A stretch of 43,768 nt of DNA, taken from the NCBI GenBank assembly GCA_021820465.1, contig JAKADP010000010.1:2723-46490 (forward strand). Direction: 5' to 3'. Numbering within the stretch: the first letter of the stretch is position 1; every line of letters starts with the position of its first letter. Position numbers and translations under genes: made by a program. Below are positions 1 through 43,768 of the stretch, one piece after another. The notes under the pieces are model-generated. The model did not search any database. It worked only from the letters and a program-made list of their open reading frames with translations, and was not told where the DNA came from. The DNA comes from Bacillota bacterium (GTDB taxonomy: Bacteria > Bacillota > Sulfobacillia > Sulfobacillales > JAIMBI01).

Positions 1-712
1 GGGTGGCGTACAGGGACTCCTCGCCGGCTACGTGATACAAGGGCAGCCACCCCACAAACCCATCCCGCTCGGTGAGGCCGAACCAGTGGGCGATGCGTGC
101 GGCGCGAAGGGCCGCGGCCCGCTGGGTGATCATGGCCCCCTTGGGCACGCCCGTGGTGCCGCTCGTATAGAGAATGTTGTGGACGTCGCTCCCGAGCGCC
201 CGCCTTTCGGGTTCGTGGTCGTCCACGGCAGCCATCAGATGGGCATAGGGCACGTCGGACGCCGTGTCCGGGGCGGGTCGGGAGTCCAGATGGATGATGC
301 GCATCGCCGGCGGCAAGAGGGCCCGCAGTTCGTCCAGCAGCGGCTCATAGGGGGCAGACAGCAGCAGCGCGCGCGGGGTGGTGTCCCGGAGACTCTGCAG
401 CGCTTCGGTAGGATGCCAGCGGATATTGATGGCCACCACGGTGACCCCCATCTTGGCAGCACCGAGGTAAGCCACGATGTATTCCACTCGGTTCTCGCTG
501 ACGATGGCCAAGCGGTCGCCACGCTCCAGCCCGAGGTGAGCCAAGCCGTTGGCAAACCGACTGGCTTGCCGGTCTAGGTCGCGATACGACAGAGAGCCCG
601 ACGGCCAGACCACGGCTGGCGTGTCGGCATGCCGCTGGGCGGCCCGCCGCAACTCGTCCGCCAACGAGATGTCGAAGACGTCAGGCCCCGGCTGCCCAGT
701 ACGCATCGCCAT
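1..712 (-). CDS. AMP-dependent acyl-CoA synthetase/ligase, N-terminal part, truncated by window edge
   Basis: Manual minus-strand translation from ATG at 712: MAMRTGQPGPDVFDISLADELRRAAQRHADTPAVVW...NILYTSGTTGVPKGAMITQRAA...; contains the adenylate-forming P-loop YTSGTTGxPKG. Not in ORF track because it has no stop in the window. Confidence 0.92.
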   Translation of the reverse strand, partial: MAMRTGQPGPDVFDISLADELRRAAQRHADTPAVVWPSGSLSYRDLDRQASRFANGLAHLGLERGDRLAIVSENRVEYIVAYLGAAKMGVTVVAINIRWHPTEALQSLRDTTPRALLLSAPYEPLLDELRALLPPAMRIIHLDSRPAPDTASDVPYAHLMAAVDDHEPERRALGSDVHNILYTSGTTGVPKGAMITQRAAALRAARIAHWFGLTERDGFVGWLPLYHVAGEESLYAT

Positions 713-869
713 CGCCTCCCCGAAGGTGCCCGGATGGCCGGGCTGTGCCGCCGGCGCGCCCACCGCACGGCTTGGCGGTACTCTACGGCGCCTGCGAGAG
801 CCCGCATACGGCTTGTGGTCGCTATCCGCCCGCGCCAAGGGGACGCCAGCGCCCTGGCCGATCGCCCCC

Positions 870-902
870 AACACCCCGCCGCTTCGGGAGCGGCGGGGTG
901 TT
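870..902 (-). terminator. Hairpin, probable intrinsic terminator downstream of the FMN glutamate synthase-like gene
   Basis: AACACCCCGCCGCT-TCGGG-AGCGGCGGGGTGTT, perfect 14-bp stem between two minus-strand genes. Confidence 0.6.
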
Positions 903-985
903 GGCTGGCGCCACAGAGGCTGCCCGCGGCCAACAACATGTCACGGGAAGGCGCTGGCGCGGCGGCGCGCCCCTGGGGGGACTTC

Positions 986-2455
986 TTAGTGCGGCCGGTG
1001 CTCGGGCTGCCGATCGCGGTGAGGGGCCCGCTCCCAGGGCTCTGAGCGGGGGCGGTGGTCCACGAGGCTCGAGACGCCCGCCAGGCGGGCGGTCCAGGGG
1101 TCGAGCGCCACGAGGTCGTCTGGAGTGACGTCAGCAACCCGAGTGAGCCCGAGCGCCTCCACGCCAAACGCCATCTCCGCGGTGCAACTTTTGAGGAAGT
1201 GGGCCAGCGCCTGGGCGGCTCGCCCAACCTGCAGGCGCCGGCGGGAGGGGCCCGACGCATAGAACAAAGCTTCCGGAGGGCCCCAAGGCATCACCTGCGG
1301 GGCTTCGACGGCCGCCATGGCCATGAGCGCGGCATAGCCGATGTACACCGCGTCCGCCCCAATCGCCATGGCTTTTAAGAAGTCGCCCGGGGTGCGCAGG
1401 CCGCCAGCGGCGATGAGGGACACGCGATGGCGGAGGCCCCGGTCTTGGAGGTAGCTGTGTGTCCACGACAGGGCGGCCATCAGGGGAAGACCGAAGTCGT
1501 CCTGCAGGATGGGCGGACCCCCATGGGTGCCGCCCTCGCCGCCGTCCAGCGTGATGAAGTCGGGCTCCGCCGCCATCACGAGCTGCAGGTCCTCCAGCAG
1601 GTGGGCGGATGGTGCGAGCTTCACGCCCACGGGCACGGGGTGCCGGGCCTTTAAGTCGGCTATGCGCTGCGGCACGTCCTCCGGGTGCTGGATGCCCTTC
1701 AGCCGCGTGGCAATGACCGCGTCCTCGCCAGGGGCCAGGCCCATGACCGCCCGCATCTCGGGTGTGAGCCGGCCAGACGGGGTGCGCCGCGTGGCGGCGG
1801 CCTGCGCGCCCTGCCCCAACTGCACCTCGATGGCATCCGCCTGGTCCAGCCAGGGCGCAAAATTTTGGGCAGACTTCGGCCAGGTCCCCCGGTGGTACTG
1901 CACGATGAGGCGCTTGGCATGGTGCCGCTCGGCAGGCAGATAATTTTCTCCGGTGTTGGTGGCGGTGCCCGCCGCGGTGGCCGCGTCGGCCAAGGCGATC
2001 TTGGTGCGCTCGGAGAGGGCGCCTGCAAACGACATGCCGGCGATGAGAATCGGGATGTCACACGCGAGGGGCCGCTTGGCCTTCGGCCCGATGGTGACCC
2101 GCATGTCAATGGCCGCAGCGGTGGGCGTGGGCAGCTTGGCCACCTGGGCGGGGTTGAACACCAGCTGGCCCCATGGCGACGTGCGGGTAGGCCCCCCCAT
2201 GGGGCGCTCGAGCGCCTGGTTCGTTCGGGTGCGCAGCATATTTTCCAAGAATATCTGGGGGTCTGCCCGCCGCAGCAAGTTCAGCAGGGATCCTAGATTC
2301 ATGGGGTAGCGGGCGCCGGTGAGCTCCCGCATGCCGTAGCGGTACAGCGACCCCATCATAAGGCGCGCCACGAGGCCGTTGGAGAGCAAAAAGCCCACCG
2401 ACCCCAGGGCCAGCGCCGCAGAGGCCGCCCAGAACACTGTCCACCAAAGTGCCAT
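986..2455 (-). CDS. FMN-binding glutamate synthase family protein (GltB2-like) with N-terminal membrane helix
   Basis: MALWWTVFWAASAALALGSVGFLL...; FITLDGGEGGTHGGPPILQDDFGLPLMAAL, AAGGLRTPGDFLKAMAIGADAVYIGYAALMAM are typical of the glutamate synthase FMN domain. Start set to 2455, not the longer ORF start. Confidence 0.85.
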   Translation of the reverse strand: MALWWTVFWAASAALALGSVGFLLSNGLVARLMMGSLYRYGMRELTGARYPMNLGSLLNLLRRADPQIFLENMLRTRTNQALERPMGGPTRTSPWGQLVFNPAQVAKLPTPTAAAIDMRVTIGPKAKRPLACDIPILIAGMSFAGALSERTKIALADAATAAGTATNTGENYLPAERHHAKRLIVQYHRGTWPKSAQNFAPWLDQADAIEVQLGQGAQAAATRRTPSGRLTPEMRAVMGLAPGEDAVIATRLKGIQHPEDVPQRIADLKARHPVPVGVKLAPSAHLLEDLQLVMAAEPDFITLDGGEGGTHGGPPILQDDFGLPLMAALSWTHSYLQDRGLRHRVSLIAAGGLRTPGDFLKAMAIGADAVYIGYAALMAMAAVEAPQVMPWGPPEALFYASGPSRRRLQVGRAAQALAHFLKSCTAEMAFGVEALGLTRVADVTPDDLVALDPWTARLAGVSSLVDHRPRSEPWERAPHRDRQPEHRPH

Positions 2456-2568
2456 GACCTCACCCTGGCTCCAGGATGCCCGAAGAGCGCGGCCGCCACA
2501 CTCCTGATTGTGGTACGGTGGCTCCACGGGAAGTTCGTGGGCGTGCGCGACGGCGGGAAGGGAGCTGC

Positions 2569-3786
2569 ATGGTGGGGCGGAACACAAGCGGGTACCAGAC
2601 AGGATACAAATATGTGGTGGTGGGGGGCGGCATGGCCGCGGATGCTGGCCTGCGGGGCATCCGCCGCCAGGATCCCACCGGGTCCGTGCTGATGGTGTCA
2701 CAGGAAACCTTTCCTCCGTATGACCGGCCGCCGCTTTCCAAGGGGCTGTGGAAGAAGGGCGGCCGGGTGGAAAACATTTGGCGCGGCTTGGACTACGGGG
2801 AGATGGGGGTGGATCTTCGGCTCGGGGAGCCGGCTCGGGCCATCGATGCGGTGGCCCACGAGCTGAGGCTGGCCGGGGGCGCCCGCGTGCACTATGACCG
2901 GCTGCTGCTGGCGACTGGGGGAATGCCGCGCGAGCTACCCGGCCATCCCCCCGGCGTCACCTACTTCCGCACCGCCGCCGACTACTTTCGCCTGCGGCGC
3001 GCCATTTTAAGCGGGCACGAGGCGGTAGTGGTGGGAGGCGGCTTCATCGGCGGCGAGATGGCGGCGGCGCTCACGCTGGCGGGCAAGCACGTGCATCTCA
3101 TCTTTCCGGAAGACGGCATCTTGCGCCGGCTGCTGCCCGCGGGCTTGTCGGCCGCTATCACGGAAGACTACCGCCAGCGCGGCGTCGCGGTGCACGCGGG
3201 GCGCCAGGTGGCTGGCGTCGAGCCCGCCGAGGCCGCTTGGCGCGTCGTCACCGATGCGGGCGAGGCTTTCGAGGCGTCGGCCGTGGTGGCGGGGCTCGGC
3301 ATCACCCCTCAGGTGGAGCTCATGACCGCGCTGGGCGTGAGTTGCCCGGATGGCGTGGAGGTGGACGCATGGGGTGCGACCGCGGTGGAGGATGTGTACG
3401 CGGCCGGCGACGTGGCGAATTTTCCGTGCCCTGCGCTGGGGCGGCGGATGCGGGTGGAGCATGAGGACCACGCGAATCGTCACGGCGAGTGTGTGGGCGC
3501 CAACATGGCGGGGCGTCACGAGGCGTACGACTATCTCCCGATGTTCTACTCGGATCTGTTTGACTTGGGCTTTGAGGCGGTGGGGCGGCTGGACAGCCGC
3601 CTCGCCACGGTGGAGGACTGGATCGAGCCCCAAAAGCGTGGGGTCGTCTTTTATCTCGAGGAGCAGCACGTGGTGGGTGTGCTGGCGGTCGACGTGTGGG
3701 ATCGGATGGACCAAGCGCGCACGCTCATTGCCGGCCGTGAGGCGGTGGGTGACGGGGCAGCGCTTCGGGGCCGCCTGACGGGTTAG
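2569..3786 (+). CDS. FAD-dependent pyridine nucleotide-disulfide oxidoreductase (ferredoxin/rubredoxin reductase-like)
   Basis: KYVVVGGGMAADAGLRGIRRQDP...YDRPPLSKGLW; AVVVGGGFIGGEMAAAL; VYAAGDVANFP. ATG at 2569 with purine-rich upstream GGGAAGGGAG. Confidence 0.86.
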   Translation: MVGRNTSGYQTGYKYVVVGGGMAADAGLRGIRRQDPTGSVLMVSQETFPPYDRPPLSKGLWKKGGRVENIWRGLDYGEMGVDLRLGEPARAIDAVAHELRLAGGARVHYDRLLLATGGMPRELPGHPPGVTYFRTAADYFRLRRAILSGHEAVVVGGGFIGGEMAAALTLAGKHVHLIFPEDGILRRLLPAGLSAAITEDYRQRGVAVHAGRQVAGVEPAEAAWRVVTDAGEAFEASAVVAGLGITPQVELMTALGVSCPDGVEVDAWGATAVEDVYAAGDVANFPCPALGRRMRVEHEDHANRHGECVGANMAGRHEAYDYLPMFYSDLFDLGFEAVGRLDSRLATVEDWIEPQKRGVVFYLEEQHVVGVLAVDVWDRMDQARTLIAGREAVGDGAALRGRLTG

Positions 3787-5450
3787 CGGCGCGCCAGGGC
3801 CCGCCACGCCAGGCGGGCCGCGGCCGCCGCCCAGGCCAGCAGCGCAGACAGCGTCCAGCCGAGCCGTGTGAGCCAGATGCCGAGCGCCAGGAGGCCCACC
3901 GTGTAGATGGCGCCGGCCACGGCGTCCAGGCCATGGTCCATGCGGCCCAGCGCGTGCTCGCCATCGGGCCATTGAATGGTGGCCTCCAGCTCTCCGTCCT
4001 CGATGCGGCGCAGCACGCGGCGGGCCATGGGAGGCAGGGCCAGGACTGACTGGCCCCAGTCCTTCGCGCGGTTCCACGCATAGCCCGCCGTGCCGCCCTC
4101 CTCTTGTGTGACGAACCGGCGAGCGTAGGGCGTGAACAGCTTCACCAGATTCACGGAGGGATCCAGATGGGTGGCCACGCCCACCAGCATGCTGACGGCC
4201 CGCCCCAGAAAGGCAAACTGCGCCGGAAACTGAATGGGCTCCTCCCGCACCAACTGCTCGATGTCCGCGAGCATCGCCTCGACGTCCGTCTGCCGCATGT
4301 CCTGGAGCGTTTCGGCGTAGTACCGCTCCAGCAGGTAGGCGGCCCGCGACCGGAGCCGCCGGCGGTCCGCGTCAGGGTGCAGCACGCCCAGTGCAAACAG
4401 GCTGTCCACCACGACCTGGGGCCGGCGCTCGGACAGGCCGACAAAGAGGCGGCGCAGCTGCCGCCGGGCGGCCGGGGCCAGGCGCCCCACCATGCCGAAG
4501 TCCAAAAGGACGAGGGTGCCGTCGGGCTGGACCAGCAGATTGCCGGGATGGGGGTCCGCGTGGAAGAACCCGGAGTCCATGACCATGTGCAGATAGAGGT
4601 GAATCACCCGCTCGGCCAGTGCCTGGCGGGAAATGCCCAGGGCTTCCAGCTTGGCGACGTCGGAGATTTTGATGCCGTCCAAGCGCTCCATCGTGAGCAC
4701 CCGCCGGGTCGACCGGTCGCGGTGCACGTGCGGGATCCTGAGCTGGGCCAAGTCTGCGGTTTCCTGCCGGATGCTCGCGGCGTTGTCGGCTTCGGCCTCG
4801 TAATCCAGCTCCTCCAACACCGTGCGGCGAAATTCCTCCAGCAGGCGCGGCAGGTCAAACGTGCGTGAGAGGCTCGTGAGCCGGGTGGCCAGCAGCACGA
4901 CCAATCCCAGTGCCCTCAAATCCGCCTGGACGATGCGGTCGATGTGCGGCCGCTGCACCTTGACGGCCAGTGGGCGGCCGTCCCAGTCCACGGCTCCGTA
5001 TACTTGGCCCAGGGACGCCGACGCCATCGGGGTGGTTTCGAAGGACAAGTAGGCCTGATCCAGCGGGCCCACTTCGGCTTCCAAGACGACCCGCACCTCG
5101 TCCCACGGCGCCTGGCGCACCCGGTCCTGCAGGGTCGCCAGCTCCTGGATGAACACCTTGGGCAACAGGTCGAGTCGGCTGGATAAAAATTGGCCCACTT
5201 TGACCACCAAGCCGCCCATGCGCTCCGCCGTCTCGCGGATGCGCACCGCTTGGCGGTGCATGGTCCGCTCGAGCCGAGCCTCTGCCGCCGTGGGGCCGTA
5301 GAGGCGCATGATCCACCGCAGGCGCCAGTGGTCCAGCAAGATCGACAGAAACAGCGACAGCACCAGGTAAATGCGCACCGCGGGCCGCGACGGAGGGCTC
5401 CCACGGTGGTCAGGCGAATGCGGTATACTAGGCACGTTCACGGTGGACAT
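3783..5450 (-). CDS. ABC1/UbiB (AarF) family atypical kinase-like protein
   Basis: GGLVVKVGQFLSSRLDLLPKVFIQELATLQDRVRQAPW...MASASLGQVYGA...DSGFFHADPHPGNLLVQPDGTLVLLDFGMVGRL: UbiB KxGQ and ADPHPGN/DFG motifs. Confidence 0.94.
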   Translation of the reverse strand: MSTVNVPSIPHSPDHRGSPPSRPAVRIYLVLSLFLSILLDHWRLRWIMRLYGPTAAEARLERTMHRQAVRIRETAERMGGLVVKVGQFLSSRLDLLPKVFIQELATLQDRVRQAPWDEVRVVLEAEVGPLDQAYLSFETTPMASASLGQVYGAVDWDGRPLAVKVQRPHIDRIVQADLRALGLVVLLATRLTSLSRTFDLPRLLEEFRRTVLEELDYEAEADNAASIRQETADLAQLRIPHVHRDRSTRRVLTMERLDGIKISDVAKLEALGISRQALAERVIHLYLHMVMDSGFFHADPHPGNLLVQPDGTLVLLDFGMVGRLAPAARRQLRRLFVGLSERRPQVVVDSLFALGVLHPDADRRRLRSRAAYLLERYYAETLQDMRQTDVEAMLADIEQLVREEPIQFPAQFAFLGRAVSMLVGVATHLDPSVNLVKLFTPYARRFVTQEEGGTAGYAWNRAKDWGQSVLALPPMARRVLRRIEDGELEATIQWPDGEHALGRMDHGLDAVAGAIYTVGLLALGIWLTRLGWTLSALLAWAAAAARLAWRALARR

Positions 5451-5534
5451 CCGGCCGCCTCCGCGGTTTAGAGTAACACAGGCGGCCAGCGTGCCGGGAC
5501 GGGATGGATTAGCGGAAAACCCGGGTGGTGCGCG

Positions 5535-6359
5535 ATGCTTTCATTCATCACAACGATGACGTGGTCCCAATGGCTTTTGTCCGTGGTGGACATCGGCATC
5601 GTCAGCTACGGGTTTTACCGCCTGTTTCGCTTAATCCGGGGCACCCGCGCGGTGCAGCTCATCAAGGGCATCGTGATCATCCTGCTGGCAGTGCCGGTGT
5701 CGCAGTTTCTGCACCTCTATGCCACTCATGAGATTTTGGCAGCCATTCAAACGATGCTCATCGTGGCCATCCCCATTGTGTTTCAGCCGGAACTGCGGCG
5801 GGCGCTGGAGCAGATTGGGCACGGCCGCTTCTTTTCTGAGCCGCTCTTGGGCCACGAGCCGGTGGACATGGCCCAGGTGATTGACGAGGTGGCGCGGGCG
5901 GCGGATCACCTGGCGAAGAGCCGCACCGGCGCCCTCATGGTGCTGGAGCGGCAGACGGGGCTCAACGAGTACGTGGCCACCGGCGTGCCCATCGAAGCCA
6001 AAGTGTCGGCGGCCCTGCTGGAGAACCTGTTTGTCCCCAACACGCCGCTGCACGATGGCGCCGTGATTATTCGGGGCGACCGGCTGGTGGCGGCGGCGGC
6101 GTTTTTGCCCCTCACCGATGCGGCCCGGCCTGGGAGCGAGCTGGGGAGTCGGCACCGGGCCGCGCTGGGCGTGAGTGAGCAGTCGGACGCGGCGGTGGTC
6201 GTGGTGTCCGAGGAAACCGGCTGGATCTCGCTGGCGGTGGAGGGCAAGCTGAACCGGCGACTGGAGGATCGGACGCTGCGTGAGATGCTGGCCCGGCTGT
6301 ATCGGGCGCGCGCCCCCTACAATGGGTTCAAGCTGTTCACGCGGGGGAGCGCGCGATGA
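5535..6359 (+). CDS. cdaA: Membrane diadenylate cyclase CdaA (c-di-AMP synthase)
   Basis: N-terminal TM segments, LHDGAVIIRGDRLVAAAAFLPLTD and GSRHRAALGVSEQSDAAVVVVSEETG (DisA_N DGA and RHR motifs); upstream of cdaR-glmM. Confidence 0.95.
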   Translation: MLSFITTMTWSQWLLSVVDIGIVSYGFYRLFRLIRGTRAVQLIKGIVIILLAVPVSQFLHLYATHEILAAIQTMLIVAIPIVFQPELRRALEQIGHGRFFSEPLLGHEPVDMAQVIDEVARAADHLAKSRTGALMVLERQTGLNEYVATGVPIEAKVSAALLENLFVPNTPLHDGAVIIRGDRLVAAAAFLPLTDAARPGSELGSRHRAALGVSEQSDAAVVVVSEETGWISLAVEGKLNRRLEDRTLREMLARLYRARAPYNGFKLFTRGSAR

Positions 6360-7267
6360 CCGATCGGCTCCTGGAGAACGATACGGCGCTCAAAATTCTC
6401 TCGGTGCTGATCGCCATCGCCATTTGGGTGCAGGTGAACAGCGGCGTGCCTCGGCAGGTGGACCGCCGGCTGGGGCCGGTGCCGGTGACCTGGCTGGCCG
6501 CCACCCATCACTACACGGTGCTGGGGATGCACCCGGGGTCGGTGACGATTCTCATCAAAGGATCGCCCACCACGGTGACGCAATCCATTCATGCAGAGGC
6601 GTGGGTGGACCTCTCCCACATCAGCAAGCCTGGCACCTATTCGCTGCCCGTCAGCGCGTCGGTGCCTCCCGGCACGAGCTTGGTCTCCGTCACGCCCCCT
6701 GACGTGACGGTCACGGTGGACAGCATCACGGCCAAAAAATTCAGCATTACCGCGGTGCCCGTGGGCCACGTGGCGAGCGGGTACGGCATCGTCGCCATGA
6801 CGCCGGTGAGCACGGCCGTGGAGGTGTCGGGCCCGTCGCATGACGTGGCCGCGGTGGCGCATGTGGACGCCCGAGTCAACGTGAGCGGGCAAAGTAGCAA
6901 TCTGGACGCTCAGGTGGCGCTCGTCGCGGTCAATGCGGGGGGCCACGTGGTGCCCCAGGTGACGGTCAGCCCGAGCCTCATGGATGTCGCGGTGACGGTG
7001 TCGCCGGAGAAAGTGCTGCCAGTGGTGGTGAAGTATCACGGGACGCCCAGCCCTGGCTTCGTGGTGGGGTCCATCTCCGTGTCCCCCAGTCACGTGACCG
7101 TGTTTGGGCCTGCAGCCACCCTGTCGGGGATGACCGCCGTGGACACCAATCCGGTGACCATCTCGGGCCGGACCACCTCGGTCTCCAAGCGCGTCCACCT
7201 CGCCCTGCCTTCAGGCGTCACCGCGTCGCCGGCGACGGTCGCGGCCACCGTATCCATCGGGCCGTAG
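6356..7267 (+). CDS. cdaR: YbbR-domain protein CdaR
   Basis: Single N-terminal TM (LKILSVLIAIAIWVQV) plus repeated YbbR-like beta segments; ATGA overlap with cdaA; conserved cdaA-cdaR-glmM order. Confidence 0.9.
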   Translation: MTDRLLENDTALKILSVLIAIAIWVQVNSGVPRQVDRRLGPVPVTWLAATHHYTVLGMHPGSVTILIKGSPTTVTQSIHAEAWVDLSHISKPGTYSLPVSASVPPGTSLVSVTPPDVTVTVDSITAKKFSITAVPVGHVASGYGIVAMTPVSTAVEVSGPSHDVAAVAHVDARVNVSGQSSNLDAQVALVAVNAGGHVVPQVTVSPSLMDVAVTVSPEKVLPVVVKYHGTPSPGFVVGSISVSPSHVTVFGPAATLSGMTAVDTNPVTISGRTTSVSKRVHLALPSGVTASPATVAATVSIGP

Positions 7268-7360
7268 GCCGCAGGAGGCGGCGCCGCGGCCATGCGGGCA
7301 TACGAATAGGTGGCGGGCATGCGGGATGGAGGAGCCAGCACAGCAGGCGGGGGGAAGTCA

Positions 7361-8734
7361 GTGGCATTATTCGGAACAGATGGGGCACGGGGTCAGGCGC
7401 CCCGGGAACTGACCCCGACGTTGGCGCTGGCCGTGGGCGCGGCGGCCGTGGCCGAGCTGTCAGGGGCGCCGCGGGTGCTGGTGGGGCGGGACACGCGGGT
7501 GTCCGGTCCCATGCTGGAGGCGGCGGTGGTGGCGGGCATTACGGCCGCGGGCGGCCGGGCTGCCCTCTTGGGCGTGGTGCCCACCCCGGCGGTGGCGGCA
7601 TTGGTGCCGCTCTTGGGTGCTGACGCCGGTCTCGTGATCTCCGCCAGCCACAACCCCCCGGAGTACAACGGGTTGAAGTTGCTGGACTCTCAAGGGCGCA
7701 AGTGGACTTCCGCGCGGGAAGCCGCGGTCGCGGAGCGGGTGGCCGGGTCCGAGGTGCCATGGGCGGCATGGAACCAGGTGGGCGGGGTCGAATCTTGCGC
7801 CGACCGCGTCGGGGAATATCGGGATCGCCTGGTGGCGGCATTTGCCGGCCGAGTGGGCCATCCGCACGTGGTGGTGGACCTGGGATTTGGTGCGGCGCTG
7901 ACCACCGTGCCGGCCGTGTTGGAAGCACTGGGCTTGGTGGTGACCGTGCTAAACGGCGCCGCCGACGGCACACGCATCAATCAGGGGGTGGGAGCCACCC
8001 ATCCGGAGGTGGTGGCCCAAGCGGTCCGCGAGCTTGGGGCCGACATTGGCTTTTCCTTCGATGGCGATGCGGACCGGGTGATGGCGTGCGATGCGGACGG
8101 CCACGTCATTAACGGAGACGGCATCATTTACCTGCTGGCGCGCGGCCTCAAGGACACGGGCGGCCTCCCCGGGGGCGAGGTGGTGGGAACCGTCATGGCC
8201 AACCTGGGGCTGGAGCGGGCGTTGGGGGCGGTCGGCATTCACCTGCACCGCACCCCGGTGGGCGACCGCTGGGTCGCTCAGGCGATGGCGGAGCGGGCAG
8301 CGCCGCTGGGCGGCGAGCAATCGGGCCATGTTATTTTGTCCCAGTGGGCCGTGACCGGCGATGGGCTGCTGACCGCGCTGGCGGTCCTGGCCGAGATGCA
8401 CCGGGTTGGGGGGCCTGCATCCGCATTAGTCGCCGCGATGCCGCACTACCCCCAGCGGCTCGAGAACGTGCGCCTGCCGGCCATCGGGTTTGCCTGGGAG
8501 CATCTGGCCGGTGTCGACGCGGCGTTTAGTGCCTGCACCGCCGCGCTGGGCGGAGATGGCCGTCTGCTGGTGCGGGCTTCCGGAACCGAGCCCCTCTTGC
8601 GTATCATGATAGAGGGGAGGGATGCGGCGGTCGTAGAAGAATGGGCCGACCGGCTGACCGCGGTCGTTCGAGAGGCGCTGGCGTCGGGACCAGCGCGGTC
8701 GAACTCTGAGCCCCAAGCGCCGGAGCCCAGATAA
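7361..8734 (+). CDS. glmM: Phosphoglucosamine mutase
   Basis: (GTG)ALFGTDGARGQ...; VISASHNPPEYNGLKLL phosphoserine loop; FSFDGDADRVMACD metal loop; RASGTEPLLRIMIEG. GTG at 7361 preceded by GGGGGGAAG. Confidence 0.95.
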   Translation: MALFGTDGARGQAPRELTPTLALAVGAAAVAELSGAPRVLVGRDTRVSGPMLEAAVVAGITAAGGRAALLGVVPTPAVAALVPLLGADAGLVISASHNPPEYNGLKLLDSQGRKWTSAREAAVAERVAGSEVPWAAWNQVGGVESCADRVGEYRDRLVAAFAGRVGHPHVVVDLGFGAALTTVPAVLEALGLVVTVLNGAADGTRINQGVGATHPEVVAQAVRELGADIGFSFDGDADRVMACDADGHVINGDGIIYLLARGLKDTGGLPGGEVVGTVMANLGLERALGAVGIHLHRTPVGDRWVAQAMAERAAPLGGEQSGHVILSQWAVTGDGLLTALAVLAEMHRVGGPASALVAAMPHYPQRLENVRLPAIGFAWEHLAGVDAAFSACTAALGGDGRLLVRASGTEPLLRIMIEGRDAAVVEEWADRLTAVVREALASGPARSNSEPQAPEPR

Positions 8735-8850
8735 CTGGGCTGACGAGGAGAGGGATCTCGAAGCATTCGGCGGGTGACCTCCGGCTTCTCGGCGGCCGAT
8801 AGCCACGGGACAAAGGGTCGACAGCAATGTCGCCACAAAACCCGTGAGGC
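8716..8850 (+). ncRNA. glmS ribozyme: glmS glucosamine-6-phosphate-activated ribozyme
   Basis: Reads A|GCGCCGGAGCCCAG-ATAA-CTGGGCTGACGAGGAGAGGGATCTCGAAGCATTCGGCGGGTGACCTCCGGC...CACGGGACAAAGGGTCGACAGCAATGTCGCCACAAAACCCGTG. Recalled glmS-ribozyme signatures are present in order: A/GCGCC cleavage site, TGACGAGG, TCGGCGGGTG, P3, and a P4 (CACGGG/CCCGTG) enclosing a GCAA-capped P4.1 hairpin. Located directly upstream of glmS. Confidence 0.93.
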
Positions 8851-8891
8851 CGAGCCCGACGACGTGTCATAAGGGTCTCCTGTGTCAGGCA

Positions 8892-8910
8892 GCCCTGCCC
8901 CAGGCAGGGC
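8892..8910 (+). other. GC hairpin in the glmS 5' leader
   Basis: GCCCTGCC-CCA-GGCAGGGC, 8-bp stem between the ribozyme and glmS; no U-tract. Confidence 0.4.
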
Positions 8911-8977
8911 GGCTGGTGGGTCGGTGCGCCAATGGCCGGCGCCCCCAGACGACGAGTCGGGGAAAGGACGGATGGCC

Positions 8978-10795
8978 GTGTGTGGAATTGTGGGGTATGT
9001 GGGCCGCGACGCGGCGTTGCCGTTTTTGCTGGAGGGCCTGTCAGCCCTCGAGTATCGGGGCTATGACTCGGCCGGCGTCGCGCTGGTGGACGCGGCCGGC
9101 ATCGCGCACGTGAAGCGAGCAGGCCGCCTGGAGAGCCTCATTGGGGTGGTCGACAGCCTGCCGGGAGCGGCGCAGTGCGGGATTGGGCACACACGGTGGG
9201 CGACCCACGGGCCGCCCACTGACGTGAATGCGCATCCCCACACCGATTGCCACGGGCGGGTGGCGGCGGTGCACAACGGCATCATCGAAAACTATCAGGT
9301 GCTAAAGCGCCGGCTTCAGGACAGCGGGCACCGGTTTGTGAGCGACACGGACTCGGAGGTCATCCCTCATCTGCTGGAGCACCACTACCACGGAAATCTA
9401 TGGGACGCGGTGGCAGCCACGGCGCACGACCTGGAGGGCGCGTACGCGTTTTTGGCTGTCGCCGCGGATGACCCCATGACGCTCGTCGCCGTGCGCGAAG
9501 CCAGTCCGCTGGTGATTGGGCTGTCCGAGCACGGCACCTACGTCGCCTCGGACTTGACGGCGCTCGTGCCCTACACGCGCCGCGCGCTGGTGCTGGACAA
9601 CGGCGAGATGGCCGTGATTCGGGCGGACGCGGTGGAACTGCGGGACATGGCGGGCGCGCCGGTCGTGCGGGAGCCGTTTGCGATTGATTGGGATCGGGAG
9701 CAAGCCTCCCGCGGTGGGCACCCCCACTTCATGCGGAAGGAGATTCACGAGCAGCCCGACGTGTGGCGCGCGACGATGGCCGGGCGACTGGGCGGCGACG
9801 GCCACGTGGTGCTGGACCAGGTGGGCCTCACGCCGGACGACTTGGCCAGCGTGAAGCAGGTCCGCCTGGTGGCAGCCGGCAGTGCGTATCACGCGGGGCT
9901 GGTGGCCGCCCATCTGCTCGAGCGCGTGGCCGGCATCCCGGCCGCCGTCGAAGTGGCCTCCGAGTTTCGGTATCGGGATGCGGCCATCCCCCCGGGCACG
10001 GTGGTGTGGGCGATTTCTCAGTCGGGCGAGACGCTGGACACCCTGGCCGCGGTGGAGGTGTCGCAGCGGCGGGGGCTTCCGGTGTGGGCCGTCACCAACG
10101 TGGTGGGCTCGACGCTGGCGCGCCAAGCTGACCGGGTGGCCCTAAACCGCGCAGGCCCTGAGGTGTCGGTCTGCTCGACCAAGGTGTATACCAGCCAAAT
10201 CGTGCTGCTGACGCTGTGGACGCTAGCCCTAGCCGCAGCGCGTGGCCGGGCCCGTCCAGACCTGGCGGCTGCACTTGAAGCCCTGCCGGCCGCCGGGGCG
10301 GCGTGGCTCGAGGCGCCCGCGGGCCTCGACGGCATCGCTGCGCGGCTGGCGCAAGCGCCCAGCGTTTTTTACGTCGGGCGCGGGCAGGACTATCTGTCGG
10401 CGCTGGAGGGGCAGCTGAAGTTCAAGGAGATTACGTACATCCACGCCGAAGCTTATCCCGCTGGCGAGCTGAAGCACGGCACCTTGGCCCTCATCGAGCA
10501 GGATGTGCCCGTGGTGGCGGTGGTGTCCAACTCAGCCCTGGTGGCCAAGACCCGCTCCAACATCATGGAGGTGCGGGCGCGCGGGGGCTTCGTGGTGGGC
10601 ATCGTGGCAGACGAGCTGGCCGACGGGCTGGCCGACGTCATGCATCACATGGTGCCCGTCCCCACGCTGGCGCCCGACGTCATGCCCATTCTCATGGCGC
10701 TGCCCATGCAGCTGCTGGCCTACGAGACGGCAAGGCACTTAGGCGTGGACATCGACAAGCCGCGCAACCTGGCCAAAAGCGTCACGGTGGAATAG
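8978..10795 (+). CDS. glmS: Glutamine--fructose-6-phosphate aminotransferase (isomerizing)
   Basis: CGIVGYVGRDAALPFLLEGLSALEYRGYDSAG; GHTRWATHGPPTDVNAHPH; SIS domains (SQSGETLDTL); C-terminal DIDKPRNLAKSVTVE. GTG at 8978 puts the nucleophile Cys at position 2 and is 9 nt after AGGA; ATG at 8972 is the alternative. Confidence 0.96.
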   Translation: MCGIVGYVGRDAALPFLLEGLSALEYRGYDSAGVALVDAAGIAHVKRAGRLESLIGVVDSLPGAAQCGIGHTRWATHGPPTDVNAHPHTDCHGRVAAVHNGIIENYQVLKRRLQDSGHRFVSDTDSEVIPHLLEHHYHGNLWDAVAATAHDLEGAYAFLAVAADDPMTLVAVREASPLVIGLSEHGTYVASDLTALVPYTRRALVLDNGEMAVIRADAVELRDMAGAPVVREPFAIDWDREQASRGGHPHFMRKEIHEQPDVWRATMAGRLGGDGHVVLDQVGLTPDDLASVKQVRLVAAGSAYHAGLVAAHLLERVAGIPAAVEVASEFRYRDAAIPPGTVVWAISQSGETLDTLAAVEVSQRRGLPVWAVTNVVGSTLARQADRVALNRAGPEVSVCSTKVYTSQIVLLTLWTLALAAARGRARPDLAAALEALPAAGAAWLEAPAGLDGIAARLAQAPSVFYVGRGQDYLSALEGQLKFKEITYIHAEAYPAGELKHGTLALIEQDVPVVAVVSNSALVAKTRSNIMEVRARGGFVVGIVADELADGLADVMHHMVPVPTLAPDVMPILMALPMQLLAYETARHLGVDIDKPRNLAKSVTVE

Positions 10796-10824
10796 CGTTC
10801 GTGCCGCCGATCCAGCCGATCTGT

Positions 10825-10856
10825 AGCGGGCGGCCCCCGAAAGGGTCCCGCCCGCT
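10825..10856 (+). terminator. Probable terminator of the cdaA-glmS operon
   Basis: AGCGGGCGG...CCGCCCGCT inverted repeat 30 nt after the glmS stop. Confidence 0.55.
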
Positions 10857-10929
10857 CGCCGGGTGGGCTCCGGATCCCAACCATGTCCAGCCGCACACGC
10901 GCGTCAGCGCACCCCACTGCAGGAGGACA

Positions 10930-11832
10930 TGCTTCCGCGTGCGCCGCCCACCAGCCTTCCGATCGCCGCGCTGGCGGCGGACATGCCGGCGTACCTGGAA
11001 GCCGACTGGTCCGGCGACGCGTTGGTGCTGTCCACCGGCGCCCGATACCTCCGCCACGGCACATGGCCCGACGGGGGCGGCCCAGCCCAAATCTGGGCGC
11101 GGCGGGACGACACAGCCCTGGACGTGGTGACCGTGGACGGCCGCCTCGTCGCTTTTGTGGCTCCCCGACCGCTACGGGCTTGATGTGCTGGTCCGGCCTG
11201 GCTTCGAGTCGTCGACGCCGGTCAGCCAGTACGCCGACCCGGCTTTGTCGTGGCGCCGGAGGTGGGCCTGCAGCATCTGGACGGGCCCGGCGCCCCGTCG
11301 GACCGCTTCGTGTACAATCCCGACGACCCGTTTGACGACGAAGGCGAGCGCCGTCCCGAAAATCTTCGCCGGTTTGAGCTTCGCCACGACATCCTGGTGT
11401 ACACGTCGGAGGCGCTGGCCGGCGATGTCACGGTGGCCGGCGAGCTTTCGGCCGAGATTTACGCCGCCACCACCGGCACGGACACCGACTGGGTTGCTGT
11501 GCCTACCGACGTGGACCCGTTGGGCCACTCCACCCGGCTCTCCCACTATATCGTGCGGGCGCTAGCGCCACGGGTTTGACGCCGCGCTGCCGGTGACGCC
11601 GGGATCGGTCGAGCGGTACCGCATCTTCCTGCCCAACTTGGCCCACGGGTTCCGGGCGGGGCACCGCCTTCGATTCACGCTCACCTCCTCGTCCAAAAAT
11701 GTGGCGTTCCCCAATCCCAACGCGGGGGCCCACCCCTTCGAGGACGCGAAGAAGCTCACCGTCACCCAGACCGTGTACCACACGGACGCCTATCGCAGCC
11801 GCCTGCTGCTCCCGGTGCTGACTCCCCGATGA
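10930..11832 (+). pseudogene. Decayed CocE/NonD (X-Pro dipeptidyl-peptidase C-terminal-like) hydrolase remnant with several frameshifts
   Basis: Pieces in different frames join into one homologous order: ...VVTVDGRLVAFVAPR / RYGLDVLVRPGFESSTPVSQYADPALS / DRFVYNPDDPFDDEGERRPENLRRFELRHDILVYTSEALAGDVTVAGELSAEIYAATTGTDTDWVAVPTDVDP / SVERYRIFLPNLAHGFRAGHRLRFTLTSSSKNVAFPNPNAG...TVYHTDAYRSRLLLPVL. No catalytic alpha/beta hydrolase domain found upstream. Confidence 0.65.
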
Positions 11833-11959
11833 GGGCTCATGGCGGGCTCCGGCCCCCTATGGGCGCCGCGGCGCCCCCTCCGCCCCACCCCTTGTGGCAT
11901 AGTGAGCCGTGGGCCCTTGGCAAAGGGTCCAGGCCGAGCGCGGGGGGAGGTGGCCGACG

Positions 11960-13210
11960 GTGGCCAAGATGCACGCCGATGAGCGCGAGATTGACGAAGG
12001 GCTGGTGCGCCGGCTCCTCGCCGAGCAATTTCCGGCCTGGGCGTCCCTTCCGCTCCGCCGCGTTGAGCCAGCGGGCACGGTGAATGCTGTCTTTCGCCTG
12101 GGCGAGGGGCTGTCGGTGCGGCTGCCGCGGCGCGACGGCCCGGCGGCCCCTGAGAGCAAGGAGACCCGGTGGCTTCCTCACCTGGCGCCTCGACTGCCGC
12201 TCGAGATTCCCCACCCCGTGGCCCAGGGCCGCCCGAACCCGGACTACCCGTGGTTCTGGGACATCCACACCTGGGTGGAGGGGGAGGTCGTGGCGGTGGA
12301 ATCGCTTGACGCGGTTCGGGCCGCACGAGACCTGGCCGCATTTGTTGCCGCCCTGCAGCGCGTCACGCTTCCCGGGGGGCCGCCCGGCCGCGGCATTCCC
12401 CTAGCTGAGCACGATGCCGACTTTCGGTATTGGCTGGCGCGGTTTGACGGAGATCCCAGGGCGCAAGCCGTACAAGCCGTATGGGAGGCGGCGCGGGCGG
12501 CGCCTCCGTGGCCGGGCCCACCGGTGTGGCACCACGGCGATTTGGACGCGCGCAACTGGCTCGTGCGCGATGGCCGCATCCGGGGTGTCATTGACTGGGG
12601 CGAGATGGGGATGGGGGATCCCGCGTGCGACGTGATGGTGGCGTGGAAGTTGCACGCGCCGGCGGCCCGCGACGCCTTTCGCGAGGCTCTGCCGACAGAC
12701 AGCGCCACGTGGGCACGCGCCCAAGGCTGGGTCGCCCTGCAGGCGGTGGGGGCCTTGGTGTACTATACGCCCGCCAACAACCCCGTGCTGTACCATGAGG
12801 CTCAGCGGTGGCTCGCGGTCCTCTTGGGCGAGCGTGCTGAGATTGCAGGCGCAGCGGACGCCATGGGCGGCGCATGTGGCGGACCGGCGCCGGTCGTCGG
12901 GCGTGCAGTGGACCTCCAACCCTGCGGGCCCGGCAGGGCTGCCCGTGGGGTGTTCGGTTACTTGGCGGGCACGCGGTCGAGTGGGCCACGCAGGCCCTGC
13001 AGTGTGCATCGTGCCGGGGCGGGCTTCCCGGAGCATCTAGGTCACCCGCCTTGGCTGGCAGCCGCTAACCCCGGACGTACCCGGTGCCCGTGCCGGCAAC
13101 GAGCGCGCTGCCCATCCAGCCAGGGGACGAGAGCCGAAGCGTGGGCTCAGTCCGACAGCAGGCCCCGGGGCAGCCCGCCGCGCCGCTGCACAGGGATTTG
13201 GGGCCGTTAG
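11960..13210 (+). CDS. Aminoglycoside phosphotransferase (APH)-like kinase; C-terminal ~120 residues doubtful
   Basis: VWHHGDLDARNWLVRDGRIRGVIDWGEMGMGDPACDVMVAWKL is an APH catalytic/metal motif. GTG at 11960 preceded by GGGGGGAGG. After about 12840 the product is low-complexity and unlike APH. Confidence 0.8.
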   Translation: MAKMHADEREIDEGLVRRLLAEQFPAWASLPLRRVEPAGTVNAVFRLGEGLSVRLPRRDGPAAPESKETRWLPHLAPRLPLEIPHPVAQGRPNPDYPWFWDIHTWVEGEVVAVESLDAVRAARDLAAFVAALQRVTLPGGPPGRGIPLAEHDADFRYWLARFDGDPRAQAVQAVWEAARAAPPWPGPPVWHHGDLDARNWLVRDGRIRGVIDWGEMGMGDPACDVMVAWKLHAPAARDAFREALPTDSATWARAQGWVALQAVGALVYYTPANNPVLYHEAQRWLAVLLGERAEIAGAADAMGGACGGPAPVVGRAVDLQPCGPGRAARGVFGYLAGTRSSGPRRPCSVHRAGAGFPEHLGHPPWLAAANPGRTRCPCRQRARCPSSQGTRAEAWAQSDSRPRGSPPRRCTGIWGR

Positions 13211-14064
13211 AGGGTCAAGCCGACGCCTAAAGCGATGAGGCACCCGCCGCCGACAAACCCCCAACCCACGGGCTCGCTCAGGATGAGCCAGCCCAGCAGC
13301 GTGCCCATGACAGGCTGGAAGAAGAAGTAGACGCCCCCGCGCCCTGCCTCCACCAGCTGGACGCCTCGGGTCCAGAGCGAGAAGGCGCCAGCGGTGGACA
13401 CCACCCCGAGATACAGGAGGCCGCCCCAGATGAGCGGGCGGGCCGTGATGACCGCTAAGGGCGGCACCTGGGGAAGCGCCAGCGGGGTGATGAGGATCGC
13501 GGCCACCGCCATTCCGTACGTGGTCACCATGAGGGCCGAGTAGTCGTCGGGGACCCGCTTGACCAACACGGACATGAGGGCCCACGTGACGGCCGCCAGC
13601 AGCAGAATGAGGCCGCCGCCCCTGTGGGTGGATACATGGCTCACGCCCACAATCACCAGCACGCCGGCGGTGGCGGCCGCCACGGCAGCCGCGCGGCGCC
13701 ACGTCACCCGCTCCGCCAGCAGCAGGCGGCCAAAGACCACCATGAAGGCCGGCGTGGCGGCGGTAATGACCGACGCCGCCTGGGCCGTGGACAGTTGGGT
13801 GCCGCGAAACTGCGCCCAGATGGAGACCCCGTAGCCAAACACCCCAATGGCCGCCAGGAGGGGAACGTCCCGCCACCGGAGGCGCCAGCGCTGCCGGGTG
13901 GCGGCCGCCAGCAGCCCGAGGGCGGCCAGACCCACGACATAGCGCAGCCACACCAGCGCCAAGGGCGTGACCAGCACAAGGACGAGCTTGCTGGCGACGT
14001 ACATGCCGCCCCAGATGCTGGCCGCCAGCGCCATGAAGACCGGTCCGCGATACTTGGCGGGCAT
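13207..14064 (-). CDS. EamA/DMT family transporter
   Basis: MPAKYRGPVFMALAASIWGGMYVASKLVLVLVTPLALVWLRYVVGLAALGLLAAAT...; about 10 hydrophobic segments in two EamA-like repeats. Confidence 0.88.
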   Translation of the reverse strand: MPAKYRGPVFMALAASIWGGMYVASKLVLVLVTPLALVWLRYVVGLAALGLLAAATRQRWRLRWRDVPLLAAIGVFGYGVSIWAQFRGTQLSTAQAASVITAATPAFMVVFGRLLLAERVTWRRAAAVAAATAGVLVIVGVSHVSTHRGGGLILLLAAVTWALMSVLVKRVPDDYSALMVTTYGMAVAAILITPLALPQVPPLAVITARPLIWGGLLYLGVVSTAGAFSLWTRGVQLVEAGRGGVYFFFQPVMGTLLGWLILSEPVGWGFVGGGCLIALGVGLTL

Positions 14065-14151
14065 CGGGCGCCTCCTGTCTGCTTGCAAGGGTCCCGCCCA
14101 CGGCCTGCGGCCTGACCGCGAGCATCGGCCGGCACACCCCAGGATGCTTGC

Positions 14152-14179
14152 TTGCCGGGGCGGCGCTCCACAGTACAAT
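14152..14179 (+). promoter_or_regulatory. Possible sigma-A-type promoter for the transglutaminase-like gene
   Basis: TTGCCG-N16-TACAAT. Confidence 0.35.
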
Positions 14180-14233
14180 ACCGGAAGTGGATGCCGCCCG
14201 CGGCTGCCGCGAAAGTGCGCGCAGCCCTGCGCT

Positions 14234-14866
14234 GTGAGCCAGGAGGTGCCGTCATCACCGACCAAGAGGTGCTGCGCCAATTTGGCACAGCGGCCGCGGG
14301 TCGCGACGGGGGGGGCGCCTCCCCTAGAGCCGCCCGACCTGTTTCGGCTGGTGCGCGACCTGCCCTATCGGCGCCCGTCTAGCCCCGATGCCTCGGCCGC
14401 GATGGCAGAGTGGTGCGGGACGTGCTCGACCAAGCACAGGCTGCTGCAGCGGCTTCTGGCCGCCTGTGGCGTCCCGTCGCGCCTCATGATCGCGACGTAC
14501 ACCTACCGCTGGACGGCCGCGGACCCGCCGCCCCCCGCGATGGCCGCCGTGCTGGCGGACGGGCCGGTGCGGGACGTGCACAATTTTCTCGAGGTGTGGG
14601 CCGCGGGGGCGTGGGGCGCGATGGACGCCACGTGGCCGCGGGGGGCCGAGTGGTTGGGCTTCCCCGTGAATCCCGCGTGGACACCCGGCGTGCCCCAGGC
14701 GGTCGCCTGCCTGGCGCCGTATCGGGCGTGGCCGGTGCCCACGGACCAAGATCTGCTGGCGTATAAGGCGTCCATCGTGCGCGCGTGGTGTGGGCCAGAC
14801 GCGGCGCGTCGCGAGCGCCTGATCGCCGCCTTGTCGGACGCCATCCGCGACAGTGGGCTCGCGTAG
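14234..14866 (+). CDS. Transglutaminase-like domain protein
   Basis: WCGTCSTKHRLLQRLLAACGVPSRLM (Cys), RDVHNFLEVW (His), AMDATWP (Asp): Cys-His-Asp order of transglutaminase-like proteases. True 5' end uncertain. Confidence 0.65.
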   Translation: MSQEVPSSPTKRCCANLAQRPRVATGGAPPLEPPDLFRLVRDLPYRRPSSPDASAAMAEWCGTCSTKHRLLQRLLAACGVPSRLMIATYTYRWTAADPPPPAMAAVLADGPVRDVHNFLEVWAAGAWGAMDATWPRGAEWLGFPVNPAWTPGVPQAVACLAPYRAWPVPTDQDLLAYKASIVRAWCGPDAARRERLIAALSDAIRDSGLA

Positions 14867-14968
14867 CCACAGGTCGCACCTCACCGCTTGTGGGATGGCG
14901 GGCGCGCCGGCTCGGTGCTCTCCCCGTCGGGCCGCTGCATGGCGGCCTGTCCCGGAGCATCGCCCGAA

Positions 14969-15022
14969 AGTCCCTGGGGGCGGGGCGGGCTCATCGACCA
15001 GCCCGCCCCGCCCCCAGGGACT
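14969..15022. terminator. Bidirectional terminator-like perfect inverted repeat
   Basis: AGTCCCTGGGGGCGGGGCGGGCT-CATCGACC-AGCCCGCCCCGCCCCCAGGGACT, 23-bp perfect stem between convergent genes. Confidence 0.7.
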
Positions 15023-15040
15023 CCGCGCGTGCCCGAGAGG

Positions 15041-16564
15041 TTAGCCTCCCGTGGCCTGCCGCACGAAGGCGGCCAAGTCAGCGCTTTGCTGCAGGCGGCT
15101 TGGCTCATGCACGTAGGTCATGTGGCCCGCTTCGTAGTAGCGCATCTCGATGTTGCTCCGCAGATGCTCCGGGATGGCCACGTGGGCAAAGGCGTGTTCG
15201 GCCGCAAAGTACGGCGTGGCCCCGTCATAGTATCCGCACGCCACATGCACCCGCAGATGCGGATTGTGGCGCATGGCCTGGCCCAACATGGAGGAAATGC
15301 TCACCGCGCGGCCCTCAAACTCGGCGTAGCTCCACGGCCGCACCCTTCCGGTCAGGATTTCGTACGGCAGGTCGGACTCATATCCGAGCTCCTGGCGCAC
15401 GTAGTGGTTGAAGGCGGCCGCGTAGGGGCCGTGAATGGCCACGTTGCTCGGGTCGTGTGAGGGCCGCTCGCCGGCGTCGTCAGGCTCGTGGCCGATGAAT
15501 CGGCCGTCCAGCCGGCCTATCACCTGGCCCCGGTCGCGCAGCAACTCCCGGAAGAAGCGCTGGTGCTCGATGCGCAGATCGGCCCGGTCCACGTACGCCT
15601 CAGACAGGCCGGTCACTGCGGCGACCCGGCGGACCATGTCGGCCCGCTCGTCCGGCGTCAGTCGGGCGCCGCGGGCCAGCGCCCACGGATAGTCGCGGGC
15701 GGCCAGCTGCTCCGCCTCGGCCCGCACCTCAGCCAGCGACCGATCCCCGGCGCGCCCGTGATAGTGGGCCAGCGCAGCGTAGGTGGGCAGATACAGGGCA
15801 GTGGGCCAGTCATTGCCCTCGGTGAACCGAATGGTCCCCATGTCAATCACGGACGAGATGAGCATGATGCCGTTGGGAAACAGCCCGTAGCGCTGCTGCA
15901 GGTGGTCGGCGAGCGCACTGGCGCGAATGGTCCCATAGGACTCACCGGCCAGGAACTTGGGGGACAGCCACCGGCCGTTGCGTGACGTCCACAGCCGAAT
16001 GAGCGCCCCCACGGACTCGAGGTCCTTCTGAAATCCGTGGTACTCGCCGGCTTTGCCGCCCTCCACCACGCGGGAGTACCCGGTGGTCACGGGATCGATG
16101 AACACCAGATCCGTGACGGCCAACAGCGATTCCGGGTTGTCGGCCAAGCCCCAGGGCGGCGGAGCCAGCGCCCCCGCGTCGCCCATGAGCACGCGCCGCG
16201 GCCCCAACAAGCCCAGGTGGAGCCACACGCTGGATGATCCCGGCCCGCCGTTGAACGCAAACGTCACGGGCCGAGTTTTCGGATCTGCCCCCTCCAGCAC
16301 ATAGGCGGTCATAAACATCTCCGCCTTGGCGCGAAACCCTGTCCACTTGCCGTCTTCCTTGATTTCTTCGCGAAGCACCACCCGGCCCGCCGTGGCGGAA
16401 TAAGCCAGATCCCCCGATGCGGTGCGCAGCACGTGGTGGGTGGTGACGAGCTCGTCAGTGGGTTCCGGGGGGCGGCTGGTGTCGCCGTCGTGCGCGGACC
16501 GATCCTTGGCATCCTTGGCATCCTTGGCATCCTTCGTGGCCGCGTCGCTCTGCTGCTCGCTCAT
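15041..16564 (-). CDS. S10 family serine carboxypeptidase-like peptidase
   Basis: FAFNGGPGSSSVWLHLGLLGPRRV; LAGESYGTIRASALADHL (Ser); YYEAGHMTYVHEPS (His). Confidence 0.92.
   Translation of the reverse strand: MSEQQSDAATKDAKDAKDAKDRSAHDGDTSRPPEPTDELVTTHHVLRTASGDLAYSATAGRVVLREEIKEDGKWTGFRAKAEMFMTAYVLEGADPKTRPVTFAFNGGPGSSSVWLHLGLLGPRRVLMGDAGALAPPPWGLADNPESLLAVTDLVFIDPVTTGYSRVVEGGKAGEYHGFQKDLESVGALIRLWTSRNGRWLSPKFLAGESYGTIRASALADHLQQRYGLFPNGIMLISSVIDMGTIRFTEGNDWPTALYLPTYAALAHYHGRAGDRSLAEVRAEAEQLAARDYPWALARGARLTPDERADMVRRVAAVTGLSEAYVDRADLRIEHQRFFRELLRDRGQVIGRLDGRFIGHEPDDAGERPSHDPSNVAIHGPYAAAFNHYVRQELGYESDLPYEILTGRVRPWSYAEFEGRAVSISSMLGQAMRHNPHLRVHVACGYYDGATPYFAAEHAFAHVAIPEHLRSNIEMRYYEAGHMTYVHEPSRLQQSADLAAFVRQATGG
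16502..16537. repeat. Four tandem 9-bp units (ATCCTTGGC) inside the S10 peptidase gene
   Basis: 16502-16510, 16511-16519 and 16520-16528 identical; 16529-16537 is ATCCTTCGT. Encodes KDAKDAKDAKD. Confidence 0.9.
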
Positions 16565-16950
16565 ATTCGTTGTCTCCCTCGCTGTCTGCCTCGTATGTTC
16601 GAACCGCGAAAGGCGTCGTCGGGTGGGTCTGTCGTGTGCTGCTGGGGAACGGCGCGTCGCGCCGCCCCTAGGGCAGGGCGGCCGCTTCCCTTCTACCGTT
16701 CGGGCACCGATTCGTCAAGCGCGCATGGCTCCATCCTCCGGCCTGTGAGACCGAATCGCAGGAAGAAGCGGCAGCGACGCTGATTCGTGGATGGCGCAGC
16801 GGCCACCGCGGGACTGAGTATACTGCCTAGCCGAGTGGGGTGCCACGGGCCGGTGGAGCGTGTGCATGCGTCCGAGGGTGGTGAGCGGTGACGGTGCCGG
16901 CCACCAGCAGTGGGGCCGGAGGGTGATCGACCGGCCACTCCAGGGCCCCC

Positions 16951-17592
16951 TCAAGAGGGGGCCACAGTGCCATCGGTGCCATCGGTCCGTCCTGACGCCT
17001 GTCCGCCCGGGGGCGCGGTGCTGATCTCGTCCAGGGTCTGCTCGAAGGCGCCGGCAAATGTGTCGAGAAAGTACGCCACTTCCGGCATGTTCATGGCCGC
17101 CAGCGCTGCCGCGCACTGGTCTTTGGCCACGACAAACTCGCGGTTGCCGGCCATCACCTCAAACGAGCACTTCAAGTATGCGTCCAGGCGATCGGCTGCC
17201 TTGACCCATACCCGCACGGCGTCGGGGGGTTCGGCCAGCCACGGAGCGTACGCCGGGCGGAGCGGGGGCGGGACCATGGCGGTGAGCTGGGCCGCAGCCT
17301 CCTGCTCAATCCCGCGGAAGTGGTGCAGGATGTCGGCATTGTGGTGCTTGACCGGCGTCGGGATGTCGCCGGTCAGCACTTCTGGCGCGTCGTGAAATAG
17401 CGCGGCTGTCACCACATCCGCCCTGGGAACGTCCTTGCCGTACACCGTCTCGGCGATGGTGCAGAGGGCATGCGCCAGCACTGCCACGTGAAAGGAGTGC
17501 TCGGCGACGTTCTCGGGATGGGTGTTGCGCATCAAGCTCCACCGCTGGATGTATTGCAGGCGATAGATATAGGCCAAAAATGGGCTCGTCAT
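16951..17592 (-). CDS. HD-domain 5'-nucleotidase, YfbR-like
   Basis: MTSPFLAYIYRLQYIQRWSLMRNTHPENVAEHSFHVAVLAHAL...AALFHDAPEVLTGDIPTPVKHHNADI: HD metal residues and YfbR-like layout. Confidence 0.9.
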   Translation of the reverse strand: MTSPFLAYIYRLQYIQRWSLMRNTHPENVAEHSFHVAVLAHALCTIAETVYGKDVPRADVVTAALFHDAPEVLTGDIPTPVKHHNADILHHFRGIEQEAAAQLTAMVPPPLRPAYAPWLAEPPDAVRVWVKAADRLDAYLKCSFEVMAGNREFVVAKDQCAAALAAMNMPEVAYFLDTFAGAFEQTLDEISTAPPGGQASGRTDGTDGTVAPS

Positions 17593-17877
17593 GCCACGTT
17601 CCCTTCTGTCCTAGTGGCCGGGTGGCGCCTGACTTGGTGCGTTCAGCTTATTCTAGCGGTTGCGGGCGCACCCGGGCAGAGCGCGGCCACGATGTGCGCG
17701 ACCGGGCGCCAAAGTGCCGAACCACGCGGCTGACAAGGCGCCGCTTCCCACTCCGGGGCCCATGGACCCCAAGACGCCGGACGATCGTCGCGTGGGCGTC
17801 GTGGACGCGCAGGGCGCCGACCGCTCGCATGCAGGGGAGCTCCGAAGCGCTGCCCTCGCGGGTGAGTGCCGCAGGAC

Positions 17878-19653
17878 CTAGCGGCCCAGCTGGTTGGCCT
17901 GCCAAACTGCGGAGACGGGCACTTTGGGCTCCCGCCGGTCGGTCAGGAGCCCGTTGACCTCCTGCTCGACGTCGGTGAGCTGGGTGTAGCAAAATCCCTG
18001 GACCAAGGGGGACGCCGCCAGCGCCTCGACTTGGGCGCGGTAGCGCGCCAGCAGGTCCGCCGCACTGTCCAACGTGGTGTAGCCCCAGTCGCCGGCGTCG
18101 CGTGGGGTGGCCGGCTTCAGCGACAGGCCCCCCATCTCGGTCACGAGCACGGGCTCACCACGATGCGGGACTCCCGGGACGTACAGCGCTCGGCCGCTGG
18201 GCCGGAAGGCCAGCACGGAGTCGAGCCGTGCATACCGGTTTCGGAGCGTCTCGGGGTTTCCCTCGTAGTCATGCACCGTGGCGAGGTCCCCACCGGTGTG
18301 CTCCCAGCCATCGTTGGAGACCACCAGCCGACTGGGGTCCCAGGCTTTGGTGAGCGCGGACAACGCATCGACGAACGCCCGCTGCGCCGGGTCGCATGCC
18401 AAATCGGGCACCCCCCAGCTTTCGTTGATGGGCACCCAGGCCACGAGCGCGGGGTGATTGATATCCCGGGCCACCGCTTCCGCCCATTCGCGCGTGAATC
18501 GGTGGACGGCATGGGGAGTGAATGCCCAGGCGTTCGCGGCCTCGCCCCAGGCCATGAGGCCCAGGCGGTCGCACCAGTAGAGCCACTGGGGATCTTCAAG
18601 CTTCTGGTGCTTGCGGGCTCCGTTGAAGCCCAGCGCCTTTGTCAGCTCCACGTCGCGCCTGAGGTCCTCGGCGCTGGGGGCGGTCAGCACCCCATCGGGA
18701 AAGTAGCCCTGGTCCAACACCATCTTGAGAAAGTAAGGTTGGCCGTTGAAGAAAAGCTGTCCGCCTCGGGCTTCCAGGTGCCGAAATCCCAGATAGCTTT
18801 CGACCTCATCCACCACGCGGCCGCCATCCTGCAGGCGATAGCGGACGGCATACAAGTTGGGCGCCTCGGGACTCCACGGCTGGACGTCTGCGCCGAGAGC
18901 CGTCAGGGTTTGGTCCAGCTCCCGCCCGTCGGCCGGGATGTCGATCGTGCCGTAGGGACGGCCGTCCGGGTCCCACACCGAAACCTCGACCACGAGGTCA
19001 GGGCGGATCGCGCCGCCCAAGGCGAGGCGAAAGCGCACCGATCCGTCGGCCAGCGTTGGCGTGCAGCGCACGGCATCGATGTAGGTGTCGGCCAGGGGCT
19101 CCAGCCACACGGACTGCCAAATGCCGGTGGTGCGCGTATAGAAAATGGCTTCGGATTCGGGCTCCCAATGCTGCTTGCCGCGCGGCTGGGCGCGCTCCCG
19201 GTGGTCCACGGCGCGCAGCACCAGCTCGTGCGCCTCCCCCGGCGCCCCTCGGCGGGCCGAGGCCGGCACCTCCAGGTGAAAGGGCGTGTGGCCCCCTTCG
19301 TGGTGTCCCAGGTACTGACCGTTCCACCAGACGTCGGCCCGGTAGTCCACGGCACCGAAGTGGAGCCGCAGGCGGCTCCGGCTGGCAAAATCGGGCGGGA
19401 TGGCCACGGCGCGGCGGTACCAGACCACGTCGCTGGCCATTCGGTCGCCGATGCCGCTGAGTCGGCTTTCCACGGGGTATGGCACCAAGATGCGCTGCGC
19501 CAGCGGACGCCCGTGGTGCCACCCCTGGGCGGTGCCCTCATCCTGGGGGTCCTGCTCAAACTCCCACCAGCCGTTGAGGGAGAGCCAGTCGGACCGTCGG
19601 AACTGAGGACGGGGATACTCGGGCCGCGGCTTTGCCGAGAGGGCACCGGCCAT
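17878..19653 (-). CDS. Glycoside hydrolase family 2 protein (beta-galactosidase/beta-glucuronidase-like)
   Basis: MAGALSAKPRPEYPRPQFRRSDWLSLNGWWEFEQDP; LGFNGARKHQKLEDPQWLYWCDRLGLMAWGE; ALVAWVPINESWGVPD (acid/base NE); PVLVTEMGGLS (nucleophile E). Confidence 0.9.
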   Translation of the reverse strand: MAGALSAKPRPEYPRPQFRRSDWLSLNGWWEFEQDPQDEGTAQGWHHGRPLAQRILVPYPVESRLSGIGDRMASDVVWYRRAVAIPPDFASRSRLRLHFGAVDYRADVWWNGQYLGHHEGGHTPFHLEVPASARRGAPGEAHELVLRAVDHRERAQPRGKQHWEPESEAIFYTRTTGIWQSVWLEPLADTYIDAVRCTPTLADGSVRFRLALGGAIRPDLVVEVSVWDPDGRPYGTIDIPADGRELDQTLTALGADVQPWSPEAPNLYAVRYRLQDGGRVVDEVESYLGFRHLEARGGQLFFNGQPYFLKMVLDQGYFPDGVLTAPSAEDLRRDVELTKALGFNGARKHQKLEDPQWLYWCDRLGLMAWGEAANAWAFTPHAVHRFTREWAEAVARDINHPALVAWVPINESWGVPDLACDPAQRAFVDALSALTKAWDPSRLVVSNDGWEHTGGDLATVHDYEGNPETLRNRYARLDSVLAFRPSGRALYVPGVPHRGEPVLVTEMGGLSLKPATPRDAGDWGYTTLDSAADLLARYRAQVEALAASPLVQGFCYTQLTDVEQEVNGLLTDRREPKVPVSAVWQANQLGR

Positions 19654-19723
19654 ACACTCACTCCTCGTCAAGCCACTGGTGCGAACCGGGATCCGCTTGT
19701 CCGGCGTAGTGTACCAGAGTGCG

Positions 19724-20959
19724 TCACGCCCCCGCAGGAGTAGCGGCGTCGGGCATCGCGCCAGCGCTTTTGGGCATCCACGCCAGGATGCCGACGGTGA
19801 GTCCCATCCCGGTGGCGGCCATCAGAGCCCACGCCCACCACAGCGGCAGCACGTGGAGGAACACGCCCGCCGCCAGGGCGCCCAGCGGGTTGGCCATCGT
19901 GAGCAGGGAGAACAGCATGCCAAACACGCGGCCGCGAAGTTCGTCCGGCACCAGCCGCTGGAAGAGCGTGAACAGAATCGCGTTGCCCACGCCGTTGGAG
20001 GCTCCGGCCACAAACAGCCACACGCCGGCCCAGAGGGGGGCCGTGGTGAGTGCAAACACCCCCAGCAGGACGGCCTGCAGTCCAAAGGCGGCGGCGGCGA
20101 CGGACCGTATCGGCCAGCGGCGGAACGCGCCGACAGAGAGGCTGCCCAGCACCAGGCCGGCCGCGAAGCTGGCATCGGTGAGGCCGTACGACAGGGCACC
20201 CGCGTGGAGCTGGGTGCGCACCCAGTAGGGAAACATCGTAAAGGCGGCCGCGGCGGCGAAGTTCGTGGCCACCGCAATCGGCATGAGTTGAATCAGGCCC
20301 GGCAGGGTCTTGAGTGCGGCGAAGCCGGACGTGAGCTCATGCCGGAAGCCCGGGCGGGGAGCGTCCTTGGGGGTCGCGCCCCGCGGCCGCGCCGCGACGC
20401 TGCGCATCATGAGGAGGATGGCCAGCGCGGACAGCCAGAAGGACGCCAGATCCATGCCAAACACGACCGTCACGCCCAGCGCCACGATGGCCGCTCCCCC
20501 CAGCGCCGATCCCACGGTGTTGGCCAGCTGAGACGTGAGCGAATACAGGCCGTTGGCCCCCGCCAGATCTTCGGGCGCGACCAGCCACGGAATGAGGACG
20601 CTTTCCGACGGGCTAAACAGGGCATTGCCGAGGCTGTTGATGCCCAGCAGGGCAATGATCACCGCCATCAGGCTTCCGGGCACCATGAGCGCCACCAGCC
20701 CCAGCGCCACCGCCGCGCCGCGCAGGATGTCGGTCCACAGCATGAGGCGGCGGGGATCCAGCCGGTCCACGTACACTCCGCCAAAGACCGCGAGCCCGGC
20801 GGGGATGGTCATCGCGAGTCCAGCGCCCGCCAGCAGGACGGGCTGGCGGAGCTGAATCTCCCACAGCCCCATGATAAGGAACACCGCGTTGCCCATCTGC
20901 GACAGCAACTGACCCGTCCACAGGGCGCGAAATCCGCTGTACTTGCCCAAAAGTCCCAC
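19724..20959 (-). CDS. MFS transporter
   Basis: MGLLGKYSGFRALWTGQLLSQMGNAVFLIMGLWEI...VYVDRLDPRRLMLWTDILRG; about 12 hydrophobic segments. Confidence 0.9.
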   Translation of the reverse strand: MGLLGKYSGFRALWTGQLLSQMGNAVFLIMGLWEIQLRQPVLLAGAGLAMTIPAGLAVFGGVYVDRLDPRRLMLWTDILRGAAVALGLVALMVPGSLMAVIIALLGINSLGNALFSPSESVLIPWLVAPEDLAGANGLYSLTSQLANTVGSALGGAAIVALGVTVVFGMDLASFWLSALAILLMMRSVAARPRGATPKDAPRPGFRHELTSGFAALKTLPGLIQLMPIAVATNFAAAAAFTMFPYWVRTQLHAGALSYGLTDASFAAGLVLGSLSVGAFRRWPIRSVAAAAFGLQAVLLGVFALTTAPLWAGVWLFVAGASNGVGNAILFTLFQRLVPDELRGRVFGMLFSLLTMANPLGALAAGVFLHVLPLWWAWALMAATGMGLTVGILAWMPKSAGAMPDAATPAGA

Positions 20960-21120
20960 CGAGCCACCTCCACCGCGCAGAATACCGGCGGGGGCCCGAG
21001 GCGCCCATTGGCCGCAGGGCCAATTCGCGCGGGCCGGCCGCGGCCAGGTGTATGGTGGGAGCGGGCGTGCGGTGGCGCTCTAGGGGAGGTAGGTCGGCCT
21101 TGGATGACGGGGGGCGAATG

Positions 21121-22029
21121 ATGGGAGCGGCCCCGAGGGCCCGGGCGGAGTGCGAGTGGCCCCCAGCGGTGCTCGAAGCCACGGGCACGCCCGTCACGGC
21201 CATGCGGCTATCAGGGGCCGGAGGCCCCGGCAGCTTTCGCGTGGAGGGGCCGCGCGGAGCGATCGTGTACAAGCGCGGCGTGCCCGCGCGGGAACTGGCG
21301 TGGCATCGGTGGTGCGCCCCTCGCGCCGCGGCGCTGGCGGCCGCGGGTTGTTGGACCGCGCCGCTCGTGGCATCCGGCGCGGGCCCCCACCCATGGCTGG
21401 CGCTGGCGTGGGCGGGCGAGCCGCTGCCGCGGGATCGGTGGGGCACCGCCCCGGTCCTGGCGGCGCTTGCCGCCTGGCATCGCGCGGGTGCGCTGTGGGA
21501 CGGGTCGCTGGACGACGCCTATCCGTTTGCCTGGGACGACGCCCTGACAGGCGACGCCCTGGCGGCGCTGCCGGCGTCCGGCCGTGCAGCGGTGGGAGAG
21601 GCGTGGGAGCGCGGGGCGGAGGTGGCGCAGCGCGACCTCTTCGCTCCGCTGGGGGAGGCCATTCATGGCGATCCCAACCCGACGAATTGGCTCGTGGCGG
21701 CCGACGGGCCAGAATCCCGGCTGGTGCTGGTAGATTGGGCCCGGCCCGGCCGGGCCCATCCGGCCATCGACGTGGCCATTGCGCTGCCGGGGCTGCCCAC
21801 CTGGGAGCGGGCGGGGGAAGCCGCCGAGGCATACCTCGCCGCCCGGCCGGAGGTTCATCGCCCCGACGCGGACGCATGGACGCGGCGGATCCTGCTGGCC
21901 AAGCTGTGGTCCGCCGTCGAGTTTCTGGCCATGGCGACCCGGGCGGAGCTTTCACCAGATGCAGACGCGGCGCTGGCCTTCCTGAGGGAGGACCTTCCCG
22001 AGTGGAGTAAGAGCCAACTGGGCTCCTGA
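21121..22029 (+). CDS. Aminoglycoside phosphotransferase-like protein
   Basis: GEAIHGDPNPTNWLVAADGPESRLVLVDWARPGRAHPAIDVAIAL is the APH Brenner/DFG-like motif. Confidence 0.75.
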   Translation: MGAAPRARAECEWPPAVLEATGTPVTAMRLSGAGGPGSFRVEGPRGAIVYKRGVPARELAWHRWCAPRAAALAAAGCWTAPLVASGAGPHPWLALAWAGEPLPRDRWGTAPVLAALAAWHRAGALWDGSLDDAYPFAWDDALTGDALAALPASGRAAVGEAWERGAEVAQRDLFAPLGEAIHGDPNPTNWLVAADGPESRLVLVDWARPGRAHPAIDVAIALPGLPTWERAGEAAEAYLAARPEVHRPDADAWTRRILLAKLWSAVEFLAMATRAELSPDADAALAFLREDLPEWSKSQLGS

Positions 22030-23051
22030 GCGGGAGGGGCCGGCCGACGACCACGACACCCGATGGCGGCCTTGGCATCTTGGCTCTCCCCAGGATACGG
22101 GACCGGCAGCCCGCGCATCAGCGTGCGCGGGCCGGACACATGGGGCCGATGCCGTCGACCGCGAAGTCGGCCGGCGCGGCGTTCCGGTGTCGGAGCATGT
22201 GCGCTGCGCTCGGCGCGCATCGGCTGTGAGCCGAGCGGCCGCACGCAACCAGGCTTGGCGTGCGCGCCATCGGTCCGAGCGGGGCCAGACAAGCCTCAAG
22301 ACCGTGGCCGGGGCAAGCGGCCAGCGTGCGAGTGGTGGACAGAGGCGGCCTGTACGCTGCTGCAGCCATCGAGACCAAGGCCACCGATCTGGCCGCTGTG
22401 GTGGGACGGTGCGCGCGCGCGTGACCCAGGGTGCGGATTTTGGCGGAGGTTGGCTCTCGCTCGGCTGGCACAGCTGGCTCGACGGATCCCCAGGGACGAC
22501 TGACCGCACTCTGGCCCGGTCCCGTGTTGGATTCTCTCGTTGCCAGAGACTCGAAGAACCTTGCGGAGGGTCTGACACAGGTCGCCCATCCGATTCCCCT
22601 GTGCTGCCGCCCGAGGCGGATCGGGCGCCCGAGACGGGAACACCAGCGCCAGCATCACCGCAGCGTCTCGGTGAAGAAGGAGCGCGGCCGCTGGGGGCAC
22701 CCGGTTTGCTGACTCGTGGACACCCTGCCTCCTCCTCAGGATCCGCCTCGGGAATCCCGGCCCGGGCTTCGGGGCCCACCTCCGAGAGGAAGATCCGAAA
22801 GACCCATCACGTGATGACGCTGGGGAATGCCTGATGAGGACCTGGGGAGCCCCCGACGACGATCTGGGCTATTTGGAGCCGACGACTTTCATTCGATGCC
22901 TGCGCCTGCCCGAGGCGGGAAGAACCCCGCCACCTCTGCACGGTAGGATGATCTGCTGCCCCGACGCAAATGGCCCTCAAAAGTTGACGGGGTCAGTGGC
23001 TGACGGATACGGTAATACTAACGATCGAGGAAGTGGGGAATAATGGACTAA

Positions 23052-24284
23052 GTGGACCAGTTTGTGTTTTATTATCCTCTCGTGATGAGTGTCGTATGGC
23101 TGGTCGGGGCCGTTTACTTCTACTACAGGCGCGAACGCAGACCGCAACCCGTGTGGACCGCTGATCCGATGCCTCTCGTTTCTTTGGTTGTGCCGGCTCA
23201 CAATGAAGCAGACCACATTGCCGAGACAGTGAGACATATGGCTCATCTCGATTATCCCAATTACGAATTAATCGTGGTGGACGACGGCAGCACGGATGAC
23301 ACCCCGGAGATCCTGAAGCAGCTGCTTGGCGAGGTGGGCAGGCTGCGGGTGATTCGCTGCGCGGTCAATCGGGGCAAGGCCCACGCGTTGAACGCGGCCC
23401 TCCTGGCGACGGGGGGAGAAGTGGTGGTGACGGTGGACGCGGATGCCGTCCTGGATTCGCGTGCTCTCCACTATTTGGTGTCTCATTTCTATCGCCCGGG
23501 GTCCGGTGAGCGGGTGGGCGCGGTGACGGGAAATCCCCGCGTGCGGAACCGGAGTTCGCTCCTCGCCAAAATTCAACTGGTGGAATACGCCAGCATCATC
23601 GGCCTCATCAAGCGCTCGCAGCGTGTGTGGGGCAAGTTGATGACGGTGTCGGGCGTGGTGGTCGCGTTTCGGAAGCGTGCTTTGGTGGACTCGGGCCTTT
23701 GGGATACGGACCTGATGACCGAAGACATTGGGGTCACGTGGAAGCTGGAGCAGCGGTTTTGGGATGTTCGGTACGAGCCGCGTGCGCTTTGCTGGATGCT
23801 GGTGCCGGAAACTGTGGCCGGCCTGTGGGCGCAGCGACTCCGCTGGGCCGAGGGCGGACTGCAAGTCGTTGACCGCTACTGGCGCGGGCTATTCCACTGG
23901 CGGCAGCGCCGCCTGTGGCCGGTGGTGCTGGAGCACCTGGTGAGCCTGGTGTGGTCACTGGCGTGGGTCCTGATAACCGTCGTGCTGGTGGGGCGCATGC
24001 TGGCGACGGGGGTGTATTTCATCCCCATTGTCTCCATGGGGGCGTACTTGGCGGTCCTGTCGCTGGTGCAGGCCGGCGTGGCGCTGTTCATGGAGAGGCG
24101 CTATGAGCCGGGCATCGCCCGGTACTACTGGTGGAGTGTGTGGTACCCCGCGGTGTACTGGTTTATCAATGCCTTCGTCGTGGTGTATGCGCTTGGCCGG
24201 CTCGTGCTGCGGCGCTCCCGTCCGAGGGGGTACGCGGTGTGGACCAGCCCTGACCGCGGCTTGCCGGAACGGCCCGCCTCGTGA
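23052..24284 (+). CDS. pgaC: Family 2 glycosyltransferase, poly-beta-1,6-N-acetylglucosamine synthase-like (PgaC/IcaA)
   Basis: PLVSLVVPAHNEADHIAETVRHMAHLDYPNYELIVVDDGSTDDTPEIL; VTVDADAVLD; MTEDIGVTWKL; QRLRWAEGG (D,D,D,QxxRW); flanking TM helices; followed by a PgaD-like gene. GTG start. Confidence 0.85.
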   Translation: MDQFVFYYPLVMSVVWLVGAVYFYYRRERRPQPVWTADPMPLVSLVVPAHNEADHIAETVRHMAHLDYPNYELIVVDDGSTDDTPEILKQLLGEVGRLRVIRCAVNRGKAHALNAALLATGGEVVVTVDADAVLDSRALHYLVSHFYRPGSGERVGAVTGNPRVRNRSSLLAKIQLVEYASIIGLIKRSQRVWGKLMTVSGVVVAFRKRALVDSGLWDTDLMTEDIGVTWKLEQRFWDVRYEPRALCWMLVPETVAGLWAQRLRWAEGGLQVVDRYWRGLFHWRQRRLWPVVLEHLVSLVWSLAWVLITVVLVGRMLATGVYFIPIVSMGAYLAVLSLVQAGVALFMERRYEPGIARYYWWSVWYPAVYWFINAFVVVYALGRLVLRRSRPRGYAVWTSPDRGLPERPAS

Positions 24285-24730
24285 TTGTCGACGGCCGTCA
24301 GGCTAAGCGCCGCAAGGTTCTGGAGTACCTGACGACCGCAGGAGGCTGGGCGGTCATGATCGGCCTGATGGGGCAATTCGTTTTGTCGGGGCTCCTCTGG
24401 TTTTTGGGGATCCGCTACGTGCAACATTACCTGTGGGCGCCCGGCGAGGCTGCGGCCACGGCCCGTGCCGTGTGGGTCACGGTCGGGGTCGCCGCGGTCA
24501 GTGCGCTGGCGCTGGGGGGCTGGGGCGAGTACAACCGCCGCCGGTATGGGCCCCTTCGGCGGCGACGCATGCCGAGCGACATGACCGCCGCTGAGTTGGC
24601 GCAGGCTCTGTCCGTTCCCGTGGAGACGATTGAGCGGCTGCAGCGCTCGCGCTGGACGGAGTACCCCCATGAGACCTCCGGGCTGTCGGTCCCGGAGGCT
24701 CCAATCGACCCGCCGCCTACCACCCCTTAA
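24281..24730 (+). CDS. pgaD: PgaD-like small membrane protein
   Basis: Two TM helices then GGWGEYNRRRYGPLRRRRMP (PgaD-like W-x-YNR-RG pattern); GTGA overlap with the upstream glycosyltransferase. Confidence 0.72.
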   Translation: MIVDGRQAKRRKVLEYLTTAGGWAVMIGLMGQFVLSGLLWFLGIRYVQHYLWAPGEAAATARAVWVTVGVAAVSALALGGWGEYNRRRYGPLRRRRMPSDMTAAELAQALSVPVETIERLQRSRWTEYPHETSGLSVPEAPIDPPPTTP

Positions 24731-24750
24731 GCGCCACATCGCACACATCG

Positions 24751-24779
24751 TTGACACGGGCACGCCGGACTCGTAACGT
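24751..24779 (+). promoter_or_regulatory. Sigma-A-like promoter upstream of pepP
   Basis: TTGACA-N17-TAACGT. Confidence 0.55.
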
Positions 24780-24783
24780 GCAA

Positions 24784-24798
24784 AATGGTCGGACCATT
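24784..24798. promoter_or_regulatory. Palindromic operator-like element
   Basis: AATGGTC-G-GACCATT, perfect 7-bp arms directly downstream of the -10 of the preceding promoter. Confidence 0.4.
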
Positions 24799-24863
24799 AT
24801 GCGTGCCCCCGGGGGCCATAAGGGAGGTTCGGCCCAACTGGGATGATGGTGGGGAGTGACGGC

Positions 24864-26174
24864 ATGGCCGACGGCAACTCGGAGGCGCAGCGTTCTAAAC
24901 ATAGCGGGGCCATCCCATTGGATGCCGTAGATTGGGCGGCGAACCGCCGCCGCCTGCTGGCGGCGCTGCCGGACGACGGGTTGGTGATTCTGTTTTCGGG
25001 GGCGCCGGTGGCCAAGTCTGCGGACGAAGACTATCCGTATGCGCCCAACCGCAATTTTCTCTACGTGACCGGGTTGGACCGACCCAACCAGGTGGTGGTG
25101 CTGTCGCGGCCGAGCGGCATGGTGGGATCCGAAGTGGCGTTCATCGAGCCCATCGACCCCCATGCGGAAACGTGGACCGGCAAAATGATGACGGTGGACG
25201 AGGCGCGCCGCGTGTCGGGCATCGACGACGTGCGCACCGAACCGCACTGGCGGTCATACGTGAACCGGCTGGTGTCCAGTGGCCGGTGGCCGACGGTGTA
25301 CCTCGACTTGGAGCGCCGAGCTTGGGGCGAGCCTGCCTCCGAGTCGCTCAGGTTTGCGCACGAGCTGGCCGAGAAGCACCCTGGCCAGCCCATCGCCAAC
25401 GTGTACCCGGCGCTGGCGGAGTTGCGGCGGATCAAGTCCGCAGCCGAAATTTCCCGGGTGCGTGGGGCCGTGGCTCATACGCGCCGGGGCTTGGACGCCA
25501 TCCTGCACCATCTTCGGCCGGGGTCGTTTGAGTATGAGCTCAATGGCCACTTTACCGGCGCGCTCCTCCGCGGCGGGGTGAATATCGCGTACAGCTCCAT
25601 AGTCGCCACCGGTGTCAACGCGACCGTCATGCACTATGTGACTCTGCGAGACCCCGTGGGGGCCGACGATGCCGTGCTGGTGGACGCGGCGGCGGAATTT
25701 GGCTACTACAAAGCCGACATTACCCGCACATTCCCGGCGTCCGGGCGGTTTACCGCGGAGCAGGCGGCCCTGTACGACGTGGTGTGGGACGCCAGTCAGG
25801 AGACGACGGCCGCGATCAAGCCGGGTGTCCCGCATGCCGAGCTGAACCGCATCACGCGCCGCGTGCTGGCTCGTGGCATGAAGGCGCTTGGGCACATGCG
25901 CGATGAGTCGGAGCTGGATCAGTATTACTTCTACAACGTGAGTCACTACCTGGGCCTCGACACCCACGACGTGGGCGAGTACCGAGAGCTCGAGCCCAAT
26001 ATGGTGCTCACGGTGGAGCCCGGGCTGTACCTCAAGCACCGCGGCGTGGGCATCCGCATCGAAGACGACGTCGCGGTGACCGCGTCGGGGGCGGACGTGC
26101 TGTCCGCCCACATTCCAAGCGACCGGCGCGGTGTGGAGGACTGGCTTGCGGCCTGCCAGGCGACCCCTCGATGA
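24864..26174 (+). CDS. pepP: Xaa-Pro aminopeptidase (M24B)
   Basis: ELRRIKSAAEISRVRGAVAHTRRGLDAIL; VDAAAEFGYYKADITRTFPASGRFTAEQAALYDVV; SHYLGLDTHDVGEY; LTVEPGLYLKHRGVGIRIEDDVAVT: dinuclear-metal ligands of M24. GGGGAG 7 nt before ATG 24864. Confidence 0.93.
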   Translation: MADGNSEAQRSKHSGAIPLDAVDWAANRRRLLAALPDDGLVILFSGAPVAKSADEDYPYAPNRNFLYVTGLDRPNQVVVLSRPSGMVGSEVAFIEPIDPHAETWTGKMMTVDEARRVSGIDDVRTEPHWRSYVNRLVSSGRWPTVYLDLERRAWGEPASESLRFAHELAEKHPGQPIANVYPALAELRRIKSAAEISRVRGAVAHTRRGLDAILHHLRPGSFEYELNGHFTGALLRGGVNIAYSSIVATGVNATVMHYVTLRDPVGADDAVLVDAAAEFGYYKADITRTFPASGRFTAEQAALYDVVWDASQETTAAIKPGVPHAELNRITRRVLARGMKALGHMRDESELDQYYFYNVSHYLGLDTHDVGEYRELEPNMVLTVEPGLYLKHRGVGIRIEDDVAVTASGADVLSAHIPSDRRGVEDWLAACQATPR

Positions 26175-27967
26175 GCGGGGCAAACCTCTCGGCGGTTCCG
26201 GTGGCCCAGGTGGCGGTGCGGGACGGATTTTGGGCGGATCGCCAGCAAGTGTACCGCGAGGTGACGCTGCCGCACTGCCTGGCGGAGCTCGAGTCCACCG
26301 GCCGCCTGGCGAACTTCCGCCGAGCCGCCGGCCAGGAGCCAGGGGGTTTTCAAGGCCGCTACGGCTTTGACGACTCGGATGTGTACAAAGTGCTGGAAGG
26401 CATCGCCTATGTGCTGATGACGGGGCCATCGCCCGCGCTGGCCGCGCGCGCGGACGAGATGTTTCGGCTCATTGCCGCGGCGCAGGAGCCGGATGGCTAT
26501 CTCTTTACGCGCAGCACCCTATCGCCGGAGCGCACGCGGTGGAGCGACATGAACAGCCACGAGATGTACACCGGCGGCCATTTCATCGAGGCGGCCGTCG
26601 CGTACCATCAAGCCACCGGCAGTGCGGTGGCTCTCGACACCGCCCGCCGGCTTGCAGACCACTATCGCACGGAGTTTGGGCCGGGCCGCCGCCACTGGGT
26701 GGATGGCCATGAAGAAGTCGGACTGGCGCTCATGCGCCTGGCCGACGAAACCGGAGACGAGGGCTACGCCGACTTTGCCCAATGGCACCTCGAAGAGCGC
26801 GGGCGCGGGCACGGCCGGGGCGCCGTCTGGGACGACCCGGCCTTTGGCGCCGCGTATTCGCAGGACCGGATTCCGGTGGCGGATCTCCGCGCGGCGGAGG
26901 GGCACGCGGTCCGGCTGATGTATCTGCTGTCGGGCATGACGGATGCAGCGGTGCGTGGCCACGAGGCGTATGCCCCGGCCCTCCGGGCGTTGTGGGACAA
27001 CGTCGTGCAGCACCACCTGTATGTGACCGGCGGCATTGGCGCGGCGGGAGGAATCGAGGGCTTTGGCGCGCCGGATGCGCTGCCCAACCGCGAGGCCTAC
27101 TGCGAAACGTGTGCGGCCATTGCGCTGGTGCTGTGGGCTGACCGCATGAACCGCTGGACGGGCGACGCATCGGCGGCGGACGTGATCGAGCAAGTGCTGT
27201 ACAACGGTCTCTTGGCCGGGTGGTCCCAATCGGGGGACCGATTTTTCTACGACAATCCGCTCGCATCGGATGGCAGCCATCGGCGGCAGCCGTGGTTTGG
27301 GTGCGCGTGCTGCCCGAGCAACCTGGCCCGGTTCCTGCCCAGTGTCGGGCGCTACGTGTACGCGATAGGCGGTGACACGGTGTACGTCAACCAGTTCATC
27401 AGTTCAGACGCGCGGCTGGCCGTCGGCGGGCAGCCGGTGCACGTGGCGCAGCGGACAGGGTTTCCCTGGGCCGGCCGCGTTACCCTGCAGCTGGCTGGTG
27501 ACAACCTCGCTCACGTGCAGCTCGCGATTCGCAAGCCGGCGTGGGCGGCGAGTGCCACCGTGACGGTGAACGGGGCGCCGGTGCCCGTCCGCTGGGCGCG
27601 GGGCTATCTGGTGTGCGAGCGGGTGTGGCAGACGGGAGACGAGGTGGCCGTGGAGTTTCCGCTGCCCGCGCGCCGAGTGCATGCGTCCCCCGCCGTCGTG
27701 GCGAATCGCGGCTCAGTGGCGCTGGCGCGCGGTCCCTTGGTGTATGCGGTGGAAGGGGCGGACAATCCCGGCGGCGTCGAGCACGCCGCCTGCCCGCCCA
27801 GCGCGCTGCTGCTGGCAGACCCGCTGGCGGAAGTGGCAGGCCTCGGGCCCACCGTGCGCGTCCGCGCCATAGGACCGAATGCGGAGGCCGCTCTCACCGC
27901 GATCCCCTATTTCCTGTGGGCCAACCGCGACCCGGGTCCGATGCGGGTATGGCTTCCCGAGCTGTGA
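26171..27967 (+). CDS. Glycoside hydrolase family 127 (beta-L-arabinofuranosidase-like)
   Basis: VAVRDGFWADRQQVYREVTLP; MYTGGHFIEAAVAYHQATG; YCETCAAIALVLW and WFGCACCPSNLARFL, matching the Glu/Cys zinc-site pattern known for GH127 (HypBA1). Confidence 0.9.
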   Translation: MSGANLSAVPVAQVAVRDGFWADRQQVYREVTLPHCLAELESTGRLANFRRAAGQEPGGFQGRYGFDDSDVYKVLEGIAYVLMTGPSPALAARADEMFRLIAAAQEPDGYLFTRSTLSPERTRWSDMNSHEMYTGGHFIEAAVAYHQATGSAVALDTARRLADHYRTEFGPGRRHWVDGHEEVGLALMRLADETGDEGYADFAQWHLEERGRGHGRGAVWDDPAFGAAYSQDRIPVADLRAAEGHAVRLMYLLSGMTDAAVRGHEAYAPALRALWDNVVQHHLYVTGGIGAAGGIEGFGAPDALPNREAYCETCAAIALVLWADRMNRWTGDASAADVIEQVLYNGLLAGWSQSGDRFFYDNPLASDGSHRRQPWFGCACCPSNLARFLPSVGRYVYAIGGDTVYVNQFISSDARLAVGGQPVHVAQRTGFPWAGRVTLQLAGDNLAHVQLAIRKPAWAASATVTVNGAPVPVRWARGYLVCERVWQTGDEVAVEFPLPARRVHASPAVVANRGSVALARGPLVYAVEGADNPGGVEHAACPPSALLLADPLAEVAGLGPTVRVRAIGPNAEAALTAIPYFLWANRDPGPMRVWLPEL

Positions 27968-27969
27968 GG

Positions 27970-28018
27970 AGAGGTAGAGGGCCGCAGGGGGATGACCCCC
28001 CGGCGGCTCTCTACCTCT
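27970..28018. terminator. Bidirectional terminator-like hairpin
   Basis: AGAGGTAGAGGGCCGCAGGGGG-ATGA-CCCCCCGGCGGCTCTCTACCTCT, long near-perfect stem between convergent genes. Confidence 0.65.
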
Positions 28019-28229
28019 TAATTAGCAGCCGACCGACCAGCGCCAGAATGATGGCGCCAATGACCGCGGCATAAATGCTCCCGTATTTGGAGGCCAGTTC
28101 CATCAAACCGCCCGCAAAGCTCCCAACGAGGGCCAGCAAGACAATGATAGGCATTCCCCGGCGCCGCCCTTGGCCAAAGAGATAGCCCACCACGATCCCG
28201 ATAACCGCAAATGCAATATAGTGAAGCAC
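28011..28229 (-). CDS. GlsB/YeaQ/YmgE-like small membrane protein
   Basis: (GTG)LHYIAFAVIGIVVGYLFGQGRRRGMPIIVLLALVGSFAGGLMELASKYGSIYAAVIGAIILALVGRLLIKR; AAAGGGG upstream of GTG 28229. Shorter than the 319-aa ORF in the track. Confidence 0.6.
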   Translation of the reverse strand: MLHYIAFAVIGIVVGYLFGQGRRRGMPIIVLLALVGSFAGGLMELASKYGSIYAAVIGAIILALVGRLLIKR

Positions 28230-28703
28230 TTGATGTCCCCTTTCGACCTGCTGGCCTTCGCGGCGGCGCTCAAAAGTCCTACCGCCCATGGGACCGTGTT
28301 CGGAGTCGTGGTGTGAAGTGGCGGTCGTCCGCCAGGTTCCTGAGTCTACAGCGTATCCGACCCGGATGGGGCACGTCAAGGCGCGGCCGCACGACGGGGC
28401 GGGCATGCCACGGGTCCCGGCGGGCGCGAAGGCGCCGCCGTCGCGTCCCGGGCGTGATCCCCGTGCCCGCCTGACCCCTGTTCCATCGGCCCGGGGGGAC
28501 GGCCATGGCAGCGCCTGGCGTGTGCTGCCTCCGCCCCAGTGCGCGACCCCTGGTGCGGCCAAGTGCCCCGCCAGACGGTCCGTGCGCTTTTCTCGCGGGC
28601 CGCCGGATGCGTTAGCATCAGGGAGAGGACGACGCGAGAGGGTGAGGCGGCGCCTTGGCCTCGTGGGACGAGGGCCCACGGGATTGTTAGGAGGTGGCAC
28701 GCG

Positions 28704-29063
28704 ATGGCCGAGCGGCTGTTGATCAATCTCACACGGGGACCGGACGACGCGGACCGCGCCACGGTGGCGTTTGTGATGGCCAACGCGGCCCTGACGCTGG
28801 ATAAGGCGGTGGTGGTGCTGCTGGCCACCGAAGGGGTGCGGGTGGCCGACCCGCGTGTGCTGGATTCGGTGGCGGAGGCCGGGTTTCTGCCGCTCCGGGA
28901 GCTGTGGGACAGTTTTCTGGAGGCCGGCGGCGAGGTGTGGGCCTGCACGCCGTGTGTGAAAAAGCGCCACTTAGAGTCGGTGATCCCCGCCGCCGTCAAG
29001 CCAGTGGGCGCGGTGGCGGCGCTGTCATGGGCCATGGAGGACGGGATCACCCTGTCTTTCTGA
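28704..29063 (+). CDS. DsrE-family protein
   Basis: MAERLLINLTRGPDDADRATVAFVMANAALTLDKAVVVLLATEGVRV...GGEVWACTPCVKKRHLE; GGAGGTGG before ATG 28704. Confidence 0.8.
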   Translation: MAERLLINLTRGPDDADRATVAFVMANAALTLDKAVVVLLATEGVRVADPRVLDSVAEAGFLPLRELWDSFLEAGGEVWACTPCVKKRHLESVIPAAVKPVGAVAALSWAMEDGITLSF

Positions 29064-29172
29064 TCCGACCGGCGGAGACCGTTTGATACACTGCAGAGAG
29101 GCTGGTGGAGCGGGCGTCCTGCGCGCAGGAGGGTGGCGTGGCCCAGCCGGACGCAGGGCGAGGAGGTGCCGG

Positions 29173-30117
29173 ATGGGGCTGGCGAGCGCTCTGCCCGAGG
29201 CACGTCCGGGCCTCGGGCGGTGGCCGCCGACGGTCAACCGGGCGCTCGGGTACGCTGCCGTGCTGTCGGCGACGGTGCTGTGGGGTTATGCCAACGTCGT
29301 CATGCGGCAGGTAGAGGGCACGGTCACGCCGGGCGTGCTGATGTGGCTCCGCTTTCTCCTTCCGCTTCTGGCGGTGGCGCCTGTCCTGATCCGGGTGCGC
29401 GGCGCAGGCCCCTGGTTTTTCGGGACCGTGGGGGCGGGGGCGGTGCTGGGGTTGGCGACGTATGCCCAAGCCGCCGCCCTGAAAACCATTCCCGTGGACC
29501 AGATGGCGTTTGTGAGCGCGCTGTTCGTGGTGTTTACGCCGCTCACAATCTCCATCGGCGCCCGTCGGTGGCCATCGTGGCGGCTGGCGGCGGCCACCGT
29601 GCTGAGCCTCGTGGGTGTCGCACTGCTCATGGGCGGACTGGGCGGGGGGATCCGCGTGGGGACGTGGCTCGCGCTGGCCAGTGCCGTCGCCCTCACGGCG
29701 CAGATCCTGACGCTGTCGCGCCTGACGGTCAGGGCGACCCCGCTCGAGATCACGGCGGCGGAGAGTCTCGGCGCGGTGGTGGCCCTGTCGGGGGTGCTGG
29801 CGATTCACGCCGGCTCGCGCCTCGCCGTGCTCAGTCACGCGCTGGCGTGGCCCGCGGCGGTGTGGGCGGGCGTCCTCTACCTGGCGCTTGCGGGCGGTCT
29901 CTTGGCTTTTGTGCTCCAGGCATGGGGCCAGCGGCACGTGCCGGCGATGGCCGCAGCCCTGGCGTTTAACACGGAGGCGGTGTGGTCCGCCCTGTTGGCA
30001 TGGATGGTCTTGGCCGAAGTGCTGTCGGCCTGGCAAATGGCCGGCGCGGCGCTGACGGTGGGCACGCTGTCGGCGGCGGTCCTCCTGGGATCGCCGCGGG
30101 CCAGTCCGACCGCATGA
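29173..30117 (+). CDS. EamA/DMT family transporter
   Basis: RALGYAAVLSATVLWGYANVVMRQVEGTVTPGVLMWLRFLLPLLAVAPVL..., two EamA repeats; GAGGAGGTG upstream of ATG 29173. Confidence 0.88.
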   Translation: MGLASALPEARPGLGRWPPTVNRALGYAAVLSATVLWGYANVVMRQVEGTVTPGVLMWLRFLLPLLAVAPVLIRVRGAGPWFFGTVGAGAVLGLATYAQAAALKTIPVDQMAFVSALFVVFTPLTISIGARRWPSWRLAAATVLSLVGVALLMGGLGGGIRVGTWLALASAVALTAQILTLSRLTVRATPLEITAAESLGAVVALSGVLAIHAGSRLAVLSHALAWPAAVWAGVLYLALAGGLLAFVLQAWGQRHVPAMAAALAFNTEAVWSALLAWMVLAEVLSAWQMAGAALTVGTLSAAVLLGSPRASPTA

Positions 30118-30163
30118 CGGGGCTGGCGAAGCTCATCACGAGAACTAGAAGAGAGGGATAGTT

Positions 30164-31270
30164 ATGGCAGGCGCGAGCGACGAGGTTTCTGCGATTCTGA
30201 TCACGCCCGGCAAGGCCGGGAGCGCGCAGCTGGGGGCGGTGGCGCGCGAACCGCTGGCGGCGGGCGCCGTTCGCCTGGCCGTGGAGGCGGTGGGCGTGTG
30301 CGGCACCGACGCCGAGATTTGCGAGGGGCTGTATGGTCAGGCGCCCGCGGGGCAAGCCCAGCTGGTGCTGGGGCACGAGGCGCTGGCCCGGGTCACCGAG
30401 GTGGGGGCGGGAGTGGAGGGCCTCTCCGTTGGCCAGTGGGTCGTGCCGATTGTGCGGCGGCCGTGCCAGCCGCCCTGCGCCGCGTGCAGCCAGGGTCGGT
30501 GGGACGAGTGCCTCACGGGAGGGTACCAGGAACACGGCATCAAGGGACTTCATGGCTTTATGCGGCAGGACCTTGTGGTGGCGGCGGATGCCGTCGTCCC
30601 CATTCCGGCGGCCCTGGCCGACGTGGGGATGCTGACAGAGCCGCTGACCATTGTGGAGAAGGCGGTCGAGCGCGGCTTGGCCCTGCATCGGCAGGGCGCT
30701 GGCGAGCCGCGGCGCGCGCTGGTGACCGGGGCGGGTCCGGTGGGCCTGCTGGGTGCGCTGCTGCTGGTGTGCCGCGGGCTGGATGTATATGTGGTGGACC
30801 GCCGCCCCGCCAACTCGCCCAAGGCGAAGCTCGTGGCGTCGGTAGGGGCCCACTACATCGATGACAGCACCACGCCGCTGGAGCAAGCGGCCCCGGTGGG
30901 AGGCTTTGACCTGGCGCTGGAAGCCACCGGCTATGCCCCGCTGTTATTTCGGGCGCTGAACGCGCTGGGGGTCAATGGGGTTTTGGTGCTCACGGGCGTG
31001 ACGGGCGGCCACCACGCGCTCAGCGTGGACGTAAATCTCATGAACACCACCATGGTCCTCGAGAACCAGGCCATGATCGGGTCGGTGAACGCCGCGCGGC
31101 GGCACTACCAGCAGGCCGTGCAGGATCTGTCGGCCTTTGTGACGCGGTTTGGGGCGGCCGTGCCCGCGCTCATCACCGAGCGCGTGCCGCTCAGTGGGTT
31201 TGCGCAAGCCTTCAACAAGGCGCCCGATGCCATCAAGTCGGTGGTCATGGTGGGAGAGGGCGCCCACTGA
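30164..31270 (+). CDS. Zinc-type MDR dehydrogenase, glucose 1-dehydrogenase-like
   Basis: GVCGTDAEICEGLYGQAP...LVLGHEALARVTEVGAGVEGLSVGQWVVPIVRRPC; ALVTGAGPVGLLGALLLVCRGLDVYVVDRRP; VLENQAMIGSVNAARRHYQQAVQDL. Confidence 0.85.
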   Translation: MAGASDEVSAILITPGKAGSAQLGAVAREPLAAGAVRLAVEAVGVCGTDAEICEGLYGQAPAGQAQLVLGHEALARVTEVGAGVEGLSVGQWVVPIVRRPCQPPCAACSQGRWDECLTGGYQEHGIKGLHGFMRQDLVVAADAVVPIPAALADVGMLTEPLTIVEKAVERGLALHRQGAGEPRRALVTGAGPVGLLGALLLVCRGLDVYVVDRRPANSPKAKLVASVGAHYIDDSTTPLEQAAPVGGFDLALEATGYAPLLFRALNALGVNGVLVLTGVTGGHHALSVDVNLMNTTMVLENQAMIGSVNAARRHYQQAVQDLSAFVTRFGAAVPALITERVPLSGFAQAFNKAPDAIKSVVMVGEGAH

Positions 31271-32073
31271 TGTCGCAAGGCGCGCCTCCCCCCGTGGTGG
31301 TGGATGGCCGGAGGGTCCGCGGCATGCTGGTGGACTTGGACGGCACGCTGGTAAACACCGTGGCGCCGCCGATGAACCGGACGGCTTGGCTGGCGGCCGT
31401 CACCGCTCTCCGGGCGCCCCTGGCGGAGCGGACGCGCATGGCGCCTCCGGAGGTCGCTCAGCTCCTGCAAGACACGGCCACGGTGTTTTGGGCCGATGCG
31501 GAGCGGCATCGATGGGGGCGGCTGCATCCCGTGCTCCAGCGCGAGCGCGTGGTGCGCGAGGCGCTCTGCACGCTGGGGATTCATGACCCCGAGCTGGTGC
31601 GCGCGCTAGCCGCCGCCTATGCCGCCGACAAGCACCGCCAGTTCCATCTCTTTGCCGGCGCCCTCCCGGCTCTGGCTCGCCTGTGCGCCCTGGGATTGAC
31701 GCTGGTGCTGGTCACCAACGGTGAAGGGGTGTCACAGCGCGAAAAGATTGAGCGATTTGATCTCGCGCGGTGGTTTGCGGCGATTCTCATCGAGGGGGAG
31801 CAGGGTGTGGGCAAGCCCGACCCCGAGATGTACCGGCGTGCGCTCATCGCGGGCCATCTGGACCCCGATGCCACCATCATGGTGGGCGACAACGTCGAGT
31901 GGGAAGTGTGGGCGCCAAGCCGCCTGGGCATGCGGACGGTCTGGGTCCGCTCCCCGCATGCGGGCGCACGCCTCGGCCTCGGCCCCGCGCCGTGGCGCGT
32001 GGTGGGGGCCTTCGCCGACGTGCCGGGGCTTCTAGAGGGGCGGGAGCCCGGCTGCCTGCCGTGCGCCCCGTGA
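31270..32073 (+). CDS. HAD family hydrolase
   Basis: GMLVDLDGTLVNTV (DxDGT), LVLVTNGEG, GKPDPEMYRRAL, IMVGDNVEWEV; start overlaps the previous stop (TGATG). Confidence 0.88.
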   Translation: MSQGAPPPVVVDGRRVRGMLVDLDGTLVNTVAPPMNRTAWLAAVTALRAPLAERTRMAPPEVAQLLQDTATVFWADAERHRWGRLHPVLQRERVVREALCTLGIHDPELVRALAAAYAADKHRQFHLFAGALPALARLCALGLTLVLVTNGEGVSQREKIERFDLARWFAAILIEGEQGVGKPDPEMYRRALIAGHLDPDATIMVGDNVEWEVWAPSRLGMRTVWVRSPHAGARLGLGPAPWRVVGAFADVPGLLEGREPGCLPCAP

Positions 32074-32876
32074 GCGCCGGGCCCACGCGGCACCTTGACC
32101 GGGAGGGGGGCCGCATCGCCTACGACGTCCGGGGTGAGGGGCTGCCCGTCATCCTGGTGCCCGGAGCGGGAGACGTGCGCTCGCACCACACGGCGCTGGC
32201 CGATTTGCTGGCCGCGCGGGGCTTTTGCGCCGTGCGGGCGGATCTGCGCGGACATGGCGACAGTGATGGGAGCTTCGCGACCTATGACCTGCCGTCGGTG
32301 GCCCACGACCTGCTGGCCTTGGTCGACGTCGTGGGGGGCCGGGCGGCGCTGGTGGCGCAGGGTGTCGCGGCCGGCGCCGCCGTCCTGGCGGCGGCAGAGC
32401 ACAGCGGGCAGGTGGCCGGGCTCGTCTTGGTGTCTCCGCGGCTCCGGCCCGCCCGCGTGGGTCTGGCGGACCGCACACTGGGAGCCGCCGCCCAGTGGCG
32501 GCCGTGGGGGCCGGCGCTGTGGGTGTCGTATTACCGATCCCTGTACCCGGGGCGGCCCCCGGACCACTTGAAGGAGCACAGCCGCGACATTCGGCTGGCG
32601 CTGGGGCGGCCGGGGCACTGGCATGCCGCCGTGGCGCTGACCCACACCAGCGTGGGTCCAGCGGCGGCGGCGATGGCCCACGTGAGCACGCGGGTGCTGG
32701 TGGTGGTGGGGGCCAGGGACAGAGAGCTCCGGGACGCCGCGGCTGAGGGGACCTGGGCCGCCCAAGCGCTGCGGGGGCGCCGCCAAGTCGTGGCCAATGC
32801 CGGGCACTACCCGTCGGCGGAGTACCCCGAGGTCGTGGGGCCCGAGGTGGTGCGCTTCCTGTCCAAGCTGCGGTGA
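32070..32876 (+). CDS. Alpha/beta hydrolase fold protein with substituted nucleophile elbow
   Basis: LPVILVPGAGDVRSHHTALADLLAARGFCAVRADLRGHGDSDG; VLVVVGARDREL; NAGHYPSAEYPEVV. GTGA overlap with HAD gene; GTG 32061 is an alternative start. Confidence 0.8.
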   Translation: MSAGPTRHLDREGGRIAYDVRGEGLPVILVPGAGDVRSHHTALADLLAARGFCAVRADLRGHGDSDGSFATYDLPSVAHDLLALVDVVGGRAALVAQGVAAGAAVLAAAEHSGQVAGLVLVSPRLRPARVGLADRTLGAAAQWRPWGPALWVSYYRSLYPGRPPDHLKEHSRDIRLALGRPGHWHAAVALTHTSVGPAAAAMAHVSTRVLVVVGARDRELRDAAAEGTWAAQALRGRRQVVANAGHYPSAEYPEVVGPEVVRFLSKLR

Positions 32877-32888
32877 GCTTCTGGCTCC

Positions 32889-34568
32889 CTAACCCGCGGC
32901 CGGAGCGTTAAGGGGCGTGACGGTTCCTCGCGCGCCGTCCAGCTCCAGCCAGTCCCCGGTGCGGATGTGCGTCGTGGCGCCCGCCACCGCCACGACGGCC
33001 GGCAGCCCAAATTCCCGGGCCACAATGGCGCCATGGGACAGCGACGATCCCACCGTGGTCACGAGGCCGCCCAGGACGGCAAACAGGGGCGACCAGGCCG
33101 GATTGGTGGTCGTCGTTACCAAAATGTCCCCGGGCTCTGCGGCGCTGGCATCGCCCAGCGACAGGGCGACCCGGGCGCGTCCTCGCACAATGCCTGGGGA
33201 GGCCGGGACGCCCTGCCACGGTCCCTCGCTGTGCGGCGGCGGCGCGGGCGCGGCCGCCGCGTCCTCCGGAGGTTCGGTTCCCAGATGCTCGGGCGGATCC
33301 ACATCGGCCCACCGGTCCAGCTCGACCTTTTCGGCGGCCACCTGGGCCCGCAGCACCTCCGCAGCCGGCTCGCCGGTTGCCAGGGCGGCCACGATGGCGG
33401 GGAAGGTGAGGAACACGACGTCCTCGGGCCGCTCCAGGGACCCTCGGGCGGCCAGACGGCGGCCGGCAGCTATCACGGCGCGCCGGTACCAGTAAAAAGA
33501 CTTTTGGTCCAGATGAAAATTGTGATCTTCCGCCAGGCGCGCCGCATAGCGGGCGCGCGCCAGCAGGTCCTCAAACGAGGCGCGCACAGCGGCGGGATAG
33601 TCGGTCAGGCGCTGCCGCGCCTCGGCGGTGCGCGCGTCGCGCCGAGCGCGACGGCGCTGCCAGGCTTCCAGCGGGTGGGGGCTGGTGGCTTGCACGTAGG
33701 CGCGCAGCATGGCCAGCGGCACGGAGGGGTCTTCGTCCCAATTGGCTCCCAGCGCTTCCCTCCGCTCGTCGGGCCGCCGGCCGTACTGCGCCAGCCACTC
33801 ACTCAGCGCCGCCGCCACGCGCTGCCCGGCAGGTGTGGCTTGGAGTTGCGCCAGCGCTGCGGCGCCCGTGGGCGCCGCGAGCGCCTCGAGCGCTGCGGGA
33901 TCCTCGAGCAGCTGCCGGCTCACATCCCATAGCGCCATAGCGCCCCTGAGCGTCGCGTTTTCCTCGCCCACCAGGAGCTCCTGGCCCGTGATGGGGTCGC
34001 TGTCGGATCCGAACAACTCGCGGCACTGTTCGTCAAACGCCCGGAGGGTGGGAAACAGGCAAAACACCAACTCAAAGTGAATGGCCCAAATGCGGCGCTG
34101 GGGCGCATCGGAGTGCTCCAGCCAGCGGGCGAGTGCCCCGTCGTCCAGGGCGTCGGGGTCCTGGGCCGCCCAGTAGTCCAACAGTCGGTCCAACTCCGGG
34201 CGCCAGCGCTCCTCCCACCACGCTTGGAGCGACCGCGCGCGCTCTGCTTTGAGCGCCTCGCCCTCGCGGGCGAGGCGGTCCCGCTCCTCCGGCGCCACGT
34301 CCATCGGCACCATGGCGTCGTACCAGTAGGTGTTGATGCGCCGGCCGCGGCGACCCGCCAGGGGAGCGCCGTACAGGCGCGCAGCGTGGACCATGCCGTC
34401 GCCTATCCACTGGCGCTGGGCCACCTGGCACGGCAGAACCAGGGGGCTCGCGTGTTCTGTTTCATGGGTCCACCACAGCGCGGCGTCCGCTGGGTCCTCC
34501 CAGTGGACGGGAAAGGAGCTCGGAGGGTCCCAGCGCCTGGGGGCTGGATGGTCGGAGGGTGCGTTCAT
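32889..34568 (-). CDS. PEP-utilising enzyme, central and C-terminal swivelling phosphohistidine domain (split PEP synthase/rifampin phosphotransferase-like)
   Basis: GDILVTTTTNPAWSPLFAVLGGLVTTVGSSLSHGAIVAREFGLPAVVAVAGATTHIRTGDWLELDGARGTV: mobile-domain SHGAIVAREFGLPAVV motif. Start ATG 34568. Confidence 0.85.
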   Translation of the reverse strand: MNAPSDHPAPRRWDPPSSFPVHWEDPADAALWWTHETEHASPLVLPCQVAQRQWIGDGMVHAARLYGAPLAGRRGRRINTYWYDAMVPMDVAPEERDRLAREGEALKAERARSLQAWWEERWRPELDRLLDYWAAQDPDALDDGALARWLEHSDAPQRRIWAIHFELVFCLFPTLRAFDEQCRELFGSDSDPITGQELLVGEENATLRGAMALWDVSRQLLEDPAALEALAAPTGAAALAQLQATPAGQRVAAALSEWLAQYGRRPDERREALGANWDEDPSVPLAMLRAYVQATSPHPLEAWQRRRARRDARTAEARQRLTDYPAAVRASFEDLLARARYAARLAEDHNFHLDQKSFYWYRRAVIAAGRRLAARGSLERPEDVVFLTFPAIVAALATGEPAAEVLRAQVAAEKVELDRWADVDPPEHLGTEPPEDAAAAPAPPPHSEGPWQGVPASPGIVRGRARVALSLGDASAAEPGDILVTTTTNPAWSPLFAVLGGLVTTVGSSLSHGAIVAREFGLPAVVAVAGATTHIRTGDWLELDGARGTVTPLNAPAAG

Positions 34569-35464
34569 GATAATGCCTCCCGGTGTGTGGTGCCGGCCGC
34601 GGCGCGCCCGGTTGTTATCGGCCGGCACTGGAGCAAATATAGGGCGTCATTCCAAAAGGCCGCCTCGATGTCGACCGGCTGACTCACGAGGGATTCCAGG
34701 CGAAGCAAAAGGTTGGCGGCGTCTGTGACCTGAGCATCGGTCAGCACCAGCTCGCTGGCCACCGATCGGGGGACCGACACGGTGCGGGTGCCGCCCTGGG
34801 GGGCCGGAACCACCATCACCGCTTTGTCGCCCAGCCGCCGCGCGGTGATGCGGAGGTCGGCGCGCCGGACCGTGTAGACGTCGGGCGTGACGAGGCCGGA
34901 TACTAAGCTCTCCCCGAGCCCCACCGTCGCGTGGATGACCATGGCGGCGGCGTCGGCCGGAGCCTCTGGCACCGGGTTCACGGAAAACGCCACGATCGAG
35001 GCATCCGCGGCAATGAGAGCCTGCACTAACACCGGGGGCGCGCCTCCCGTGTCCTGGACCGCATGCCGCTGCCGATAAGCCGCGGCGCGGGCGGCGGCGG
35101 ACGACGCCTGCACGGCCCGAGCCGCCTCCAGCACGGCGGCTGCTCCGCGGACCGCGAGCCGCGTCTCCAGCTGCCCCGCAAACGAGGCTCGTGCGCCGTC
35201 CTCTGCCACGGCCGAGGACCTGACGGCCACGCGCGGCGCGTCGTCGCCCACTTGCTCGCCCAGGCGCTCGTAGGCCTGTCGGACCTGCGCGGCCACGCCG
35301 GGGGAGGATAAGTCGGCCCCCGCCACGATGGCGAACCCCGGCGGCACCCGCGCCTCCGTGGCGAGGCGAGCCAGCACGGCGCTTTTTCCACCCGTCACGC
35401 CCACGCTCTGGCATGCCTCGTCGGTGAGCCAGTGAAGAACCGGCGGATGCGGCCGGGACATCAT
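34565..35464 (-). CDS. PEP/pyruvate-binding (PPDK_N) ATP-grasp protein, stand-alone
   Basis: VGVTGGKSAVLARLATEARVPPGFAIV; VAVRSSAVAEDGARASFAGQLETRL; SVNPVPE; GLGESLVSGLVTPDVYTVRR; PVDIEAAFWNDALYLLQCRPITT. ATGA overlap with the 34568 gene. Confidence 0.88.
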   Translation of the reverse strand: MMSRPHPPVLHWLTDEACQSVGVTGGKSAVLARLATEARVPPGFAIVAGADLSSPGVAAQVRQAYERLGEQVGDDAPRVAVRSSAVAEDGARASFAGQLETRLAVRGAAAVLEAARAVQASSAAARAAAYRQRHAVQDTGGAPPVLVQALIAADASIVAFSVNPVPEAPADAAAMVIHATVGLGESLVSGLVTPDVYTVRRADLRITARRLGDKAVMVVPAPQGGTRTVSVPRSVASELVLTDAQVTDAANLLLRLESLVSQPVDIEAAFWNDALYLLQCRPITTGRAAAGTTHREALS

Positions 35465-35598
35465 GCGGCAGGCCTCCCTCGACGCCTCAAGATGGGGAGC
35501 GGACCCATAAGTCAGCGGCGCCGCCGATTATCCTACCACCTACCCCGCCTCGGGGTGCCGTCTGGGCGGCGCTTTGGCTGGGCGGGGCGCAAAAAGAA

Positions 35599-35633
35599 GG
35601 GTGCGAGCAAAGGACCAGCCTTTGCCCGCACCC
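35599..35633 (-). terminator. Intrinsic terminator of the RRM gene
   Basis: Minus strand GGGTGCGGGCAAAGG-CTGGT-CCTTTGCTCGCACCC followed by TTCTTTTTG. Confidence 0.8.
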
Positions 35634-35643
35634 TGCCGGAGAC

Positions 35644-35916
35644 CTAGTAGCGGCGCGAACGCTCCTCGCGGGGGCGCGCCTCGTTCACGGTCAACGCGCG
35701 GCCGCCGAAGTCGACCCCGCTCAAACGCTCGATGGCCTGCTCCGCATGCTCGTCCGCGACCTCTGCAAAGCCAAATCCGCGGCTCCGGCCGGTTTCCCGA
35801 TCCGTCGCCACGCGAACCGACTCCACTTCCACGTTGGCCTCGTTGCGGAAAAGCTCCCGCAGTGATTCTTCCGTCGCTGACCACGGCAGATTGCCGATGT
35901 AAAGAGACTTCGACAT
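35644..35916 (-). CDS. RRM-type RNA-binding protein
   Basis: SLYIGNLPWSATEESLRELF (RNP2) and RSRGFGFAEV (RNP1). Confidence 0.93.
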   Translation of the reverse strand: MSKSLYIGNLPWSATEESLRELFRNEANVEVESVRVATDRETGRSRGFGFAEVADEHAEQAIERLSGVDFGGRALTVNEARPREERSRRY

Positions 35917-36003
35917 GGTTACACACTCTCCCCAGACACAATTTGCACTGGGAAGCAGCTGTGAAGGTTTGGATCTGCATGCTCAACCCGGACGTGCTCA
36001 CTC

Positions 36004-36033
36004 AGGATACCACCTCGTTCCCCGTTCATGCAA
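36004..36033 (-). promoter_or_regulatory. Possible promoter of the RRM gene, giving an ~80-nt 5' leader
   Basis: Minus strand TTGCAT-N18-TATCCT, with an A/T tract (GAAAAAATTTTC) further upstream. Confidence 0.4.
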
Positions 36034-36193
36034 GGGGCAAGCTGGGCGAATGCGTCCAGCGGTGAAAATTTTTTCTCCGGACCGCAATCGCTGCCACAAC
36101 ACCGGACAACCTCGGGGGCGACCGCGAAGGCGGGGACGGGTCGCCTTGAAGCCGATTCCATCTCTGCGGGATCCCCACCGATGAGAAGGGACA

Positions 36194-39100
36194 CTAAGGA
36201 TGCGCGGGCGCACTGAGGGCCTGCTGGATGCGGGCCCGCTCCTGGGCGGGGGATTCCCACCAGCTGAGGGCCCACGTGCGATGGACCCGCCACCCCAGCT
36301 CGGTCAGCACCGCCGCCCGCAGCAGCTCGCGGTCACCCACCGACGGGAGGGCGGCGTACCCCGCCCCGTCGGTCAGCACCGCCAGCCCGTAGCGATCCGG
36401 GTTGGCCGGATCCACCACGGCGACGTCCACCCGAAAGTCGGAGAGGCCCACGGCGGCATGAGCTTCAAGGCCGTGGGACGCCAATTCGGCCTGGATGTCG
36501 GCCACTAGGCCGTCTGCCCCCGCGGGGGCCACGGCGCGCGGGGGCGTCTTTTGGACCGCGTACGCCAGGTAGTCGCGCAAATCTCGGGCACCGGCGGCAC
36601 GGGTGCGGCTCAGGTCAATGTCCTCGGGCCCGATGCTGGAGAACACTTGGGCGCGGAGGCGGGCGCGCGTGACCGCCACGTTGAGCCGGCGCGGGCCACC
36701 CGCCTGATTCAAGGGCCCGAAGTTCATGGCCATCCGTCCGCCCGCGTCGCGGCCGAAGGTGATGGAAAAGAAAATCACGTCGCGCTCGTCGCCCTGGACG
36801 TTTTCGAGATTTTTCACAAAGACGCGCTCGGCTCCCTGCCCCGTGATGGCCGCCTCGAGGGCCGGATCCTCGCTCTGCCGCTGGTCCAGCAGCGTCTCGA
36901 TGAGCTGCTGCTGGGGCTGGTTGAACGTGACCACGCCCACCGTCTCGGCTCGGTGATCGGGATCCTGGAAGTGCTGTTGAATGGCGTCCACCACGGCGGT
37001 GGCCTCGGCATGATTGGTCCGCGTGCCGCCCCGGTCATACACCCCGTGCACGCGCACGAGGCTGACGGCCCGGTCCTCCGTATGGGGCGCGGGAATCGTG
37101 ACCAGCTGCCCCTCGTAGTAGTGCTGGTTGGAGAAGGCGATCAGCCGCTCGTGCCGGCTGCGATAGTGCCAGCGCAGCGACAGGGAGGGGATGCCCGCCC
37201 CCAGGCACTCGTCAAGAATGCTTTCCAGGTCATGGGACTCCAGCAAGTCCTCCTCGTCGTCGGCACCGCCCTGCGCGGTGAAAAACTGCGTGGGCGGAAG
37301 CTGCTTCGGGTCCCCGACCACAATCGCCTGCCGGGCGCGGGCCATCACCCCCACGGCGTCCCACACGGCGATCTGGGACGCCTCGTCGAAGATGACGACG
37401 TCAAAGCGCGTGCCGGCGTCTAAATACTGCGCCACGGACAGGGGGGACATGAGCAGGCACGGCTTGATGCGGGGCAACAGCGGGCCCAGGCGCTCCAGCA
37501 GCACCCGCACGGGCAGGTGCTGGCGCTGCTTTTGCAGTTCCCGGAGAAGCGTGCGCATTGCGGGGTCGCGGGAGGAGGCGGCCGGGAGGGGCACTTGGGC
37601 GGCCAGCCGGTGGACAAGGTGCAGGGCCGCGCGCTCCCTCACCCGCGCATCCAACGTCCGCAGCTGCTGGATGCGGCGCAGCTGCTCGGTGCGCGAAAAT
37701 CCCGCCAGCTCCGGCTCCTCATCCATCACCATGCGCGCCCACCAGGCACGGTATGAGTAGGTCCAGCGGGCCAGCAGATCGGCGGGGGCCGTGCGGCCAT
37801 CTTCGGCGGCGGCCACCACGGGAGCGAGGTCGGCCGCGAGCGCCTCGCGCCGGATGGCCTGCCAACCGCACCAGCGGCGCCAGTCACTCTGCGCGCGGAG
37901 CCACCGGCTGGCCACGCGGGCCGCGTGGCGCACGGGGTCGGAGGCATCCGCCAGCCCCAGCTGGGCACCGAGCGCCTCCACGGCCGCCGCGGCCCGGCAG
38001 AAGGCGGACCACGCGTCGCCAAATGCCTCCGTGGCGCTGGCGTCAGGGTTGGCCATCCACTCCTCGGCCCGTTGGGCGATGGCGCGAGATCCGCTGGATT
38101 GCAGGGCACCCAGCGCGCGCCGGGCGTCTTGGTGCCACCCTGCCACCCGGGCTACCTCCGCCCAATTCGTGAGGGCGCCCTGATACAGGGGCGCTAAGAG
38201 GGTGGCCAGCTCCGGCTCCAGCGCGGACAGCTCCGCCGCGTCCTGCTGCCAGGCCGTCAGCACGTTCAGCATGTCGGCCACCTGCCCGCCCGACGCACCG
38301 CCGCCCACCTGAGCGTGTGAGTTCAGCGCGGCGTGCACAGCGCGCTCCCCCCGCCACCGGCCGAGCCACCGAGCCTGCTGCGCCCGCTCCCAGCGGGAGC
38401 GGAGCAGGCTGGCGTCCACGGTCGCGATGGAATCCCGAAAGTAGGGGGCGAGCCGCTCCCAGCTGGCGCTGACCGCCCGGCCCAGCGCTTCGGCGCGAGC
38501 GAGGACGCCGCCGGCTTCCTCGCTCAGCGCGCCCCGCACCCCCGCCGGCACGTCCCGGCCGCGGCCCGCGACCGCGAGCGCCTCGGCCACCGCGCCGAGT
38601 TCTGCCAGCGGCGCCCCCGGGGACAGGGGCCAGCCGGCATCCTGCAGGGGCGCCATGGCACGCTCCAAGCCGCGGGCCGCGCGGCGCAGCACCCCCAGCG
38701 CCTCTTCCAGGGCTTTCGCCCACCGGCTCGACCACTCGGTGGCGGTGAGGCCCCCGAGCGGGTGGTGGGGCCGCGGGCCGACGTCCAAGGCGCGCGCCGC
38801 CAGCTGCTCCACCAGCAGGTTCTGGGCCTGGAGGGCGGCTTCATCGAAGCGGTCCGCGTGCGCCCAACTGAGGGGCAGAGGAGCAAAGCGCCCAACGCGC
38901 CGCTCGGCCACCACCGTCTCCAGGGCATCGGCAAGGGACAGGCCGTTTGCGTGGCGCCGATGCAGCACCGCGTTGCCGTGAGCCAACTGGCGGCGCACGG
39001 TGGCCAGCTCGCTGGCGGCCAGGGCCCACTGGGGGTCCGGCAGGGGCCCCGCCGCGTCAAAAGCGGCCTGGAGCTGGTTCAGGACTTCGCGCTTGTTGGA

Positions 39101-41374
39101 CCGGGCGGAGTGCAGTTCCAGGCAGAAGGGGGCCAGTCCCACCGCGTCCAGCCGCCGCTGCACGACCTGCAGCGCCGCGGTTTTCTCGGACACAAACAGG
39201 ACGGTCTTGCCCTCACCCAGAAAATTGGCGATGAGATTGGTGATGGTCTGGGATTTGCCGGTGCCCGGGGGGCCCTTGATCACCAGGTCGTGGCCCTCGC
39301 GCGCGCGCGCCAGGACGTTCAGCTGAGCCGAGTCGGCGGGGAGTGGCGCCAAGATCGCCGCTCGGTCGAGCCGCTCATCCAGGTCGTCGCGCCGGTCCAG
39401 GTCTCGCGCGGGCTCCGCGCCGCCCGCTTCCAAAATGTGCCCGACGATGCGGCTCTCCCGCAGGGCGTCCGCCCGCTGCTCCAGGTCGCGCCACATCAGG
39501 TGCTTGGCGAACGACAGCAGGCTTACCGCACAGACGGGCTGCACCTCGAATCCTGGGAGGTCTTGCACCGCCAGGCGCAGGCGCTGCAGGACCCCCTCAA
39601 CATCCACCCCGTGCTCATCGGCGGGCAGCGGATCCAATCCCGGCACATCCACGGCAAACCGGTCGTGCAGGAGCTGCAGCAGGGTCGGGTTCACCAAGGT
39701 CTCGTCATCATGGCGCCCCAGGCCGAAGTGGCTTCGCACGGACGTGCGCGTCATGGTGACGGGCACCAGCAGAATGGGTGCGTGATGAAAAGGGCCTCGG
39801 CGGCCATCTTCTGACCACATCAGCATGCCCAGCGTGAGAAACAGCGTATTGGCGCCGCCCTCTTCCTGGCCCGTCCGGGCCGTCCGAAACATCTCCAGGA
39901 GGCGGGTTTGCATCGTGTCGCGCGGCAGCCACACCACCAGCTCGCGGCGCGCCACCCAGTCGTACTGCCCCAGGGCGCCCGGCGCCTCCCCGGTCCGCGC
40001 CGCCAAGAGCGCGGCCGACCGCGGGTCGTCGACGGGCAGCAGGTCCTGGGCCGACCGAAAGCGCCAGTCGCGGCCACTCGCCAGGGCATCCTCCACCAGC
40101 GCCGCATCGGGGACGACCAGCGGCACGGACAGGCGCGACAGCTTGAAGTTCAGCAGGCGGTTGCGCAGGGTGAGGTCTAAGAGGCGCGCCTTCCAAGCGG
40201 CCAGGCGCTGGGCCGTGGGGTCCGCGGCGGCGGCGGGGCGGCTCAGCTCACCCCGCTCCAGGGGAGGCAGCTGGGGGACCGGGCCGATGGGTGCGGGCGC
40301 GAGCGCCTCCGGCTCCTCGGCGGCGGCGTCCCGCGCCGCGCCGGCCTCCCACCGGGTGGCCAGCGGGCGAACTTGGGCCCGCCGGCACGCGGCGATATCC
40401 ACCGCACACCAAAAGCGGTCCTCGGACTGAAACAGATGGCTCGAGCCCATGTCCACCGCGGCCTCGAACGGCGGCACCGGCCGCCAGGAGACCGCGGTGG
40501 CTTCGAGGGCCAGCATCTCCCCGGCCGCGACGCGCTTGCGCAGCGCCAGCACATCGTCCTCCAGCACACCTGGCAGGCTGGTGTCGACCAGCCACGCGCC
40601 CACCCAGGCGTGGCCCTCGCGCAGGAATACGAGGGCATGGAGGCCTGCCTGCTCCAGGCAGGCCGCCAACAGCATCGCCAGGTCCAGGCAGGTGCCGAGG
40701 CCGCCGCCAATCATCCGGTCGGGCGTGCGGATTTTCTGCCCCTGCTGCTCGAACGACGCCGGCGGATTGCTGTAGAGGACCCCACTGGCGGCCACGGCCT
40801 GATAGAGGGCGGCCACCTGGCGCCAGACGTCCTCGCGCCGACCCGACTGATAGCCGGACAGCGCGCCGGGGGGATTGGATGCCGCCAGCAGGCGGGCGGC
40901 TTGGCCCACCAGTCGCTCCACCACGGGGTGGTTGGGCAGGCTGAATGCCGCCAGCAAGCCCGGCCACGCCTTGAGGCCGGGCCAGTCGTCGTAGGCCATG
41001 AGGACAAGGGGGTACGTCCGCGACCCCAGCAGGGTGCCGTCGGGAGCCCTCGCCTCGGCGAGGATTTCGCCGTCGGTGGCTTCCGCCAACTCCGACAGGT
41101 AGCGCTCGCGAAACCTTAAGTCAATCGGCTGAATCTCCCGTGACTCTCCGGCGGCAAGGCGATCAATCTCGATGGCCGTGGTGCGCAGCGCCGAGCCCGA
41201 CAGCTCGAGGCGGACGTGCTCGAGGGCGACGGGGCCCACGTTCGCCACGCGCGCCCGCTCCACCACCGGGATGCTGTTGCGCTCCGCCGCGTGGTTGACA
41301 GCCGGCTGGCAGTCTAGGTCAATCTGGACGACGCCGGGGGAGACGGGGGTTCCCACTTCGCCGGGCTCTTGCAT
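36194..41374 (-). CDS. Giant SF1 helicase: transglutaminase-like N-terminal region + DUF4011 + UvrD/Dna2-type helicase + Vsr/MTES_1575-like C-terminus (defence-associated Hhe-like)
   Basis: GGGLGTCLDLAMLLAACLEQAGLHALVFLREGHAWVGAWL (TGase-like Cys/His); LAAWKARLLDLTLRNRLLNFK (DUF4011); VIKGPPGTGKSQTITNLIANFLGEGKTVLFVSEKTAAL (Walker A, Ia); VVIFDEASQIAVWDAVGVMARARQAIVVGDPKQLPPTQFF (II, III); NLENVQGDERDVIFFSITFG and RRLNVAVTRARLRAQVFSS (V, VI); FRVDVAVVDPANPDRYGLAVLTDGAGY...LGWRVHRTWALSWW (Vsr-like). ATG 41374 preceded by AGAAGGTG. Confidence 0.9.
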   Translation of the reverse strand: MQEPGEVGTPVSPGVVQIDLDCQPAVNHAAERNSIPVVERARVANVGPVALEHVRLELSGSALRTTAIEIDRLAAGESREIQPIDLRFRERYLSELAEATDGEILAEARAPDGTLLGSRTYPLVLMAYDDWPGLKAWPGLLAAFSLPNHPVVERLVGQAARLLAASNPPGALSGYQSGRREDVWRQVAALYQAVAASGVLYSNPPASFEQQGQKIRTPDRMIGGGLGTCLDLAMLLAACLEQAGLHALVFLREGHAWVGAWLVDTSLPGVLEDDVLALRKRVAAGEMLALEATAVSWRPVPPFEAAVDMGSSHLFQSEDRFWCAVDIAACRRAQVRPLATRWEAGAARDAAAEEPEALAPAPIGPVPQLPPLERGELSRPAAAADPTAQRLAAWKARLLDLTLRNRLLNFKLSRLSVPLVVPDAALVEDALASGRDWRFRSAQDLLPVDDPRSAALLAARTGEAPGALGQYDWVARRELVVWLPRDTMQTRLLEMFRTARTGQEEGGANTLFLTLGMLMWSEDGRRGPFHHAPILLVPVTMTRTSVRSHFGLGRHDDETLVNPTLLQLLHDRFAVDVPGLDPLPADEHGVDVEGVLQRLRLAVQDLPGFEVQPVCAVSLLSFAKHLMWRDLEQRADALRESRIVGHILEAGGAEPARDLDRRDDLDERLDRAAILAPLPADSAQLNVLARAREGHDLVIKGPPGTGKSQTITNLIANFLGEGKTVLFVSEKTAALQVVQRRLDAVGLAPFCLELHSARSNKREVLNQLQAAFDAAGPLPDPQWALAASELATVRRQLAHGNAVLHRRHANGLSLADALETVVAERRVGRFAPLPLSWAHADRFDEAALQAQNLLVEQLAARALDVGPRPHHPLGGLTATEWSSRWAKALEEALGVLRRAARGLERAMAPLQDAGWPLSPGAPLAELGAVAEALAVAGRGRDVPAGVRGALSEEAGGVLARAEALGRAVSASWERLAPYFRDSIATVDASLLRSRWERAQQARWLGRWRGERAVHAALNSHAQVGGGASGGQVADMLNVLTAWQQDAAELSALEPELATLLAPLYQGALTNWAEVARVAGWHQDARRALGALQSSGSRAIAQRAEEWMANPDASATEAFGDAWSAFCRAAAAVEALGAQLGLADASDPVRHAARVASRWLRAQSDWRRWCGWQAIRREALAADLAPVVAAAEDGRTAPADLLARWTYSYRAWWARMVMDEEPELAGFSRTEQLRRIQQLRTLDARVRERAALHLVHRLAAQVPLPAASSRDPAMRTLLRELQKQRQHLPVRVLLERLGPLLPRIKPCLLMSPLSVAQYLDAGTRFDVVIFDEASQIAVWDAVGVMARARQAIVVGDPKQLPPTQFFTAQGGADDEEDLLESHDLESILDECLGAGIPSLSLRWHYRSRHERLIAFSNQHYYEGQLVTIPAPHTEDRAVSLVRVHGVYDRGGTRTNHAEATAVVDAIQQHFQDPDHRAETVGVVTFNQPQQQLIETLLDQRQSEDPALEAAITGQGAERVFVKNLENVQGDERDVIFFSITFGRDAGGRMAMNFGPLNQAGGPRRLNVAVTRARLRAQVFSSIGPEDIDLSRTRAAGARDLRDYLAYAVQKTPPRAVAPAGADGLVADIQAELASHGLEAHAAVGLSDFRVDVAVVDPANPDRYGLAVLTDGAGYAALPSVGDRELLRAAVLTELGWRVHRTWALSWWESPAQERARIQQALSAPAHP

Positions 41375-41572
41375 TGCACACCTTCTCTGTAAGTTGGGGA
41401 GGACCGCCGACGACGGCCGACGACGGCCGAATGGCAATACCTGCATGATTCGCCACCGCCCGCCCGGATTCCTGCCCGCGGGCGCGTCGCGTCGCCGCTC
41501 ATCGTGCCGCCGCGAACGGCAGGTGACGGCGCCGAGCCGGTCCGGTAGGCTCAGAGCAAGGGGGACTCAGGC

Positions 41573-43768
41573 TTGCGGCTCATCATTGCGGAGAAGCCCA
41601 GCGTGGCGCGAGCCATCGCGGGGGTGTTGGGGCGCGCCACGCGCCACGAGGGGTTTCTGGCCGTGGGAACCGATCTGATCTCATGGGCCCGGGGGCATCT
41701 GGTGAGCTTGGCGGAGCCCGAGGCGTATCAAGCTGAGTGGCGCCGGTGGAGCTGGTCGGGCCTGCCCATGCTGCCCGATGCCTTTCGCCTCGCCCCCGTC
41801 CCAGGCGCGGGGGATCAGCTCCAGGTGCTGGCTCGTCTGGTGGCCCGCGCAGACGTCGACGGCATCGTGGTGGCCACCGACGCGGACCGAGAGGGGGAGC
41901 TTATCGCGCGCTGGCTCCTGCGGCACTTGAAGGCCCGACAGCCGGCGCTCCGCCTGTGGCTGTCCGAAACGACCCCGTCGGCCATTCGGGCCGCCCTGTC
42001 GCGCCTCGAGCCGGCGTCCGCCCATGAGCCCCTGGGCCAGGCGGCAGAGGCCCGCGCCGAAGCCGATTGGCTGGTGGGGCTGAACGCGACGCGGGCCATC
42101 ACGCTGCGGCATGGCCAGCGCGGCCAGGGCGCCCTGTCGGTGGGCCGGGTGCAGACCCCCACGCTGCGCCTCATTGCCGACCGGGATGAGGAGATTGAGC
42201 GCTTTCAGCCCACACCCTATTGGCAGGTGGAAGCCGCATTTGTGACAGCAGCGGCGCCGGAGGGCGAAGCGTATCGCGGCCTCTGGACGGCACCCGGCCA
42301 GCCCGAGCCGGCCGACCGCCTAGGGGACCGGGCCGCGGCGGAGCGCATCGTCGCTCAGGTGCCGCCCGGCACGCCGGGCGTCGTGAGCGGCCGGGAGTCG
42401 AAGCGCGTGACGCTGAAGCCGCCGCGGCTGTACAACCTATCCGACCTGCAGAAAGATGCCAACCGGCGGTTCGGCATGACGGCGCAGGACACCCTGGGCG
42501 CCGCACAGCGCCTGTATGAGGCGCGCCTGGCGAGCTACCCCCGCACGGACGCGCGGGCCGTCTCGGCGGCGGAGGCCGCCTCCATGAGTCGGCGGCTCGG
42601 GAGCCTGGGAGCCGCCTACAGTGACCTCGTGGCGGCGCTGCCGTCACCGCTGCCGCTGGCGCGCATCACCAACGACGAGGAGGTGGCGAAGGCCGGGCAC
42701 CCCGCCATCGTGCCGACGGGGGAGCGGCCCGGCCCGGCGGTGTCGGCGCGGGACCTCAAGATTTACGACCTCGTCGTGCGCCGCACGTTTGCGGCGCTGC
42801 TGCCCGCAGGCATCGACGAGCGGACGACCCTCTGGACCGAGGCGGCGGGCGAGATGTTTCGCACCCAGGGATCCCAGGTGCGGGTTCCTGGATGGCGCGT
42901 GGCGACGGGGCACTTGCCCGCGGCCCACGATCCCGATGCCGACGCCGATGCCCCCCATCGGGTCCCGGCGGAACTATCCGTCGGTGTGGTCGTGGCGGTG
43001 AGCGGCGTGGAGCTGCGGGAGAAAGCGACGAAGCCGCCGGCGCATCTGACCGATGCCACGCTGCTGGCGCTTATGGAAAAGCACGGCTTGGGCACGCCGG
43101 CGACGCGCGCGGGCATCCTGGACACCCTGGTGCGCCGGGCGTACGCGGCGCGGGATCAGAAGACGCTCGTGAGCACCGCCAAGGGCCGGGCGCTCTTGCA
43201 GGTGGCGCCGCCCGCTCTCCAAAGCCCGGATCTGACGGGCGACTGGGAGGGACAGCTGGAGGCCATCGCGCGCGGGGCGGGGGATGCCGGCGCCTTTGTC
43301 CAGTCCATTCGCGCCTATACGGCGGACGTGGTGGCGGCAGTGCGGGAGCAGGCGGCCACGGTCGTGGCCGCCTCCCCCGACGGAGCCCGCGAGCCATCGA
43401 CCGCGCTGGGGGCTTGCCCCATCTGCCACGAGGGCCAGGTAGTGGCCACGCCCAAGGGCTGGGGCTGCTCGCGCTGGAAGGCCGGCTGTGCGTTCACCAT
43501 CTGGCGCACGGTGGCGAAGAAGCGTCTGACCGAGCGGCAGGTGGCCACGCTGTTGGCCGGGAAGGCCACCGGCGTGCTGAAGGGATTCAAGAACCGCGCC
43601 GGCCAGCCGTTCAGTGCCCGGCTGACCCTGGTCGAGGGCCGCATCACGTTTGTCTTCGGCGGTCAGACCCCCAGCGCGCCCGGGTCAACACCGCCGGGCG
43701 ATCCGGCGGATTCTCGCCGGGCCGCGCCGCGCCGCCGCCCCCGGGGCCCGCGCGCGCGCCAGGCGGCC
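41573..43768 (+). CDS. topB: Type IA DNA topoisomerase (topoisomerase III-like), truncated by window edge
   Basis: From TTG 41573: LRLIIAEKPSVARAIAGVLGR...VVATDADREGELIARWLL...GALSVGRVQTPTLRLIADRDEEI...ARLASYPRTDARAVS (catalytic Tyr)...MEKHGLGTPATRAGILDTLVRR; later ACPICHEG...GCSRWKAGC, Zn-ribbon-like. Absent from ORF track as no stop is reached. Confidence 0.93.
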   Translation, partial: MRLIIAEKPSVARAIAGVLGRATRHEGFLAVGTDLISWARGHLVSLAEPEAYQAEWRRWSWSGLPMLPDAFRLAPVPGAGDQLQVLARLVARADVDGIVVATDADREGELIARWLLRHLKARQPALRLWLSETTPSAIRAALSRLEPASAHEPLGQAAEARAEADWLVGLNATRAITLRHGQRGQGALSVGRVQTPTLRLIADRDEEIERFQPTPYWQVEAAFVTAAAPEGEAYRGLWTAPGQPEPADRLGDRAAAERIVAQVPPGTPGVVSGRESKRVTLKPPRLYNLSDLQKDANRRFGMTAQDTLGAAQRLYEARLASYPRTDARAVSAAEAASMSRRLGSLGAAYSDLVAALPSPLPLARITNDEEVAKAGHPAIVPTGERPGPAVSARDLKIYDLVVRRTFAALLPAGIDERTTLWTEAAGEMFRTQGSQVRVPGWRVATGHLPAAHDPDADADAPHRVPAELSVGVVVAVSGVELREKATKPPAHLTDATLLALMEKHGLGTPATRAGILDTLVRRAYAARDQKTLVSTAKGRALLQVAPPALQSPDLTGDWEGQLEAIARGAGDAGAFVQSIRAYTADVVAAVREQAATVVAASPDGAREPSTALGACPICHEGQVVATPKGWGCSRWKAGCAFTIWRTVAKKRLTERQVATLLAGKATGVLKGFKNRAGQPFSARLTLVEGRITFVFGGQTPSAPGSTPPGDPADSRRAAPRRRPRGPRARQAA

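Follow-up and report, generated by a model that had tools for sequence, protein, structure and literature searches.

The DNA analysed here (the 'window', a stretch of 43,768 nucleotides from a member of the Bacillota) contains a gene cluster in which Pfam and NCBIfam models place the diadenylate cyclase gene cdaA, cdaR, glmM, a glmS ribozyme and glmS in that order. The protein-coding features of the cluster are as follows.

5535 to 6359, plus strand: cdaA, diadenylate cyclase (Pfam DAC, 143 bits)
6356 to 7267, plus strand: cdaR (Pfam YbbR, 102 bits), its start overlapping the end of cdaA by 4 nt
7310 to 8734, plus strand: glmM, the longest open reading frame from 7310, ending within the ribozyme (TIGR01455, 455.8 bits; stop read directly)
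8978 to 10795, plus strand: glmS, with a GTG start (MCGIVGYVG...; TIGR01135, 715.9 bits)

The NCBIfam scores of glmM and glmS both exceed their curated cut-offs, and the conserved portion of glmM, to which Pfam assigns PGM_PMM domains, begins near 7364. No second glmM or glmS was found above those cut-offs in the window's genome (a draft of 165 contigs, in which one glmS ribozyme was located), which argues that the copy of glmM in the window is probably the essential one. A search for terminator-like sites yielded none between glmM and glmS (its only two matches, at chance level, both fell within glmS), and nothing between 5300 and 11000 matched a sigma-70-type promoter, a weak test in GC-rich DNA; transcripts of glmM therefore probably carry the ribozyme. 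Elsewhere in the genome the genes for tmRNA (Rfam, 137 bits; tag reading ANDNGSELALAA) and SmpB (206 bits) adjoin one another. ARAGORN reported no tmRNA in L195, but Rfam does find one there, with a legible tag.

The end of glmM within the ribozyme

The earlier note on this DNA, made from its letters, held that a glmS ribozyme extends into the glmM coding sequence, with its cleavage site immediately behind a CAA codon and the last five codons and stop of glmM inside the RNA. A covariance model search bore out this anatomy, returning a significant match to the full length of RF00234 (model positions 1-167; E 1.3e-13; 67.8 bits, with the gathering score at 37), from which, together with the sequence, the following elements were placed.

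8705 to 8857, plus strand: glmS ribozyme (RF00234, 67.8 bits)
8716 to 8717, plus strand: predicted self-cleavage point between A and G, right behind the glmM codon CAA (conserved A/GCGCC in the RF00234 alignment, the slash marking the cut)
8717 to 8731, plus strand: five glmM sense codons (APEPR) within the ribozyme (sequence)
8724 to 8741, plus strand: P1 hairpin AGCCCAG-AUAA-CUGGGCU (RF00234 alignment; compensatory changes relative to relatives)
8732 to 8734, plus strand: glmM stop codon UAA, in the P1 loop (sequence)
8741 to 8743, plus strand: next in-frame stop TGA, at offset +24, within the conserved UGACGAGG (survey; a TGA at the same offset is the glmM stop in genome G005)

The A/GCGCC of the window was aligned to the conserved AAGCGCC of the model, and both that motif and the conserved core (GACGAGG ... 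UCGGCGG) are present. The glmM codons run CAA (8714-8716) and then GCG CCG GAG CCC AGA (8717-8731), so that the reading frame occupies the first 18 nt of the ribozyme behind the cut. On the DNA, the P1 hairpin, which is placed directly 3' of the cleavage strand, comprises AGCCCAG (8724-8730), a loop ATAA (8731-8734) and CTGGGCT (8735-8741); an A-U to G-C change between the window and G002 is compensatory within the genus, and several more such changes separate the window from sister genera. The glmM frame is open without interruption up to 8734, contrary to any earlier end of the gene, and since CAA is the last complete codon ahead of 8717 and no in-frame stop precedes it, the predicted cut would leave none on the upstream fragment.

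The ribozyme is not a chance match: of the 42 genomes in the order, 33 carry the same element in the gap separating glmM from glmS. In the remaining nine, some of them nearly complete, an RF00234 match is absent, which suggests either loss or strong divergence. At 8840-8850, in the 3' strand of P3, the window reads CCC where other family members have CC, and the additional base may lengthen that helix by one pair. Downstream, the glmS start lies 261 nt from G1 (the base that follows the cut); the corresponding stretch measures 261-320 nt in the window's genus versus 164-215 nt elsewhere in the order, and the extra spacer (8857-8977 in the window) contains strong hairpins with little sequence conservation.

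Distribution of glmM stop positions

Positions of the ribozyme and of the glmM terminus were mapped in 51 genomes, counting that of the window, and across a sample of the phylum that took in low-scoring cases too. With a glmM end within about 300 nt upstream as the criterion, 165 glmM-linked ribozymes were collected (152 plus 13 added), a survey that is skewed toward high-scoring ribozymes. A complete glmM stop precedes the cut in 162 of these and is missing from that position in three, with the first base of the stop at +15 relative to G1 in the window, at +24 in G005 and at -2 in G006, where the cut splits the codon (TA/G). All three belong to the window's family of seven species, in which they represent three genera and separate tips of the glmM tree, and in all three the catalytic core is unchanged. 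The window and G006 both have sisters that lack the overlap, which is also not found in the window's three closest relatives. In two further family members (G001 and G003) the gene ends in a TAA at -3, flush with the cut (TTAA/GCGCC), and in the remaining two the stop is at -17. Most relatives in the order have their stop near -19; in the broad phylum sample the median is -105 and the maximum -10. The excess in the family (3/7 versus 0/145, Fisher p 6e-5, a statistic that ignores relatedness) could also reflect selection.

Several further candidates were rejected. Overlaps suggested by tblastn proved spurious, as the alignments extended through genuine stops, and apparent overlaps at L051, L209, L219, L224, L227, L228 and L180 were not counted, since they appear to be spurious frames or misplaced motifs in GC-rich DNA. 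Relatives of the start of the ribozyme were sought in viral contigs, where none were found.

Movement of the stop codon

Measured from the codons for the conserved GlmM motif WAxRL, G1 lies at a distance of 66-76 nt in the order (33 genomes) and of 74-75 nt in each of the seven family members, whereas stop positions vary between -22 and +24. The near-constancy of that distance indicates that the stop moved and the ribozyme stayed in place. Where sister species read GAGCCTTAA/GCGCC, the window reads GAGCCCCAA/GCGCC, with CCAA at the cut. G003 already possesses an additional in-frame TGA in the P1 loop, and with in-frame stops present there and at +24, the loss of a TAA shifts termination into the ribozyme. 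Among random 40-nt linkers of the family's composition, 68% contain no in-frame stop, a figure that is a sufficient neutral account of the overlap. In another family (f3), none of 25 sampled members overlaps, though composition would leave 55% of linkers stop-less; this absence, uncorrected for relatedness, may hint that an overlap is usually costly and selected against, and thus not neutral.

The arrangement is probably best explained by a stop codon that drifted through a short, GC-rich linker, with stops inside a genuine glmS ribozyme then catching the reading frame. The glmM gene of the window would have lost its own stop by mutation, leaving CAA where its sisters have TAA, and translation would now terminate in the P1 loop, which holds the next stop in frame. 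The overlap is accordingly real, rare, recurrent in one family and not conserved; a regulatory mechanism is possible, and a purpose for it is unsupported.

Potential consequences for GlmM expression

Under stop-codon drift, two fates of the message may be envisaged. Uncut mRNA would yield normal GlmM carrying a short C-terminal extension. A ribosome terminating at 8732-8734 would briefly hide the cleavage strand and P1. Cleavage triggered by GlcN6P would instead leave an upstream mRNA that ends exactly at CAA, a zero-overhang substrate for rescue; ribosomes still on the cut glmM would halt at its end, their A site empty, and rescue by tmRNA and SmpB would tag GlmM for degradation. In B. subtilis, a point mutation in the ribozyme raised glmS mRNA more than 50-fold (PMC6171935), an effect which suggests that most wild-type transcripts there are cut. 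If the same holds here, much of the glmM mRNA would be nonstop, which would come at a price for GlmM, an essential enzyme in other organisms. GlmM may be affected physiologically, though probably to a modest degree.

It is quite conceivable, if somewhat short of an even chance, that the overlap leaves GlmM unaffected, either because cleavage mostly follows glmM translation or because glmS is expressed mainly from a shorter transcript. The ribozyme, at 153 nt, would be expected to fold only once fully transcribed, and the lead ribosome may already be past by then; later ribosomes, however, would meet cut mRNA, and the failure to find a terminator-like site or promoter match argues against a predominant shorter transcript.

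A less likely proposal is that translation of glmM gates the ribozyme, with ribosomes at the P1-loop stop shielding the site such that heavy translation of glmM protects glmS mRNA. A terminating ribosome reaches about 12-15 nt downstream, and with the stop at +15 it would occupy approximately 8717-8747, a span that takes in both the cleavage strand and P1, and would exclude folding of the ribozyme (and vice versa). At ordinary rates of initiation and termination, however, the site is estimated to be mostly free, and in most relatives of the order a stop near -19 keeps terminating ribosomes off the site, and the architecture is not conserved. The fuller scheme, in which a single GlcN6P-triggered cut shuts down both enzymes (GlmS through decay of its mRNA, GlmM through trans-translation) while ribosomes translating glmM protect the site, is improbable.

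The earlier note had further proposed that GlcN6P could thereby tune both the enzyme that makes it and GlmM. As an evolved dual control, cleavage would generate nonstop glmM mRNA and tmRNA-tagged GlmM that is degraded, GlmS and GlmM would both be lowered, and CdaA might be released from inhibition by GlmM. The predicted cut at an exact codon boundary with no overhang, the presence of tmRNA and SmpB genes and the recurrence of the overlap in three genera of one family are consistent with that view, and one genome of another family (G426, described below) has reached a second ribozyme between cdaR and glmM by another route. GlmM is reported to inhibit CdaA in B. subtilis (PMC8573169), so that, as speculation, less GlmM could raise c-di-AMP. 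Against this, the overlap is missing from the three nearest species and differs in position in every case, GlmM would be reduced at a time of surplus substrate, which makes for poor feedback, and two ribozymes occur in only one of the 20 genomes of G426's family. An evolved tuning of GlmM thus appears still more doubtful: the overlap occurs in 3 of 165 cases, and the loss of a TAA that lies flush with the cut in sister species accounts for it. What stands of the earlier proposal is the predicted nonstop cdaA-cdaR-glmM mRNA, which follows from the anatomy in a genome that encodes tmRNA and SmpB.

An error of sequencing or assembly that removed the glmM stop is very improbable even in a draft of 165 contigs, given that it would require two adjacent substitutions (TT to CC) relative to the sister species in a region of ordinary divergence and that two independent genomes also display overlaps.

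Relationship to known systems

The glmS ribozyme-riboswitch was reportedly described by Winkler et al. in 2004 in the gap between glmM and glmS of B. subtilis. The element in the window belongs to the same RNA family (RF00234), occupies the same location and shares the conserved core, and differs in that its 5' end and cleavage site lie inside the glmM reading frame. In E. coli, nonstop mRNA of arfA arises through RNase III or through termination within the coding sequence, and its expression is controlled by tmRNA (PMC8012679). In both systems an RNA hairpin is the place where a stop codon is removed, producing a substrate for trans-translation (in the window, a predicted one); the cut in the window, however, would be made by a metabolite-dependent ribozyme, and the arrangement is known here from sequence and is not conserved. 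In M. tuberculosis, a B12 riboswitch is reported to interplay with an upstream open reading frame (PMC11260477). There, ribosomes translating that frame interact with a ligand-sensing RNA within one leader, as is proposed for the window; by contrast, the frame ahead of the ribozyme in the window encodes an entire enzyme, and the RNA is of a self-cleaving kind.

Among the open-access papers searched, none names the glmS ribozyme together with 'nonstop', and the fate of the upstream glmM mRNA after cleavage seems to have been little studied. The value of the overlap, a variant of a known element, therefore lies mainly in its use as a natural test case: the family offers a series of stops on either side of a single conserved cut (at -17, at -3 flush, at -2 split, at +15 and at +24), which could reveal directly whether nonstop substrates can arise from a self-cleaving riboswitch and whether folding of the ribozyme competes with translation.

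Duplicated glmS ribozymes

In G426, a genome from another family of the phylum, two near-alike glmS ribozymes (L248, 2941-3094 and 4598-4751) lie before glmM and before glmS in a cdaA-cdaR-glmM-glmS operon. The upstream copy sits between cdaR and glmM and aligns as a clear duplicate of the other, and the pair apparently arose by local duplication; to judge from this layout, glmM should be directly under GlcN6P control. To our knowledge, a glmM behind its own duplicated glmS ribozyme has not been described. The case illustrates that a ribozyme of this kind can become positioned to act on glmM; an adaptive overlap in the window does not follow from it. Five further genomes (G084, G274, G374, G409 and G431) have two RF00234 matches on separate contigs, several of them beside separate copies of glmS.
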